A stretch of 64,000 nt of DNA. It comes from Planctomycetota bacterium (GTDB lineage Bacteria > Planctomycetota > Phycisphaerae > Phycisphaerales > UBA1924). The notes under the pieces were generated by a model, which saw only the letters and a program-made list of their open reading frames with translations, did not search any database and had not been told where the DNA came from. The DNA lies in the NCBI GenBank assembly GCA_024280755.1, contig JAJRPN010000029.1, positions 1-64,000 on the forward strand, given 5' to 3'. A program made the translations under genes and the position numbers. Of this stretch, positions 1-64,000 are shown one piece after another; positions within the stretch are counted from its first letter, which is position 1; each line of letters starts with the position of its first letter.

Positions 1-28
1 AAACTCGGATCACCCGGGTAGTGAATCA

Positions 29-73
29 CCCACCAGAGGCCTGCTCCGCTACGCTCCGCAGGCCTCTGGTGGG
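29..73. repeat. Perfect palindrome, 16-bp arms
   Basis: A 16-base arm starting CCCACCAGAGG is repeated inverted after a 13-base loop (TCCGCTACGCTCC), giving a strong hairpin. No T-run follows on either strand, so it looks more like a repeated extragenic palindrome than a terminator. The loop resembles the loops of the palindromic elements further right in the window. Confidence 0.75.
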
Positions 74-409
74 ACAAAGGAACGCTACTGCCCTAACATA
101 GGGAGTGGTACAGAATATGGGGACAGGTCACCGTATTCAGACGAGTTCGCATAATTGGAAGCCATGCCTCTATCCATTCTCGCTCTTTGATGTTATCGAA
201 GGCACTGGGGAACCTGAATGGGTTGTCGAAGTCGGCTTTGATTTCCTCGGGGAACCCTACACATACATCGGGTTTCACGAGTTTCAAGAGCCGGGCTTCT
301 GGGAAGATGTCCATGATGATCAACCAGCAGCAAATCAAACTTTGATTCCGATATTTGATCGACTCGGTTTGAGATATAGCTGACACAGCAAAGCCTATAG
401 ACATCTTCG
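74..409. other. Stretch without a convincing gene; possible mobile-element remnant
   Basis: Both strands are open over much of this stretch (a 92-codon frame on the plus strand at 105-383 and a 146-codon frame on the minus strand at 93-533), but neither shows a family motif that I recognise and the minus frame runs through the palindrome at 410-490. The segment near 116-135 (GGGGACAGGTCACC) resembles DNA I have seen bordering REP-associated tyrosine transposase genes, so a decayed element is possible. This is a weak inference. Confidence 0.2.
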
Positions 410-490
410 GTAGAACGGGCTTCCAGTCCGTTTCTTTGGTTGAAAGAGAATGATCACTCATTGAAGAAACGGGCTGGAAGCCCGTTCTAC
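410..490. repeat. 81-bp inverted repeat (27-27-27)
   Basis: Two 27-base arms (left begins GTAGAACGGGCTTCCAG) match in inverted orientation with a single mismatch (T against C at 427) and enclose a 27-base spacer. It sits immediately beyond the 3' end of queF. There is no U-run, so it is more likely a miniature palindromic mobile element than a simple terminator, though it could end queF transcription. Confidence 0.8.
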
Positions 491-498
491 TAAGAAGA

Positions 499-882
499 TC
501 ACCGCCCCAAATAACACCCCGGCACAGCCCCAAATTCCGCCCGAATCACAGACCGGATCCCGCCGCGCCCTTTCCAGTTCGTCTCGATCTGAAGCCATAC
601 CGGATCGATCACCTTCACCAGATCCTCACGAATAGTATTCGTCACGGCTTCAAAGAAACTGCCCTCATTACGGTACGAATGGTAATACAGCTTCAAGCTC
701 TTGAGCTCGATGCACTGGCCGCCGTCTTTGGCGGGCTTGGGTTCATATCGCAGCGTCACCACACCAAAGTCTGGATGCCCGGTGATCGGGCACACGGAGG
801 TAAACTCCTCAGCCACATGTTCGATGACAAATGGAGTGTTTGAGGGGGTTGGGAAGACTTCAAAGATGGCTGTATCTGGCAT
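499..882 (-). CDS. queF: NADPH-dependent 7-cyano-7-deazaguanine reductase (QueF)
   Basis: Reduces the nitrile preQ0 to the amine preQ1 with two NADPH, in the cytoplasmic pathway to the tRNA base queuosine. The 127-residue protein has the length of the short, single-domain (type I) enzymes. The active-site block FTSVCPITGHPDFG gives nucleophile Cys31 and general acid Asp38, with the usual spacing of seven. The NADPH-binding signature ELKSLKLYYHSYRN follows at about 60-73, and the C-terminal PGCYLG tail fits the family. The ATG start has no clear Shine-Dalgarno sequence. It stands alone, convergent with nothing and downstream of rpoC on the same strand; no other queuosine gene is visible in the window. 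Confidence 0.95.
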   Translation of the reverse strand: MPDTAIFEVFPTPSNTPFVIEHVAEEFTSVCPITGHPDFGVVTLRYEPKPAKDGGQCIELKSLKLYYHSYRNEGSFFEAVTNTIREDLVKVIDPVWLQIETNWKGRGGIRSVIRAEFGAVPGCYLGR

Positions 883-937
883 AGACCCAGCCTAGGCGCG
901 TACCTTCTTTAATTGAACTACCCAAACAACTTGCATA

Positions 938-969
938 GAAAAAAGGGCACCCCAAACGGGATGCCCTTG
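938..969 (-). terminator. Rho-independent terminator of rpoC
   Basis: Read on the minus strand, the hairpin AAGGGCATCCC / GGGGTGCCCTT with a short TTT loop is followed at once by six T. It lies 35 bases past the rpoC stop and is well placed to end the rpl-rpoBC transcript before queF. Confidence 0.85.
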
Positions 970-1004
970 AAGTTTTTACCAGTTATCGAACCGCCTCAAG
1001 CTGA

Positions 1005-5531
<4,527 letters not shown>

Positions 5532-5649
5532 TATCGTTTCTCCTGCAAAGGAGTGAATTTCTCAGTTCATTCAACACTTGTAAGCCTCTAGAAAAAATCA
5601 GGCAACTCGGATGCCAATGCTGACACCCGAGCCCTGTTCAATCTCTTAC

Positions 5650-8600
5650 TTACAACAGGCTTCCGCCTTCAAGCTGCTTCTTTTCGAGTGTCAGGTTCAT
5701 ACCAAGACCCTTGAGTTCGTTGCAAAGCACATCAAACGCGACAGGCATGCCTGCCTCAAGCTTGTTGGTGCCCTTGACCATCGACTCGTAAATCTTCGTA
5801 CGCCCTTCAACATCGTCCGACTTCACAGTCAACAACTCCTGCAAGATATAGGCAGCCCCGTAGGCTTCAAGAGCCCAGACTTCCATCTCGCCGAATCGCT
5901 GGCCGCCGGTCCGTGCCTTACCACCCAACGGCTGCTGGGTAATAAGCGAGTATGGACCCGTCGCACGAGCATGAATCTTGTCATCGACAAGGTGATGCAG
6001 CTTGAGCAGGTACATAAACCCGACCGTGGTCTTCTGATTAAACGCCTCGCCGGTGCGGCCGTCATACAGCTGAACCTTACCACCAGCAGGCATCTCTGCG
6101 AGCAGTTCGCGAGGGTGCGGCCAAGTGCCCGCCTCATCACAATCTGCCCAACGCTTGCGGCAATATGCATTGGCTTCTTCAACCGCAGCATGGATCTCAA
6201 CTTCCTTGGCACCATCGAACACCGGAGTGACCGCCTGGAAACCAAGAACCTGAGCAGCCCAACCAAGGTGAGTCTCAAGGATCTGACCAACATTCATTCG
6301 CGAAGGCACGCCCAGTGGGTTCAAAAGAACCTCGACAGGTGTGCCGTCATCCATGAACGGCATGTCTTCTTCAGGAACGATTCGGGCAATCACACCCTTG
6401 TTCCCGTGACGACCCGCCATCTTGTCACCAGCAGACAATGTCCGCTTGGTAGCAATGTAGACCTTGACCATTTCGAGCACACCGTTTGGCAACTCATCGC
6501 CACGCTTCATGTGCGCGACCTTGCGTTGCTTCTCGGCTTCAACCGCTTCGATGCGTGGCCAGTACTGGCGATACACCGTTTCGGCTTCTTCCTTGGTGTC
6601 CTTGGATCCCTTGATCCATTTGACATTAAAGGTCTTGACCTGCTCGATGATGACCTCAGGAATATCGGATGCACCGACCTTCTGACGCGTCATCGGGTCG
6701 ACCATCTCGGTGCCGACAACAACATTGATCGCTTCGGTCATCTCTTTAAAGAGCTTGATCGCAGCTGAATCTTGCTCGGCTTCATAAGTCGCCATGTCCG
6801 CCTTGAGCGTCTTCTTCTGCGCTTCGTTCATATGAACACGACGCGAGAACTTACGCGTATTGATCACGATGCCATTGGTACCAGCGCTGACTTCGAGTGA
6901 ATCGTTCTTCACATCTTCGCCCGCACGACCAAAGATCGCATGGAGCAGCTTCTCTTCTGGGGTCAGCTCGGTCTTGCTCTTAGGCGAGACCTTACCAACA
7001 AGAATATCGCCAGGTCCAACACGAGCACCAACGCGAATCACGCCAGACTCATCAAGATTCCGAAGCATCCGCTCAGAGACATTGGGAATGTCACGAGTGA
7101 ACTCTTCACGACCAAGCTTGGTCTCACGAACCTCAACATCGTACGAGTTAATATGGATACTCGTGAACGCATCGTTCTTGACGAGCTTCTCAGAGATCAC
7201 AATCGCATCTTCAAAGTTGTACCCGTCGAAGGTGTTGAACGCAACCATCGCGTTTCGGCCGATGGCCAACTCGCCATGAAGTGTCGATGCACCGTCCGCA
7301 ATAACCTGACCTTCTTTGACCTTCTGACCCTTCTTGACGATGGGCTTTTGGTTCTGGCAGGTACGCTCGTTGAGACCAACGAACTTACGGAACACATACT
7401 CGTCCGCGTTATCAATAATGATCCGCATCGCATCGACATAAGTCACCGTGCCAGAGCGTTTGGCCTTCACAAGCATGCCGGAATATTTACCGACTTCTTT
7501 TTCCATACCAGTCGCCACACATGGTGGATCAACGCGGATCAAAGGCACAGCCTGCCGTTGCATGTTCGAGCCCATCAACGCACGGTTGGCGTCGTCATGC
7601 TCAAGGAACGGAATCAATGATGCCGAAATACCAATCAACTGCTTGGGCGAAACATCGACATAGTCGACCTCTTTGGCCTTCACTTCCGCGATATCACTAT
7701 CGACGCGAGCGAGCACCAGACCAGGCTTGAACTGCCCGTCCTCGTCCAACACATCGGCTGGCGCGAGCACCGAACGAATTTCTTCGTCCGCACGCAGGTT
7801 CACAACCTTCTTGGTCACTTGGCCGTCCTTGACCACACGGTAAGGCGTGCGCAAGAATCCATATTCGTCGATCGTCGCATAGATACCCAGCGAACAGATC
7901 AGACCAATGTTGGTGCCTTCGGGTGTTTCAATCGGACACACGCGACCATAATGAGATGTATGCACATCTCGAACCTCGAACCCGGCACGCTTGCGGTTCA
8001 AACCGCCAGGGCCAAGCGCCGAGAGTCTTCGTTCGTGAACAAGCGTCGAGAGCGGGTTGGTCTGGTCGACCACCTGCGAGAGCTCGCTTCGTCCAAAGAA
8101 GAAATCAATCGCTGACGAAATCGACTTCGAGTTCACCAGATCTGCGATCTTGGCAACCTCTTCTGGGTCCTTCACGCTCATACGCTCTTGAACAGTTCGG
8201 CGAAGCTTGAGCAGACCCTTGCGGACCTCCTCCACTGCCAACTCATCAAGCGTGCGCAAACGACGGTTGCCCAAGTGGTCAATATCGTCAATGTACGCAA
8301 CCGGACGCTGCGTCTCAGGATCAAGCCTGTTGCTGCGAAGGTCAAGCATGTACTGGACAACCTTGAGGAAGTCCAAACCGAGCAAGAACAACTGATCTGG
8401 CGCAATGTCCATATCAAACTTGCGGTTAATACGGAATCGACCAACCTTGCCCAAACGGTATCGGTTGCCATCGAAGAACTTCTCGTGGAAGAGCTGCTTG
8501 GCCTTTTCAACCTGAGGCGGGTTGCCCGGACGCAAACGAGAATACACCTTCAGCATCGCGCGATCATAATCGCTCTCGACATTGGGTACCTCGTCAAACT

Positions 8601-9498
8601 GTTCGAGCTTTTCTTCTGCGATCGTGTTGAGGATCAACGAATCCGAAGGGTTCTGCACCACACGGATCGTCTTGAGTGCCGACGCCTTGATGGCTTCTGC
8701 ACCCTCTTCGCCAACCTGACACCCGACATGGACGAGTTCTTCGCCGGTCTCAGTATCAATAATCGAAGCGGCTGCCCAGTCCTCAGGATGGATATCCTTG
8801 GCCTTGATCTCGCTCACTTCGTAGAACAAACCGATGATCGCATCTGTCGATGCAACCGATTCATCCAAACAGCGAAGGAAGGTCGTCGCAGTCAACTTGG
8901 TTGACTGGTCGATCCGCATCGCCAGAACATCCTTCTTGGTGACCTCAAGCTCGATCCATGAACCACGCTCTGGAATAATCCGAGCGCTGTGCAATGGCCG
9001 ATCGCTTTCAGACGACACGATCGAGAAGTCGACACCAGGGCTGCGATGGAGCTGCGAAACAATCACGCGCTCGGCACCGTTGACGATGTACTCGCCACCA
9101 CCCATAAGCACCGGGAACTCGCCGAGGTAGATATCTTCCTCGGGCAAATCGCCGTGCGTTTCGCGCTTGAGACGCAGACGCAAACGGAACGGATGCCCAT
9201 AGGTCATCCGAAGCTCGCGACACTCGTCAGATGTATAGCGAGGCTGCTCAAGCGAGTAGCTCACATATTCAAGTGACATCGTCTCGTCATACGATTCAAT
9301 TGGAAAAATCTCCCGCAAGAGTGCTTCGAGTCCAAACTCGACATCACGCTCATCGGGGTTCTTTTGTGTTTGCAGGAATCGCTCATAAGCAATTTCCTGA
9401 ACCTGCCAGAGATCGGGAACTTTCGTTGCATCGCCTCGTTTTGCGAAACTCCGAACACTACGCTCACGCTCTATTTGACGCACCTTGGTCGCTGCCAT
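5650..9498 (-). CDS. rpoB: DNA-directed RNA polymerase subunit beta
   Basis: Second catalytic subunit of RNA polymerase (1282 residues). The family blocks are clear: the rifampicin-pocket segment FFGRSELSQVVDQTNPLS followed by RRLSALGPGGLNRKRAGF, then HYGRVCPIETPEGTNIGLI, the KMAGRHGNKGVI active-site segment and the C-terminal GGQRFGEMEVWALEAYGA block that docks on beta'. In E. coli numbering the pocket keeps Gln513, Asp516, His526 and Ser531 but has Arg508, Glu510, Val514, Val515 and Val525. The ATG at 9498 has GAGGT eight bases upstream. It is followed by rpoC and preceded by an unusually long 520-base gap after rplL. Confidence 0.98.
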   Translation of the reverse strand: MAATKVRQIERERSVRSFAKRGDATKVPDLWQVQEIAYERFLQTQKNPDERDVEFGLEALLREIFPIESYDETMSLEYVSYSLEQPRYTSDECRELRMTYGHPFRLRLRLKRETHGDLPEEDIYLGEFPVLMGGGEYIVNGAERVIVSQLHRSPGVDFSIVSSESDRPLHSARIIPERGSWIELEVTKKDVLAMRIDQSTKLTATTFLRCLDESVASTDAIIGLFYEVSEIKAKDIHPEDWAAASIIDTETGEELVHVGCQVGEEGAEAIKASALKTIRVVQNPSDSLILNTIAEEKLEQFDEVPNVESDYDRAMLKVYSRLRPGNPPQVEKAKQLFHEKFFDGNRYRLGKVGRFRINRKFDMDIAPDQLFLLGLDFLKVVQYMLDLRSNRLDPETQRPVAYIDDIDHLGNRRLRTLDELAVEEVRKGLLKLRRTVQERMSVKDPEEVAKIADLVNSKSISSAIDFFFGRSELSQVVDQTNPLSTLVHERRLSALGPGGLNRKRAGFEVRDVHTSHYGRVCPIETPEGTNIGLICSLGIYATIDEYGFLRTPYRVVKDGQVTKKVVNLRADEEIRSVLAPADVLDEDGQFKPGLVLARVDSDIAEVKAKEVDYVDVSPKQLIGISASLIPFLEHDDANRALMGSNMQRQAVPLIRVDPPCVATGMEKEVGKYSGMLVKAKRSGTVTYVDAMRIIIDNADEYVFRKFVGLNERTCQNQKPIVKKGQKVKEGQVIADGASTLHGELAIGRNAMVAFNTFDGYNFEDAIVISEKLVKNDAFTSIHINSYDVEVRETKLGREEFTRDIPNVSERMLRNLDESGVIRVGARVGPGDILVGKVSPKSKTELTPEEKLLHAIFGRAGEDVKNDSLEVSAGTNGIVINTRKFSRRVHMNEAQKKTLKADMATYEAEQDSAAIKLFKEMTEAINVVVGTEMVDPMTRQKVGASDIPEVIIEQVKTFNVKWIKGSKDTKEEAETVYRQYWPRIEAVEAEKQRKVAHMKRGDELPNGVLEMVKVYIATKRTLSAGDKMAGRHGNKGVIARIVPEEDMPFMDDGTPVEVLLNPLGVPSRMNVGQILETHLGWAAQVLGFQAVTPVFDGAKEVEIHAAVEEANAYCRKRWADCDEAGTWPHPRELLAEMPAGGKVQLYDGRTGEAFNQKTTVGFMYLLKLHHLVDDKIHARATGPYSLITQQPLGGKARTGGQRFGEMEVWALEAYGAAYILQELLTVKSDDVEGRTKIYESMVKGTNKLEAGMPVAFDVLCNELKGLGMNLTLEKKQLEGGSLL

Positions 9499-10018
9499 CC
9501 AAGCACCTCGTGATGGTTTTGAATCGCAACTCTCTGCATGGATCTGGTGTGTCGATCACTGCTTCGAGTTGGATTTCATCCTGAAAAATTTTTGGAAAAT
9601 GTGTATGCCCATACCGCTCAAGTATGCTGCCCGCTATGCCGATACTAGATATACGCTGCTCTACAAAGAACCGGATATATATTCTAGCCTACGACGCGCA
9701 AAAAAGCTACTCGGCACCGGATTTGCTCCAACCGCCGAGATTACCTAAACACGATCACACGGAACTTGCTTGCCCCATCGATCTCCTAGACCACACATTT
9801 GCCCAAACTTCAAACTTGTTCAACCGTTTACCACCGCCCGAACAACACCCTAGCACTACCCAGAATAGCTGTACAAACGGACATTTACGCTCGACTTCAT
9901 CATCCCAGAGCAAGCACCGCACTCACCCAAGGCCAAACGATTACCCCGTGTTTCCACGAGGCAACCATATTTTGTACCCAACCACACCCATCAGGCTGCG
10001 ATCGGAAAAATAGTTCGA
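9499..10018. other. 520-base gap between rplL and rpoB
   Basis: No gene is supported here; the open frames on the plus strand lack recognisable content. On the minus strand an AT-rich patch contains TAGAAT (complement of 9683-9688) with a weak TAGCTT 17 bases upstream, a possible separate rpoBC promoter about 170 bases before the rpoB start. No terminator hairpin follows rplL, so read-through plus internal initiation is the simplest view. Confidence 0.35.
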
Positions 10019-10423
10019 TTAGGCGATTTCCATCTCGGCGCCGACTTCTTCGAGCTTCTTCTTGACTTCTTCTGCCTCGTCCTTGCTCACGCCTTCCTTC
10101 ACCTTGCCGCCGGCTTCTTCAGCCAAACCCTTGGCTTCCTTGAGCCCAAGTCCGGTGATCTCGCGGATCGCCTTGATGACCTGGATCTTGTTGCCGCCTG
10201 GGCTCTTGATGATGACATCGAATGATGTCTGCTCAGCAGGTGCACCTGCATCATCACCACCACCAGCTGCCATCATCACTGCGCCACCGGCTGCAGCTTC
10301 GATGCCATAGGTATCCTTCATGTAATCGCCAAGGTCAACAGCTTCCTTGAGGGTCAAGCCTGAGAGCTCGTCGCCGAGTTTGCTGATCTTTGCGTCAAAT
10401 GTCTTGATTGCTTCGTCGGACAT
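10019..10423 (-). CDS. rplL: 50S ribosomal protein L7/L12
   Basis: Acidic stalk protein that recruits translation factors to the ribosome. The N-terminal dimerisation domain (about residues 1-45) is followed by an Ala/Gly-rich hinge ([14 protein letters not shown]) and the globular C-terminal domain with the factor-binding segment [21 protein letters not shown]. At 134 residues it is slightly longer than E. coli L12 because of the hinge. A strong AAGGAG precedes the ATG. A 248-base spacer separates it from rplJ, room for the attenuator or processing site often found between these genes, though I see no decisive hairpin. Confidence 0.97.
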
Positions 10424-10671
10424 AGCCCAACTCCTTCGTTTTCAGTGGCACACTCGGCAGCATTTCGCTTATCGCCGGGAGTACCAAATTCGCTCATCAA
10501 AGAGGGGCCGAACGCTCGACTCTTTAACCCATGCCTACCGATGCTTGCCTCAGCTCACACCAACACACACTTTCAAGGGCCAGTTAGATGAATACGGATG
10601 TCTCAATAAGTTTCGGAAACCGCCCAGGCGAATCCTTACGGACCCGCCCGAACGGCCTATATACTTTTGTA

Positions 10672-11214
10672 TCAAATCTTGGCGATGGTTTCGCCGTCTT
10701 CGAGTTTCTCTTCGATCGCCTTGAGGATTCCAGCAAGGTTCGCACCAGGACCCTTGATTGAAGCAACCAGCTTCGAACCAGGACCAAGAATAAGTGCAAC
10801 ATCTTGTGCAATCGCCTCGTCGCGTGTCGGATACAGACTCAGCGCTTTCACGCCGTCTTCGCCCTCGAAGAGCACGCCGCCAAGCACCGCACCCTTGAGT
10901 TCTACATCCGGGAACTTCTTCACAATCGCGACGATCTCACGGGCGACTTCAACAACCGATTCAGCACCATACGCCAGAGCATTCGCTCCAACCAAGACCT
11001 CTGAAAGCGGTGCCAAACCAGTTTCACCGAATGCCTTACCAAAGAGCTTGTTGCGAACAACAGTCACCTTGATTGACTTCTCAGCAAGACCCGAGCGGAT
11101 CGAGTTATTATCGTTTGCAGTGACGCCACGCATACCAATTACCAGAGCGTCTTCATGATCGCCCAAGAGATCTTGGTACTCACGGATCATCATTTCCTTA
11201 ATAGGCTTACTCAT
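10672..11214 (-). CDS. rplJ: 50S ribosomal protein L10
   Basis: Base of the L12 stalk; binds 23S rRNA through its N-terminal domain and L12 dimers through its C-terminal helix. The protein (180 residues) starts MSKPIKEMMIREYQDLLGD and shows the VRNKLFGKA segment near residue 55 that is typical of L10. The ATG has a strong AAGGAGG whose sequence overlaps the rplA stop codon, so it is probably translationally coupled to rplA. In many bacteria L10 binds its own leader and represses rplJL translation; that is family knowledge and not visible here. Confidence 0.96.
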   Translation of the reverse strand: MSKPIKEMMIREYQDLLGDHEDALVIGMRGVTANDNNSIRSGLAEKSIKVTVVRNKLFGKAFGETGLAPLSEVLVGANALAYGAESVVEVAREIVAIVKKFPDVELKGAVLGGVLFEGEDGVKALSLYPTRDEAIAQDVALILGPGSKLVASIKGPGANLAGILKAIEEKLEDGETIAKI

Positions 11215-11226
11215 CGATGATCCTCC

Positions 11227-11916
11227 TTATTCAGCAGCTGCTGCTGCAGCCACTTGTACACCAGGGGTCATTGTCCCGCTGATGGTGATGCGCTTGACAT
11301 ACTCGCCCTTAACCGTTGCCGGCCGGGCCTTCTCAATTGTTGCGATAAAGTGGTTGTAGTTCTCAAGAAGATCACCTTCCGAAAAACTCATCCGACCGAT
11401 TACAGCGTGGACATTGCCACCCTTATCAGCACGATATTCAACCTTACCAGCCGCGAACTCGCTGACAGCTTCTGCAACCTTAGGAGTCACAGTGCCGTTC
11501 TTTGGCGATGGCATCAATCCCTTTGGACCAAGCACACGACCAAGCTTCGAGATCACACGCATCATGTCAGGAGATGCGATCGCGACATCAAAGTCGAACC
11601 AACCCCCACTAACCTTCTGCATCAACTCTTCGCCACCAGCTTCGACTGCACCGGCTTCGATACAAGCCTTGGCCTGATCCGAGGTACAGAATGCGATGAC
11701 CCTCTTGGCCTTACCAATGCCCTTGGGCAACGAGACCGAACCACGAACCATCTGGTCCGCATGCTTGACATCAACGCCAAGGTGCATGCACACCTCAACA
11801 GCCTGATCAAACTTGGTCGGTACGAACTTCTTTAATGCGGTAAATGCTGCGTCTGCTTCGAGCGTTGTCGAAGGAACGAGCTTGGCATTTTCTTTTGCAC
11901 GCTTACTCATAGCCAT
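11227..11916 (-). CDS. rplA: 50S ribosomal protein L1
   Basis: L1-stalk protein that helps release deacylated tRNA from the E site (229 residues, family length). The two-domain signature is clear: an N-terminal half with [20 protein letters not shown], the central [18 protein letters not shown] block around 130-147 that is diagnostic for L1, and the [13 protein letters not shown] segment. The start ATG has GGAGGG that overlaps the rplK stop. In other bacteria L1 is the autogenous repressor of the rplKA mRNA. Confidence 0.97.
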
Positions 11917-11919
11917 CGA

Positions 11920-12348
11920 TTAACCCTCCACCACGACGCCCATCGAACGAGCAGTGCCCGCGATGATCCGTCCAGCCGCTTCGATATCGTGTGAGTTCAG
12001 ATCGGCACCTTTTTCTTCGGCGATCTTCTTACACTGATCGAATGTGATCTTTCCTACCTTCTTTGAGTTGGGTTCGCCAGATCCCTTTTCGATCCCGGCG
12101 GCTTCCATAATCAAAACACTCGCAGGCGAGGATTTGATTTCAAACTCAAACGAACGGTCGTCATATACAGTAACGACACAACCAACGACCTTGCCGTTGA
12201 GTGCGCTTGTCGCTGCATTAAACTGTTGAATAAACTGCCCAGGATTCACACCCTTGGCACCAAGCACAGGACCCAAAGGCGGAGCAGGCGTTGCCTTCCC
12301 CCCTGGTGCCATAAGCTTAAACACTTCTTTGATTTCTTTGACGGCCAT
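11920..12348 (-). CDS. rplK: 50S ribosomal protein L11
   Basis: Component of the GTPase-associated centre with 23S rRNA. The N-terminal domain shows the KLMAPGGKATPAPPLGPVLG motif and the C-terminal rRNA-binding domain ends in IAGTARSMGV. I chose the ATG at 12348, which gives 142 residues (the normal family length) and follows GGAGGTGGAG by eight bases; the frame stays open seven codons further upstream but without a ribosome site. First gene of the rplKAJL-rpoBC cluster. The usual upstream neighbours nusG, secE and tuf are not here. Confidence 0.97.
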   Translation of the reverse strand: MAVKEIKEVFKLMAPGGKATPAPPLGPVLGAKGVNPGQFIQQFNAATSALNGKVVGCVVTVYDDRSFEFEIKSSPASVLIMEAAGIEKGSGEPNSKKVGKITFDQCKKIAEEKGADLNSHDIEAAGRIIAGTARSMGVVVEG

Positions 12349-12861
12349 AAATATCTCCACCTCCCACACACAGTTCTGGTCGCCCAGATAACGCTGTTTC
12401 GGCCTGAAACAACCCGCGTGTGGTTCGTACGGTTAATCCCTCTTTAATGACACATGCCAAAAGATTGGCCCCGACTCTAGACACCCCGAATCTCACCGTC
12501 CACAAAACCATACCCCAGATTGACACAATTCCCCTGCCACACAGGATTTCGGTACACCACCATGCCTACAACTCACCCCAAAACAAAACATACCAAACTC
12601 ACCGGCACCGTACATTTGCCAATCATCTGTTTCACTCTCTCCAAATCATACAAAATTTATCTTTACCCACAACCCCGCCCATTGTATTATCGGGCGAATT
12701 CGCCGCTTGTACCGGCTAAAGCACCTAGGCAACACCAAAATGCGTGGACTAGTATCCGTTTATTTTGCAAATCATATTCGCGTCGGGAAATCTCTCCCGG
12801 CAACTCAAAGGTTTCGCGTATGCCTCGCCCATATCTGGTCGATGCATCACAGGAGGAAGTC
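12349..12861. other. Divergent intergenic region between rplK and the polysaccharide group
   Basis: About 510 bases carrying the leader and promoter of the minus-strand ribosomal operon and of the plus-strand gene at 12862. No tRNA gene is seen although tRNA-Trp is common upstream of this operon in other bacteria. The plus-strand frame is open from 12520 but its first 114 codons are low in family-like content and precede a good ribosome site, so I treat them as untranslated. Confidence 0.5.
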
Positions 12862-14520
12862 ATGACCATTTCGAGCCCAAAGCAAACACTACAAAATCTA
12901 CTCGACTTCCGTGCCGCCGTAAGCGCAGCCCCACTCAAGCTCCTCTGCCTCGCAGGAGCCCTCACCCTCACGCCATCCTTCGCACTTGCCCAAGATGCCC
13001 CAGATTCCTATTGGACCCAGTTTGTCCCAAGCACCGACACACGCCTCGTCTTTGTCTCAAGCACCCGAGGCAACGACTCCAACACCGGGCTCAACCCCAA
13101 CTCACCTGTAAAAACACTCGCCAAAGGCTACGCACTCCTCCGCGATGGACACCCAGACTGGATGCTCCTCAAAAGAGGTGATGTCTGGAACGAACCACTT
13201 CCACGATGGAACAAAAGCGGCAGAAGCGAATCAGAAATGATGATCGCCGGAGCCTACGGCGACGACCCCGCCCGCCCACAAATCCGACCAGAAGGCGGAT
13301 CCAAAGCAATCAACATTATTGGCAGCACCGCCATCGAACATGTCGCCTTCGTCGGCATGCACCTCGAACCACGAACACGCGCCGACGACCAAGCCGGCAC
13401 CGGAATCCTCCTGCTCAAAAGTTCCGACAACATCCTCTTCGAAGATCTCTACATCACCGGATTCAAAGACAACTTCAATCTCCAAGCCTTTAACGGCTCA
13501 ACCGTAGAAGACATCACCATCAACGGCTGCATCTCAGTCGACGCATGGTCACTCGCAGGGCATTCACAAGGGCTCTTTGCCAGCGGAATCAACGGACTCA
13601 CCATTGAAAACTCCGTCTTCGATTCCAACGGCTTTAGTGAATCGCGTAACGCCGAACCAACCATCTACAACCACAACATCTACATCCAAACCGGAAACCA
13701 AAATGTTGTCGTCCGTGGAAACATCATCGCCGACGGCTCTTCACATGGCATCCAACTCCGCTCCGGCGGCATCATCGAAGACAACCTCTTCGTGCGAAAC
13801 CCAATCGCTATCCTCGTCGGCGGGGGCACTCACCCAACCGAAGGTGGCGTTGCAGGCGAAGTCCAACGAAACCTCGTCATGTACGGCCGAGATATTGACC
13901 CAGAGCAACCTCGCGGCTGGGGCATCGACATCACCAATGTCAACCAAGCACTCGTCGCGGGCAATATCCTCTACTCTTCCGTCAACACTATCAATGTCTT
14001 CGCTATCAATCTGCGTGACTACCGATCCGACAGCTTTGGACTCACCAATGTGCTCGTAGAAGACAACACAATCGTCGGATGGCACGGCGGGATCAACATC
14101 GGAGCACCTGGTGCACAATCCGTCTACGAAAACATCCGCATCGAAGACAACACAATTTTTCGAGATCTGAACGATTCAAACAAATCCCTCATGTATGTCT
14201 GGGATCTCGATCACGAATCGGTCTCTATCGAAGGCAATCACTATAACTATATCGGGATGAATCCCGGCCCATTCCGCGACGGCACACTCGATATGAATGT
14301 CGAATCATGGGAATCAACCGTTGATTCATCTGGCTTATATAACCCGATCGACACCCTTCCAGGCGGCCTTGGACTCGATGCATACCTTACATACCTTGGA
14401 CGCTCAGGTAATGCCGACGACTTCATGACCATGGCACGAAACCTCTCAAGGCAAAACACCGATCCCGACATCCGCCCGTACGCTGTGTACACTTGGCATC
14501 TAGAACAACTCGCCAATTAA
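12862..14520 (+). CDS. Secreted right-handed beta-helix protein
   Basis: The 552-residue protein starts at an ATG with AGGAGGAAG just upstream. The first 44 residues form a signal peptide (hydrophobic LLCLAGALTLTPSFALAQ, cleavage after AQ). Mature N-terminus: the LVFVSSTRGNDSNTGLNPNSPVKTL segment typical of the opening of pectate-lyase-like beta-helix proteins. Residues of about 140-430 contain repeated short strands with stacked Asn/Ile positions (for example ENSVFDSNGF, VVVRGNIIADGSSHGIQLRSGG), as in PbH1 repeats. Such proteins bind or cleave acidic polysaccharides. It precedes a glycosyltransferase and an O-antigen ligase-like gene on the same strand, so a role in processing the exported polysaccharide is a reasonable inference. 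The exact substrate cannot be read from sequence. Confidence 0.85.
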   Translation: MTISSPKQTLQNLLDFRAAVSAAPLKLLCLAGALTLTPSFALAQDAPDSYWTQFVPSTDTRLVFVSSTRGNDSNTGLNPNSPVKTLAKGYALLRDGHPDWMLLKRGDVWNEPLPRWNKSGRSESEMMIAGAYGDDPARPQIRPEGGSKAINIIGSTAIEHVAFVGMHLEPRTRADDQAGTGILLLKSSDNILFEDLYITGFKDNFNLQAFNGSTVEDITINGCISVDAWSLAGHSQGLFASGINGLTIENSVFDSNGFSESRNAEPTIYNHNIYIQTGNQNVVVRGNIIADGSSHGIQLRSGGIIEDNLFVRNPIAILVGGGTHPTEGGVAGEVQRNLVMYGRDIDPEQPRGWGIDITNVNQALVAGNILYSSVNTINVFAINLRDYRSDSFGLTNVLVEDNTIVGWHGGINIGAPGAQSVYENIRIEDNTIFRDLNDSNKSLMYVWDLDHESVSIEGNHYNYIGMNPGPFRDGTLDMNVESWESTVDSSGLYNPIDTLPGGLGLDAYLTYLGRSGNADDFMTMARNLSRQNTDPDIRPYAVYTWHLEQLAN

Positions 14521-14560
14521 CACAATCGCAAACTCATATGAAGAGTGGAGTGAATGATTC

Positions 14561-15892
14561 ATGCCCAAACTGCCACGCGTGCTCCTAATTGCCGAAGCAG
14601 CAAACCCCACCTTCACGAGCGTGCCGCTTGTCGGATGGTCAATGGCCCAAGCACTCCTCCGAGTCACCGACGGCCACCTCGTTACCCAAATCCGTAACAG
14701 ACAAGCAATCATCGATTCAAATCTCATCTCCAACGATCAGTTCACCGCAATCGATTCCGAACGCGTCGCTAAACCAGTCTACCACTTTGGAAGACTCCTC
14801 CGCAAGACCGGGCTCGGTTGGACTGCAACCACCGCACTCGCTTCCATCTCCTACTACTACTTTGAATATCTCGTCTGGAAAAAATACAAGAAGGCTATCC
14901 AGGCCGGCGAATATGATGTCGTCCACCGAATCACACCGCTCAGCCCCACTATCCCAAGCCCATACCTTGCCAAAAAATGCGCCAAAGCGAACATCCCATT
15001 CGTCATCGGTCCACTCAACGGCGGCGTCCCCTGGCCCGCAGGCTACGACAATGTCCGACGAAAAGAAGGCGAATGGCTCTCCTACGCACGCGATCTCTAC
15101 AAAGTCCTCCCCGGCTATCGCGCAACAAGAAAATACGCCAAAGCAATCATCACCGGCTCATGGGCAACAAGAAAACAAATCGCTGCCCCCTACCAAAGCA
15201 AATGCGCCTATATCGTCGAAAACGCAATCGACCCCACCCGCTTTAACGCCAAAGAACCCCAACCAATTACCACCCCCATCAAAGTCGCCTTCATCGGACG
15301 CCTCGTCCCCTACAAAGGTGCCGACATCGTCATCGAAGCGGCTGTAGATCTTCTCAAAGAAGGCAAACTCGTCATCAACATCTTCGGCGACGGGCAAGAA
15401 ATGCCCGCACTCAAAGCACTCTGCGAAAAACACAATGTCACAGAGTTCGTCACACTCCACGGCTGGATCGAACACACACAACTCCAAGAACACCTCGCAA
15501 AGAACGATGTCCTCTCCTTCCCAAGCATCCGCGAGTTCGGTGGAGGCGTCGTCCTCGAAGCAATGGCAATGGGGCTCGTCCCCATCGTCGCCGACTATGC
15601 CGGACCAGGAGAACTCGTTACCGACGATATCGGGTTCCACCTACCCATCGGCCCAAGAGACCAACTCGTCACCAGCCTCCGCAAAGTCTATCAAACCATC
15701 ACCCAAAGCCCAGACGAACTCCCAGCCATGCGCCAAGCCGGGCTCGATCGCATCAATCAACACTTCACCTGGGATGCCAAAGCCCAAAAAGTCCTCGATG
15801 TCTACCGCTGGGCAACCGATCAAAGAGACACCAACCCAGAAACCGACCCCGATTTCCTAACATCACCCTCTCCGCTAAAAATCACTGACTAA
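14561..15892 (+). CDS. Glycosyltransferase, GT-B fold (family 4-like)
   Basis: Transfers a sugar from a nucleotide donor in assembly of a surface glycan. The 443-residue protein has a divergent N-terminal acceptor domain with two short hydrophobic helices near 95-115 and a GT4-type C-terminal donor domain: IKVAFIGRLVPYKGADIVIEA at about 247-267, IFGDGQE, and the E-x7-E nucleotide-sugar motif in EFGGGVVLEAMAMG at about 326-339. The ATG follows GGAG by about ten bases and lies 40 bases after the beta-helix gene, so the two are probably co-transcribed. Sugar and linkage are unknown. Confidence 0.9.
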   Translation: MPKLPRVLLIAEAANPTFTSVPLVGWSMAQALLRVTDGHLVTQIRNRQAIIDSNLISNDQFTAIDSERVAKPVYHFGRLLRKTGLGWTATTALASISYYYFEYLVWKKYKKAIQAGEYDVVHRITPLSPTIPSPYLAKKCAKANIPFVIGPLNGGVPWPAGYDNVRRKEGEWLSYARDLYKVLPGYRATRKYAKAIITGSWATRKQIAAPYQSKCAYIVENAIDPTRFNAKEPQPITTPIKVAFIGRLVPYKGADIVIEAAVDLLKEGKLVINIFGDGQEMPALKALCEKHNVTEFVTLHGWIEHTQLQEHLAKNDVLSFPSIREFGGGVVLEAMAMGLVPIVADYAGPGELVTDDIGFHLPIGPRDQLVTSLRKVYQTITQSPDELPAMRQAGLDRINQHFTWDAKAQKVLDVYRWATDQRDTNPETDPDFLTSPSPLKITD

Positions 15893-15898
15893 ACCCAA

Positions 15899-15933
15899 AT
15901 AAAGTGCCAATAAAGTACCGATAGAGTGCCGAT
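15899..15933 (+). repeat. 11-bp tandem repeats upstream of the O-antigen ligase-like gene
   Basis: Three head-to-tail 11-mers (AAAGTGCCAAT, AAAGTACCGAT, AGAGTGCCGAT) followed by a partial fourth lie between the glycosyltransferase stop and the next gene. They could be an operator for a helically phased protein or a slippage-prone tract. I cannot tell which. Confidence 0.6.
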
Positions 15934-15977
15934 AGAGAGACAAACAACACGCCTCACAATCACATCGCCACTCACCA

Positions 15978-17366
15978 ATGACCCCCAACGCCTTCGCCAC
16001 CGTCGTCCTCCTTGCCTGGCCTTTGGCTATGGGCTTTCTCTCTATCCTCCTCCCAGTCAGAAAAGTCGTCATCCTCTCCATCATCGGCGGCAACCTCTTC
16101 CTCCCACAAACCGGAATCGCTCTCCCCGGGTTCCCAAACTACACCAAACCACTCGCCGCCGGACTCGGCGCACTGCTCGCGGCCCTCATCCTCGCAGCAC
16201 CAAAGCTCTTTTCCTGGAAACCAAAGCTCATCGACATCTTCTTCTTCGCCTTTCTCGTCGCTCCGGGCATCAGCTCAGTGATGAATGGGCTGGGCGCATG
16301 GGATGCAACCGCCGTAACCATCAACCGCTTCCTCGAATGGGGCGTCGCCTACTGGATCGGACGCGCACTCTTCCAAGACCAAGACGCAATCAAAGAAATC
16401 GCAATCGGCTTTGTACTCGGCGGCATCGCCTACGCCCCCCTGTGCATCTGGGAATCGGTCATGAGCCCACAGCTCAGCCATCAAATCTACGGCTTCCGCC
16501 CATCAGATTTCGGAATGACCAGACGAATGGGCGGCTGGCGACCAATGGTCTTCATGCAGCACGGGCTCGCTGTCGGCGCATGGATGGCCTCGGCAGCACT
16601 CGTCGCATGGATCCTCTTTCGATCAAAGGTCATCACCAAAGTCGCATCAATCCCCATGAGTGTGATCGCTCTCGGGCTCGTCGTCGTCACCATCGGGCTC
16701 CGTTCAACCGGCGCCGCCCTCTTGCTGATCGGGCTCATCGCCGCCGTCGAGTTCGTCCACGCCACCAAACTCAAAATCGCACTGCTCGTCCTCATCCTCC
16801 TCCCCACCGGCTACATCGGCATGCGAACACTCGGGTGGGAAGGACAAGAAATGATCCAAGCCGCTGCAATCTTCGGCCCAGATCGAGAAAGCTCGCTCGC
16901 GATGCGCCTCGAAAACGACACCATCATCGTCGAACGAGCAATGCAACGCCCAGTCTTCGGCTGGGGCGGCTGGGGAAGATGGCGCGTCCGCGACGATGCA
17001 GGTGTAGACATCACCGTCTCCGATAGCTGGTGGGCGATCCTCGCAGGTACCACCGGATTGTTCGGGCTCGTCGCCGCCTACGGCACATTCGTCGCCCCAC
17101 TCTTCATACTCATCAAACGCAAAACGCAGAAACAAATTTTCGCAGGCACCCAAGCTGCGGGCTGGGCCATCGGGTTCGCCCTCCTCCTCTTTGTCCTCGA
17201 TACCCTCGCCAACGCCATGCCCAACACTTCCTTCATGCTCGCCGCCGGCGCCATGTCCTCCTTCGTCGTCAATAAACAGTTCAAAGCACGGCCCACTCAA
17301 CAGCACCCAAACCCGCAGTCAGATACCAAGCCACAACGAAAAAAACCAATCGTCGATCTCCGCTAA
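15978..17366 (+). CDS. O-antigen ligase/polymerase-like integral membrane protein
   Basis: The 462-residue protein is almost wholly hydrophobic with about 10-12 membrane spans and no signal peptide. A large loop between about residues 290 and 345 carries RESSLAMRLENDTIIVERAMQ and RPVFGWGGWGRWRV, which resembles the periplasmic loop of the Wzy_C/WaaL superfamily (Arg residues and a G-W-G motif). These enzymes polymerise or ligate undecaprenyl-linked glycans at the outer face of the inner membrane. Preceding genes (glycosyltransferase, secreted beta-helix protein) fit a polysaccharide export locus. The ATG lacks a clear ribosome site. Confidence 0.82.
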   Translation: MTPNAFATVVLLAWPLAMGFLSILLPVRKVVILSIIGGNLFLPQTGIALPGFPNYTKPLAAGLGALLAALILAAPKLFSWKPKLIDIFFFAFLVAPGISSVMNGLGAWDATAVTINRFLEWGVAYWIGRALFQDQDAIKEIAIGFVLGGIAYAPLCIWESVMSPQLSHQIYGFRPSDFGMTRRMGGWRPMVFMQHGLAVGAWMASAALVAWILFRSKVITKVASIPMSVIALGLVVVTIGLRSTGAALLLIGLIAAVEFVHATKLKIALLVLILLPTGYIGMRTLGWEGQEMIQAAAIFGPDRESSLAMRLENDTIIVERAMQRPVFGWGGWGRWRVRDDAGVDITVSDSWWAILAGTTGLFGLVAAYGTFVAPLFILIKRKTQKQIFAGTQAAGWAIGFALLLFVLDTLANAMPNTSFMLAAGAMSSFVVNKQFKARPTQQHPNPQSDTKPQRKKPIVDLR

Positions 17367-17400
17367 TTAAAAACACCTGGCGAATATTCACCAGGCATGT
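17366..17400 (-). terminator. Terminator between convergent genes
   Basis: The stem CCTGGTGAAT / ATTCGCCAGG (minus strand) is followed by GTGTTTTT, forming an intrinsic terminator for the minus-strand gene at 17426. On the plus strand the same stem lies just past the ligase-like gene but lacks a T-run. Confidence 0.75.
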
Positions 17401-17425
17401 GTTCTGTAATCGAAACTTTTCAGTC

Positions 17426-19270
17426 TCAACGACGCGTTAAAACCAGCCGCATCTCACGATCCACAGCCCCGTCGAGCCCCTGCTCATACGCTCGCTCGAT
17501 CATCCGCAACGCCGGGCCATCGCGTCCCTCTGCCTGCATCAGCACCGCGACGGTAAGCCACACGCTCGCCGACGGATTCCGATGTCCCCAACCAACAACA
17601 TCGATCACCGAATCACGCAAGAGTCGAGACGAATCTTCAAACACACTCACAGGCACCGCGCTCGTCGCCAAAGACGGATCCATCGAATACGCATAACTCA
17701 CCAACGCAACCCCATCGCCACGATCCCCAGCACGAATCTTCGCAACCCCAAGCTCGCGCACCGCCAACCAATCGCTAGGATACTCACTCAGATGCGAACG
17801 ATACGCTTCGATCGCTATATCAGGCTCGCCAAGCGACATCTCTAAACGCGCCACTTCCAAAGCAGACATCGGCATCGCCTGAGGCAACTCCCCCGCACCC
17901 ATCGGCCCCTGATCCATCGAACTCGTGCTGTATGAAGGGTCCGAACTCAGATCGCCCCCGCTGCCATAAATCGCCGAGTTGTATTGCCCGCCGCTCGAAT
18001 AGTTCCACCAAGAATACGAATACCCAGACCGAGATCCATACCACCCATACCAAGGCGACGCCCCCCAATAATGCCCGCCCCACCCATACCAATACACCGA
18101 GCGATACCCATTGGTACATACATAATCTGTATACCCATCCCCGTCATAATCCCCATACAAATACCACCACCCATTCGGGCTCGATCGATTCGTATAGAAG
18201 TTAAAGTTGATATCAATGTTCCAAGAATCATGATGGTCATTATGATAATCGTCGTGATGATCATCATAGTGGTCATCGTGATGCCCACCGTCATGGCTCC
18301 CGCCACCCGAAGCATCACCATCATCAAACCCATCATCCGCCGAGTCCATCTTCGAACCGGCATTACTCATCCCATTGCCATTGCCACCTCGCCCGCGCCC
18401 AAGAATAAAATCGCGCTGCGCCGTATCAATCTTAAACCCAACCGGGGCCTCATCAACACTCACCACAGGCGACACCCGCACCGCCGACGAACCCTTCTTC
18501 TGTACCCCCTTCGATACGCGCCCATTGGCACCCAACCCAACACTCGGACGAACCCCAGGCTGCCCACTCTTCGTGCCATTGGGATTCGTCCGAACCCCAG
18601 GCTCCCGAGGCGATCCAACCCCCGAAGAGTTCTTCACCGACCGCGTCGAACGAACCACACTCTTCGAATCTGGCCGAACAGCATTCGGCTGAACACTCGG
18701 ATTCGTCTTAGGCTGTGTACTCGGATTTGCCTTTGGAGTTCTCTTTGGAGCCGTCTTTGGTTTCGAACTCGGCTTCGAACTCGGTCTCGCCGATCGTGTC
18801 CCCGGCCGAGTCGCTGGTTGTGTTGACGGTCGCGATGCAGGCCTACTTGATGGCCGAGTCGCAGGCCTCGTTGCCGGTCTCGTTGCCGGTTTAGTTGCCG
18901 GTTTAGCCGCAGGCTTCGCCTTGGGACGAGATGCCGGCTTGGGCTTCGCCTTCCTCGGCGTCGCCTTTCGAGGAGCCGCCTTCCTTGGAGTTGTCTTTTT
19001 CGGTGTCGCTTTTCTCGGAGCAGCCTTCCGCGGTACAGCCTTCCGCGCAGGTGTCTTTCGTGGCGTTGCCTTTTTCGCAGGTTCCTTCTTCGCCGGTGCT
19101 GCCGACTTCGCAGGCCCAATGATCGAAACCAATTGGGCCTCTCCAGCAATCACCCCAGAACCAACAGCCCCGAACACGGTACCACACGCAATCACCACGC
19201 AAAGACCCAGTCCCATCAATCGTCCCTGCTTATTCACATTCACACTCTGATTCATTTTGCGCTGCATCAT
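17426..19270 (-). CDS. Exported low-complexity protein: Lys/Pro/Arg repeats, His/Asp tract, C-terminal TPR-like domain
   Basis: I do not recognise the whole protein (614 residues). The N-terminus has a hydrophobic signal segment (about 17-40). Residues 55-200 consist of short A-K/R-K/R-P repeats (PAKK, TPRK, KPATRPA) that resemble the tails of linker histones. Residues of about 327-350 form a His/Asp tract (HDDHYDDHHDDYHND), a likely metal-binding stretch. Then follows a Tyr/Trp/Gly-rich region (360-430) and a helical C-terminal part (about 465-614) with LEVARLEMSLGEPDIAIEAY, like a tetratricopeptide unit. A double ATG follows AGGAG. If exported, the basic region may bind polyanions such as the surface polysaccharide; this is speculation from composition. 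Confidence 0.85.
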   Translation of the reverse strand: MMQRKMNQSVNVNKQGRLMGLGLCVVIACGTVFGAVGSGVIAGEAQLVSIIGPAKSAAPAKKEPAKKATPRKTPARKAVPRKAAPRKATPKKTTPRKAAPRKATPRKAKPKPASRPKAKPAAKPATKPATRPATRPATRPSSRPASRPSTQPATRPGTRSARPSSKPSSKPKTAPKRTPKANPSTQPKTNPSVQPNAVRPDSKSVVRSTRSVKNSSGVGSPREPGVRTNPNGTKSGQPGVRPSVGLGANGRVSKGVQKKGSSAVRVSPVVSVDEAPVGFKIDTAQRDFILGRGRGGNGNGMSNAGSKMDSADDGFDDGDASGGGSHDGGHHDDHYDDHHDDYHNDHHDSWNIDINFNFYTNRSSPNGWWYLYGDYDGDGYTDYVCTNGYRSVYWYGWGGHYWGASPWYGWYGSRSGYSYSWWNYSSGGQYNSAIYGSGGDLSSDPSYSTSSMDQGPMGAGELPQAMPMSALEVARLEMSLGEPDIAIEAYRSHLSEYPSDWLAVRELGVAKIRAGDRGDGVALVSYAYSMDPSLATSAVPVSVFEDSSRLLRDSVIDVVGWGHRNPSASVWLTVAVLMQAEGRDGPALRMIERAYEQGLDGAVDREMRLVLTRR

Positions 19271-19350
19271 ATTCTCCTATTCTGTTCTATCCGTCCTTTA
19301 CAACACCGCCAAGCCAACACAACCCCCGTGTTTCCCGCTATGCTCGTTCC

Positions 19351-19983
19351 ATGAAGATCACTTCCAAAGCATCAGTCTCCGCCGCCCTCATCCTCGCACT
19401 CGCTGCGATCAACCCCCTCGCAGGCTGCAATGCCATCAGAGGCGGTGGCGGCTCGGGAGGCTCATCAACAATCCACTCCGATGCAAACGAGAAAACACTC
19501 AAAGCATCGTTTAAAACCAAGGCCTACACCTTCCACGATGACAACACCGCCGACATATACCTTACCGACCTCACCGATACAGAACTGACAGCCTTCTTCG
19601 CGCCAGACGCAAATTGGTCACAAATTTCGGGCACACTCGTCCAAATCCACCTCTTTTTAGATCCAAAACCCGGCAAAACACCAATCGAGCACACCGCTGC
19701 AACCGCATCAATCCGCTATGCAATCATCGCCCAAGGCGAAATCGGCATCTACGACGGCGCAGGATTCATGCTCCCAGGGTCAAAACCAGGCAAAGGCTCA
19801 ATCGACGGCACCATCCACTCGGCGCCCCTCCGGCTCACCCGCGCAACCCCAAACTTCACAGACCTCTTCGAAGCGGCCAAAATCACCATCGAGTTCGATG
19901 CCAAACAAAACGACCCAAACGCCGCAGAACTCCGCGCACGACTCGACGCCATGGCTGCAAAAGCAATGCCCGTGCATGACTAA
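19351..19983 (+). CDS. Lipoprotein of unknown function
   Basis: The 210-residue product starts with a lipoprotein signal peptide: hydrophobic core AALILALAAI and lipobox LAGC with Cys26 as the lipidated residue, then a Gly/Ser linker (RGGGGSGGSS). The remaining 165 residues look like one beta-rich domain (KASFKTKAYTFHDDNTADIYLTDL, then TIHSAPLRLTRA). I recognise no family. It is divergent from the low-complexity protein (80 bases apart) and convergent with the dockerin protease. Confidence 0.8.
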   Translation: MKITSKASVSAALILALAAINPLAGCNAIRGGGGSGGSSTIHSDANEKTLKASFKTKAYTFHDDNTADIYLTDLTDTELTAFFAPDANWSQISGTLVQIHLFLDPKPGKTPIEHTAATASIRYAIIAQGEIGIYDGAGFMLPGSKPGKGSIDGTIHSAPLRLTRATPNFTDLFEAAKITIEFDAKQNDPNAAELRARLDAMAAKAMPVHD

Positions 19984-20040
19984 TCACACACGGGCATCGA
20001 GTTCTCTAACAATCAACTTTCTATAAATCTACTCGATCCC

Positions 20041-22233
20041 TTACGGACACCCATCGCTAAACGCGGTGAGGAACGCAGAGATATCGAAGAAGTTCAACAC
20101 GCCATCGCCCGTAAAGTCCGCAGCCAAATCGCCCGCACTAAACGCACTCAAGAACGCCGAAATATCAAAGAAGTTCAACACGCCATCGCCCGTAATATCG
20201 GCAATACACGATGCATCACACACCTCGCTCGATATCGCAAACGCATCGACCCCACCCTCAACCGTAGAGTTGCCCCCGCCGTCGGCGACAACAATCCGAG
20301 CACGGAATGCAAGGTTCAGGTTCACATAGTCCTCGATGGCATACTCAACATCTTGCCAACCATTCGTGTTGGTCAATGTCTCGACATCCGTCCAGAATGC
20401 GCCAGCAGAATCCGTAAACGAAATCGTCATCGTGTCGCCCGCAGAACCAAACATCCACAACGACATCCGAAGCACTGGAGATTCAATCCCAGTCAAATCC
20501 GCCAAAGGCGAAATCAGCGTCACATCACCGTTGTCCACATCGACACCAAAGTTGTTCGCGGTTACATAGCACTTGTCAGAGCCGTCGGCGTCCGAAGCAG
20601 GATCACCAAGGTTGTGATCCGCAGGAATCGTCCGCTCCCAGCTCCCCGCGCTCGCATTCGAAATCACCTGCCAGCCGGTGTTCGTCTCAAAGTCATCTTC
20701 CATCACAACAGTCAACGCATCAAGCGAAACAGTCGCAAACGCGCCGCTCGCACCCAAAGCAGGAACCGTAATCACCAATCCCTCCTCGTCCTCAATCGAG
20801 AAGTAGTACGACACAACAGCACCACAATCGATCGCTCCAAACATCCCCTCATAGTTCCCACCAGCGCTCATCATCGCACTGCCAACAAACCCACTGCCCG
20901 AGTCCACAAACATCATCGGAGTCCCCACAACTGTGTGCCCCTGAAGATTATTAATCACCAAGGTCACCACATCGCCGCCCAAAGGATCAATATGCGTTGG
21001 CTCAAGCAAGATCGAAGCCTGAATCGAACGAGGCTCACAAATCCCCATCGGATTCGCCAACGCTGCCTGCAATCCACTGTTAAACAAACTAGTCCCCTGG
21101 TTCGAGCCCCCGCTGCTCCCACAACCCGCATTCGTATGAATCCCAATCGCCGTGTTGTTCGAGTCATCAAGAATCACCGACCCAGAGTTCCCCCCGGTCG
21201 TGTCCGTCTGATACCGAACCGTATTCCCACTAATGCTCGCCAAAGGCCCAACATGCGTCTTCTGCACACCATTCCAAGTCCCAGACACCGGCGATGAAAC
21301 AGTCCCATACCCAGTAATCCGAATCGGACGACCATCAACCGGAGGCATCGAGCCCGCAAGCGTATGCGTAGCGCCCTGCGCCAACCCAGGCGCAAGCCCA
21401 GTCGTCGAGTTATCAAAGGTCCCGAAGTACGCCCAGTCATTACCAATAAAAATACTCGATGATCGCTGCACCGATGCACCATCAATCACATACTGATCCG
21501 AAGGCGGCGGGTTCCGATACCCTCCACCACCACTCGACAAAGGCACATTAAACTGCATCACATTCCCGCCCGATGGCGAACAATGCGATGCCGTCAAAAA
21601 ACAACTCCCGTGCTCACTAAACAACCAAGCACTACATCCGATCGGCATCAATCGACCATCACGCGCATCGCTCGACAACACACGATCATCAACCGTAAAA
21701 CAAATCGAACGCTCGCTCGACACAGGAGCCGATGCCTGCACACCGACAACCTGCACCCGGTTCATCTGGCTCGACACATTCGGATACGCCATCAACTCGA
21801 CAAGCACCGCACCACCATTAAAATACGCACTCGTGTTGCCCCACTCAACAATCGACTCCGCATCAAGATACTGCTCATACCCATCTTCAAGCGAGCTCAC
21901 CCGGATATAACTCTCACGAACCCGCTCGGTCGATTTAGCAAGCACAACCTGCCCAAACCGCAGACGAACCCACTCGGCGTCGTCAATCTCAACAACCTGC
22001 GACCATACCGGAACCTGTGCTGCACGCAAAGATTCAGAAACATCCGCAGGATCAATCCGCACCAGTCCAGAGTCCGCAGCCGCCGCCATCTCCCGATAGC
22101 TCGCCACCTCATCCTCATACACACCGATCTTGTCGACCTGCACATCATTCTGGACAACAACTTGTTCAATACCACCACTGGCCAAACCAGCAGCACACGA
22201 CAACGACAGCCCGAAAGCACACACAAAATTCAT
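20041..22233 (-). CDS. Secreted trypsin-like serine protease with C-terminal GC-type dockerin
   Basis: The 730-residue protein has a signal peptide (first 20 residues), a spacer, and a chymotrypsin-fold domain at about 175-395 with the full triad: His217 in FLTASHCS, Asp266 in GNDWAYF and Ser350 in TGGNSGSV. A second region (about 410-510) is beta-rich, a jelly-roll-like region (about 515-665) follows, and the last 50 residues are two EF-hand-like repeats (ITGDGVLNFFDISAF, FTGDGVLNFFDISAF) ending GCP. The latter is the anchoring or sorting domain common in Phycisphaerales. It should act outside the inner membrane. Its C-terminus is nearly identical to that of the zincin at 32181, so both probably use the same sorting route. 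Confidence 0.93.
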   Translation of the reverse strand: MNFVCAFGLSLSCAAGLASGGIEQVVVQNDVQVDKIGVYEDEVASYREMAAAADSGLVRIDPADVSESLRAAQVPVWSQVVEIDDAEWVRLRFGQVVLAKSTERVRESYIRVSSLEDGYEQYLDAESIVEWGNTSAYFNGGAVLVELMAYPNVSSQMNRVQVVGVQASAPVSSERSICFTVDDRVLSSDARDGRLMPIGCSAWLFSEHGSCFLTASHCSPSGGNVMQFNVPLSSGGGGYRNPPPSDQYVIDGASVQRSSSIFIGNDWAYFGTFDNSTTGLAPGLAQGATHTLAGSMPPVDGRPIRITGYGTVSSPVSGTWNGVQKTHVGPLASISGNTVRYQTDTTGGNSGSVILDDSNNTAIGIHTNAGCGSSGGSNQGTSLFNSGLQAALANPMGICEPRSIQASILLEPTHIDPLGGDVVTLVINNLQGHTVVGTPMMFVDSGSGFVGSAMMSAGGNYEGMFGAIDCGAVVSYYFSIEDEEGLVITVPALGASGAFATVSLDALTVVMEDDFETNTGWQVISNASAGSWERTIPADHNLGDPASDADGSDKCYVTANNFGVDVDNGDVTLISPLADLTGIESPVLRMSLWMFGSAGDTMTISFTDSAGAFWTDVETLTNTNGWQDVEYAIEDYVNLNLAFRARIVVADGGGNSTVEGGVDAFAISSEVCDASCIADITGDGVLNFFDISAFLSAFSAGDLAADFTGDGVLNFFDISAFLTAFSDGCP

Positions 22234-22431
22234 GGTTTTTCCTATCCGTTTAAGCTCTATTGAAAGCCATTGAGTTCGTCATATCACTTCACGCACAATC
22301 AGCAAAGCCACATGCCGCCGACCGGGCGCGAATGTACCTTGGGCCGACTCACCCGATCAAAATAACAGAACTCGGCCCCGCCTACAAGCCAAATCACCTC
22401 AATTCACCCATTCAACTTGCTAATTTCCAAC

Positions 22432-23559
22432 TCATGCCCAAGGGTTATCGCCCCTATACCACCGATCAAGCGTCCCCATCACCGCATCACGATACAGCAC
22501 CTTGAGCCGATCCCCATCCACCCCATGCCCTGTCAGCATCGGCGCACTCATCGAATCAAACCTCTCAGGATCAACCATCATCAGATCTGGATCAGCAATG
22601 TTTGATTCCCCCCGATACCCAGTCTCCCACATCGTCCGCAACGCCCAATACCGCGAGGCATACAAATCAAATGCCTCGCTGTCCGAACTCGCCAACTGAT
22701 CTCCAAACCCAGGATTCTCCGATTCTGTCGCTTTCATATGATCATCGCTCGTCACAATGTCCGAGCCAAACAAGATCCGCCCGCTGTACCGATCCAAGAA
22801 CGCGATCAACTCCGCCGAATCATGCTTGCTCAACTCGCGGATCATCCACTTGGTCGCGCTCGTATCTAAAATCAACTTGGGATGCCGATCCAACAACCCA
22901 CTCAAGAACCCAAGATCCTCAGGCCATCCCCCCATATGCGCCGCCAAACAAGGCATCCCCGTCGTCGTCAGCAACCGCTCCAAAGATTCATACTGCGACG
23001 CCTTGCTCCCATACTTGCCCGCATCCTTATACATCGTCTGGAACCAGGTATCAGGATCGGCGCAATGCACCATCAGCATCATCCCCAGTTTCTTCCCCTT
23101 CTCCGCGATCCGCAGCTTCCACTCCGAATCAAACCCCACGATCTCCTTGGGATCCAGATCCATCGTCCCCACATAATCAATCAATCTGGGCGCACCCCAG
23201 AACTTGAACATCCGCGCACCGCGCGCATGCCACTGATCCAAGTTTTCAAGATACCCCTGCGTGTGCGCCCACTTGCGATCCTTGTGCATGTACTCGGGGA
23301 TCGCGACAAAAGAAATCCGATCTCCCATCACTTCTTTCACCGCATCCGCCTGCGCAAGCTGCGTCTGAGAATACACCCGCTCTATCCCATACAAATCGCA
23401 CACCTTGCGATACACCCCAGCAGCCCGTTTTCCGTTAATATGCGCATGCGCATCCACAATCGGACACACCGGGTTCCCAAGAACTTCACTCTGATGCGCA
23501 TACTCCATCCCGAACCGATTGGCCGGGGTGGGTACCATTGCCTTTGATTGTTCACTCAC
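22432..23559 (-). CDS. Amidohydrolase family protein (metal-dependent hydrolase, amidohydro_2 type)
   Basis: TIM-barrel hydrolase related to the amidohydrolase-2 group that includes decarboxylases and lactonases. The N-terminal metal motif CPIVDAHAHINGK, the middle His in VHCADPDTW and LAAHMGGWPEDL, and the C-terminal GRILFGSDIVTSDD (metal-binding Asp) are all present. I prefer the GTG at 23559, which has GGAGG eight bases upstream (375 residues); the frame is open to an ATG at 23577. Divergent from the glycosyltransferase at 23613 with a shared short promoter region. The substrate cannot be inferred. Confidence 0.85.
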   Translation of the reverse strand: MSEQSKAMVPTPANRFGMEYAHQSEVLGNPVCPIVDAHAHINGKRAAGVYRKVCDLYGIERVYSQTQLAQADAVKEVMGDRISFVAIPEYMHKDRKWAHTQGYLENLDQWHARGARMFKFWGAPRLIDYVGTMDLDPKEIVGFDSEWKLRIAEKGKKLGMMLMVHCADPDTWFQTMYKDAGKYGSKASQYESLERLLTTTGMPCLAAHMGGWPEDLGFLSGLLDRHPKLILDTSATKWMIRELSKHDSAELIAFLDRYSGRILFGSDIVTSDDHMKATESENPGFGDQLASSDSEAFDLYASRYWALRTMWETGYRGESNIADPDLMMVDPERFDSMSAPMLTGHGVDGDRLKVLYRDAVMGTLDRWYRGDNPWA

Positions 23560-23612
23560 GCGATTCGCCTCCAACATCTCGTTTCTGCTCTCGACAGATT
23601 CTGCCTACCTGT

Positions 23613-24836
23613 ATGATAGACCACCCCACCCAATCCACTCCCCCCCATGCGTCTTCGCTCAAAGTCGCCCTCGCACACGACTGGCTCGTCGGACGCCGGG
23701 GTGGCGAACTGGTCCTCGATGCAATCATCAACACCCTTGCCCAAGACCAACACACCATCACCAACCTCTATTCCATGTTCGATATCGGCGATCCAATCAC
23801 CCCCGCCATCGATGCCCTCCCCAGAACCATCTCCAAGCTCAACAACCTCCCCGCCTCCCTCCGCCGATGGCAGCTCTTCCGCTATCCCAAAGCCGTCGCC
23901 TACCTCACCAAGCAACTCGCCAACGACCACCAAACCAACCCTATCGACCTGATCATCTCCACCCACTCGGCAGCCATCAAAGCCATCGCCCCCCCATCAC
24001 CCTCAATCCCCCACATCTGCTACTGCCACACCCCCGCACGCTATCTCTGGTCACAACAAACCGCCTATGACTCACCAGGATTCAAAGGCTCTCTCCGCTC
24101 ACTCGGGCTCCGAGCCGCCACACCAACACTCCGAAAGTGGGATCTCGCCGCCGCAGACTCTGTCACCCATTTCATCGCCAACTCAACCCACACCCAAAGC
24201 CAAATCCATCAGCACTACCACCGCGATTCAGCCGTCATCCATCCCCCTGTCCGCACCAACTTCTTTGTCCTACCTGAATCAACCACCCAACGCACCGATG
24301 CCCTCCTCCTCGTGAGCGCACTCGAACCCTACAAACGCGTCGACCTCGCCATCGACGCTGCAGCCATCGCCAATCGCCCACTCACCATCGTGGGCACAGG
24401 CTCACACGATTCCCAACTCCGCAAGCACGCCCAACGCGCCCGCACAAGGTTCGGCTCGCGCGCCCTCATCGAGTTCCTCGGGCATCGCACAGACAACCAA
24501 CTCCTTGCCCACTACCAAACCGCCAGCGCCTTCCTCTTCCCCCAAATCGAAGATTTCGGCATCACCGCTGTCGAAGCCCAAGCCGCCGGCTGCCCAGTCA
24601 TCGCCCGAAACGCCGGCGGCGCACTCGACACCGTCTCCGACAACCCAAACACCCGAACCGGCACCTTCTTCGATCAGCCAACCCCAGAAGCAATCGCCGA
24701 CGCAATCACCAACGCGCCTACACACAAAGACACCGCACAGCACTGTCGAAACAATGCCCTGCGGTTCAGCGAATCTGTCTTTTCTTCAAAGCTCAAAGAG
24801 CTGATCAGTCAAGCTCACCCTCAGGCTTGCGGCTAA
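23613..24836 (+). CDS. Glycosyltransferase family 4 protein
   Basis: The 407-residue protein shows the N-terminal block LKVALAHDWLVGRRGGELVLD typical of the WbaZ-like branch of GT4, HICYCHTPARYLW near the middle, the donor-domain segment LLLVSALEPYKRVDLAIDAA and the E-x7-E region FPQIEDFGITAVEAQAAGCPVIA. These enzymes add mannose-type sugars to lipid-linked glycans in the cytoplasm. The frame is open 25 codons further upstream but that would overlap the divergent amidohydrolase, so the ATG at 23613 is preferred. Its 3' end overlaps the convergent reductase-like gene by about 32 bases. Confidence 0.88.
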   Translation: MIDHPTQSTPPHASSLKVALAHDWLVGRRGGELVLDAIINTLAQDQHTITNLYSMFDIGDPITPAIDALPRTISKLNNLPASLRRWQLFRYPKAVAYLTKQLANDHQTNPIDLIISTHSAAIKAIAPPSPSIPHICYCHTPARYLWSQQTAYDSPGFKGSLRSLGLRAATPTLRKWDLAAADSVTHFIANSTHTQSQIHQHYHRDSAVIHPPVRTNFFVLPESTTQRTDALLLVSALEPYKRVDLAIDAAAIANRPLTIVGTGSHDSQLRKHAQRARTRFGSRALIEFLGHRTDNQLLAHYQTASAFLFPQIEDFGITAVEAQAAGCPVIARNAGGALDTVSDNPNTRTGTFFDQPTPEAIADAITNAPTHKDTAQHCRNNALRFSESVFSSKLKELISQAHPQACG

Positions 24837-25311
24837 CCTTCATCTGCTCCCCATCATGCCACACCGCCACAACCACACCCACAAACAACTCCATCTCCGA
24901 TTCAAGATCAACGCGGCGCATCACTTCGCAATCAAACCAGGTCGTACAACGCAATAAAATCGGCGATCCAGTCTCCAGCGTCTGCGTTGGGATCGCATCA
25001 AACGGATCATCATCTCCCACGAGCTCAAACTCCGTCGGCGCACGATCCGTATACCGAAACCGTCGATGCACCAGCTTGTCACCCGGATCAACAATCCCAA
25101 TCGCAAACGATCGAGAGTCACGGATCAACGGATCGATCTTGTGACCCTTGCGAGCCGCCACACAAATCAGGCTCGGCTCATCGCAACACCGCTGCACAGA
25201 ACTTACCAGCATCCCGCTCCGCGCACCATCATGCGCAGCGGTCAGCAAAAAGCTCCCCAATGGCAAAAGCCCCAGCGCATCGCTCACACTCTGATTCGCC
25301 TGATCTTCCAT
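24805..25311 (-). CDS. Flavin reductase-like FMN-binding protein
   Basis: The 168-residue protein has the split-barrel FMN-binding fold of the flavin reductase domain: LGLLPLGSFLLTAAHDGARSGMLVSSVQRCC at the start (the flavin-binding loop), PSLICVAARKGHKIDPLIRDSRSFAIGIV in the middle, and a closing LFVGVVVAVW strand. Members reduce flavins with NAD(P)H or bind FMN in two-component oxygenases; no partner oxygenase is near. It overlaps the convergent glycosyltransferase gene by about 32 bases. Confidence 0.85.
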   Translation of the reverse strand: MEDQANQSVSDALGLLPLGSFLLTAAHDGARSGMLVSSVQRCCDEPSLICVAARKGHKIDPLIRDSRSFAIGIVDPGDKLVHRRFRYTDRAPTEFELVGDDDPFDAIPTQTLETGSPILLRCTTWFDCEVMRRVDLESEMELFVGVVVAVWHDGEQMKVSRKPEGELD

Positions 25312-25616
25312 TGGTCAAAAAACTCCCCGCCCGCTCAACGCAAACTTCTCTGTGAGATTGCCTCGAAGTTGAGCAATCGCCATCAATCCATCAGTTCAAG
25401 ATGGCTTCTCCACAAATATCGACCCATTTTTTCCCTCACTCCCCACTCGTTCCAAATCTGAACAATCCTCGCGCATCCCTTGCGCTATTTTCGCTAAGTT
25501 CTTATCCCAAGACCACCTACCCCGCCGATACCCAAGACTGGCATGGTTGACAACACCCCCAACTATCCACACCCCATCCCCAATCTCTCAAAGAATGGGT
25601 CAACCGACTTGCGTTG
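25312..25616. other. mraZ upstream region
   Basis: About 300 bases with no gene. It contains a TTGACA at 25549-25554 without a convincing -10 partner and an additional TGGGT at 25596-25600 that is one base out of phase with the MraZ boxes downstream. Confidence 0.4.
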
Positions 25617-25631
25617 TGGGGCAAAGTGGGC
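25617..25631 (+). promoter_or_regulatory. Pair of MraZ boxes (TGGGN, 10-base period)
   Basis: TGGGG at 25617 and TGGGC at 25627 are separated by exactly five bases, the arrangement reported for MraZ operators (TGGGN repeats with 5-base spacers). They lie about 40 bases before the mraZ start, where a bound ring-shaped MraZ would repress its own gene. Confidence 0.7.
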
Positions 25632-25669
25632 GATAATCCCACCAATGAACACCATTGGGGATACAAGCC

Positions 25670-26134
25670 GTGCCATTCACCGGACAAGCCGAAGCGACGA
25701 TCGACGCCAAACAGCGTCTCGCCGTGCCTGCGAAGTTCCGCAATCGCACGAATCCCGAGACGGATGGAACGACCTGGTTCTGCATCCCCTGGCCACAAAC
25801 CAACTCGCTTCGGCTCTACACCGAGAAGATGCACAACGAACTCTTCACCGCGGGTCGTCGAGACCCGAGCCTGACGCCCGATGCGGATCAAGCAGAGCTC
25901 GATGTGATTCTTCACTCAGTCACCGAGCAAGTGGACATCGATGCCAACAACCGAATCCGCTTGCCCAAATGGCAGGTCGAATCGCTGGGCTTACCCAAAG
26001 AAGTGATTGTCCTCGGAGCCGGCGATCGACTCGAGATTCGCGCCCGGGACGAATGGCAGAACGAGTTCAACGATCGACTCTCCAAGATGTCAGATCTCGC
26101 TTCCAAACTTGCCAAGAGGAGTTCGCCCTCCTAA
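25670..26134 (+). CDS. mraZ: Transcriptional regulator MraZ
   Basis: DNA-binding repressor that normally heads the division and cell-wall (dcw) cluster. Both SpoVT/AbrB-like half-domains are visible: ATIDAKQRLAVPAKFR near the N-terminus and DIDANNRIRLPKWQVESLGLP in the second half, followed by VIVLGAGDRLEIRARDEW. The GTG at 25670 aligns the N-terminus with known MraZ proteins and follows GGGGAT by eight bases; a TTG at 25655 would add five residues. The product is 154 residues. What is odd is the context: there is no rsmH, ftsL, pbp or mur gene after it; a small basic reading frame and then a terminator follow. Confidence 0.92.
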   Translation: MPFTGQAEATIDAKQRLAVPAKFRNRTNPETDGTTWFCIPWPQTNSLRLYTEKMHNELFTAGRRDPSLTPDADQAELDVILHSVTEQVDIDANNRIRLPKWQVESLGLPKEVIVLGAGDRLEIRARDEWQNEFNDRLSKMSDLASKLAKRSSPS

Positions 26135-26173
26135 CCACACGAAACACGCGCCTCTTGTGTACTCCCGGTCGGG

Positions 26174-26335
26174 ATGCCCAAGGACGCACCAAGCAAGGCT
26201 TTGAAACACAAAGCCAAACAACTGATCGATGCGAAACCCAAGGCTGGGAATCAAGTCGACAAACACCGGCCCGATCGAATATACATTCAATCGGCCAAGA
26301 CATGTAAGAACTCGGTCTACGCTGGTGAGGGGTGA
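26174..26335 (+). CDS. Possible small basic protein downstream of mraZ
   Basis: A 53-codon frame starting at ATG 26174 (MPKDAPSKALKHKAKQLIDA...) and ending TGA at 26333-26335. It is rich in Lys (10 of 53) and uses ordinary codons for this genome. It begins 40 bases after the mraZ stop and lies before a strong terminator, so it may be the second gene of an mraZ transcript. There is only a weak ribosome site (GGTCGGG). It could equally be part of a structured 3' region. No family is recognised. Confidence 0.35.
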   Translation: MPKDAPSKALKHKAKQLIDAKPKAGNQVDKHRPDRIYIQSAKTCKNSVYAGEG

Positions 26336-26446
26336 TTTCGCCCCCTTGAACCACCAAGGACGGCGGGTCTTCGCAAGGACGCGAAAAACCCACGGCTCAT
26401 GCCCTCGACGGAAGGCACCCAAGCACCGACCCAGTTCACTCCGCGA

Positions 26447-26478
26447 CCCGGCTGACCCACCACCAGCCGGGTTTCTTT
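26447..26478 (+). terminator. Rho-independent terminator after mraZ
   Basis: Perfect stem CCCGGCTG / CAGCCGGG with a nine-base loop, followed by TTTCTTT. It ends the mraZ transcript about 310 bases after the mraZ stop. Confidence 0.88.
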
Positions 26479-26575
26479 ATGCACATACATCTTTATAGTG
26501 ATCGGGTGCCGTGGAGGTGTCGTCCCCGACTCCTCCACGATCTTGATCCTGCCCCACCAATACCAAAGACATGCC

Positions 26576-26660
26576 GGGTGCCCTGCACATGCGAAGCATG
26601 TGCAGGGCTTTGAAGGTTTGAAGACATGCAGGAGCCGAAGACGCCTCCAACATGGCACCC
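26576..26660 (+). repeat. Palindromic element, family E, copy 1
   Basis: An 85-base element bounded by GGGTGCC and GGCACCC. It contains two internal hairpins (CTGCACATGC / GCATGTGCAG and one around GGAGCCGAAGACGCCTCC) joined by TTTGAAGGTTTGAAGACATG. It is nearly identical to the copy at 27126. Confidence 0.85.
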
Positions 26661-26719
26661 AGAAAGAGAGTAAAATGATGATTCACAATCCCGATGTACA
26701 TGGCGTCCGCCCATTGAAA

Positions 26720-26757
26720 AACCTGCTTAAGCTGCGCGTAAGCAGGGCACCCGGCAC
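26720..26757. repeat. Half-element D, copy 1
   Basis: A hairpin (CCTGCTTAAGC / GCGTAAGCAGG) with GGCACCCGGCAC at its end. It is the inverse of the left half of the family E copy at 63013 and recurs at 36448. Confidence 0.75.
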
Positions 26758-26850
26758 TGAGATAGGTGGAGGTGTACAGTTTGTATTTAAAGGTTATCGA
26801 TCATCTGGAGTTCCTCCAGTGTGGAGAGTTGGAACTGGAGTTTCGCCGCC

Positions 26851-27111
26851 ATGAGTGAAAAACATGTAGATATTGAATCTGAACGACTCATACATACATT
26901 TCTAGAGTATTCATCCCTAAAAGATGCTCTGAATGCGTCTAGTATTTTTGTCCGGATTGATCCAATTCCCAAATGGGATGCAGTTGGCTTCGAGACGGAT
27001 TGGTTTATGAATGTGCATACGCGAGACTTATGGGCGCTGATCAAGGGTGATGGGCCTTGTCCTGCAGGTTGGAGTTGTGAATACCGTGCAATTAACAGGA
27101 GTTTGAAATAA
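26851..27111 (+). CDS. Small AT-rich gene between two repeat copies, unknown function
   Basis: An 86-codon frame (MSEKHVDIESERLIHTFLEY...) with clearly AT-richer codons than the neighbours (AAA, GAA, CAT, ATT). It lies between direct copies of the family E element (ends at 26660 and starts at 27126) and so looks like a cassette brought in with or between repeats. A GTG 30 bases upstream is an alternative start. The sequence ends GPCPAGWSCEYRAINRSLK; no domain or signal peptide is recognised. Confidence 0.45.
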   Translation: MSEKHVDIESERLIHTFLEYSSLKDALNASSIFVRIDPIPKWDAVGFETDWFMNVHTRDLWALIKGDGPCPAGWSCEYRAINRSLK

Positions 27112-27125
27112 TGAATCGGATTACC

Positions 27126-27209
27126 GGGTGCCCTGTTCATGCGAAGCATGTGCAGGTCTTTGAAGGTTTGAAGACATGCAGGAGCCGAGACGCCTCCAGC
27201 ATGGCACCC
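27126..27209 (+). repeat. Palindromic element, family E, copy 2
   Basis: An 84-base copy of the element at 26576, in the same orientation, with a few substitutions (CCTGTTCATG for CCTGCACATG, one A lost in the second hairpin). The two copies bracket the small gene at 26851. Confidence 0.85.
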
Positions 27210-27274
27210 AGAGTACAATCCATTAAAAAACCGACGCCTACGCATCGGCTCACGAATCATTTTATTCTTTCCAC

Positions 27275-27775
27275 TCACGAAGCCCGTCGATACCGTGTTC
27301 CTTGCCGACCTCGAAACCCAGGTTGACCCTCGGCTCGGCCCCCACCGCTCGCCTGCACACGCATAGGCCGTCTCCGCCGCGTAGGGCGAACCATCCCGCC
27401 GACAATCGTGCCCGGAATCTGCGCGAGCATCGAAGCCGCACACACCGCACACACCGCCACCCATCTCGGCTGCGTCACAACACGAACACGCATCACCCGA
27501 CGCGCACCCTCGCCGCAACAAGGGCACGAATACCGCCCACGCATCGCGAGTTCGGTGCGTCCATTCAAATCTAAATCGTGATCAACAACAGACCGCCGCT
27601 CCTGAGGCTCATTCACCGCCCCAAACTCATCAGCCGCCGATTCACCAAGATCTTGGGCCTGCACCCCGCGCTGCTCATCAGCACGCGATTGCACAAGCTC
27701 GGTCTCGTCAGCAAACGGGATAATCCCCGGCTCATCACTCATTGGCGTTGTCGTCTCCAAAATGGTCATCTTCAT
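27275..27775 (-). CDS. Zinc-ribbon protein with basic C-terminus, unknown function
   Basis: A frame of 166 codons with an acidic first half (MSDEPGIIPFADETELVQSR...) and a CPCC...CAVC pair (about residues 85-110) that could bind one zinc. A short hydrophobic stretch (VCAVCAASMLAQIPGTIVGG) and a very basic Gly/Arg-rich tail follow. The start may be the ATG at 27775, the ATG two codons later with AGGA upstream, or the ATG at 27742 with GGAG. The opposite strand is also open but is Arg/His/Pro-rich and unlike a protein. No family recognised. Confidence 0.55.
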   Translation of the reverse strand: MKMTILETTTPMSDEPGIIPFADETELVQSRADEQRGVQAQDLGESAADEFGAVNEPQERRSVVDHDLDLNGRTELAMRGRYSCPCCGEGARRVMRVRVVTQPRWVAVCAVCAASMLAQIPGTIVGGMVRPTRRRRPMRVQASGGGRAEGQPGFRGRQGTRYRRAS

Positions 27776-28025
27776 TCCTGTCCCCAGTATCAGTTACTAT
27801 CGTCACCAGACCCACTTCATCTTACGGAATCTCTCGACTCCAGTTTCATCTCCTCTGGTCACAATCCATACAACCAGACGCGTTCTCGGACCTTCCCCGT
27901 CACCATTTTTCCCTTTTCTCCCCACACATAGGCCTTTCATACCAAAGCCCACCGCGCGAAAAAAAACCGCTGTCACAAGGACAACGGGCTTCGATTCTTT
28001 CTATTGCATGCTCATCATGCCAGTT

Positions 28026-28730
28026 TTAGCCGTCGCTGGCGACCAACTCAAGCTCTTCAACCTTGTCAGCATCAAGCATGACAACCTTCTCGATCATCAC
28101 AGTCTCGACAGGCACATCTTTCATCCCCTGCTTGTAGCCGGTGCGTACATTGCGAATCTTATCGACAACATCCATACCGCGAACAACACGCCCAAAGACC
28201 GCATACGCCGCCCCGTCTGGCTGAGGATCGCTCAAGAAAAGGTTATCCTTCACATTGATGAAGAACTGACTTGTCCCCGAGTTCACATCGCCGCCAACAC
28301 GAGCCATCGCAAGCGTTCCACGAACATGAGCCAATCCATTCTTCCACTCATTGGCAATCCCCTCGCGGGTCTCTTTGCGTTTGAGATCAGGTGTGAATCC
28401 GCCGCCCTGAATCATAAAGTTCGACATCACACGGTGAAAAATCGTCCCGCTGTAAAACTCATCCTCAACATACTGCTCAAAGTTGGCAGCCGAAATAGGA
28501 GCATTCGTTTTATCAATCTCCAAGAAAATATCCCCGAGCGATGTAGTCATTTGAACATACACGAACTTCTCCTCTTCCTTCTCCGCCGACACATCGCCAG
28601 CTTCTTTGACAACCGTTTTCGCAGCATCAACTACGCTCTTCTCATCCATACCAGTATCACCAGGCTGCACCGCAAACGCTGCGACAACCAACCCAATCAA
28701 CACCAATACACCAGCCACTATAGATTTCAT
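28026..28730 (-). CDS. Periplasmic peptidyl-prolyl cis-trans isomerase, cyclophilin type
   Basis: Catalyses proline isomerisation during folding of exported proteins. The 234-residue protein has a signal peptide (VLVLIGLVVAAFA), a charged linker of about 35 residues, and a cyclophilin domain: FHRVMSNFMIQGGGF with the catalytic Arg at about 102, MARVGGDVNSGTSQFFINV, and YAVFGRVVRGMDVVDKI. It is monocistronic with 250 bases of non-coding DNA on its 3' side. Confidence 0.95.
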   Translation of the reverse strand: MKSIVAGVLVLIGLVVAAFAVQPGDTGMDEKSVVDAAKTVVKEAGDVSAEKEEEKFVYVQMTTSLGDIFLEIDKTNAPISAANFEQYVEDEFYSGTIFHRVMSNFMIQGGGFTPDLKRKETREGIANEWKNGLAHVRGTLAMARVGGDVNSGTSQFFINVKDNLFLSDPQPDGAAYAVFGRVVRGMDVVDKIRNVRTGYKQGMKDVPVETVMIEKVVMLDADKVEELELVASDG

Positions 28731-28830
28731 CCGTACTTCTCCTGGTCAGTAGTATTCGTCCTACCCCAACTCTAGCACTCCAGACCCCAAATGACCAAAC
28801 CCATCCCCCAGCCGCCGCCTGAACGCCCAT

Positions 28831-29904
28831 TCACCGCCGCCCAAGCCCGCCATCTCGCACGCCAAGCCCATAGTCAAACCCCTTCAAACCACGGAAGGTC
28901 CAACGGTACCGCTGATGCACACGCGTCGGATCATTCAACCCACCAAGCGGCAAAGGGAAAGTGTCCAAAGGCACATAAGTCTGCATCCAAGGCGTGTTCC
29001 CATACTCAAGCACAATCGCTGGCCGAGCATCGCCAGATGCCCAGTTGTTCACCGATCCATCAAACATTAACTTCTCAGCCTGGGCATGGTCATACCCAAA
29101 GTATGGCGAACCTTTCCCTTCACGATCAAACTCTTCAAACATCCAAACCTTCTGCCCAGGCATCGAGACCTCAGCAATGTTCCGCCCGCTATGCAAATCA
29201 ATGTTTGGCCCACCTGCAAAAAGATGCGGGGTCGAAGCAACAGGCCTATACCGTGCCCCAGGCTGATCCGATTGCCAAGCCGAAGGCACGACCTGATAGC
29301 TCGATGCGAATGCCCACCGTTCACGAGCTGATCGACGGGGCCATTGAGTATCGCTGTCATACCCATCTTGACTCCCATTCGCATACGGCACAGTACTTCC
29401 AACCCCATAATCCAACGGGCTCGATTTCCACACAAATTGATTTGAATCCGCAGGATCAATAAACCGAGTATCAACTGCTGAATACCCTAAGAAATCTTGA
29501 AGCACGAGATGGCTAAACCGACGGTGAGGAATACGACCCGAGCCTACCACAATCTTGAACTGCCCGCTTGTTCGCCCGGTCCACCGCTGAAGAATCTCTT
29601 GATTCTGATACTGTGACGCATTGAGATCAGTCGAAGAAACCCTCGTTGACCCATTGGGCATCACATAGGCCTCACCTGCACGCCAAGAGTAACTAAACAG
29701 CCGACCACCATTGGCACCAGCATACATCGCCCCACCAAAACCGATCTGCTGCAAGTTCGCGCTACTCGCCGTCCCACGCATGGAACTGCGCACAGCCTTC
29801 AAAGAAGGTGCCATCGTCATCCCAATCATCGAAAGCACAAGCACAACCGCCGCACATTCAACCATACTAAACCCACGGCGAGCCTGATAAAACGGAGTAT
29901 TCAT
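28831..29904 (-). CDS. Type IV prepilin-like protein (type II secretion pseudopilin style)
   Basis: The N-terminus RRGFSMVECAAVVLVLSMIGMT is a class III signal: cleavage after Gly11, Phe12 as first mature residue and Glu at mature position 5, then a single hydrophobic helix. The rest (about 320 residues) is a large globular region resembling planctomycete DUF1559-like proteins: a late LMFDGSVNNWASGDARPAI segment recalls the DG motif of that group. These are exported by a type II/IV pilus-like machine; no assembly genes are nearby. Start is the ATG at 29904. Confidence 0.85.
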   Translation of the reverse strand: MNTPFYQARRGFSMVECAAVVLVLSMIGMTMAPSLKAVRSSMRGTASSANLQQIGFGGAMYAGANGGRLFSYSWRAGEAYVMPNGSTRVSSTDLNASQYQNQEILQRWTGRTSGQFKIVVGSGRIPHRRFSHLVLQDFLGYSAVDTRFIDPADSNQFVWKSSPLDYGVGSTVPYANGSQDGYDSDTQWPRRSARERWAFASSYQVVPSAWQSDQPGARYRPVASTPHLFAGGPNIDLHSGRNIAEVSMPGQKVWMFEEFDREGKGSPYFGYDHAQAEKLMFDGSVNNWASGDARPAIVLEYGNTPWMQTYVPLDTFPLPLGGLNDPTRVHQRYRWTFRGLKGFDYGLGVRDGGLGRR

Positions 29905-30125
29905 AAGATTTTGCCCCTATATAAGCGATTCCCGCCAGCAGCACCATTTCAGCACCCGGCCCACGATCGCATAAATATATCCGCACCTTCATCCCCAAGA
30001 GTTGCAATAAAACAGTTTTAAAATGAATATAGCAAAGAGGGCGATGCTTCCCCCTATCTCAGACCACTCAACCGATTTAGGGCGTGTCTGACGACTCATT
30101 CCCCGCACAAGGACGCTCTCTTTTT

Positions 30126-30191
30126 GCCTCCCCCGGGCTTCCGGGGGAGCACCCATAGGGCGGTTGTGGCTGCGCAGCAGACGGAGGAGGT
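30126..30191 (-). repeat. Family A unit 1
   Basis: GCCTCCCCCGGGCTTCCGGGGGAG hairpin followed by a second small hairpin (GCTGCGCAGCAG) and GGAGGAGGTC. It is slightly enlarged by an insertion relative to other copies. Confidence 0.75.
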
Positions 30192-30243
30192 CTTGAAGAA
30201 GGCAATGGGGAATGGGGAATAGGCAATGGGGAAGATATAAGAA

Positions 30244-30298
30244 AGACCCCCTCCGCCTCACTTCGATCGGCGCCTCCCCCGGAAGCCCGGGGGAGGCG
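30244..30298 (+). repeat. Family A unit 2
   Basis: GACCCCCTCCG, a small variable hairpin, then CCTCCCCCGGAAGCCCGGGGGAGG. Confidence 0.85.
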
Positions 30299-30486
30299 AA
30301 TAGTCAAAAAAGCCAAGCCGTCAGGCACGGCCTAGGCCGCGTGCCTGACGGCTTGGCTTCTCTTCTCTTGGGTGCCCCGTCGGAGCCGAAGACGGCTCTG
30401 ACGGGGTAAAAACAAGAGTTTCCGATCCCAAAGCGAGGAATAAGAATCCTCTGTCGGGCCGCCCGGAAAGAGCGGTTAGACACAAC

Positions 30487-30654
30487 TTAGCCGCCCGATT
30501 GCTGCCCATCGGCCTCAGAGTCGCTGTCCATATCATCGCCCGCATCGATCGGATCTGTATTGGAATCGCTATCCATATCATCATCCTTATCGACCGGATC
30601 TGGGTCAGGATCGTTCGCTGGATCGATAGAGTCATTATAAAAATCGTCGTTCAT
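30487..30654 (-). CDS. Small acidic Asp-rich protein
   Basis: A 55-residue protein (MNDDFYNDSIDPANDPDPDP...) made of Asp/Asn/Pro/Ser repeats such as DDDMDSDSNTDPIDAGDDMDSDS. The ATG follows AAGGAG by seven bases, which decides the start. It lies 25 bases after the DUF2007-like gene and is probably co-transcribed. The repeats resemble Ca-binding Asp-rich linkers, but without an export signal I would not assign a function. Confidence 0.55.
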   Translation of the reverse strand: MNDDFYNDSIDPANDPDPDPVDKDDDMDSDSNTDPIDAGDDMDSDSEADGQQSGG

Positions 30655-30679
30655 TGTCGTCTCCTTTGTGTTTGATTTC

Positions 30680-30937
30680 TTACTCGTCGTCTTGTTCGCC
30701 GTCTTGTTCATTGTGCTCACTGGTATACGCAATCAAAAGCTCAAGTGCCTGCTCCTCAAAGCTACCCGGCACCATAACCTTCACAAACCCAGGGGTCTCC
30801 GCACGAAAAGCCGCAGTCATCGCGCCAACAACCTGCGTAGGAACACCCGCCTCGGCCAACATATTCTTCACCAGAACAGCCTCGAACTCTGTCGCATACT
30901 GTCCAACAACAACTGGATCTGGGTTTGTATCACTCAT
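30680..30937 (-). CDS. DUF2007-like small protein (putative signal-transducing protein)
   Basis: An 85-residue protein with the DUF2007 core: VVVGQYATEFEAVLVKNMLAEAGVPTQVVG, then FVKVMVPGSFEEQALELLIAY. In this family the domain is a small ferredoxin-like fold often found alone or attached to other modules; its role is unknown. The C-terminus is acidic (HNEQDGEQDDE). First gene of a two-gene unit with the Asp-rich protein at 30487. Confidence 0.8.
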   Translation of the reverse strand: MSDTNPDPVVVGQYATEFEAVLVKNMLAEAGVPTQVVGAMTAAFRAETPGFVKVMVPGSFEEQALELLIAYTSEHNEQDGEQDDE

Positions 30938-31071
30938 ACAACATTATACCATCCCAAGCCAAACAAACCAACCCCCTTATTTTCGGTTACAATCCCCCCC
31001 ATACATGCAAACCCAAAGCCCCATTTCCCAACAATCACACACACCCACAAGAACACACCACCGAGCAAATC

Positions 31072-31908
31072 ATGCCACACATCACAAAAATCATCTTCAC
31101 ATCACTCATCGCCTGCAATATCTCATTCGCAAACGCTCAAGACCAAGATCAAAAACTCACGCTCAAAGGGCCAACCGTCTCAACCCAAACCCAAAACTCC
31201 ATCGGCTCCACCGACATGAGCGGGCGATTCACCCCCGTTGAATCTCGCCCAGAACTCGCCGCCTTCATGCTCGTCACCAACGACCAAAACAACCTCGCTG
31301 CTGCCAGAGACCTCGACTACAAACGCACCCTCGCCCTCACCATCTTCCTCGTCGACGAGATAGACACCGTCCGCGCCATCACCGACGCAATCGCCCAAGG
31401 CAACTCTACCCAAGCTCAAATCCTCCTGGCAACACTCCGCAAACGCTTCGAGCCAACCCTCCCAAGAGACCCATTCATAAAGCAACTCGACACCATGCTC
31501 GACGCGACCCAACGCACCGAGTTTCACAGAATCCTCGACGAGTATTGGCACAACTGGATCCAGGCCCAACGCCCAGAAACCACAATCAAGCCAAACTCAC
31601 GAGCTGCGAAAAAAATCGAGAACACACTCAACCACAAGCTCTTCGAGCAAGACATCCAACTCGCCTACGACATCTCCCTCAAACGCTACCGCGACACCAT
31701 CGACGCCATCGCCACCGCCACCCAGCCCACCGCCGATCAGCAAGCCCAGATCCGCACCCTGATCATCGATCACATCAAAGCCACCCGCCTCAAAGCCACG
31801 ATCGGGCAACGCGAAGAGCTCATGCTCGAAATCTACACCCTCTTCGACGAACCCCGAAAAAGAAAACTCTTCCGCCTCATGACCACCCTGGCAATCTCTG
31901 GCTCCTGA
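31072..31908 (+). CDS. Exported helical protein of unknown function
   Basis: From the ATG at 31072 the product is 278 residues with a signal peptide (ITKIIFTSLIACNISFANAQ). The mature part is mostly alpha-helical and charged (DLDYKRTLALTIFLVDEIDTVRAITDAIAQG; KYRDTIDAIATATQPTADQQAQIRTLI style), similar in texture to planctomycete proteins of the Spy/CpxP-like type, though I see no LTxxQ motif. The frame continues 49 codons upstream, but that part lacks a ribosome site and looks non-coding. Confidence 0.7.
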   Translation: MPHITKIIFTSLIACNISFANAQDQDQKLTLKGPTVSTQTQNSIGSTDMSGRFTPVESRPELAAFMLVTNDQNNLAAARDLDYKRTLALTIFLVDEIDTVRAITDAIAQGNSTQAQILLATLRKRFEPTLPRDPFIKQLDTMLDATQRTEFHRILDEYWHNWIQAQRPETTIKPNSRAAKKIENTLNHKLFEQDIQLAYDISLKRYRDTIDAIATATQPTADQQAQIRTLIIDHIKATRLKATIGQREELMLEIYTLFDEPRKRKLFRLMTTLAISGS

Positions 31909-32180
31909 ACCTGCACAACCCGCACCCGAACACAACCCGCACCCAAAGCCGGCCGTCACCATTTCCCCCACGAAGCCCTATAAATAGCTTGACACCGCCC
32001 CCAATCCCTATTACCGTGGGCAAGAGGTTCGATTACGAACCCTTTTGTTGCATATCCCACTCGGGATCCCTGAGTTCGCCATAATCAGTTTTCCTGCAAA
32101 CCACGATTGCACAGATCAATTCGCCCGGTGTATCTGCCGAGAATTGACATCTGTAACAAGGAACAAGAAAGGTCTCAACC
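31909..32180 (+). promoter_or_regulatory. Leader region of the zincin gene
   Basis: TTGACA at 31989-31994 is followed by AT-containing TATTAC with a short 14-base spacer, a weak promoter match. A small hairpin GGTTCG / CGAACC followed by CTTTTG (32027-32046) could act as an attenuator. The rest of the 190-base leader shows nothing I can name. Confidence 0.3.
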
Positions 32181-34961
32181 GTGTCCACAAAGAAGTCCAA
32201 CACCATCCGTATCACCGCAGCATGCCTGGCAGCCACAATCGCCTCCGCTGCTCACGCTGATAATCAAGCTCCAACACCACAACGCATTGCTGCGATGGCC
32301 CAGTTCCAAGCAGCAAACCAACAATCCGCATTCGCTACACGCAACGACGGCTCAATCGGGCGCGTCTATGGCCGAGCATTCTCCCACGGTGCAACATCAC
32401 AAGCATCCGCCCAGCAGTTCCTCGCACAAAACGCCGCACTCTGGGGCGTCGCACTCGACGAACTCCAAGCCGACGGCCCGTTCGAAAATGGACTCAACAC
32501 CCTGCCAATCGGTTACCTCCCAGAATCCGATTCATACAAGTTCACCGGCCACTACTACAACCAAACCAAAGACGGAATCCCCGTCTTCCGTGCCCAGCTC
32601 ATGCTCCTCGTACGCAACGAGAACAACAACCCGCTCGTACTCGCATCGGCACAACTCCACGATCTAAGCAGCTACCAGCCAGACAACCAAGTCCGGCGCA
32701 CCGTTGCCAACCAAGCAGTCATCACCTTCAGCGCGGAACAAGCATTCAAGGGCGCGATCATCGAGCTCACTTCAACCGAACGCATGATCTATGCCGGCGT
32801 TGACTCCGCACCATCGGCTACTCCAACACTCGCAGATGTCTCAAACATCAAAGTCAATGGCTTCGAAGAATACCTCATCATTACCGATGCTGTGACCGGC
32901 GAAATCCTCTATCAAGAAAACATGATCCACACTATTGATATTACCGGCAATGCTTCAGCACTCGCAACAGAAGGGCCTGGATCGGACAACTGTGAAGCAG
33001 AAGTCCTTCAGCCATTGCCATACCTCAGTGTTGGCGTCCAAGGGGGAAACTCGTCATTCACCGATATCAATGGCAACTTCACCATCCCAAACGCCGGAGC
33101 AGCCGCTGTCGATGTAGACGCAACACTCACAGGCGAATGGTTTAGAGTATTCGACTTCCTCGGATCAGTTGAATCCGTCGGCGTCAACACACTCCCATCC
33201 GAAGCCGTCGATCTCCTGTTCAACGCATCAAACAGCACACAGAACAATCGCGCACAGGTCAACGCCTATATCGAGGCAAACCGTGTTCGTGATTTCGCCG
33301 TCGCTGCGAACCCTTCATACCCAACACTCATGAACAACGAGTTCCCGATCACGGTCAACCGCACCGATGGTTTCTGCCCTGGCAACGCGTGGTACTCACC
33401 CAGTGAGCAATCAATCAACTTCTGCCTCTCGGGCGGTTCAAGCCCGAACACCGCATGGTCATCAGTCGTCCATCATGAATACGGCCATCACCTCGTCTCG
33501 GTCAGCCCATTCTCAGGGCAAGGCCAGTACGGCGAAGGCATGGGCGATGTCATGAGCGTGATCATCCTTGATGACCCACGCCTGGGACTCGGATTCTTCG
33601 GCTCATGCTCAGGCGCACTTCGCAGCGCCACTGCAGGATTACAATACCCTTGCCCAACAGACGGACACGCATGTGCCGCACTCATCTCAGGCTGTGTATG
33701 GGATACCCGCAACGCAATGGTCGCCAGCGGGGTCTCGGACTACACCGATGTACTCAACTTCCTCGCGGTCAACTCCATCCTCCTCCACTCGGGAACCCTG
33801 ATCACCCCTCAGGTCACCATCGACTGGCTCACGCTCGACGATGACGACTCAAACATCGGCAACGGCACCCCGCACTACAACGAAATCGCACTCGGCTTTG
33901 GTCTCCACAATATGGATGCACCAGCACTGAGCCTCATCGATATCGCCTACCCTGCAGGGCAGCCAACTCAGGTCAACCCAAATGGTGGCACCACTTTGGA
34001 AGTCAACTTCCAGCCACTCGCCGGCGCTGTCAACCCATCAACACCAACCATGATGGTTGACTCAGGTTCAGGTTTCGCAGCATTCCCAATGACCCAAATC
34101 TCTGGCTCACTGTTTGAAGCAACATTCCCAGCTTCAGAGTGTGGCTCAGATCTGGCATACTACATCACCGCCCAAACAACAACGGGCGCAACACAAACAT
34201 CACCAGTTGATGCACCCGCTGCTTCATTCACAGTTGCAACCGCAGCCGTGAACCCAACAGCCTACTACGAAGACGACTTCCAGACCAACCAGGGCTGGAC
34301 CGTTTCGGGGAACGCATCTGACGGCCAATGGATTCGTGGCGTACCAATCGGCGGCGGCGATCGTGGCGACCCAGCAAACGATGCTGATGGCTCAGGATTC
34401 TGTTTCTTGACTGACAATGTCTCAGGAAACTCCGATGTCGACGGCGGCAGCACAATCTTGACCTCGCCAACACTCTCCGTAGTCGGTGCTTCGGCAATCA
34501 GCTACGCCCGTTGGTACGACAACTCATTCGGGGCTTCACCAGCAGCTGATATCTTTGTTGTAGAAATTTCAGATGACGACGGTGCAAGCTGGACCAACCT
34601 CGAAACTGTTGGCCCAACTGGCCCAGAAGTTTCTGGCGGCTGGATCACCAAACAACTTTCATTGGTCAACATCGCAGGCTTCACCGCAAACGACACATTC
34701 AAGATTCGCTTCATCGCATCAGATCTTGGCGACGGCTCGGTTGTTGAAGCTGGTGTCGATACAGCCATGCTCTTTAGCTACGACTGTGATGCGTGTATCG
34801 CAGATCTCAACGGCGACGGCGTATTGAACTTCTTCGATATCTCCGCATACCTGAGTGCATTCGGTGCTGGCGATCTCGTTGCAGACTTCAACAACGACGG
34901 CGTGCTCAACTTCTTCGATATCTCGGCGTTCCTCGCTGAGTTCGCAGCAGGTTGTCCATAA
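32181..34961 (+). CDS. Secreted zincin metalloprotease (fungalysin/M36-like) with C-terminal GC-type dockerin
   Basis: A 926-residue exported protein. GTG start after AAAGG; signal peptide to about residue 26. The N-terminal part (about 50-240) resembles the FTP-type propeptide (GRVYGRAFSHGATSQASAQQFLAQNAALW, PVFRAQLMLLVRNENNNPLVLASAQL). The catalytic motif HEYGH is at 432-436 (His432, Glu433, His436), and the third ligand is probably Glu452 in GEGMGDVMS, the M36-type arrangement. After about residue 590 come beta-rich modules and a jelly-roll-like region, then two EF-hand-like repeats (LNGDGVLNFFDISAYL, FNNDGVLNFFDISAFL) ending GCP. It likely degrades extracellular protein. A terminator follows directly. 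Confidence 0.92.
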   Translation: MSTKKSNTIRITAACLAATIASAAHADNQAPTPQRIAAMAQFQAANQQSAFATRNDGSIGRVYGRAFSHGATSQASAQQFLAQNAALWGVALDELQADGPFENGLNTLPIGYLPESDSYKFTGHYYNQTKDGIPVFRAQLMLLVRNENNNPLVLASAQLHDLSSYQPDNQVRRTVANQAVITFSAEQAFKGAIIELTSTERMIYAGVDSAPSATPTLADVSNIKVNGFEEYLIITDAVTGEILYQENMIHTIDITGNASALATEGPGSDNCEAEVLQPLPYLSVGVQGGNSSFTDINGNFTIPNAGAAAVDVDATLTGEWFRVFDFLGSVESVGVNTLPSEAVDLLFNASNSTQNNRAQVNAYIEANRVRDFAVAANPSYPTLMNNEFPITVNRTDGFCPGNAWYSPSEQSINFCLSGGSSPNTAWSSVVHHEYGHHLVSVSPFSGQGQYGEGMGDVMSVIILDDPRLGLGFFGSCSGALRSATAGLQYPCPTDGHACAALISGCVWDTRNAMVASGVSDYTDVLNFLAVNSILLHSGTLITPQVTIDWLTLDDDDSNIGNGTPHYNEIALGFGLHNMDAPALSLIDIAYPAGQPTQVNPNGGTTLEVNFQPLAGAVNPSTPTMMVDSGSGFAAFPMTQISGSLFEATFPASECGSDLAYYITAQTTTGATQTSPVDAPAASFTVATAAVNPTAYYEDDFQTNQGWTVSGNASDGQWIRGVPIGGGDRGDPANDADGSGFCFLTDNVSGNSDVDGGSTILTSPTLSVVGASAISYARWYDNSFGASPAADIFVVEISDDDGASWTNLETVGPTGPEVSGGWITKQLSLVNIAGFTANDTFKIRFIASDLGDGSVVEAGVDTAMLFSYDCDACIADLNGDGVLNFFDISAYLSAFGAGDLVADFNNDGVLNFFDISAFLAEFAAGCP

Positions 34962-35032
34962 TCGATCAGCGTTGAAAATATAAAAAACCTCAAGGGCGTC
35001 CATGCTGTGGACGCCCTTTTTCATGCGCCTAA
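34962..35032. other. Apparent GC-skew switch point
   Basis: To the left the plus strand is C-rich in genes of both orientations (rpoBC and the protease at 20041 on minus; polysaccharide genes and zincin on plus). To the right it is G-rich in both orientations (groEL and ftsH on minus; rmuC, gdhA and acnA on plus). The change is sharp to within a gene length. See findings. Confidence 0.55.
34992..35023 (+). terminator. Rho-independent terminator after the zincin gene
   Basis: Stem AAGGGCGTCCA / TGGACGCCCTT followed by TTTT, 30 bases past the stop. It also sits where the strand composition of the window switches. Confidence 0.88.
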
Positions 35033-35545
35033 TCACACCCTAATCGGCGTTGCCCCGGATATCTGAAGTGTGCTGCCGGAGTGGCCATCGGCGAAGGCGC
35101 CGCGTTGGTGAGTCAGGAGCGATTCGATGTAGCTCACGAAGGCTGGGCTGGTACGGTGCAAATGACGGGTTCGTTTTTGCCAGATCTCAGATGCGAGTTG
35201 AGTGTTGACAATCCGGGCGATATCGGGCTGCCAGATCTGCCAAACGCGTTGATCGAGGATGCCCAGATCAACCAATGCAAATTCGTGCGAGAGCAGGTCG
35301 AAGTATTCGCGGATGGCGACAGCAGTTTCGAGATCGCCGGCCCAGTGATCGTTGAGGCGTTGGTCAGCTTCTAACCGACGAAAATCGATCAATGAGGCAT
35401 GGCGATCGGTCAGGTTGAGGAAGACCTGAGCGTTGAGGGATTGCTGATGGGATTTGGAGCCTCGGAAGTAGGCAAGGATCGCGCAGAGCGATCCGGTTAC
35501 GATCGCACAGGTCGAGACGAGTTGGAGGAGCAGAGGCAATGGCAT
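35033..35545 (-). CDS. Membrane-anchored protein of unknown function (DUF4760-like)
   Basis: The 170-residue protein begins with one hydrophobic helix (LLLQLVSTCAIVTGSLCAILAYF) and continues as a cytoplasmic-type helical domain (SLNAQVFLNLTDRHASLIDFRRL, AIREYFDLLSHEFALVDLGILDQRVWQIWQPDI). This pattern, a membrane anchor followed by a helical domain with F-L-N-L-T-D and Y-F-D/N-L-L/C motifs, resembles DUF4760-type proteins. Function unknown. First gene to the right of the skew switch. Confidence 0.7.
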   Translation of the reverse strand: MPLPLLLQLVSTCAIVTGSLCAILAYFRGSKSHQQSLNAQVFLNLTDRHASLIDFRRLEADQRLNDHWAGDLETAVAIREYFDLLSHEFALVDLGILDQRVWQIWQPDIARIVNTQLASEIWQKRTRHLHRTSPAFVSYIESLLTHQRGAFADGHSGSTLQISGATPIRV

Positions 35546-35929
35546 GGCATTGGCCTGTCTGCGCCGTCTTGGCTTGTTGCTGTTTCGTGTTCCATAGTGC
35601 CAGAGCGTAGGCGGGTGTGAGTGCTTGTCAATGCGAGGGCGGGAAGTTTTTGTGGGGAGGGGGAAGGCAATGGGCAGTAGGCAGTAGGCAATGGGAAAAA
35701 TGAAGAGGGGGAGGAAGGGGACGGCAGGGTAGCCGGTGTGACTTGGGAGAACCTGCTTAAGCAGGCAAGAAAGACCCCCTCCGTCTGCGGGGACGCAGAC
35801 ACCTCCCCCGGAAGCCCGGGGGAGGCGGTTTCAGATAAGGATGAATTAAGAAAGGTGTGTGATTGCGCAATCTTTCGCCTCCCCCACGCTTGTGGGGGAG
35901 GTGGCACGCGGAGCGTGACGGAGGGGGTC
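35546..35929. other. Repeat-filled intergenic stretch upstream of the DUF559 gene
   Basis: No gene. Purine-rich low-complexity sequence (35640-35730), a short CCTGCTTAAGCAGG palindrome at 35751-35765, and two family A units in opposite orientation at 35773 and 35877. Confidence 0.7.
35773..35826 (+). repeat. Family A unit 3
   Basis: GACCCCCTCCG, internal hairpin TCTGCGGGGACGCAGA, then CCTCCCCCGGAAGCCCGGGGGAGG. Confidence 0.88.
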
Positions 35930-35930
35930 T
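35877..35930 (-). repeat. Family A unit 4 (at the 3' edge of the DUF559 gene)
   Basis: GCCTCCCCCACGCTTGTGGGGGAGG followed by a small hairpin (CACGCGGAGCGTG) and GGAGGGGGTC. It directly abuts the end of the endonuclease frame. Confidence 0.88.
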
Positions 35931-36346
35931 TATTTCTCTTGCTCTCGTTCCTCATCCCGTTGCTTCATACATTCGTCGGCGACCTTTGCGATGGTTCTTG
36001 TCACGGCTTCGAGATTGTTGAATATTTCGCGGGCGTGGATTCGGAAGATGTTGAGGCCTTGGGACTTGAGCCAGGCATCGCGGTGTTGATCGTGTTTGAG
36101 TTGATCGCCTTGGTGTGCGTTGCCATCAACTTCGATGATGAGGTGGGCGGCGTGGCAGTAGAAGTCGGCGATGAATGGGCCGAGGGGGTGCTGGGTTCGG
36201 AAGTGGAGGTTGTTGAGTTTCTTCGATTTGATCGCGGCCCAGAGTTTCTTTTCCGGCGGCGTGAGTTGGCGGCGGAGTTCCTTGGCCCGCTTACGCGATT
36301 GCGTTGTTGACTCGACGCGTTGGCGCAGGGATTTAGGATCGGGCAT
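35930..36346 (-). CDS. DUF559 endonuclease-domain protein (Vsr-like PD-(D/E)xK fold)
   Basis: From the ATG at 36346 the product is 138 residues. The DUF559 core is clear: RAKELRRQLTPPEKKLWAAI, LHFRTQHPLGPFIADFYC (catalytic-type Asp), LIIEVDGNAHQ (the E-x-D/G metal site) and the closing FRIHAREIFNNLEAV. The fold is shared with very-short-patch repair endonucleases; activity has rarely been tested. The frame continues upstream to 36439, but those 31 codons are simply the translation of a family A repeat (LPRASGGG...ETEG). The gene is therefore tightly bracketed by family A units on both sides, which links it to the repeats. Confidence 0.88.
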   Translation of the reverse strand: MPDPKSLRQRVESTTQSRKRAKELRRQLTPPEKKLWAAIKSKKLNNLHFRTQHPLGPFIADFYCHAAHLIIEVDGNAHQGDQLKHDQHRDAWLKSQGLNIFRIHAREIFNNLEAVTRTIAKVADECMKQRDEEREQEK

Positions 36347-36362
36347 GTGAGAGTATAGGAGG

Positions 36363-36418
36363 AAGACCCCCTCCGTCTCACTTCGTTCGACACCTCCCCC
36401 GGAGGCCCGGGGGAGGCG
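36363..36418 (+). repeat. Family A unit 5 (at the 5' edge of the DUF559 gene)
   Basis: AGACCCCCTCCG, hairpin TCTCACTTCGTTCGA, then CCTCCCCCGGAGGCCCGGGGGAGG. It ends 73 bases upstream of the endonuclease start, in the opposite orientation to unit 4. Confidence 0.88.
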
Positions 36419-36447
36419 ATGGGAGAAGATGTGCAGCACCCGGCAAG

Positions 36448-36484
36448 AACCTGCTTAAGCTGCGCGTAAGCAGGGCACCCGGCA
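36448..36484. repeat. Half-element D, copy 2
   Basis: Identical in its first 37 bases to the copy at 26720 (AACCTGCTTAAGC...GGCACCCGGCA). A further truncated copy (GCGCGTAAGCAGGGCACC) lies at 36630-36653. Confidence 0.78.
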
Positions 36485-36581
36485 CAAGGGGGGAGTGTTG
36501 GAGGGCAGTGATTTTGCGCACGGGGATGGTAGATAGGGAGGAGAAAAGCGCACGGGGGTGGTTATCTGTGGGGAGAAGAGG

Positions 36582-36622
36582 GTACGCGGAGGGGGGCAGA
36601 GGGCGCTGAGGACGCAGAGAAG
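36582..36622. repeat. Family C repeat 1
   Basis: CGCAGAGG-type periodic sequence (GTACGCGGAGG...GAGGACGCAGAGAAG). Confidence 0.65.
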
Positions 36623-36704
36623 ACCCGACTGCGCGTAAGCAGGGCACCTGGCATATTTCTTGCGGTTAGTCGCATCAGAGCAACAAAAAATTGGTATGAT
36701 GGAG

Positions 36705-36733
36705 TTGACAATTACACCTATTCTTGATAGGGT
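36705..36733 (+). promoter_or_regulatory. Likely promoter of the YwgA-like/HD pair
   Basis: TTGACA (36705-36710), a 17-base spacer and TAGGGT (36728-36733) in locally AT-rich DNA. The predicted start of transcription near 36740 is about 17 bases before the gene. Confidence 0.5.
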
Positions 36734-36756
36734 TTTGTTACCAACGGAGAACACGC

Positions 36757-37278
36757 ATGAACAAATACTTCCTGATGAAACTCATTGAAGCATCTGGGGA
36801 CGAAGGTTTTCATGGCAGAAAACGTCTACAAAAAGTGGTATTTTTCTTGAAATTTGAGGGGCTAGCTGTCAATGCTGAATATGAACTCCACCGTTTTGGA
36901 CCATATTCACACGATCTTTCGCAGGCATGTTCTGATTTAAAGTCACAAGATTTGCTTGAAGAAAAAACATCCCCAACTGCAAGGGGTGGAGTTGAATACT
37001 CTTATTCGCTAACCACTCCCGGCAAAGCGGCGATATCTCATACAGAAGAGGTATCCCCAACTACTAAAACCGCATTTTCTTTGGCCGAAAGTACAGCAAA
37101 ATCACTTATCAGTTCAAAATTATGGGATCTAGAACTTGGATCAACAATTTTGTTCTATTATCAAAAATGCAATGACTGGGATCACGCTTTTAGCAATGCT
37201 TGCGAGTTTAAGCGCAAAGACTCAACATCCTCCTCTTCAACGAGCGCTTTGGCTTTCGCCAAATCATTTGTGAAATAG
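36757..37278 (+). CDS. YwgA-like protein
   Basis: From the ATG at 36757 (CGGAG eight bases upstream) the product is 173 residues. The N-terminal part has GRKRLQKVVFFLKFEGL and YELHRFGPYSHDLSQACSDLKSQDLLEE, which I recognise from the YwgA family of Bacillus, a winged-helix-like small protein of unknown role. Codons are AT-rich (CAA, AAA, TTT, ATT) and unlike neighbouring genes, and the usual strand skew of the region is weak here, suggesting recent arrival. The HD phosphohydrolase gene starts 26 bases later; ywgA and the HD gene ywfO are also adjacent in Bacillus as I recall, so the pair is probably a functional unit. Confidence 0.75.
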   Translation: MNKYFLMKLIEASGDEGFHGRKRLQKVVFFLKFEGLAVNAEYELHRFGPYSHDLSQACSDLKSQDLLEEKTSPTARGGVEYSYSLTTPGKAAISHTEEVSPTTKTAFSLAESTAKSLISSKLWDLELGSTILFYYQKCNDWDHAFSNACEFKRKDSTSSSSTSALAFAKSFVK

Positions 37279-37303
37279 GATCAGTGGGCACAGGAGATAT
37301 TGG

Positions 37304-38628
37304 ATGGGAGACAAGTTATTTCGTGATCCTTTATATAACTATGTCAACATTGACCAAATGATAAATGGCTTATTGATGCAATTGATTGCCCTGAAGTCCA
37401 AAGACTGAGACGAATACATCAACTTGGCGTCAGCCATTTCACATACCCTGGTGCGGAACATAATCGTTTGGCTCACAGCATGGGCGTGCTTTATCTTATG
37501 AGTAAAGCATATTCTCATCTTCGAGATACAGTGAAGGGTTCTCAAAAAGCACAAGTGGAGCACGCAAAACACTCGCTGTTAGCCGCAGCACTTTTGCATG
37601 ATGTAGGGCATGGCCCTTTCTCCCATCTTTTTGAACCGTGCATGGGCATTAATCATGAATACTGGTCCATAAGGATAATTTCTGATCCAGAATCCTGTAT
37701 CCATCGCAAACTTTCCAAAGTTTACTCTAACTTACCTACTGATGTTTGCGAGCTCATTAAAGGTGACAAACCGTCACTTCCTCGTTGGGAAAAATCTCTC
37801 ATATCTAGCCAACTTGACATGGATCGTATGGATTACCTCCGTAGAGACAGTTTGTTTTCTGGAGCCGGATATGGGCATTTCGATTGGTCTCGCTTGATCA
37901 CGACGATGGAACTTCATGAGAATGATAACGAGAGCATCGATCTGGTTTGGCCTGAAAAAGCATCGATGTCAATTGAAGAATATATTTTCGCTCGCTACTA
38001 TATGTATCAGAATGTGTATCTTCATAAAACCACACGAGGCTTTGAAGTACTGCTCCAAGCGATGTGGAAACGAGCAAAGACTCTGATCGATGAAGGCAGT
38101 CCCCCAGAACTAATTCCCGCTATTGAAAAATTGTGGCTTAATGATCCAGATGACATTTCTGTTGCTGAATATCTTGCCGTTGAAGAACATAGCGTTTTAT
38201 ATCAAATGCAGGCTTGGACAAGTTCAACTGATTCTGTTTTAAAAGATCTTGCTACTCGTTTTTTGAACAGAGACGGTTTTGCAATGATCGATCCACCACC
38301 AGTTAGCGATCCATTAACTGAGGACCGATCAGAGTGGGAATCTAAAGTTGCTGACGCGCTCAATGACAAAGACTTTAAAAACGCCTCCTGCTACTGCCTC
38401 AAAGATGAACTCAAAGCTAAATATCTTTCTCCATATCGCCCGGAGCCTGAAAAAGGGCTTCAAGACATGACAAATGCGATTTTCATCAAAAGTGACAATG
38501 GACAAGTACTTGAAGTATCTGAATCGCTACCAAGACTCAAAGCTGTAATTGAAATGGGCATGTCATCGAGTAAGTTTAAATATTATGTACCTAAATCCAT
38601 GCGAAAAATCGTACAAAACATCAAATAA
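37304..38628 (+). CDS. SAMHD1-like HD-domain phosphohydrolase (YwfO-like), 5' part frameshifted
   Basis: HD hydrolase related to deoxynucleoside triphosphatases. The intact downstream frame (37468-38628) carries RLAHSMG (first His), HDVGHGPFSH (His-Asp pair) and LDMDRMDYLRRD (last Asp). The true start is the ATG at 37304 with AGGAG seven bases upstream (MGDKLFRDPLYNYVNIDQ), but that frame stops at 37406. Restoring one A in the AAA run at 37356-37358 gives NDKWLIDAIDCPEVQRLRRIHQLG and a continuous protein of about 441 residues, close to YwfO. So the gene has a single-base deletion (or the sequence has an error), with catalytic residues intact. AT-rich like its upstream partner. Confidence 0.82.
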
Positions 38629-38652
38629 AAAACCGGGAAATCCCGGTTTTTT
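38627..38652. terminator. Bidirectional terminator
   Basis: AAAAAACCGGG / CCCGGTTTTTT with a three-base loop lies between the HD gene and the convergent groEL, with T-runs in both directions. Confidence 0.88.
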
Positions 38653-38672
38653 ATCGTAATGAAAATAAATAT

Positions 38673-40301
38673 TTAGTAATCGAAATCTTCGCCGGAGTGG
38701 CCGACTCCGACTGGTTTGTCTTTGATTTCTACGATTGCTGCTTCGGTGGTGAGGAGGAGTCCTGCTACTGAGGCGGCGTTCTGGAGTGCTACGCGTTCGA
38801 CCTTGGTTGGGACGATGACGCCCATTTTTACGAGGTCGCCGTATTCGTGGGTGAGGGCGTTGTAGCCGAAGGAGTTGTCATCGGATTCTTCGACCTTGGA
38901 TGCGATGACGGAGCCGTCGAGGCCGCAGTTTGCTGCGATCTGTTTGATCGGTGCGGTGACTGCGCGGGAGACGATGTCGATGCCGATGCGTTCGTCGCCG
39001 GAGGCCTTCTTGCGGAGGTTGACGAGTGCGCGACGGGCACGGAGGACGGCGGTACCGCCGCCGGGGAGGATGCCTTCTTCGACTGCTGCGCGGCAGGCGT
39101 GGAGTGCGTCTTCTACGCGTGCTTTCTTCTCGGTCATTTCGACTTCTGTAGCTGCACCGACATTGACCTGGGCAACTCCGCCTGCGAGCTTGGCGAGGCG
39201 TTCTTCGAGTTTTTCTTGGTCATACTCGGAGGAGGCTGCGTCGATTTGGTGACGGATCATATCGATGCGTCCTGAGATGTCTTTGTTGGTGCCTGCGCCT
39301 TCGACGATGATGGTTGCGTCTTTGGAGATGGTAATCTTCTTGGCGCGGCCGAGGTCTTTGAGTTCGAGTTTTTCGATGTCGATACCGAGTTGCTCCATGA
39401 TCGCGGTGCCGCCGGTGAGGATGGCGATGTCTTCGAGCATTTCTGAACGACGATCGCCGAAGCCTGGGGCTTTGACGGCGACGATCTTCAATGTGCCACG
39501 GAGCTTGTTGATGACGAGTGTTGCGAGTGCTTCACTGTCGATGTCTTCGGCGATGATGAGGAGTTGTGCTCCTGCTTCGGCGACCTTGCCGAGGATCGGG
39601 AGGATGTCCTTGGCGTTCGAGATTTTTTTCTCGTGGATGAGGATGTATGGTTTTTCGAGCACGGCTTCCATTGTTGCCGGGTCGGTGACGAAGTGTGGGG
39701 AGAGGTATCCCTTATCGAACTGCATGCCTTCGACGAGCTCGACATGTGTTTCGAGTGACTGTCCTTCTTCGACGGTGATTACGCCGTCTTTGCCGACCTT
39801 GTCCATCGCGGTGGCGATGATCTTGCCGATTTCAGCGTCCTGGTTCGCCGAGCAGGTGCCGACTTGTGCGATCTCTTTGGAGTTGACGATTGGCTTGGAC
39901 ATGTTGTGGAGTTCTTCGATGAGGGCTGTGATGGCCTTATCGATTCCTCGTTTGATTTGGTTTGGGTTTGCACCGCTTGTGATGTTCTTCAAGCCTTCGG
40001 CGAAGATCGCTTCGGCGTAGATTGTTGCGGTGGTTGTGCCGTCGCCTGCTTCGCGTGAAGCCTTTGATGCGACTTCTTTAACCATTTGTGCGCCCATGTT
40101 TTCGAATGGGTCGTCGAGGGTGATTTCTTTAGCAACGGTGACGCCGTCTTTGATGACGGTTGGTGCGCCGTATGCTTTTTCGAGGATGACTACGCGGCCT
40201 GAAGGGCCGAGGGTCACTTTGACTGCTTGCGCGAGTTTTTGAACGCCTTTGAGGATTCGTTCGCGTGCGTCTGTGTTGAATGCGATTTGTTTAGCTGCCA
40301 T
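38673..40301 (-). CDS. groEL: Chaperonin GroEL (60 kDa)
   Basis: ATP-driven folding chamber subunit (542 residues). Family segments are all present: [19 protein letters not shown], the ATP-binding [10 protein letters not shown], the apical [21 protein letters not shown] and the equatorial [13 protein letters not shown] near 410. The C-terminus is GHSGEDFDY and not a GGM tail. It is the last gene of a unit groES - lipoprotein - 72-residue protein - groEL; the interruption of groESL is unusual. No CIRCE inverted repeat is seen upstream. Confidence 0.98.
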
Positions 40302-40361
40302 TTTTCTGTTCTCCTAAGACCACTCCCTTACGGTCGTGGCTCGTTAAATGCTTTGTTTACT

Positions 40362-40580
40362 TTACAGGCCGATGCGTATGTATGCGATTCGGTCTGGTTC
40401 GATGATGAAAACGCTCTGGCCGTCGGTGAGTTTGACGAGTTTGTCTGACTCTTCGGGGATGAGCATTGCTTTGTTAATGGTGAGGACGGTTGCTTGTTCG
40501 CACATGCCTGTGAAGGCGAAGTGTGCGTTTCTTTCGCCGTTGAGTTCGGTGAGGGTTTGGCGGAGTTGCGTGTGGTTCAT
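40362..40580 (-). CDS. Small protein of unknown function in the groES-groEL gap
   Basis: A 72-residue product starting MNHTQLRQTLTELNGERNAHF. Its ATG overlaps the TGA of the preceding gene (ATGA at 40577-40580), so it is translationally coupled to it. The sequence ends LVKLTDGQSVFIIEPDRIAYIRIGL, a small beta-type fold by appearance. No family recognised. It lies 60 bases upstream of groEL. Confidence 0.65.
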   Translation of the reverse strand: MNHTQLRQTLTELNGERNAHFAFTGMCEQATVLTINKAMLIPEESDKLVKLTDGQSVFIIEPDRIAYIRIGL

Positions 40581-41113
40581 TGGTCTAAGTTCGTTTCTCC
40601 GGTTTCGAAGTTGTAGAAACCCCATGGTCCGAGGGAGCCTTGTGGCCAGTTGATGTCAACTGATTTAGCTCTCTCGCCTTCTGATTTCATTGTAACGGTG
40701 ACGGAATCTGATTTGAACTCGATATCAAACTGGTCATCCATTGTGGCATTGAGGAGCATGATGGTATATGAGACCGGAAACGACAGGTCTTGCTCGCCCT
40801 CGGACAGAGTGAGACCCACCGCGTGCTCTGATAGACCTGTTGAGATCGGGGCAACTATTGCGAAACGCTTATGACCGTTGTGAAAAAGCTTGTCGTACTC
40901 ATCGGCGAGTTCTGCGAGTGCGTCTTGCCCTGCCTTGGTTTTGAGAAGCTCGATCACACGATCGTGCATCAATGAGTCTCTTTGTTCCATTTCAGCCTTG
41001 AGCTCTGCGACGACCTGGGGCGAAGCAGTGCTCGGCGTGGGCTGCTTGCTACAGCTAACCATGCACGATGTTGCGAGGACGAGGATTCCGGATGTGATGA
41101 ATGTACGACGCAT
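40577..41113 (-). CDS. Lipoprotein of unknown function between groES and groEL
   Basis: The 178-residue protein has a lipoprotein signal (ITSGILVLATSCMVSC, Cys21 the probable lipid site), a helical segment (QVVAELKAEMEQRDSLMHDRVIELLKTKAG) and a beta-rich C-terminal half (DLSFPVSYTIMLLNATMDDQFDIEF). It is translationally coupled to the 72-residue gene downstream. I recognise no family. Its placement inside the chaperonin locus is the notable point. Confidence 0.75.
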   Translation of the reverse strand: MRRTFITSGILVLATSCMVSCSKQPTPSTASPQVVAELKAEMEQRDSLMHDRVIELLKTKAGQDALAELADEYDKLFHNGHKRFAIVAPISTGLSEHAVGLTLSEGEQDLSFPVSYTIMLLNATMDDQFDIEFKSDSVTVTMKSEGERAKSVDINWPQGSLGPWGFYNFETGETNLDQ

Positions 41114-41245
41114 TGGTAAGCTCCTTCAAATCGAGTATGAGATTGATTCTTTACAAGTTGCTTATACCAACTCATATATGAACGGTTACATACCTGAAAC
41201 AGGGTCTCAGGTGAGTCATACTCAATGCTCGGAACGGCTCCTTTG

Positions 41246-41560
41246 TTATTCGATGATTGCGAGTACATCGCTTGCGTTGATGATGAGGTAGTCTTGGCCG
41301 TCGAGTTTGATGTCGGTGCCGCCCCATTTGCTCAGGATGACGCGATCGCCTGCGGTGACATCGAGTGCGATGCGTTCGCCGGCGTCGTTGAGGGTGCCGT
41401 CGCCGACTGCGATGACTGTTGCGAACTGTGGCTTTTCGGCGGTTGAGGAATCTGGGATGAAGATTCCTGCGCTGGTTACTGATTCTGCTTCGTCACGCTC
41501 TACGAGGATTTTGTCGTGGAGGGGACGGATTGCGACGCGTGATTTTGTTTTGGTTGCCAT
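41246..41560 (-). CDS. groES: Co-chaperonin GroES (10 kDa)
   Basis: Lid of the GroEL chamber (104 residues). RVAIRPLHDKILVERDEAE at the start, the mobile loop SVTSAGIFIPDSSTAEKPQ, then VIAVGDG and the closing GTDIKLDGQDYLIINASDVLAIIE. The N-terminus carries a short extension (MATKTKS). GGAG precedes the ATG. A family A repeat (unit 6) stands about 70 bases upstream of the start, so the promoter must lie inside or just after it. Confidence 0.97.
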   Translation of the reverse strand: MATKTKSRVAIRPLHDKILVERDEAESVTSAGIFIPDSSTAEKPQFATVIAVGDGTLNDAGERIALDVTAGDRVILSKWGGTDIKLDGQDYLIINASDVLAIIE

Positions 41561-41628
41561 TTTTTAATAACTCCGGTTTGGTGTTTTGGTTTGTGTATGT
41601 TTATGAGAAGAGGGGGAAATACAGAGAA

Positions 41629-41679
41629 GACCCCCTCCGTCTGCTTCGCAGACACCTCCCCCGTCGGGACGGGGGAGGG
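41629..41679 (+). repeat. Family A unit 6
   Basis: GACCCCCTCCG, hairpin TCTGCTTCGCAGA, then CCTCCCCCGTCGGGACGGGGGAGG. It lies in the short space upstream of groES. Confidence 0.88.
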
Positions 41680-41712
41680 ACATGGGAGGTGAGTTGGAAT
41701 AAGGCATGGAGT

Positions 41713-42216
41713 TCATTGTGATGATGCTCCTGGCCAACGGTTTTGGTAATGGCGGTTCATGCACTTGCGGAGGACTTCGAGGAGGGACTCGATCTCAGGC
41801 TGGGCATGGGGGCGATCGACGATGGCGAAGGCGCCGCTGCGGAGGGCGGCGGACATCTCGCGGGTGTCTTCTCTCGCGGTTTTTTTGCGTTTGATGACGA
41901 TGGTTGGAGGGGGTGACGCTAGGCGGGCGAGGAGGTTGAGGATTCTTGTGCCTGCTTCTTCGACTTGTGAGCCGTCGGCATCGAGGGGGAGGGCGAGATC
42001 GACGACGGCGATGTGGATTGGGTTGGCTTGGATGACGCGCTGGGCGGCGGTGGCCGAGGCGGCGATGTGGGATTTGATGCCCATTGGGTAGAGGATCATT
42101 GGGAGGCGATCGACCCATGGGGTATCTTGCCAGCCTGCATAGGAGAGCAGGAGGTTGAGTCGGCCTGTGGGTGCTGGGCCGAGATCGTCGCCGGGTTGGG
42201 TCTGTTGGACCATCAT
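41713..42216 (-). CDS. Response-regulator receiver-like protein
   Basis: A 167-residue protein whose middle resembles a CheY-like domain: PMGIKSHIAASATAAQRVIQ, then PIHIAVVDLALPLD with a probable phospho-acceptor Asp, PPPTIVIKRKKTARED (position of the conserved Thr/Lys region is imperfect) and SGAFAIVDRP. The N-terminal acidic pair is poorly conserved, so it may be a receiver-like domain without phosphorylation. No histidine kinase is nearby. Confidence 0.65.
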   Translation of the reverse strand: MMVQQTQPGDDLGPAPTGRLNLLLSYAGWQDTPWVDRLPMILYPMGIKSHIAASATAAQRVIQANPIHIAVVDLALPLDADGSQVEEAGTRILNLLARLASPPPTIVIKRKKTAREDTREMSAALRSGAFAIVDRPHAQPEIESLLEVLRKCMNRHYQNRWPGASSQ

Positions 42217-42374
42217 GTGCCTTTATGTATGGCAAAGGGCGTGCCATTGATTGGAGACGACAGGAGGCGAATTTGGTTGAATTTGGGGAATTGAGGAGTT
42301 GGGGTAGTGTCAGGTTTGGGGGATTTGTTGGGAGGGGTGCCGAATTGGCAGGAGGGGAGGGGGGAGAAGAGTTT

Positions 42375-42413
42375 AACGCAGAGGACGCCAAGATCACGCA
42401 GAGGTGCAGAGGA
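42375..42413. repeat. Family C repeat 2
   Basis: AACGCAGAGGACGCCAAGAT followed by CACGCAGAGGTGCAGAGG. Confidence 0.72.
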
Positions 42414-42430
42414 GGAAATATGAAAGAGAA

Positions 42431-42468
42431 GCCACGGCTTGCCGGGGACGGTCAAGCCGTGGCACCCG
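42431..42468. repeat. Family B repeat 1
   Basis: Hairpin CACGGCTTG / CAAGCCGTG with loop CCGGGGACGGT, followed by GCACCCG. Arms differ from copies 2-5 by compensatory changes (CACGGC against CACTGC), so pairing is preserved. Confidence 0.82.
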
Positions 42469-42621
42469 ATGAGTGTGAAATTGGGCGGTTTTTGTAAGTT
42501 TGTGACAGTTGGGGGTTGGGAGAGCATCTTTGGATAGCTCATGCCTTGGGTGTCTAAGGCAATCTGAGAACAGGGGAATGTGGAGCGTTCTGGCATGAGT
42601 TTTCTATTTGATGGGGCATCT

Positions 42622-43776
42622 ATGAAGCTTCGCGCATTGGGCCTGTGTGGCGTTCTGGGCGGGGTTTGTGGTGCGCAGGCTGAGGGGGCATTGAACTCGA
42701 TGGGACCCAAGGTTGGCGAGCCGGCACTTTCGATCGAGCTTGAAGAGTTGTTTCAAGCTCCTGACGGCGCGGCTGCGACGCTTGAGGCGTTGGAAGGCAA
42801 GGTTGTGGTGATGGAGTTTTGGGCGACTTGGTGTATGCCTTGTATTGCGGCGTTTCCGCATATGAATGAACTCGCTGCACACTATCAAGGGAATGATGGC
42901 ATTGTGTTTTTGTCGATTACTGATGAGACCCGAGAGTTTGCTGAGAAGACGCTCAAGGATTCGCCTTTGGGATCTTGGGTTGGCCTTGATACGGATCGTT
43001 CGATCTTTGATGCGTATGGAGTCAATGCGATTCCTCGGACGATTATCATTGGGAAGGATGGGCGGATCGCGGCGGATACTTATCCGATGATGGTGACGGT
43101 TGAGTCGCTTGATCAGATCTTGGCGGGCGAGGAGACTGATCTTCCTACGATGGCGGAGATAATGGGTCGCGCGGGCGATGAGGAGGTGGACCGGAGGGGT
43201 GCGCCGGGGATGCCTCAATCGATTGCGGAGATGAATCAGTTACAGATTTCGGAAACAGTTCCTGGCGTTGAACATGAACGGCTTGAGGGTTTGGCGGGAA
43301 CTTGGATCTCGACGACGACTCTTTCGCCGGCGGGGCCTATGGGCCCGAAGTTGGAATCTGAGAGCGAAATTTATCGGCGATGGATTCAGGGCGGGCGTGT
43401 GCTGTCTGAAACTGTTGAACTTGATGGCACAAATGGTTTGGTGAAGCAGTCGTATTATGGGTATGACGCTGAGAAGGAGGAGTATTACCTTTGTGTGATC
43501 TCGCCTATGGAATCGAAGCCTGTGATTTGGACAGGTGAATGGGACGAAGAGCGTTCGAGCTTTGAGTTTTCGCGGACGATGGAGATCAAGATGATGAGCG
43601 GGCCTGAGGGCGACAAGGCGAATGCCAAGAGCATCGAGCTTGATCTATATCTGTCGATTTTGATTCGCGGGAAGCACTCGTATGAAACGACAGTGTCGGT
43701 CGACTTTGGTGATGGCGGGATGGGGATGCCGAGCGGCGAGCAGGAGATGTCGAGTTCAGTTGCAAGACGGCCTTAA
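42622..43776 (+). CDS. Exported TlpA-like thioredoxin fused to a DUF1579-like domain
   Basis: From the ATG at 42622 the protein has 384 residues and a signal peptide (ALGLCGVLGGVCGAQA). Residues of about 30-175 form a thioredoxin-like domain with the redox motif WCMPC in VVVMEFWATWCMPCIAAFPHMNE and the cis-Pro region AIPRTIIIGKDG. Residues of about 210-375 resemble DUF1579 (LEGLAGTWISTTTLSPAGP, YRRWIQGGRVLSETVE, YYGYDAEKEEYYLCVIS). The fusion suggests a periplasmic redox protein with a ligand-binding beta-barrel domain. Another ATG 42 bases upstream is possible but would spoil the signal peptide. Confidence 0.85.
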   Translation: MKLRALGLCGVLGGVCGAQAEGALNSMGPKVGEPALSIELEELFQAPDGAAATLEALEGKVVVMEFWATWCMPCIAAFPHMNELAAHYQGNDGIVFLSITDETREFAEKTLKDSPLGSWVGLDTDRSIFDAYGVNAIPRTIIIGKDGRIAADTYPMMVTVESLDQILAGEETDLPTMAEIMGRAGDEEVDRRGAPGMPQSIAEMNQLQISETVPGVEHERLEGLAGTWISTTTLSPAGPMGPKLESESEIYRRWIQGGRVLSETVELDGTNGLVKQSYYGYDAEKEEYYLCVISPMESKPVIWTGEWDEERSSFEFSRTMEIKMMSGPEGDKANAKSIELDLYLSILIRGKHSYETTVSVDFGDGGMGMPSGEQEMSSSVARRP

Positions 43777-43856
43777 CTGAGAGATGAATAAGCAGACGCC
43801 TTTCGGGTTGGCATTGCGATCGATCTGGAAGGCGTTTGTGCTTTTTTGCTGAATGC

Positions 43857-44588
43857 TTAGGCTTTTCTTTTTTTGCGAGGCATCACGCGCCAGATCCAGA
43901 GGGCGATGCCGGTGAGGGATGTGAGGATGGCGAGGAGGCTGGCTATTGAGAGCAACGGGGTGTTGAAGTTGTCTCTGTTTTTGTAGTCCATGGTGTGGAG
44001 CATCCAGAAGAAATCGAAGGTTCGCCACTTGTCGTTTCGGCGGGCGGTGATTCGGCCGATCTGGGCGTCGATGTAGATGTGTGGGTTCTTGGGATGGTTC
44101 AAGGTGACGCGGTAGGCGGGGAGTTTGCCGCTGCGGTATTCGGTGGGGATTGATTCGGAGTGTTCATCGAGGAGGGTGGTGTCGGCGATGGTTGCATCGT
44201 GCTTGAAATCTCGCATCGCGATGGTGTTTGCTTGATTCGTAGTAATGATATCTGTTTGTGTGCCCAGGGGATTGAGGTTGACTAAGAGGCGTGATTCGGA
44301 ATCTCTTATTTCCCAGTGTGGGCCGAGCCCGCGATCGGTGAGGGTGATGGTGGCGATGTCGTCGTATCCGAGTTCATTGATTGCATTGGCGATATTTGAT
44401 GGGAGTGCAGCGATCGAGCTTTCATCGAGCGGAAGGTTGGTGATTGCTCGTGCGTCTGTTTCGCCTCGGACGGCGTTGATGTCGAAGATGGAGAAGAGGA
44501 AGCCTCCGACGCTCCAGGCGAGGAGTTGGAGGGCAATGATGAGTGCGAGGTAGCGATGGGCGGTGTAGGTGAGTTTTCTTGGTTTCAT
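43857..44588 (-). CDS. PepSY-type membrane protein
   Basis: A 243-residue protein starting MKPRKLTYTAHRYLALIIAL. One membrane span follows the start, a periplasmic PepSY-like part (AIANAINELGYDDI..., YRVTLNHPKNPHIYIDAQIGRITARRND) lies in the middle, DFFWMLHTMDYKNRDNFNTP is the typical late block, and a second span leads to a basic C-terminus. Related proteins are ferric reductase-like or siderophore-iron reducing partners. Upstream codons to 44861 come from a family A repeat and the overlapping rmuC region, so they are rejected. Confidence 0.82.
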   Translation of the reverse strand: MKPRKLTYTAHRYLALIIALQLLAWSVGGFLFSIFDINAVRGETDARAITNLPLDESSIAALPSNIANAINELGYDDIATITLTDRGLGPHWEIRDSESRLLVNLNPLGTQTDIITTNQANTIAMRDFKHDATIADTTLLDEHSESIPTEYRSGKLPAYRVTLNHPKNPHIYIDAQIGRITARRNDKWRTFDFFWMLHTMDYKNRDNFNTPLLSIASLLAILTSLTGIALWIWRVMPRKKRKA

Positions 44589-44620
44589 GATGGGGAAGGG
44601 TATGCAGACATAGGGGAGCA

Positions 44621-44672
44621 AGACCCCCTCCGTCTGCTTCGCAGCCACCTCCCCGGGAGGCCCGGGGGAGGC
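44621..44672 (+). repeat. Family A unit 7
   Basis: AGACCCCCTCCG, hairpin TCTGCTTCGCAG, then CCTCCCCGGGAGGCCCGGGGGAGG. It separates the divergent PepSY and rmuC genes. Confidence 0.86.
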
Positions 44673-44709
44673 GTAAGACTGGGATCGGAATACCTGATAT
44701 ACTCCTGAC

Positions 44710-46113
44710 ATGGAAATAGCGATCTTTGTATTGGGTGCGTTGGCACTGGGTTTTGGGGCTTGGGTTTTTGTGCTGATTAAGGCACAGGGCGGGCTGCATG
44801 ATGCACAGGTGGCGTTGGGTGATGAGGCTTCGGCTGCTGGGAATGAACGGGATTTGGCCAAGGCGGAGAATGATCGGCTTGAGGGCGAGGTTGCTCGGCT
44901 TGGCGGGGAGATCGGTCGGCTGGGTGAGGAGATGACGCAGGTGGTCGGGCGAGGGGAAGAATCATTGAAGCGAGTGAGTGAACTCGCGGTGACGAATGCG
45001 CAGATCGTTGAGCGGCTTGATGGCGCGGAGAAACGATATCTGGATTTGGTGAATGATGAGAAGCGGCTAACGGAACAGTTCGAGGCGATTGGTGGGAAGT
45101 CGTTGCGGGCGAATCAGGAGGCGCTGAGCAAGTTCTTGACGGATCGGTTGAAGGATGCGGACAAGTTTTCGCAGGCTGAGCTTGATGAGCGGAAGGTGGC
45201 GATTGAGCAGTTGGTCAAGCCGATCAGCGAGACGCTCAGCAAGACACGCGAACAGTTGGTGCAGCTTGATGAGCGGGTGCGGGCATCGGGGGAATCGAAC
45301 AAATCATTGAAAGAAGAAACGCAACGCCTGACCAAGGCGTTGTCGCGCCCTGAGATTCGTGGGCAGTATGGAGAGATCCAGCTGCGCCGAGTCGCAGAGC
45401 TTGCGGGGATGACAGGGTATTGTGATTTTACGGAGCAGGTGTCGGTGCGTGATGAGGACGGGCAGTTGCAACGCCCAGACATGATTGTGACGCTTCCCAA
45501 TGAGCGGATTATTGTCGTTGATGCCAAGGCGAATATCAATGCGTATATCGAAGCGGTCAATGCGACGACTGATGAAGAACGCGAAGTTCAGATGACCCGA
45601 TTCGCTCGGCATATGACCGAGCAGGTGAAGAAGCTGGCAGATAAGAAGTACTGGTCGTTGTTTGATGGGAACAGCGCGGAGTTTGTGGTGATGTTTGTGC
45701 CTGGGGATCACTTTATTGATGCGGCATTGGCACGGAATCCGGATTTGCTCGACATCGCGGCTCAGCAGGGTGTGATTATGGCTTCGCCGAGCACGCTTAT
45801 TGGGTTGCTTCGGGCGGTGCATGTGGGATGGCGGGAGCAGTCGTTGACCGAGCAGGCGAAGGAGTTGTTTATCCTCGGCAAGGAGCTGCACGATCGGGCG
45901 GCGACGGCGTTTGAGCATGCGGGCAAGCTGGGGGATTCGATCCGGCAGAGTGTTGATCGGTATAACAAGCTGGTGGGGTCGATTGATAGTCGGATGATGC
46001 CGACGCTTAAGAAGTTTGAGGATGCGGGTGCGAAGAGTGGGAAGGCGTTGGTTGAGCCGAAGCGGGTTGAGGGGGAGTTGAGGCTTTTGGCGGGGAGTGA
46101 AGAGGGGGAGTGA
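44710..46113 (+). CDS. rmuC: DNA recombination protein RmuC homologue
   Basis: The 467-residue protein has an N-terminal membrane helix (IFVLGALALGFGAWVFVLI), a long coiled-coil (about 35-200) and the RmuC core with LTKALSRPEIRGQYGEIQLRRVAELAGM, RPDMIVTLPNERIIVVDAKANINAYIEAV and GVIMASPSTLIGLLRAVHVGWREQ. RmuC limits inversions and is thought to be a nuclease-fold (PD-(D/E)xK-like) membrane protein acting on DNA ends. Located among repeats but in no obvious operon. Confidence 0.95.
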   Translation: MEIAIFVLGALALGFGAWVFVLIKAQGGLHDAQVALGDEASAAGNERDLAKAENDRLEGEVARLGGEIGRLGEEMTQVVGRGEESLKRVSELAVTNAQIVERLDGAEKRYLDLVNDEKRLTEQFEAIGGKSLRANQEALSKFLTDRLKDADKFSQAELDERKVAIEQLVKPISETLSKTREQLVQLDERVRASGESNKSLKEETQRLTKALSRPEIRGQYGEIQLRRVAELAGMTGYCDFTEQVSVRDEDGQLQRPDMIVTLPNERIIVVDAKANINAYIEAVNATTDEEREVQMTRFARHMTEQVKKLADKKYWSLFDGNSAEFVVMFVPGDHFIDAALARNPDLLDIAAQQGVIMASPSTLIGLLRAVHVGWREQSLTEQAKELFILGKELHDRAATAFEHAGKLGDSIRQSVDRYNKLVGSIDSRMMPTLKKFEDAGAKSGKALVEPKRVEGELRLLAGSEEGE

Positions 46114-46124
46114 GAAGAGTAGAG

Positions 46125-46164
46125 GTACGCAGAGGGGCAGAGATCGCAGAGGCCGCAGAGGGAA
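46125..46164. repeat. Family C repeat 3
   Basis: GTACGCAGAGGGGCAGAGAT then CGCAGAGGCCGCAGAGG, immediately downstream of rmuC. Confidence 0.7.
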
Positions 46165-46185
46165 GATGGGATTGGGGGTGAAGAA

Positions 46186-46222
46186 CACTGCTTGCCGGGG
46201 ACGGTCAAGCAGTGGCACCCGG
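46186..46222. repeat. Family B repeat 2
   Basis: CACTGCTTG, loop CCGGGGACGGT, CAAGCAGTG, then GCACCCGG. It lies 21 bases after a family C repeat. Confidence 0.85.
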
Positions 46223-46231
46223 TACCGGGAA

Positions 46232-47041
46232 TTACATTGAGTTTTCGGATGTTCTTATTGTGAAATGGTGGCCGCACTCGGGGCATTGGGTGATTGAGGC
46301 GAGGCCGGTACGGGGGTAGTTGCAGGTTGGGCAGCGGGCTGTTTCGTCTACTTTGGCTGTGCGTATTCGTTGTTTGATGAGGTAGACCATGCTCCAGAGT
46401 GCGCCGGCGATAAACACGAGCGTGAGTAGGTCGGCGGCGATGTTTGCTGGGTGGAACTTTGTGATGGGTGTTGGGTTGTTGGCGATGAGGTTGAGGAAGC
46501 CTCGGGATTGCATTTGCTCGAACTCCCAGAATGGATCTGAGGATTTGAGGTTCAGTGCGGCTTCTGCCAGTACAAGCTCTACGAGTTCGCTTTGAGTGAG
46601 CAGCGTTCGCTTTGAAGGGTTGAAGATTGGGCTAATTTGCGACACGCCGCTGGAACTGATCCAAGGACGAAACAACGCGAAGTTGGTATTCGGATACATG
46701 CCGATGATAAACATACCGAGGCCTGTGTATCCATCGGGATCATCTCCTTCACTAAAGGATTGAATCACTTCTTCGTCTTCCATGTTCCGGAAGATCTTAA
46801 TTTTGGTGTCATACTCAACAGCCCTCATGTAATAGCGAGTGTGGGCACTGGTTTGACTGAAATACGGGATGGCAAGCATGACTATCGCGAGGACTCCGAG
46901 AGCAAGCCAGATGCGGGCGATGATTGTTTTGGTTTGCTGGGTTGGTCGATACGGGATGCAGATGGGTTGGATCTGCGGGGAGTAAAATAATTGCGTGAAG
47001 AGGAAGAGCACTGCTTGCCGGGGACGGTCAAGCAGTGGCAC
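46232..47041 (-). CDS. Membrane protein with C-terminal zinc ribbon
   Basis: The product has a membrane span near residues 43-60 (IWLALGVLAIVMLAIPYF), an extracytoplasmic region of about 140 residues, a second span (AADLLTLVFIAGALWSMVYLI) and a C-terminal zinc ribbon with CPTC and CPEC pairs. The true start is uncertain: the ATG at 47041 and the first 11 codons are the antisense reading of a family B repeat (MPLLDRPRQAV), and there is no other ATG before the first span. Either the repeat now supplies the start, or a non-ATG codon (for example GTG at 47011) is used. Function unknown. Confidence 0.7.
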   Translation of the reverse strand: MPLLDRPRQAVLFLFTQLFYSPQIQPICIPYRPTQQTKTIIARIWLALGVLAIVMLAIPYFSQTSAHTRYYMRAVEYDTKIKIFRNMEDEEVIQSFSEGDDPDGYTGLGMFIIGMYPNTNFALFRPWISSSGVSQISPIFNPSKRTLLTQSELVELVLAEAALNLKSSDPFWEFEQMQSRGFLNLIANNPTPITKFHPANIAADLLTLVFIAGALWSMVYLIKQRIRTAKVDETARCPTCNYPRTGLASITQCPECGHHFTIRTSENSM

Positions 47042-47045
47042 CCGG
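47008..47045. repeat. Family B repeat 3
   Basis: GCACTGCTTG, loop, CAAGCAGTGGCACCCGG. It overlaps the 5' end of the membrane protein frame and is 18 bases from family A unit 8. Confidence 0.85.
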
Positions 47046-47062
47046 CACCGGGATAAGTCGGA

Positions 47063-47117
47063 AGACCCCCTCCGTCTGCGAAGACGCAGCCACCTCCCCC
47101 GGAGGCCCGGGGGAGGT
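47063..47117 (+). repeat. Family A unit 8
   Basis: AGACCCCCTCCG, hairpin TCTGCGAAGACGCAG, then CCTCCCCCGGAGGCCCGGGGGAGG. Confidence 0.88.
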
Positions 47118-47143
47118 GAAAGATGAAAGAGGTCAGGTGTGGG

Positions 47144-48016
47144 TTAGGCGAGGGCTTGGGTGTGTTGGCGGATGGCTTTGAGGTCTTTGCGAATGTGGAC
47201 GAGCATATTCCAGTAGAGGGCGAGCACGATGAATGGGCCGATGACGATGCCGAGGGTGAGGATCAATCCGCACACGAGGATGAGTGGGCCTGACCAGACC
47301 ATTTGCTTGGCGCGTTTGTGCATCATCTTGTTCTTGATCAGCTTGGTGAACCATTGCATGTACCAGAGTTGGGCGTAGTAGAGGACGATGAAACTCAGGA
47401 GCCCGATCAGGAGGATCGTGATTTTGATAGAACCGATCAACTCGGAAGCTGCGGCTGGGTCGGGGTTTGCTGGGATGAATGAGATGGGGATGGAGATCGC
47501 GAAGATTGTCGCGTAGGTGATGAGGGCTAGTTTGAGGAGTTTTCGTTGGGGCGTGCCGGCAATGGATTCTGGTAGACCGGGGATGGGCAATGCGATCTTT
47601 GACCAGCCAAAGAGTATCGCGAGGATGAGGAGTTTGGAGACAAGAAAAACAAGGATGAGGACCAGATTGAAAGTTGATCTATCTGGATTCCAAGCCAAAG
47701 ACCCCAACAGGAAAAGCGATGCCATGAGCCAGATGACGCTTACGGGGATGAGCATTGAGGCGAGCTTGAAGCCGGTGTAGATTGATTGGAGGAGGGCGTC
47801 GGGTGTTGTTGCGAGGACGCCGTCGCCGATGGAGTTGATGGCGGGGACGCCGCACTCTGGGCAGTTGTCGTTTGGGGAGGTGTTGGTGAGGTCGTAGTCG
47901 CACCAGAAGCATTTTTCGAGGATTCGGCTGCCGCATTCGGGGCAGAGGCCTGCGAGGTCGATCCCGACGAGGTTGTAGTTGCAGTTTATGCAGTTGATAT
48001 GTATGGGGTCGGGCAT
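47144..48016 (-). CDS. Multi-span membrane protein with N-terminal double zinc ribbon
   Basis: The 290-residue protein starts with four Cys pairs in two ribbons (CINCNYNL...CPEC and CFWCDYDL...CPEC, residues 8-56), followed by about six membrane spans. The ribbon is the kind found in many planctomycete membrane proteins, and the adjacent gene at 46232 has the same ribbon at its C-terminus, so the two may work together. No enzymatic motif is seen. Flanked by B and A repeats on both sides. Confidence 0.8.
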   Translation of the reverse strand: MPDPIHINCINCNYNLVGIDLAGLCPECGSRILEKCFWCDYDLTNTSPNDNCPECGVPAINSIGDGVLATTPDALLQSIYTGFKLASMLIPVSVIWLMASLFLLGSLAWNPDRSTFNLVLILVFLVSKLLILAILFGWSKIALPIPGLPESIAGTPQRKLLKLALITYATIFAISIPISFIPANPDPAAASELIGSIKITILLIGLLSFIVLYYAQLWYMQWFTKLIKNKMMHKRAKQMVWSGPLILVCGLILTLGIVIGPFIVLALYWNMLVHIRKDLKAIRQHTQALA

Positions 48017-48080
48017 GGTTAGGAGTGTATACGAAAGAAGGAAAGGGTATGTGTTTGAATGTTGAATGCGTGCATGAAGA

Positions 48081-48118
48081 GCACTGCTTGCCGGGGACGG
48101 TCAAGCAGTGGCACCCGG
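48081..48118. repeat. Family B repeat 4
   Basis: GCACTGCTTG, loop CCGGGGACGGT, CAAGCAGTGGCACCCGGG. It is 26 bases from family A unit 9. Confidence 0.85.
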
Positions 48119-48143
48119 GACTGAGAAAGTGGATGAGTCGGGA

Positions 48144-48198
48144 AGACCCCCTCCGTCTGCGGAGACGCAGACACCTCCCCCGGAGGCCCGGGGGAGGA
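48144..48198 (+). repeat. Family A unit 9
   Basis: AGACCCCCTCCG, hairpin TCTGCGGAGACGCAGA, then CCTCCCCCGGAGGCCCGGGGGAGG. Confidence 0.88.
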
Positions 48199-48345
48199 GA
48201 GTAGATCATGCTTTAGAAAGATGATTCGTGGGTAGGAGAAGGTGAATTGGGGTGACTTTTTATGATATGGCGCAAATAATCTGTATCGGATTATTGCTCA
48301 TGTTGGCAGGTGCCTGCGGGGGTACTGATCAGTATGGAGAGAACA

Positions 48346-49692
48346 ATGACCACTATGACTTCGGCGTGCAACTATGACTTGAGTTCTTTGATTGATGTGA
48401 TCAATCCCGGCCCGCTGTATCGCTCGGCGATTGAAGAGGTCGCCGAGTCGGTTTGTCCGGTGATTGAATCGAACAAGGCGTATCAGCAGGCGCGGGTTTT
48501 TGAGCGGCTGTTGATTCCGGATCGGGTGATTCGGTTCCGGGTTGAGTGGGTCAATGATGCTGGCGGCGTCGAAGTGAACTTTGGGTGGCGGATCGAGCAT
48601 ACCAATGTGCTTGGGCCTTACAAGGGCGGGCTGCGGTTTCATCCGAGTGTGACCGAGGACACCCTCCACTTCCTTGCGTACGAACAGTGCTTCAAGAATG
48701 CGCTCACCGGGCAGCCGATTGGTGGCGGCAAGGGCGGATCGAACTTCAACCCAAAGGGCAAATCAGATAACGAAGTGATGCGGTTCTGCCAGGCGTTTAT
48801 GCGTGAGCTGCAACGCCATATTGGCCCGAGTGTTGATGTGCCTGCGGGTGATATCGGGGTGGGCGGACGCGAGATCGGGTATCTCTATGGGCAGTACATG
48901 AAGATCACCAAGCAGCGTGACGGTGTGATGACGGGCAAGCCGCTTGGGCTTGGCGGGTTGCTTGGTCGCACCGAAGCGACCGGATATGGCACCGTGACCT
49001 TTGCTGAGGAAATGCTCAAGCACAACGGCGATTCGATCGACGGCAAGCGGGTGATGATTTCTGGCAGTGGCAATGTGGCGTTGTATGCTGCCGAGTTGGC
49101 AATGGAGAAGGGGGCGCATGTGGTGACGATGTCGGACTCTGGCGGATCGATCAGCTTCGAGAAGGGCATGACCAGCGAGCAGCTTGTTGAGCTTATTGAA
49201 TATAAAGAAGTCCAACGCGGGCGATTGGCGAACTGGAAGGGTGAGGGCATGAGTTATCATCCTGAGGCTCGCCCGTGGTCGTTGGTCGATGCCGATGTGG
49301 CACTCCCATGTGCGACGCAGCATGAGGTGGAGAAGGATGATGCCGCTGCGCTTGTTGATCGCGGCGTGAAGGTTGTCGCGGAAGGGGCGAACATGCCTTG
49401 TACACATCAGGCACGCAGCGTGTTTCATTACAAGGGTATTGTGTTCGGCCCGGGCAAAGCGGCAAACGCGGGCGGCGTGGCGACCTCGTGCTTCGAGATG
49501 TCACAAAACGCATCGCACAGCACATGGACGAAAGAACAATCACTCGACAAACTCACTGGCGTGATGGTGGATATCCATGAGCAGTGTGTGAGCAATGCAC
49601 CGATGGTCAACGGGGTAGTTGACTATGGCACCGGGGCCGATCGTGGCGGGTTTATCAAACTGGCCGATGCGATTGTGGCGATGGGTGTTTGA
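48346..49692 (+). CDS. gdhA: NADP-type glutamate dehydrogenase
   Basis: Interconverts glutamate and 2-oxoglutarate plus ammonia; the short hexameric class (448 residues against 447 in E. coli). Substrate and catalytic segments: GPYKGGLRFHPSV, QPIGGGKGGSNFNPKG (catalytic Lys region), then VPAGDIGVGGREIGYLYGQY, and the dinucleotide fold ISGSGNVALYAAE. The ATG at 48346 is favoured by GGAGAG six bases upstream and by the family length; a GTG at 48310 is also in frame. Monocistronic with its own terminator. Confidence 0.97.
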   Translation: MTTMTSACNYDLSSLIDVINPGPLYRSAIEEVAESVCPVIESNKAYQQARVFERLLIPDRVIRFRVEWVNDAGGVEVNFGWRIEHTNVLGPYKGGLRFHPSVTEDTLHFLAYEQCFKNALTGQPIGGGKGGSNFNPKGKSDNEVMRFCQAFMRELQRHIGPSVDVPAGDIGVGGREIGYLYGQYMKITKQRDGVMTGKPLGLGGLLGRTEATGYGTVTFAEEMLKHNGDSIDGKRVMISGSGNVALYAAELAMEKGAHVVTMSDSGGSISFEKGMTSEQLVELIEYKEVQRGRLANWKGEGMSYHPEARPWSLVDADVALPCATQHEVEKDDAAALVDRGVKVVAEGANMPCTHQARSVFHYKGIVFGPGKAANAGGVATSCFEMSQNASHSTWTKEQSLDKLTGVMVDIHEQCVSNAPMVNGVVDYGTGADRGGFIKLADAIVAMGV

Positions 49693-49709
49693 TTTTTGAA
49701 TGTATATAT

Positions 49710-49744
49710 AAGCCCCGTGCTCATTTGAGTGCGGGGCTTTTTTC
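49710..49744 (+). terminator. Rho-independent terminator of gdhA
   Basis: AAGCCCCG / CGGGGCTT stem followed by TTTTT, 18 bases past the stop. Confidence 0.9.
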
Positions 49745-49761
49745 GTGGGGAGAAGCAAGAG

Positions 49762-49801
49762 AAACGCAGAGGCCGCGAAGATCACGCAAAGGTGCAGAGA
49801 A
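49762..49801. repeat. Family C repeat 4
   Basis: AAACGCAGAGGCCGCGAAGA then CACGCAAAGGTGCAGAGA. Confidence 0.72.
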
Positions 49802-49839
49802 GAGGAAGAAGGATGTAGATGAGGAGAAGAGGTAAGATG

Positions 49840-49881
49840 TACGCGGAGGACGCAAAGGATTCGCAAAGGCGCAGAGCGAAG
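49840..49881. repeat. Family C repeat 5
   Basis: TACGCGGAGGACGCAAAGGA then CGCAAAGGCGCAGAGCG. Second C copy in tandem before B repeat 5. Confidence 0.7.
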
Positions 49882-49901
49882 ATGGGTTGGGAAAGAGAAG
49901 A

Positions 49902-49939
49902 GCACTGCTTGCCGAAGACGGTCAAGCAGTGGCACCCGG
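49902..49939. repeat. Family B repeat 5
   Basis: GCACTGCTTG, loop CCGAAGACGGT (two changes from the usual loop), CAAGCAGTGGCACCCGG. Confidence 0.83.
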
Positions 49940-49974
49940 TGCGGAGGGAAGAGTGGGATTTGGGGAATGAGAGG

Positions 49975-51288
49975 TCAATCGTCGGCTTTGATCATTTCCT
50001 TTTGCTTCTTGATGTAATCATCGTACCAGCCAGGCTTGTCGCCTTCTTGAGCGATCATGTAGATCGCATCGGTGATGGTTTCAGTGAGATTGCTTTTAAC
50101 TGCATCCATCTCTCGAAGTTTGGGCAGAGCAGGGGCGGAGGCTTCGCCTATATTGCCGAGCGAGGTGATGGTGAATGTTCTGATGTTTTCGTTGGGGTGA
50201 TCGAGCAGTGCGATGAGATCCGGAACGAGTGATGCCAAACTTGGGCCGAGATATCGGCCAACAGAACATGCTTGCATAATCACTTCATCTGAATCGTCGT
50301 GAAGCCCGCGCTTGATGGCGGGGATGGTGATTGCTCTGGCTTTGTTTCGTGAGCGTTTGCTGGGGTTGTCCCAGTATGAACTCAGGGTGACGAGGGTTCG
50401 GATGGCTTGTTGGCGAGCGATGGGGTTGGGGGAATCCAACATCTTGACTGCGGCATTTGCGGCTTGTTCTGGAGCACCGAATGCCCTTGCAATCGTGGAC
50501 AAGGCATAGACAAGAACTTGTCGATCGTCCTGGTGTTCATCAAGAATGGCCGACATGACTTTGACAACCTGTTCATCTTGTCCTGCATAGCCATTGGCAC
50601 GAATCCCGAAGCTGCTGATTGAGCGGATGAGTATGAAGCGGGTTTCTCTGTCGAGTGCAGTCTCGATGGCTTGCAGGAATAGGGAGATGTTGGTGTTGGT
50701 ATTCGGATCGTTTGCAGACTGAGCAACGAGTGCGCTTGCTCGCAACACCACCTCTGGATCATCGTCTTGGAGGCGGGTGGCGGCGGCTTTGAAAATGGAT
50801 GAGCGTTTGATCTTGTTTTTGAACTCGGGGTCTGTGTATCCGATCTGATCGAGCATGTCAGCGATGGACCATGCGTCGATAAATGCTTGACCCGAGGATG
50901 ATTTGATGGACTTGCCGACCCGCTTGGCGAGGATATTCCATTGCTTGATGCTCAGCGGCTGGCGGGATTGTTGAATCGAGATTCCACCCGCGCACCCGAT
51001 ATTATTACCCCCTTGTGCGGCGTACTCTTGATTGCGAGCATCGTAGATAGCCCTTGCGGCGGCTCGCCATTGATCGTAGATCCATTTATGGAGATCGTGG
51101 AGTGAGGTGTCGCGGATGAACGAGTCTTCGACCTTTGGCCAGTTGTTGTAGATGAATCGCCCTTGTTCATCCTTTGAGACTTGATCAGATGAAACTTGGT
51201 CAGGGGGGTTGATCGCTCGTGATGCCATGCTCGGCGTGGCCGTGCAAAGAACAAGAAACAAGCAGACAACTCGGTGATATGAATACAT
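49975..51288 (-). CDS. Exported HEAT-repeat protein
   Basis: From the ATG at 51288 (GGGAAAG upstream) the product is 437 residues with a signal peptide (VVCLFLVLCTATPSMASR). After about residue 150 it is built of HEAT-like helical pairs: FKAAATRLQDDDPEVVLRASALVAQ, VKMLDSPNPIARQQAIRTLVTLS, IPAIKRGLHDDSDEVIMQACSVGRYLG, LIALLDHPNENIRTFTITSLGNIG. Such proteins act as scaffolds; no catalytic motif is visible. Earlier in-frame codons would disrupt the signal peptide. Confidence 0.82.
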   Translation of the reverse strand: MYSYHRVVCLFLVLCTATPSMASRAINPPDQVSSDQVSKDEQGRFIYNNWPKVEDSFIRDTSLHDLHKWIYDQWRAAARAIYDARNQEYAAQGGNNIGCAGGISIQQSRQPLSIKQWNILAKRVGKSIKSSSGQAFIDAWSIADMLDQIGYTDPEFKNKIKRSSIFKAAATRLQDDDPEVVLRASALVAQSANDPNTNTNISLFLQAIETALDRETRFILIRSISSFGIRANGYAGQDEQVVKVMSAILDEHQDDRQVLVYALSTIARAFGAPEQAANAAVKMLDSPNPIARQQAIRTLVTLSSYWDNPSKRSRNKARAITIPAIKRGLHDDSDEVIMQACSVGRYLGPSLASLVPDLIALLDHPNENIRTFTITSLGNIGEASAPALPKLREMDAVKSNLTETITDAIYMIAQEGDKPGWYDDYIKKQKEMIKADD

Positions 51289-51426
51289 AACTTTCCCTTC
51301 TGAGCAATGTACGAGGCAGAGCATTGCACAGTTGCATTGTACTCTAAGATGATGATGTGAATACTGCTTACCAGAACCTAGGCGGTGTCTGATGGCTCAG
51401 TTCCCACACAAGGACGCTCTCTTTTC

Positions 51427-51478
51427 GCCTCCCCCGGGCCTCCGGGGGAGGTGGCTGCGCAGCAGACGGAGGGGGTCT
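51427..51478 (-). repeat. Family A unit 10
   Basis: GCCTCCCCCGGGCCTCCGGG and GGAGG, hairpin GCTGCGCAGCAGA, then CGGAGGGGGTC. Confidence 0.88.
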
Positions 51479-51509
51479 CTTGATGCTGAAACAAAGGGCA
51501 AAGCGAAGC

Positions 51510-51564
51510 AAGCCCCCCTCCGCCTCACTTCGATCGGCACCTCCCCCGGAGGCCCGGGGGAGGA
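51510..51564 (+). repeat. Family A unit 11
   Basis: GCCCCCCTCCG, hairpin CCTCACTTCGATCGG, then CCTCCCCCGGAGGCCCGGGGGAGG. Confidence 0.86.
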
Positions 51565-51615
51565 GAGTATGTGATCAAACACGAGCCGTCAGACACGGCC
51601 AAGTCAAGAGAAAAC

Positions 51616-51650
51616 CTCACTGCGCCGGGGACGGCGAATAAGGGCACCCA
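51616..51650. repeat. Degenerate family B repeat 6
   Basis: CCTCACTGCGCCGGGGACGG, then CGAATAAGGGCACCCAGAG; the 3' arm has decayed. Confidence 0.5.
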
Positions 51651-51660
51651 GAGTTAGAAT

Positions 51661-51690
51661 AAAAAAAGCCCCGCACAATGCGGGGCTTGA
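51661..51690 (-). terminator. Rho-independent terminator of ftsH
   Basis: On the minus strand AAGCCCCGCA / TGCGGGGCTT with a short loop followed by TTTTTT, about 20 bases past the ftsH stop. Confidence 0.9.
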
Positions 51691-51708
51691 AGGAGTTTGC
51701 ATCTTTGA

Positions 51709-53751
51709 TCATGCTGGATCAGGAAGACTGTCTGTTGGCATATCGGATTCTGCGTCTGGCGTTGGATCTGGCTTGGCTTCTGGCGTCGGAGCTGGTGGGC
51801 CGGAGCCGAGGAGGTCGGCGACGGTGGAGCGTTGGAGGGATTCGCCTCGCATGAGTTTGTGGACCTCGTCGGCAGTGAGGGTTTCGTACTTGAGCAACGC
51901 CTGAGCAACTGCTTCGACCTTGTCCCATTCTTCCATCAACATGCGCTCGGCGTCTTTGTATGCTTCATCGACGATTCTTCTTGTTTCTTCATCGATTACG
52001 CGGGCGGTGTCTTCGGAGTAGTCCTTATCGGGGATGAAGGACTCGCGGGTGTCTTCGCCGGCGTAGTTGATGAACCCGAGCTTGGCGCTCATGCCCCATT
52101 CGAGGATCATCGCGCGGGCCAAAGATGTTACTTGGCGAATATCGGATGATGCGCCGGATGACACATCGTCCATTGCTTTGGCTTCGGCGATTCGGCCGCC
52201 ACAGATGACGCGCATGGTTGCGTGGAGCCATTTTAAGCCATAGCCCATACGATCTTTTTCGGGGAGCGAGAAGGTTGCGCCGCCGGAGTTTCCTCGGGGG
52301 ATGATGGTGACCTTATGAAGCGGGTCGGCGTCTTTGAGCATGGCTTGCAAGACAGCGTGCCCGGCTTCGTGATAGGCGACGAGGTTGTTTTCGTCTTTTT
52401 CACGGACGCGTGATTTGTTCGATCGCCCGAACTTGACCTTGTCACGGGCTTCTTCGAGGTCTTCGTGTTCGATGAACTCTTTGTCGAGCATGGTTGCAGA
52501 AATCGCGGCTTCGTTGATAATGGCGGCGAGGTCTGCCCCGGAGAACATGGGTGTGCCTCGGGCGATTTTTTCCATGTCTACATTTGGGCCGAGTTTGACC
52601 TTTTTGGCGTGGACACCGAGTATTTCGAGTCGTCCTGCGACATCTGGCAAGGGGACTTGGATCTGGCGATCGAAGCGACCCGGGCGGATGAGCGCTGGAT
52701 CGAGTACATCTGGGCGGTTGGTCGCTGCGACGACAATGACGCCGTCACCGGAACCAAAGCCGTCCATTTCTACGAGGATTGCGTTGAGTGTTTGTTCTCG
52801 TTCGTCGTTGCCCCCGCCAGAGAACCCGCCGCCGCGTCGACGCCCGATAGCGTCGATTTCGTCAAGGAAGATGATACATGGCGATGCTTCTTTGGCTTGC
52901 TTGAACAAATCGCGAACGCGCGATGCACCAACACCAACGAACATCTCTACAAAATCTGAGCCTGAGATGGAGAAGAAGGGAACATCTGCTTCGCCTGCGA
53001 TTGCTTTGGCGAGGAGTGTCTTGCCGCAACCTGGTTGGCCGCTAAGCAGCACGCCGCGAGGGATTCGGCCGCCGAGACGGGTGAACTTCTTTGGATTCTT
53101 GAGGAACTCGATGATCTCGGAGACTTCGGATTTGGCTTCTTCGATGCCTGCGACATCTTTGAAGGTGATGCCGGTCATCTCTTTGGTCATGGTTTTGTGT
53201 CGTGACTTGCCGAAGGATCCGATCATGCCCCCGCCGCCGCCGGCGGCTTTCATGGATCTACCGATGAAGAACCAGAGGAGTGCAACGATGAGGATGAGTG
53301 GGCCAAAGGCGAAAAGAAAGTTCACCCAGCCTGATGGCGGTTTTTCTTTGATGTTGCCGTTGGTGAGCTCGTAGACGCGCGAGGAGATCTCTTCGCGTGA
53401 GATCATGGTGATGGGAACGCGGACGACTTTGCTCTGGTCGCCTTGAACTTCTTCTTGTGTTCTTTTGGCGAAGATTCCCGAATCTGAGAGGGTGACCGAA
53501 TCGACATCGATCTCGCCGGCTTCGTAGGAAACCTTGAACTCTTGGAAGGTGATGATGTCGCCTTTTTCGGAGCTTGAGAGGAAGGTGACGAGCATGAGCA
53601 CGAGGAGCATAATCGCGAAGAATCCGAACATGCCTTTACCCTGTTTTTGGGGTGCGGCACTGGGCTTGAGCCCTTTGGGATCCTTTGGATCTTGGTTCTG
53701 ATCTTGATTCTTGTCTTGGTTCTTGGAAGGTTTTTTATCGTTTTCAGACAT
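51709..53751 (-). CDS. ftsH: ATP-dependent zinc metalloprotease FtsH
   Basis: Membrane-bound AAA+ protease that degrades unassembled or regulatory membrane and cytosolic proteins. From the ATG at 53751 it has 680 residues: a Lys/Asn/Gln-rich N-terminus, span 1 ([18 protein letters not shown]), a periplasmic domain of about 90 residues, span 2 ([19 protein letters not shown]), then the AAA module with Walker [15 protein letters not shown] (Gln and Cys where most FtsH have Pro and Thr), Walker [32 protein letters not shown], and the zinc motif HEAGH at about 461-465. The C-terminal tail is Pro/Asp-rich. The frame extends 26 codons upstream without a good start site. Confidence 0.96.
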
Positions 53752-53977
53752 ATGGAGTGGTTTCGTGGTTCGGTCTTGCTGGAGTATCGATGTGTATGTA
53801 TATCGGCCCAGCGGGGTCGAATATTTCATCTGATTGTGATACCGAAACAGAGATTTTCGGTTTCGGGTTATGTGAACACAATGATAGCTCCACTGTGATC
53901 AATACGCCTGAAATCGGGTGATGGATCGGCCAGAGATGGGGATAGTGATCGGGTAAATGGGATTTTGTGTGTTTCGA
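53752..53977. other. Spacer between ftsH and lptE
   Basis: About 225 bases. No gene; no convincing promoter motif for ftsH that I can defend. Confidence 0.4.
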
Positions 53978-54505
53978 TTACCAGCTTGATCGCATTTGGG
54001 AGATGACATCGTGGGCGAGTTTTTCGATGGCGGAGCGTTGGCCGCGTTCGAGGCGATCGCCGACATTCTGGCTCGGCGAGAAAACGGAAGAAGCGGAATA
54101 GCCATCTCGGGCGACGATGATGTCTCCTGAGCGGTTGTCGCGCCATTCAAAGCGGATAGTGATGCGGGCGGCTTGCTCTTGGACAAGCCCGGTTTGGGGG
54201 TCGTCGGAGAGGGCGATGAGCCCGGTGCTGGTGATGACCCCAACAAGGGTGGTGTCGGCACGATCTGTAGGGGCAATGTGCCAAGGGGTGCGAAGTTGGA
54301 GTTCTTTAATGAGTGATTCGGTGAGTTGAACCTCGAGTCCGCGGGAGGTTGTTTCGTTTCGAAAGAGCGGGATAGCGACGGATTTGATGGAGTCATCGAA
54401 GGTGTTGGCGAAAGAGTAGCCTTGGGATGGGTTGGCGGCACACCCGGTGAGAGAACCAGTGATGAGCAAGGCAACGAATGGGATGATCAGAAGGCGGGTG
54501 ATCAC
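53978..54505 (-). CDS. lptE: LptE-family outer-membrane assembly lipoprotein
   Basis: Predicted plug and partner of LptD in lipopolysaccharide insertion into the outer membrane. The 175-residue product has a lipobox (LTGC, Cys22) after a hydrophobic signal and the family core: GYSFANTFDDSIKSVAIPLFRNETTSRGLEVQLTESLIKEL. A GTG start overlaps the stop of the upstream gene (bases 54502-54505), so translation is coupled. An LptE in a planctomycete supports a lipopolysaccharide-containing outer membrane. No lptD is in the window. Confidence 0.85.
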   Translation of the reverse strand: MITRLLIIPFVALLITGSLTGCAANPSQGYSFANTFDDSIKSVAIPLFRNETTSRGLEVQLTESLIKELQLRTPWHIAPTDRADTTLVGVITSTGLIALSDDPQTGLVQEQAARITIRFEWRDNRSGDIIVARDGYSASSVFSPSQNVGDRLERGQRSAIEKLAHDVISQMRSSW

Positions 54506-55539
54506 GGGTTAGATTCCTGTGTTGTCGATTCGGTGTCTGGTGTTGTTTGAGTTTCTGAATCGCTCTGGTCTTCGAGGACCAACCACCCTTGTTCGAGCAT
54601 GATACCGATGGCCTCATCGGCAGCATCGGTCGCAGGGTGGCGACGGATCAAACGGGCGAGGTAGAAACTCGCCGAGGTGGTGTCGTTTACTTTGAGATAC
54701 CACTGTGCGGTATCAAGGACTTGCTGGGCTGCGGATTCATCGATCCAGGCATCAAGCCCTTCGGCGATTCCCGAGCGGATGGATTCGCCAGGGAACATGG
54801 ATTGGTATTGTTCGATGAGGAGTTTGGCATCGAGAAGCCCGGACCCGTCGTAGCTCGGGCCTTTGAATCTTGCGATGTTGGACTCGATCTCGCGGAGCAT
54901 CGCTTGGCGTACTTTGTCGGAGTTGGGGAAGTTCTGACGGAAGATGGAGTACATCTGGGCGGCGAGTTTGAGTTCTCTGCGGGAGTAGTAGTGATCGGCG
55001 AGGGCCATCGCGGCTTTCTCGGCGAGCTGGGAGCCCGGGACGCGTTCTTGGGTGCGGATGAGAAGCTCTTCGCCGGTGGGGCGGGCGGATTCATAGCGGA
55101 TGCCCAGGAATCGGCGTTTGAGCCCGTGGATGTAGTCGTATCCAATGTTGTATTCATGCTCGATGGCTTTGAGGAAATAGGGCGAGGAGGGGAAATCTCG
55201 GATGACGGCTTCGAAATCGAAGAGTGCTTTGTATTCTCGTTTTTGATCGAGACGGGCGACGCCTCGGAGGTAGTAGGCTTGGGCGATGTAGTCGTTGCGG
55301 GTTCGTTTGTTCTTGTCAAGCCATTTGGAGAGGAGTTTTTGAGCCTTGCCTGCTTTGCCCTCAGCGAGGTATTTGGTGGCGTCGGCCATGGTTGCAGCGT
55401 CGGTTCCTGGCTCTGGGGCTTGGGTCTGGGTCCATGAGCCAGAGTCTTCGAGTTCGAACTCGGAGGATTGGGCGAATGTAGGTGTTGCGAGCAGTGCGAG
55501 CAGGATTGGTGCAAGCAGGATGGATTTGAATGGGATCAT
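54502..55539 (-). CDS. Exported TPR-type protein (BamD-like)
   Basis: From the ATG at 55539 it has 345 residues with a signal peptide (LLAPILLALLATPTFAQ; no lipobox). The mature part is a series of tetratricopeptide-like helices: YLAEGKAGKAQKLLSKWLDK, AYYLRGVARLDQKREYKALFDFEAVIRDFPSSPYFLKA, MALADHYYSRRELKLAAQMYSIFRQNFPNSDK. This resembles BamD/YfiO-type outer-membrane assembly proteins but without the lipid anchor. Coupled to lptE, consistent with a role at the outer membrane. Confidence 0.82.
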   Translation of the reverse strand: MIPFKSILLAPILLALLATPTFAQSSEFELEDSGSWTQTQAPEPGTDAATMADATKYLAEGKAGKAQKLLSKWLDKNKRTRNDYIAQAYYLRGVARLDQKREYKALFDFEAVIRDFPSSPYFLKAIEHEYNIGYDYIHGLKRRFLGIRYESARPTGEELLIRTQERVPGSQLAEKAAMALADHYYSRRELKLAAQMYSIFRQNFPNSDKVRQAMLREIESNIARFKGPSYDGSGLLDAKLLIEQYQSMFPGESIRSGIAEGLDAWIDESAAQQVLDTAQWYLKVNDTTSASFYLARLIRRHPATDAADEAIGIMLEQGWLVLEDQSDSETQTTPDTESTTQESNP

Positions 55540-55623
55540 GTGGAACGAGCCTCGATGGGGGTTTTCAATAGGATAGCGTGTGGAGGTGGGCGATGCTTGG
55601 GAATGGGCGACTAAACTCACACC

Positions 55624-57180
55624 ATGAGCAATACGAACAAAATGAGCGAAGCCGACAATTCAGAAGCGATATCACGCGCAAAGCTCATATCTAAGTTGAC
55701 AACCGAACAGCTTTTACGCGAGTTTCACCTGGTTGAAAGCCGAGGCCAGAACAAACTGGCGTTGTTGATTGGGCGAGAGCTTGTCTCGCGGAAGCCTGGG
55801 ATGATGCAGGGACATTATGCGATGGGCTCTGCGCTCTGTAATATGGGAATGCTGTTCGAGGCGGATGCCGCGTTGAAAAAGGCAATCGTGCGTGATCCCA
55901 ATGTTGCAGGGATATATGGTCGGCATGCGGAGGTTTTGAATCGGCTTGGGCATCGCGACTTGGCAGTGGCTGCTGCGAACAAGGCGGTCGAGCTTGCGCC
56001 CAAGGATCCCAAAATGAAGGTCATCAAGGCGGTGGTGCTTCGACTTGGCGGGCGGGCTGATGAGGCATATGCGTTTTTGAATCAGGCGATCGCTGATGGG
56101 TGTGATGATCCGAATCTGCGATCGATTCGTGGATCGATGGGCGGGCAGATGGGCAAGCTTGGCGAGGGGATCGCTGAACTTGAGGCATTGGTCAAAGAAG
56201 CGGACGACAGGGTATGGACCGATCTGTTTATGCACTCGGCGGTGTTGATGCACTTGAGTCGGCTCTATGACCAGGCCCAGCGGTATCAAGAGGCGTTTGA
56301 GGCGGCTAAGCGGGCGGGCGAGATGCGGACGACGGGGTATGACCCCCAAGCGAAAAAAGCTGAATGTGATGCACGGATTCGTGCTTGGTCATCTGAACAG
56401 ATTCAAACGATGGCGTGTTCGCGGGTCAAGAGCGAGAAGCCGGTGTTTATTGTGGGGATGCCCCGCTCGGGGACGAGTTTGATCGAACAGATTATCGCAT
56501 CGCATCCCCTTGGGTATGGTGGCGGCGAGATGGGCGAAGCATATATGTTTGCTCGGGAGTTGAGCGAACCCAATGCGATAATGAGCGACCGGAAAGAGAT
56601 TGTTTCGGGATTACAGCGGGCTGCGCTTGATCGATGTGGGCGCAAGATTCTCAAGGCGATGGAGAAGGCTGCGGGAAAAAATGAGGACGGGCGTGTGTAT
56701 GAGCGGATCACGGACAAGCTTCCGAGCAACTATGAGTATGTGGGGGTGATCGGGAAGATGCTGCCGGGGGCGAAGATTATTCATTGCAAACGGAGTGCCT
56801 TAGACACTTGTGTCAGCTGCTATTTGCTGGACTTTGTGGGCGATAAGAATCATGGATATTCGTATGACCTCAAGCATTTGGCGCATCAATACAAGCTCTA
56901 TGAGCAGCACATGGCGCACTGGCTGGAAGTATCGGAGATCGAAATTCTTGAGGTTGAGTATGAGGATCTTGTGGCCAATCCGGTTGATGGGGCCAAGCGG
57001 ATTATTGAGTATATTGGGTTGGAGTGGGATGATCGGTGCGCGCGTTCGCATGAGACTGTGCGGGCCGTAAGCACGCTGAGCAGTGATCAGGTGAGGAAGC
57101 CGATGTATACGAGTTCGGTGGAGCGGTGGAAGAACTATGAAGGGTGGATTGGGGAGTTGATTGAGGGATTAAGGGAGTAG
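55624..57180 (+). CDS. TPR-sulfotransferase fusion
   Basis: The 518-residue cytoplasmic-type protein has N-terminal tetratricopeptide repeats (about 30-250: HYAMGSALCNMGMLFEADAALKKAI, VLNRLGHRDLAVAAANKAVELAP) and a C-terminal PAPS-dependent sulfotransferase domain. The 5'-phosphosulfate loop FIVGMPRSGTSLIEQIIASHP starts at about residue 274, and the 3'-phosphate motif RSALDTCVSCYLLDF lies near 390. Such fusions are common in planctomycetes and proteobacteria and probably sulfate carbohydrates or peptides. Divergent from the lptE operon (84 bases between the two starts). Confidence 0.92.
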   Translation: MSNTNKMSEADNSEAISRAKLISKLTTEQLLREFHLVESRGQNKLALLIGRELVSRKPGMMQGHYAMGSALCNMGMLFEADAALKKAIVRDPNVAGIYGRHAEVLNRLGHRDLAVAAANKAVELAPKDPKMKVIKAVVLRLGGRADEAYAFLNQAIADGCDDPNLRSIRGSMGGQMGKLGEGIAELEALVKEADDRVWTDLFMHSAVLMHLSRLYDQAQRYQEAFEAAKRAGEMRTTGYDPQAKKAECDARIRAWSSEQIQTMACSRVKSEKPVFIVGMPRSGTSLIEQIIASHPLGYGGGEMGEAYMFARELSEPNAIMSDRKEIVSGLQRAALDRCGRKILKAMEKAAGKNEDGRVYERITDKLPSNYEYVGVIGKMLPGAKIIHCKRSALDTCVSCYLLDFVGDKNHGYSYDLKHLAHQYKLYEQHMAHWLEVSEIEILEVEYEDLVANPVDGAKRIIEYIGLEWDDRCARSHETVRAVSTLSSDQVRKPMYTSSVERWKNYEGWIGELIEGLRE

Positions 57181-57200
57181 GAAAAAAGAGAAACAAGAAA

Positions 57201-57240
57201 AACGCAGAGGGCGCAAAGATCACGCAGAGGTGCAGAGAAG
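57201..57240. repeat. Family C repeat 6
   Basis: AACGCAGAGGGCGCAAAGAT then CACGCAGAGGTGCAGAGAAG, between convergent genes. Confidence 0.75.
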
Positions 57241-57288
57241 ATAAAGAGGAGAAGAGGGGGAAGAGTGTGGAAGAGGGGAAAGAAAAGA

Positions 57289-58806
57289 TTAGGGGATTGG
57301 ATAGAGCCCGATTTGGATTGTGGTGTCGATTGGTTCGCCTGTGTCTGGATCGTGGGTGACGATGGGTTTGGATGTGAAGATTGGGATCAAGGTTGTATTC
57401 GTGCTGGTGGGTTGAATGAGCCAGCGATGGAACTGATCTGGGGCGATGTCGCCCGGCTGGTGTTTGCCCATGAGTGAGGCGATGGGGAGATCGCCCATTT
57501 GGTGGAAGCGGACTTGGTCTGATTGAATGTGTTGTGCTGCGGCTTTGGCGAATGCTTTGATGTGTTGCCCGGTGTGTGTGCGTGCTGCGCGAGACATGGT
57601 GGCTTCGCGCGCGGTGATGAGGGATGCGGAGATGAGAATGAGGATGGCGAGAGAGATAAAGGCGGGTTTGATTCTTGTGGCTTCCAAAGAAGCGAGGATG
57701 CGGAAGAGGGCGTAGATCGCAAGGATGGCAGCGGCTGGATAGGCGGGCATGATGTATGACCCGGCGTTGAGTGAGGCCAGGGTTGTTGTTGCAAGTACGA
57801 GAAGCACCCAGAGGATGGCGGGTCCCATCGGATGCGATCGGAAATGTCGCGATGGTTTGAAGAGAACGGCGAGGGCGGCGGGGAGGCACCAGGGGAGGAA
57901 GCGTTCGAAGAAGTAGCCCGGATTGGCGATCGCCGCCGCGAAAATACCCGAAGGCCCGCCGTTACCGATACGGGAGCCAAGTTCTTTAGCAAAGAGGGTG
58001 TTGGTCACATGATCTGGGTTAATGTGATAGGCAGCCCAGAGCCAGAGCCCCGGAAAGATGAGCATGATCGGGATGCCCCACTGCCAGTGGGTACGAGCGA
58101 ATGCCGCTTTGCGAGATCCATTTGGTGTGATAATGAGAATGTGGAAGAGGAGATACAGCGGGACGAGCAGGGCTAATGGGCCTTTGGTCAGGGCGGCAGC
58201 AGCAGCGAGGAGCCAGATGAGCAGGGCCAGGCATTTTGGTTTTTTGAGTTGATCTTTGGTGAGAAGGACAACGGAAGTGAACCACGCAAGAACAAGCCAT
58301 GCGGTGAAGAGGATATCGGGGCGCATGAAGTAGATGTGCTTGACGGCAGATGGCGAGGCGAGCCAGGCTGCGCTGGCGAAGAAGGCGAGCGGGGTCGCGT
58401 AGTGTGCGATAGAACGATCGGCTTGATCGGCGAGATCGGTGTTCAATCTTTGGAAGAAGAATCTGGCGGCGAAGAAGATGAGGATGGAGATGAGGGTGCC
58501 TGAGAGAACGGCTGGAAGTTTGAGAGCGAGTTCGGAATGGAACCCGAGGGCAACGATTGGTGCGCCCAGCCAGTTGACCATTGGGGGCTTATGCGTCGGA
58601 TCGGCGAGGCTATCGACGGGGAGAATCCAGTGATTATTGTTCACCATGTCGAGGGTGAAGGCGATGGTCTTTGATTGGTCAAGGTTTTGGCCGAGATCTG
58701 AGGGTGCGAAGATACGGACGACCAGAACAATCGCAAGCGTGAGGCACCAGATAGCGAAGGCGGGTTTGATGAAGCGGGATGGCTGGGGTGTTGGCAACTG
58801 TGACAT
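57289..58806 (-). CDS. ArnT-like glycosyltransferase (GT83/GT39 superfamily)
   Basis: Membrane enzyme that transfers a sugar from a polyprenyl-phosphate carrier on the periplasmic side. From the ATG at 58806 it has 505 residues, about 10-12 membrane spans, and the superfamily pattern in the first loop (NLDQSKTIAFTLDMV...NHWILP), then PPMVNWLGAPI, MRPDILFTAWLVLAWF and FERFLPWCLPA. The C-terminal 100 residues are soluble (AAQHIQSDQVRFHQMGDLP...). Upstream codons to 58953 lack a ribosome site. It probably modifies lipid A or surface glycan; no pmr/arn genes are adjacent. Confidence 0.88.
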   Translation of the reverse strand: MSQLPTPQPSRFIKPAFAIWCLTLAIVLVVRIFAPSDLGQNLDQSKTIAFTLDMVNNNHWILPVDSLADPTHKPPMVNWLGAPIVALGFHSELALKLPAVLSGTLISILIFFAARFFFQRLNTDLADQADRSIAHYATPLAFFASAAWLASPSAVKHIYFMRPDILFTAWLVLAWFTSVVLLTKDQLKKPKCLALLIWLLAAAAALTKGPLALLVPLYLLFHILIITPNGSRKAAFARTHWQWGIPIMLIFPGLWLWAAYHINPDHVTNTLFAKELGSRIGNGGPSGIFAAAIANPGYFFERFLPWCLPAALAVLFKPSRHFRSHPMGPAILWVLLVLATTTLASLNAGSYIMPAYPAAAILAIYALFRILASLEATRIKPAFISLAILILISASLITAREATMSRAARTHTGQHIKAFAKAAAQHIQSDQVRFHQMGDLPIASLMGKHQPGDIAPDQFHRWLIQPTSTNTTLIPIFTSKPIVTHDPDTGEPIDTTIQIGLYPIP

Positions 58807-58906
58807 AGGCTGGTGAAGGATATCACCATCGATTGATCGATGCTGCCTATTGCGGAGCAGCAGTGCTTGAGAGCGCAAGAAACTCAGCGTTTTTGGTTGT
58901 GATTGC

Positions 58907-59599
58907 TTACCAATCTGAGAAGCCTTCGGGGTAGATGTATGGACCTTGGACATCGAGGGCCTGGTAGTTTTGCTGATTCACCATGAAGTGAAGTTCAGAC
59001 ATATCATTCATGTATTGCCAGAGCGGGATGAGTCCGACTTGGGTTCGCCTTTGGTCGACTTCTTGGGGGTTTTCTGTAGGCTTGGGCATGGCTTTGCATA
59101 TGTCCATGTCGTATGTCACTTGGGAGCCGAAGACTTGGAGGCGGTTGGTGTTGATGCGTACGCGATCGGTGAGCATGGCGAGATCGTTGGGTTGGGCATG
59201 CCCTTGGAGAACAACAGGCTTCATCGCGATGGCGACTTGCTCTTGGAAGGTAGGGTCTGCGTCGGCGTGCTGGACGAGGAGCCAGAATGCTCGCGAGGCG
59301 TCTTGGCCGACAAGGGGCTCGGAGGGATAGCCGATTTTAGCAAAGATTTCTTTACATCGGATCGCGTTTTGAGCTTGGGCTTGGTCTTTGCGTTCGAAGA
59401 AGCCCGGTTCCTTTGCTTGGGGATCTTTGTTCACAACGAGCATTTCGAGCCTTTGGTCATCGTCTCTCATTTCGACGAGTTCTTGGGCGATTGAGTCGTA
59501 TGAATCGTGAGTTGCTGCGGGGATGGATTGAGATGCGCAACCCGTGATGATCATCGGGATGGTGAATACGAGGATGAAGAATGTTGATATTCGATGCAC
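58907..59599 (-). CDS. DUF6624-like lipoprotein
   Basis: From the GTG at 59599 (AGGAG upstream, spacing eight) the product is 230 residues and begins with a lipoprotein signal: ISTFFILVFTIPMIITGC. The central segment DASRAFWLLVQHADADPTFQEQV...AMKPVVLQGHAQPNDLAMLTDRVRIN with QVFGSQVTYDM is the DUF6624 signature as I know it. The family's function is unknown. An ATG 69 bases further upstream is in frame but would bury the signal peptide. Confidence 0.82.
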   Translation of the reverse strand: MHRISTFFILVFTIPMIITGCASQSIPAATHDSYDSIAQELVEMRDDDQRLEMLVVNKDPQAKEPGFFERKDQAQAQNAIRCKEIFAKIGYPSEPLVGQDASRAFWLLVQHADADPTFQEQVAIAMKPVVLQGHAQPNDLAMLTDRVRINTNRLQVFGSQVTYDMDICKAMPKPTENPQEVDQRRTQVGLIPLWQYMNDMSELHFMVNQQNYQALDVQGPYIYPEGFSDW

Positions 59600-59786
59600 G
59601 CGAAGGCTCCTGAAGTCGGCTTTGTCTAGAACACGGGTCATACCGATATACGACGGCTCAGGGTGCATGAACTGTCACGGATCATTGACTATTTATCTGA
59701 CTTGTGGTTAGAAATCTCTAGAACTTGTGATAGACTAGAATTATTGAGTTCGCAAGGATGATTTGCTTTATCTATGGAGAATGAAG
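59600..59786. promoter_or_regulatory. Divergent promoter region with a dyad near the LysR gene
   Basis: AT-rich DNA between the lipoprotein and lysR starts. CTAG-AACTTGTGATAGA-CTAG (around 59718-59737) forms an interrupted dyad that ends in TAGAAT, a possible -10. A LysR-type self-regulatory site would be expected here. The match is only suggestive. Confidence 0.35.
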
Positions 59787-60659
59787 ATGGATTTACGGAT
59801 GATGACGCAGATGGTGGCGATTGCTGAGCATGGGCATATGACGCGGGCGGCTCAGGAGATGGGGGTTTCGCAACCTGCGCTCTCGGCTGCGCTGCGCAAG
59901 CTCGAAGCGGAGATTGAAACGGAGTTGTTTCACCGGACCGGGCATGGGGTCGAACTGACAGATGCTGGGCGGGTGTTTATTGAACACGCACAGATCACCT
60001 TGCGGGCAGCGGCCCAAACACGAGAAGCGGTGCGTTCTTTGGTTGGGCTTGAGACTGGGTCGATTAAGGTTGGTGCGGGTGCGACAGCGACGGGGTATTT
60101 GTTGCCTCGGGCGATTCAGGCGGTGCGGGATGAATATCCAGGGTTGAAGTTTTCGATTCGCGAGGCGGGGAGTACGGCTGTCGCGCAAGGGGTGGTTTCG
60201 GGGGAGTTGGATTTGGGGATCGTGACGCTGCCTATGGATCATCCTCGGCGTGATGAGTTGATGGTGGTGCACGAGATTGATGATGAGCTGATGCTGATTG
60301 TGCCGCCGGGGCATCGGCTCGATGGCAAGCGGAGCTTTCGGTGGAGTGATCTTGAGGGCGAGCCTGTGATTGCGTTTGAAGCCGAGTCTGCGGTGCGCAA
60401 CTTGATCGATTCGGCAGCGACCAAAGAGGCGGTGAGCCTAGAGGTCGTGATGGAGCTGCGATCGATCGAGGCGATCGTGCAGATGGTCAATGCGAAGATC
60501 GGGGTTGGGTTCGTGAGCAAGTTCGGGTTGCCTGAGAAGGCAGGATTGCGGGCGAAGGACGGCCGGCTGACGCGGACGCTGGGGGTGGTGAGGAGACGCG
60601 ATCGGTTCTTGAGCCATGCGGCGGGGGCGTTTGAGCGGGCGTTGCTGGCGGAGGAGTGA
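59787..60659 (+). CDS. LysR-family transcriptional regulator
   Basis: The 290-residue protein starts MDLRMMTQMVAIAEHGHM (ATG 59787; GGAGA seven bases upstream). The winged helix-turn-helix is canonical (MTRAAQEMGVSQPALSAALRKLEAEIETELFHR...ELTDAGRVFIEHA), followed by a periplasmic-binding-protein-like effector domain (GSIKVGAGATATGYLLPRAIQAV, DLGIVTLPMDH, VPPGHRLDGKRSF). It is divergent from the DUF6624-like gene. The effector is unknown. Confidence 0.93.
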   Translation: MDLRMMTQMVAIAEHGHMTRAAQEMGVSQPALSAALRKLEAEIETELFHRTGHGVELTDAGRVFIEHAQITLRAAAQTREAVRSLVGLETGSIKVGAGATATGYLLPRAIQAVRDEYPGLKFSIREAGSTAVAQGVVSGELDLGIVTLPMDHPRRDELMVVHEIDDELMLIVPPGHRLDGKRSFRWSDLEGEPVIAFEAESAVRNLIDSAATKEAVSLEVVMELRSIEAIVQMVNAKIGVGFVSKFGLPEKAGLRAKDGRLTRTLGVVRRRDRFLSHAAGAFERALLAEE

Positions 60660-60957
60660 GAAGAGGGGATTGGTACGCAGAGGCGGCAAAGATCGCTGAG
60701 GACGCAGATAAGAGATGATTGTGTAAAAAACGGCCTCTCGAACTGAGTCGAAAAACGAAGGCCTTGGGCATGAACTTGGTTGTTTCAAATACAAGGTCCA
60801 ATAAACCCGCTGTTTTTACACTCCAGAGAGGGGTCGTTGAGAAAAAACGAGGGTTTTCCCTAAAAACCAAGATCTTCTCGACAGCCAATTTCTTTGGCTG
60901 TAGCATGGTGGCTGTTGGATTTGTTCTTCCACAGGATTTAGAGAGAAAGAGATATTT
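60660..60957. other. Gap with a C repeat and hairpins upstream of the exported protein
   Basis: After the C repeat (60673-60713) there are complementary segments around 60730-60835 (GTGTAAAAAACGGCC and GCTGTTTTTACAC) that could pair over about 100 bases, and a hairpin CAGCCAA / TTGGCTG at 60880-60903. The long leader could be regulatory RNA or a decayed element. No gene. Confidence 0.45.
60673..60713. repeat. Family C repeat 7
   Basis: GTACGCAGAGGCGGCAAAGA then CGCTGAGGACGCAGATAAG. Confidence 0.68.
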
Positions 60958-62118
60958 ATGAAGTATTCACGAGAAGCCGTCGTCTTCGGCGCTGCCGTCG
61001 TTGCATCCATCGCTGGTGCTGAGCCTTTTACTTATCAGGGTGTGCTCCAAGAAGCCGGGATGGCTGCGGATGGGGCGTATGACATCCGATTTAAATTGTA
61101 TGATTCAGCGAGCAAAAATACACAGTTGGGGGCGACACTCGCCTTTGATGATGTCGCCGTGAGCGGTGGCACTTTTACGGTGGATCTCGACTTTGGCAAC
61201 GGACTCTTTGATGGATCAGCCCGGTTCTTGTTTATAGAGGTTCGTGATGGTGCATCGGCTGGTGGATATACCGGATTGCTCCCGGCGATTCAAATCACGG
61301 CGACGCCTGAAGCCCAGCATGCGACGACCGCGGATACTGTGCTGAATCCTCAGTGGACAGAGGCCCCTGGGGTGCTGACTTATGGCGATGGGAATGATCG
61401 GGTGTTCATCAACCGATCGATCTCGATCACGGGTTCTGAATACTTTGGTGTGCATTCAGATATTCCAGGTTTTGTGGGCATGTTTGTCTCAGGGCCTGCA
61501 GACTCCAAACCATTTTATGGATACTCGATTGACAATCAGATCAACGCGTTCACCTTTTTTGACCCAGACACCTCCAATTGGATTCTTGTGAATGATGGCT
61601 CCGTTGCGTTAACCTCTGATTCAGCCCTGAATCTTATTGTTGAGGGCAATGCTGTTGCAGATTCGTTTGAGTTCAGCACGCCTAAGAGAAGCTATCTTTC
61701 TGTACCGGCATCTGCTTTTCATTCAACATCGAATGAGGACTATACCTACAACTTCGGCTTTGGGAGCGTGAGGATTACAAACGCATCAAACGCAAAGCTC
61801 GTTGCACCTGTGCAACTCCCCCACAGAGCGAGCATTACAGGCATGCGTGTGTACGGCTTTGACAACTCTGCCGTGGCGGATGTTACCATTGAGCTCATTC
61901 GCTTTGCCAACACGAAATCGCTATCGACAATTTCCAGTGTCTCTACATTTGGAACCCCGATAGCCTATCAACTTATTGATTCAATCAATCCACCTGTTAT
62001 CGTGGACAACTCAAGCCACTCTTATTCGCTCTCGATATCTTCAGTGAACTGGCCAGGGAATATCTTGCTTGATGTCCAGAACATTGTGATTGAGTACACA
62101 ACGAGCGAAGCGGACTAA
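60958..62118 (+). CDS. Exported protein with planctomycete-type FTYQGVL domain
   Basis: The 386-residue product has a signal peptide (VVFGAAVVASIAGA) and starts the mature part with EPFTYQGVLQEAGMAADGAYDIRFKLYD, a beta-sandwich motif that I associate with surface or tail-fibre-like proteins in planctomycetes. The rest is beta-rich. The C-terminal 120 residues (RASITGMRVYGFDNSAVADVTIELIRF...) look like a second jelly-roll. There is no sorting tail. Role unknown, probably cell surface. Confidence 0.8.
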   Translation: MKYSREAVVFGAAVVASIAGAEPFTYQGVLQEAGMAADGAYDIRFKLYDSASKNTQLGATLAFDDVAVSGGTFTVDLDFGNGLFDGSARFLFIEVRDGASAGGYTGLLPAIQITATPEAQHATTADTVLNPQWTEAPGVLTYGDGNDRVFINRSISITGSEYFGVHSDIPGFVGMFVSGPADSKPFYGYSIDNQINAFTFFDPDTSNWILVNDGSVALTSDSALNLIVEGNAVADSFEFSTPKRSYLSVPASAFHSTSNEDYTYNFGFGSVRITNASNAKLVAPVQLPHRASITGMRVYGFDNSAVADVTIELIRFANTKSLSTISSVSTFGTPIAYQLIDSINPPVIVDNSSHSYSLSISSVNWPGNILLDVQNIVIEYTTSEAD

Positions 62119-62266
62119 AATTTTAGATTTGAAAACAGTGATACACACGCCCTCGGACACCTGGCTTAGTTCTATTTGTATTTATTTCAAATTTCGCTTG
62201 CGTATCGTAATGGACTTCCTATTATACCGATCGTCCACTTATGCGATAACTACCCGGAGCCAATCT

Positions 62267-62917
62267 ATGACCGTTCGTTTTTCACTCATTGTTCTTGCGG
62301 CAGCGTCGCCTGCATTTGCGAATATCTCGTACACATTTGACACCGATTCCCAAGGCTGGGGAATCGTCGGAGGAGCGACCGACTTCCAATGGGATGGGTC
62401 ACTTGGAAATGGCGGGCTCGGTGCAATCCGGGCTCGGGATCTTGTTGGCGGGGCGTTTGATAGCTGGTTCTTCTCAGCCCCCACTATCGACCTTGGAGAT
62501 ATGTCTGATCTCTATGGGTTTGACCTTCAATACGACATCATGAGTATCCAAGGTATTCCGGATACAAATGATGAAACTGCTGAGATCCTTCTTATTGGTG
62601 GCGGCATCGAAATAGGCTTTAGCTTTGATGATGCCCCACTGCTTGGGTCATGGATTTCCAGATCAGTCTCCGTTGACTCGATGAGCGGCTGGCGGTATGT
62701 CGATTCACTTTCGACTGGTACCGTACTCGAAACAATGGTAAGCGAAATGGATTTAATGACCGTGCTTGCAAATCTTGAAGGCTTGCGAATCCGCGGCGAG
62801 TATGTCAACGGGGAAGACCAAGCGTCGCTTGATAATGTCTCCTTCGTGCCAACTCCGGGCGCTTTGTCATTGCTGGGCTTTGGTGGATTGATCATTTCCC
62901 GCCGCCGGCGTGCATAA
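62267..62917 (+). CDS. Exported protein with PEP-CTERM-like sorting tail
   Basis: From the ATG at 62267 (GGAG nine bases upstream) the product is 216 residues with a short signal peptide (SLIVLAAASPAFA). The mature domain (ISYTFDTDSQGWGIVGGATDFQW...) is a beta-sandwich of the kind found in carbohydrate-binding or discoidin-like proteins. It ends with VPTPGALSLLGFGGLIISRRRRA, a PEP-CTERM-like signal: P-x-P, one span, and an Arg cluster. It is thus likely processed by an exosortase. No exosortase gene is in the window. Confidence 0.85.
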   Translation: MTVRFSLIVLAAASPAFANISYTFDTDSQGWGIVGGATDFQWDGSLGNGGLGAIRARDLVGGAFDSWFFSAPTIDLGDMSDLYGFDLQYDIMSIQGIPDTNDETAEILLIGGGIEIGFSFDDAPLLGSWISRSVSVDSMSGWRYVDSLSTGTVLETMVSEMDLMTVLANLEGLRIRGEYVNGEDQASLDNVSFVPTPGALSLLGFGGLIISRRRRA

Positions 62918-63012
62918 GCCGGGCGCCCGATTTGAGGGGCCGGGTGCCCCGACTCGCCGTCTTGGGCGCAGTCGGGATCGGTTGACATATCACAAAAAGC
63001 CCACGCTGCACC
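62918..63012. other. Palindrome-rich 3' region of the PEP-CTERM gene
   Basis: GGGCGCCC, GGGGCCGGGTGCCCC and GACTCGCCGTCTTGGGCGCA form short palindromes. They may act as a terminator for the upstream gene. Confidence 0.4.
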
Positions 63013-63092
63013 GGGCGCCCTGCTTACGCGCAGCTTAAGCAGGTTTGGGGATTGAAGATCATGCCTAAGGCTTCGCCGAAGGCATGGCACCC
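63013..63092 (+). repeat. Palindromic element, family E, copy 3
   Basis: GGGCGCC...GGCACCC, with hairpins CCTGCTTACGCGC / GCTTAAGCAGG and GCCTAAGGCTTCGCCGAAGGC joined by GGATTGAAGATCATG. Same two-hairpin plan as copies 1 and 2; its left arm equals the D half-elements inverted. Confidence 0.78.
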
Positions 63093-63205
63093 GACTTGAG
63101 GAACAACATCATAAATACAATCTATCAACCTTGTAAAAGGCATTGATTTGATTCATGAGCATATTGGGCCGATACTCTTCGTAGACACAAAGAAGGAGTC
63201 TACCG

Positions 63206-64000
63206 ATGACCGATCAGCCCAATAACCAGTTCAATGCACGCGAAACGCTCAGCCTCAATGGCGAGAGCTACTCATACATCCGCCTGGCAGCCTTGCAAGA
63301 AGCCGGGTTGGGGGATATCTCCAAGATGCCGTATTCGATTCGGGTGTTGCTCGAAGCGATGGTTCGGAATCATGATGAGTTCATCGTGACAGCCGATCAT
63401 ATTAAGGCGCTCGCTGGGTACAACGCCAAGAGTGTTGTCTCGACGGAGATGCCGTTCATGCCTGGGCGGGTTGTGCTGCAAGACTTTACCGGCGTGCCTT
63501 GCGTTGTTGATCTCGCTGCGATGCGTGATGCGATGAAGAACCTTGGCGGGAACGCTGCAGCCATCAACCCGGCGGTCGCATGTGACCTTGTGATTGATCA
63601 CTCGGTGCAGGTCGATGACTTTGCATCGTTTGTTGCGTTGACGATCAACGCGGAGAAAGAGTTCTCGCGGAATGCGGAACGGTATACCTTCTTGAAGTGG
63701 GGCCAGGAGAGTTTGGATAACTTCCGGGCTGTGCCGCCGGCGACTGGGATTGTGCATCAGGTGAACCTTGAGTATCTCGCTCGCGGCGTGCTCGTCAAGA
63801 CTGATGCCGGCACGCAGTGGGTGTATCCAGACTCGCTCGTTGGCACCGACAGCCACACAACCATGATTAATGGTGTGGGCGTGTTGGGCTGGGGCGTTGG
63901 CGGGATTGAAGCCGAGGCGGTGATGTGCGGGCAGCCGGTGTACATGCTGACGCCTGAGGTTGTGGGGTTCAAGCTCAAGGGCAAGTTACCTGAAGGTGCG
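63206..64000 (+). CDS. acnA: Aconitate hydratase A (5' part; runs off the window)
   Basis: Citrate to isocitrate isomerase of the tricarboxylic acid cycle, with a 4Fe-4S cluster. The first 265 codons are in the window. The ATG has AAGGAG upstream. N-terminal motifs match the AcnA/IRP1 class: [60 protein letters not shown], and [31 protein letters not shown]. The cluster-ligand cysteines lie further on, beyond the window end. Confidence 0.96.

What the first reader, a model, noticed from the sequence alone, without database searches (positions are those of the whole stretch)
35773..36418. DUF559 endonuclease gene tightly bracketed by inverted family A palindromes
Unit 4 abuts the gene's 3' end and unit 5 lies just upstream of its start in the opposite orientation; unit 3 is close by. 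At least 11 family A units are scattered over 30-51.6 kb of this window. I recall DUF559 proteins in other phyla whose predicted N-termini are translations of the same sort of GGGGGAGG repeat. This points to a nuclease-plus-palindrome partnership like that of RAYT transposases and REPs, but with a Vsr-like nuclease.
Basis: partly seen in the sequence, partly recalled or inferred. Interest (0 to 1): 0.75.

Follow-up and report, generated by a model that had tools for sequence, protein, structure and literature searches.

The report
Nuclease genes bracketed by triplex repeats
Across many bacterial phyla, genes for a small Vsr-like DNA-cutting enzyme (DUF559, called YcjD in E. coli) sit between inverted copies of a repeat that can fold into a triple helix, which suggests that this enzyme is the missing partner that spreads an old, unexplained class of bacterial DNA repeats.

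Summary
All 4 DUF559 genes of this genome are bracketed by inverted copies of the repeat. Among loci fetched by protein similarity alone, 57 of the 70 with adequate flanks carry the motif within 330 bp, 26 on both sides, against 59 and 1 of 1,509 control windows and 7 and 0 of 208 small control ORFs; outside Planctomycetota 41 of 53. Each unit is a hairpin plus a G-rich tail that mirrors the hairpin's purine arm, with A or T opposite A: the code of a foldback purine triplex. Such repeats are known as BoxC/PIT/TM; Holder et al. 2015 found no mobility gene beside them. Repeat type follows the nuclease tree, DUF559 genomes hold more copies, and units form inverted pairs with two distinct ends, some absent at orthologous sites of relatives. 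E. coli's ycjD lies 167 bp from one of its 23 BoxC copies. Best reading: DUF559 is the cognate nuclease of a system that works like REP/RAYT with an unrelated enzyme. The association is shown; the catalysis is inferred.

The parts
35930..36346 (-). DUF559 (Vsr-like) nuclease gene, 138 aa from the ATG; longer GTG-started frame to 36439
35878..35931 (-). unit on the gene's 3' side (e2-like end); its GTCTT overlaps the stop codon
36363..36416 (+). unit on the gene's 5' side (e1-like end), inverted, 16 bp from the ATG
35771..35825 (+). third unit, outside the 3' unit
30127..30194 (-). unit with an insert in the spacer; partner of the next unit
30243..30296 (+). unit, inverted partner of the previous one
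41627..41678 (+). solo unit beside groES; not at the orthologous site of G005 and G014, decayed copy in G016
44620..44671 (+). solo unit; also present in relative G005
47062..47116 (+). solo unit
48143..48197 (+). solo unit; absent at the orthologous site of G014
51428..51478 (-). unit of an inverted pair (e2 end)
51510..51563 (+). unit of an inverted pair (e1 end); about 40 bp between the cores
51385..51401 (+). outer inverted repeat (GTGTCTGAYGGCTC type) of the element that holds the 51.4-kb pair
   Evidence: read (family D8)
51580..51596 (-). outer inverted repeat at the other end of that element
30084..30100 (+). outer inverted repeat beside the 30.1-kb pair

Best explanation
DUF559 is the cognate nuclease of a class of small, two-ended DNA elements whose ends are intrastrand-triplex motifs. 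The gene-bearing form is [end e1]-DUF559-[end e2] with both G-rich tails pointing inward. The short form is [e1]-about 50 bp-[e2]. Solo units are remnants or half elements. SHOWN: the bracketing in many phyla, the triplex code of the units, the match between repeat type and nuclease clade, copy number that follows DUF559, the paired ends, and presence/absence of pairs between relatives. INFERRED: when the G-strand becomes single-stranded (replication, transcription or supercoil extrusion) a unit folds into hairpin plus third strand; the Vsr-like enzyme, whose relatives nick DNA at a distorted site or act as homing enzymes, reads its own lineage's fold and cuts beside the tail; repair or template switching then copies or inserts the unit or the whole element. 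A Vsr-like fold hydrolyses DNA and is not known to join strands (recalled), so joining is probably left to host repair: homing-like rather than classical transposition.
For: All 4 DUF559 genes of the genome bracketed. Motif beside DUF559 in 57 of 70 loci (26 both sides) against 59 (1) of 1,509 windows and 7 (0) of 208 small ORFs; 36 of 37 loci of the own order; 24 of 28 viral-contig loci. Nearest unit in 225 flanks: tail toward the gene 132, away 34, none 59. Mirror code: full match in 82 of 123 asymmetric arms against 15 of 123 for the direct order. Spacer class changes 9 times on the DUF559 tree against a shuffled mean of 26 and minimum of 20. At least 5 exact motifs in 18 of 22 genomes with DUF559, 5 of 39 without. 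In the first 100 of 162 units, 26 tail-in pairs, 25 of them joining e1 to e2, 1 tail-out pair. Pairs absent at orthologous sites. Active-site residues kept; fold of Vsr and of homing endonuclease I-Bth0305I; a DUF559 gene of the EDxHD homing family is reported in inteins (PMC9403480, passage). YcjD beside a BoxC copy.
Against: No cutting or movement has been measured. DUF559 genes beside ftsY may be inherited vertically with losses. 13 of 70 loci lack the motif by the finder. A few genomes without DUF559 have up to 27 exact motifs (G009, that one, is 61% complete). Within the genus, Y1 transposase number also goes with motif number (Spearman 0.70 against 0.82). In E. coli the BoxC tail points away from ycjD and there is no unit on the sapF side. 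The solo unit beside groES is absent in two relatives but present as a decayed copy in a third, so that one is old, not a recent insertion. E. coli BoxC showed no stable triplex in vivo in Holder et al.. Caulobacter VsrA, a DUF559 protein, is proposed to act in mismatch repair (PMC12907096, passages).
Confidence: 0.68

Rival explanations
1. DUF559 is a host repair enzyme (very-short-patch-like, as proposed for Caulobacter VsrA). The triplex repeats collect around it because it is a dispensable gene in insertion-prone spacers.
For: VsrA data (PMC12907096, passages). The spacers concerned are repeat-rich. E. coli ycjD alternates with an efflux operon at one site (PMC12817139, passages).
Against: Other small genes of the same loci are not bracketed (0 of 208 on both sides). 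Tails face the gene 132 to 34. Repeat class follows the nuclease clade, and short and long class nucleases coexist in one genome beside their own repeats.
Confidence: 0.13
2. The pairs are ordinary MITEs moved by a DDE transposase through outer inverted repeats; the triplex units and DUF559 are passengers.
For: 11 of 26 listed pairs have a GTGTCTGACGGCTCRTG-like outer repeat (2 mismatches or fewer), and one such element sits between CTAG and TTAG.
Against: 15 of 26 pairs and all 4 DUF559 loci lack it. Facing outer repeats lie 79-258 bp apart, so no gene-sized element with these ends was seen in this 94%-complete genome. It does not explain the association in other phyla.
Confidence: 0.1
3. DUF559 guards against the repeats: it cleaves or repairs triplex-forming DNA and stays next to them as a brake, not as their mover.
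For: A structure-reading nuclease could serve either role; triplex motifs are linked to instability in E. coli (Holder et al., abstract).
Against: Copy number rises with DUF559, the reverse of a brake; the gene shares the end geometry of the short elements.
Confidence: 0.06
4. The units are terminators or other regulatory hairpins of the DUF559 gene.
For: Units end at or near the stop codon and fold well as single-stranded DNA (z -2.2 to -6.1 for five sequences).
Against: The mirror code is a DNA code: purine-motif triplexes do not form in RNA, and E. coli copies showed no promoter or terminator activity (both as stated in Holder et al.). Other small genes lack them. Hundreds of copies lie elsewhere.
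Confidence: 0.03

Closest known systems
BoxC / PIT element / TM intrastrand triplex motif (Holder et al. 2015, PMC4666352; Hoyne et al. 2000 as cited there)
   Same: Order C-rich arm, G-rich arm, mirror tail; class II purine-motif code; intergenic; inverted pairs joining two types.
   Different: Family A has a 13-22-nt spacer with a second hairpin and other arm sequences. The link to a nuclease gene is new to that literature as far as I searched.
REP/REPIN with RAYT (TnpA_REP) tyrosine transposase
   Same: Single gene flanked by inverted palindromes, a dispersed swarm, inverted pairs, repeat type specific to the enzyme lineage (the RAYT side recalled and from abstracts).
   Different: Enzyme is a Vsr-like nuclease, not an HUH/Y1 transposase; repeats carry a mirror tail, not a GTAG/CGTC tag; Y1 genes here are not bracketed.
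EDxHD homing endonucleases (I-Bth0305I)
   Different: No intron or intein here; the gene is free-standing between repeats.
Vsr very-short-patch repair endonuclease; Caulobacter VsrA; E. coli YcjD (PRK09767)
   Different: Bracketed by repeats; no methyltransferase beside the four genes in the roughly 3.3-kb loci by eye (no family search of the neighbours).
MITEs with DDE transposases
   Same: A subfamily has outer inverted repeats and lies between short TAG repeats.
   Different: Most listed pairs and all DUF559 loci lack those ends; no gene-sized element with them was seen.

Membership tests
BoxC/PIT/TM intrastrand triplex repeats | Tail is the mirror of the purine arm under the triplex code | tested here: met
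   82 of 123 asymmetric arms full match, direct order 15, shuffled mean 1.2
BoxC/PIT/TM intrastrand triplex repeats | Forms a triplex in solution | not testable with these tools
   shown for the E. coli motif by Holder et al. (abstract), not for family A
BoxC/PIT/TM intrastrand triplex repeats | Short second loop (3 nt in E. coli) | tested here: not met
   family A spacers are 13-22 nt; other DUF559 loci have the 3-nt class
REP/RAYT | Partner gene encodes an HUH/Y1 tyrosine transposase | tested here: not met
   partner is PF04480 with a Vsr-like fold; motif in 4 of 24 Y1 loci
REP/RAYT | Repeats bracket their gene and occur as an inverted-pair swarm | tested here: met
DUF559 / Vsr-like PD-(D/E)XK nucleases | PF04480 match over cut-off and Vsr-like fold with active-site residues | tested here: met
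Homing endonuclease (EDxHD) | Cuts the allele that lacks the element, which is then copied in by repair | not testable with these tools
DDE-type MITE | Terminal inverted repeats and target duplication on every copy | tested here: not met
   outer repeats at 11 of 26 listed pairs and at 0 of 4 DUF559 loci
Vsr mismatch-repair enzyme | Nicks T:G mismatches in a methylated motif | not testable with these tools
   no assay; role proposed for Caulobacter VsrA (PMC12907096, passages)

The most novel reading that the evidence does not exclude
A phylum-spanning class of selfish DNA whose only gene is a Vsr-like nuclease that reads a triple helix: each lineage's DUF559 recognises the hairpin-plus-third-strand fold of its own repeats and spreads them. 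The BoxC/PIT/TM repeats of E. coli and hundreds of other bacteria are its offspring, and ycjD is the relic partner in E. coli.
Probability: 0.45. Interest if true: 0.95.

Novelty: categorically new. Interest (0 to 1): 0.86.

Why it matters
BoxC/PIT/TM repeats have been known in E. coli since the 1990s (as told in Holder et al.), form a stable triplex in vitro, occur in more than 260 genomes, and have had no enzyme: Holder et al. looked at the genes around them and found no mobility functions. One conserved nuclease family bracketed by such repeats across phyla makes their origin directly testable, gives DUF559 (unknown function in Pfam) a likely substrate, and would add a second kind of enzyme-plus-palindrome partnership beside RAYT/REP, built on an unrelated enzyme and on a non-B DNA structure used as a recognition code. 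The repeat half and the nuclease half are each known; the system that joins them is what I call new.

Tried and rejected
G-quadruplex as the main code: the units have several G-tracts, but a quadruplex does not ask the non-G positions of the tail to mirror those of the arm with A or T opposite A, as the data show. RAYT as partner: not supported. A known RNA family: none in 29,900-52,000 at gathering scores. CGTC-tagged REPs, said to lack a transposase (PMC3733652; abstract, section 6 and passages): considered, but their description (AT pairs at the stem foot, CCA tail) does not fit. E. coli as a clean empty site: rejected, because the three strains without ycjD that I looked at carry an efflux operon between fabI and sapF (PMC12817139, passages). 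Exact target duplications: readable at one or two sites only; elsewhere flanks are too diverged. Named-genome counts around E. coli were not possible. Foldseek against PDB never ran; only the VIA-align second look was obtained. PADLOC matches of DUF559 are weak and not taken as defence evidence. Paper search was too loose to test anything about DUF559; one search replaced it (3 papers; passages of two seen; the third, PMC12308824, seen as a listing only).

Dropped rows and caveats: 9 of 79 loci for flanks under 250 bp; 7 of 46 relatives' loci without a tblastn match, and L011 and L045 for N runs; the N runs of L050 and L068 were scored as matches (469 and 427 N), so 21 rather than 23 of 69 is the safe count; L049 dropped in the end-order count as the same contig as L041. 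DUF559 presence was set by hand at more than 50 bits. The counting patterns came from units seen beside DUF559 in this order, so genomes with other variants score low (G027, G039 and G045 have DUF559 and 0 motifs) and unknown variants in DUF559-free genomes would be missed. The e1/e2 rule was made after seeing the pairs. The pair statistics cover the first 100 of 162 units, as listed. No control windows were run for the viral contigs, several of whose 24 matches carry one mismatch. Kinship between genomes was not corrected for.

Full report
1. The observation. The DUF559 gene (35930-36346, minus strand, PF04480 104 bits) has a unit overlapping its stop codon and another 16 bp upstream of its start, inverted, with the same end of the unit facing the gene on both sides. 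Eleven units lie between 30.1 and 51.6 kb. The window is contig C34 of a 3.02-Mb, 94%-complete genome; contigs of its relatives match records named Phycisphaerales by length.

2. The rest of the genome. It has four DUF559 genes. All four are tightly bracketed, although the other three proteins are only 42-52% identical to the window's and one locus (L002) carries its own sequence variant on both sides. An exact pattern finds 162 units and none for the pattern read backwards.

3. Other genomes. Of 46 loci from the genome and its relatives, 39 were located by protein and 37 are free of N runs; 36 of 37 have the motif on at least one side and 31 on both. A search of named genomes with the DUF559 alignment alone kept 79 loci from many phyla. 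With a finder for 'hairpin plus mirror tail, tail toward the gene' within 330 bp, 57 of the 70 with adequate flanks are positive and 26 on both sides, against 59 and 1 of 1,509 shifted windows in the same loci and 7 and 0 of 208 ORFs of similar size (Fisher 2e-38 and 4e-18). By group: Planctomycetota 16 of 17, Alphaproteobacteria 15 of 18, other Pseudomonadota 5 of 6, Chloroflexota 11 of 14, Cyanobacteriota 3 of 3, others 7 of 12. Without any assumption on the motif, the two flanks hold inverted copies (score 40 or more) in 23 of 69 loci, 21 without two N-run cases, against 2 of 1,143 windows; direct copies in 13 of 69. In viral contigs 24 of 28 DUF559 genes are positive. Over 225 flanks the nearest unit points its tail to the gene in 132, away in 34, and is missing in 59.

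4. What a unit is. Each unit reads: C-rich arm, loop, G-rich arm, spacer, G-rich tail. The tail is the mirror, not the copy, of the G-rich arm, with G opposite G and A or T opposite A: GGGGGAGG/GGAGGGGG, AGGGAGAGGG/GGGTGAGGGT, AAGGAGGGG/GGGGTGGTT, GGGGAAGG/GGATGGGG. In 123 asymmetric arms the mirror fits fully in 82 and the direct order in 15; mirror beats direct 80 to 8 with 35 ties; arms tried on tails of other types fit in 1,357 of 13,408 trials, shuffled tails in 1.2 of 123 on average. This is the third-strand code of a purine-motif foldback triplex as set out in Holder et al.. Two spacer classes exist, about 3 nt and mostly 13-22 nt; the second usually holds another hairpin and is the window's family A.

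5. The known half. Holder et al. 2015 (PMC4666352; I saw the abstract, two results sections, part 1 of the introduction and of the discussion, and passages) describe the short class as BoxC/PIT/TM: in more than 260 genomes, 23 copies in E. coli MG1655, forming a triplex in vitro, with five inverted pairs that always join type A to type B, and of unknown origin; they report never finding activities such as remnants of transposases or integrases beside them. E. coli MG1655 has ycjD, annotated DUF559, at 1,351,407-1,351,760; motif 9 of their table lies at 1,351,204-1,351,239, 167 bp away. With 18 motif regions in 4.64 Mb, one within 200 bp of a given gene of that length has a chance of about 0.3% (my arithmetic). 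The tail of that copy points away from the gene. The terms endonuclease, nuclease, DUF559 and ycjD have no hits in that main text. The ycjD region is covered to 80% or more in 3,333 of 5,426 E. coli genomes.

6. Co-evolution and copy number. On a tree of 111 DUF559 domains (quick method; 13 of 108 inner branches strongly supported, 45 open) the spacer class of 77 labelled loci changes 9 times against a mean of 26 and minimum of 20 in 300 shuffles; arm type 18 against 38 (minimum 33); within the window's own order 4 against 11 (minimum 6). One genome can hold both classes, each beside its own nuclease (G006: L010 short, L041 long). Over 61 genomes, 18 of 22 with DUF559 have at least 5 exact motifs against 5 of 39 without (Fisher 1e-7). 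Spearman with motif number is 0.69 for DUF559 and 0.20 for Y1 transposases, but within the genus 0.82 and 0.70. Of 24 Y1 loci from ten genomes of the genus, 4 hold a motif anywhere in the locus.

7. Two-ended elements. Among the first 100 listed of 162 units, 26 neighbouring pairs face each other with tails inside, 25 of them 41-78 bp apart and one 155; 1 pair faces outward and none is tandem. In 25 of 26 pairs one end is e1 (spacer with GTGAG) and the other e2; the types number 41 and 59, so about 48% mixed pairs would be expected. The DUF559 gene has the same geometry: of 16 long-class Planctomycetota loci the e1-like end is upstream and the e2-like end downstream in 9, the reverse in 2, both e2-like in 3, other in 2 (one repeated contig dropped). 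E. coli's A-B pairs follow the same logic.

8. Presence and absence. Three pairs on contig C19 have empty sites in relative G009 (7-20 bp in place of 232-264 bp). Of two pairs without outer repeats on C11, one is absent in G005 and the other in G005 and G016; G009 has one different unit at the first site. The solo unit beside groES is absent in G005 and G014 and decayed in G016, so it is old; the one at 44.6 kb is shared with G005. One subfamily has outer inverted repeats; its elements on C19 follow a TAG stop codon, and one lies between CTAG and TTAG. The island beside ftsY carries DUF559 in G000, G006 and G018; G014 and G016 have about 90-130 bp and no DUF559 there, G014 with one leftover hairpin. 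Gene-bearing islands thus come and go; gain and loss cannot be told apart.

10. Reading. The simplest account of bracketing in many phyla, inward tails, matched repeat and enzyme lineages, and copy number is that DUF559 acts on these units. How it acts is inferred: probably nicking of a folded single strand, with host repair doing the joining. The main rivals are a repair enzyme in repeat-rich spacers and, for one subfamily, an ordinary transposase acting on the outer repeats; neither explains the cross-phylum match of repeat type and nuclease clade. I file the repeats as a variant of BoxC/PIT/TM, the enzyme as a Vsr-like DUF559 protein, and the pair as working like REP/RAYT without being it. 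In the held library I found no paper that links DUF559 with these repeats (in 82, 20 of 30 papers were listed and three opened). Subscription papers and preprints were not searched.

Noticed in passing
26717-26757, 36445-36485, 42427-42477, 46180-46230, 47003-47053, 48076-48126, 49897-49947, 62993-63045: A second palindromic repeat family with variable stems but a constant GGCACCCGG-type tail (seen in repeat families D2, D6 and I7); also found next to the triplex units in relatives.
   Followed up: no
51385-51596 and 30084-30300: Triplex pairs nested in a larger element with outer inverted repeats GTGTCTGAYGGCTC; about 60 such ends in the genome, 11 of 26 listed pairs have one. No gene-sized element with these ends was seen.
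   Followed up: partly
36757-38628: Gene pair beside the DUF559 island: a DarG-like small protein (PADLOC 33.9 bits) and an HD-domain protein.
   Followed up: partly
L244:4920-5438, L256:4980-5381: In two viral contigs the DUF559 gene with its units sits between genes that look by eye like terminase and portal of an HK97- or gene-transfer-agent-like head cluster; no family search was run.
   Followed up: no
L154:2421-2510, L161 after ftsY: At the ftsY site G014 keeps one fused palindrome (TTGCCCCTCCCCGCG..GGAGGAGCAAG), and G018 has a similar solo one beside its island: perhaps scars of lost islands.
   Followed up: no
L126:3205-3761: In E. coli, ycjD plus its BoxC copy alternates with the eef efflux operon between fabI and sapF. 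A degenerate unit-like hairpin overlaps the 3' end of ycjD (L126:3396-3421).
   Followed up: partly
42362-42421, 49750-49809, 49827-49886, 57188-57247: A third dispersed repeat (ACGCAGAGG..GCAGAG type) without clear palindromic form (family D4).
   Followed up: no
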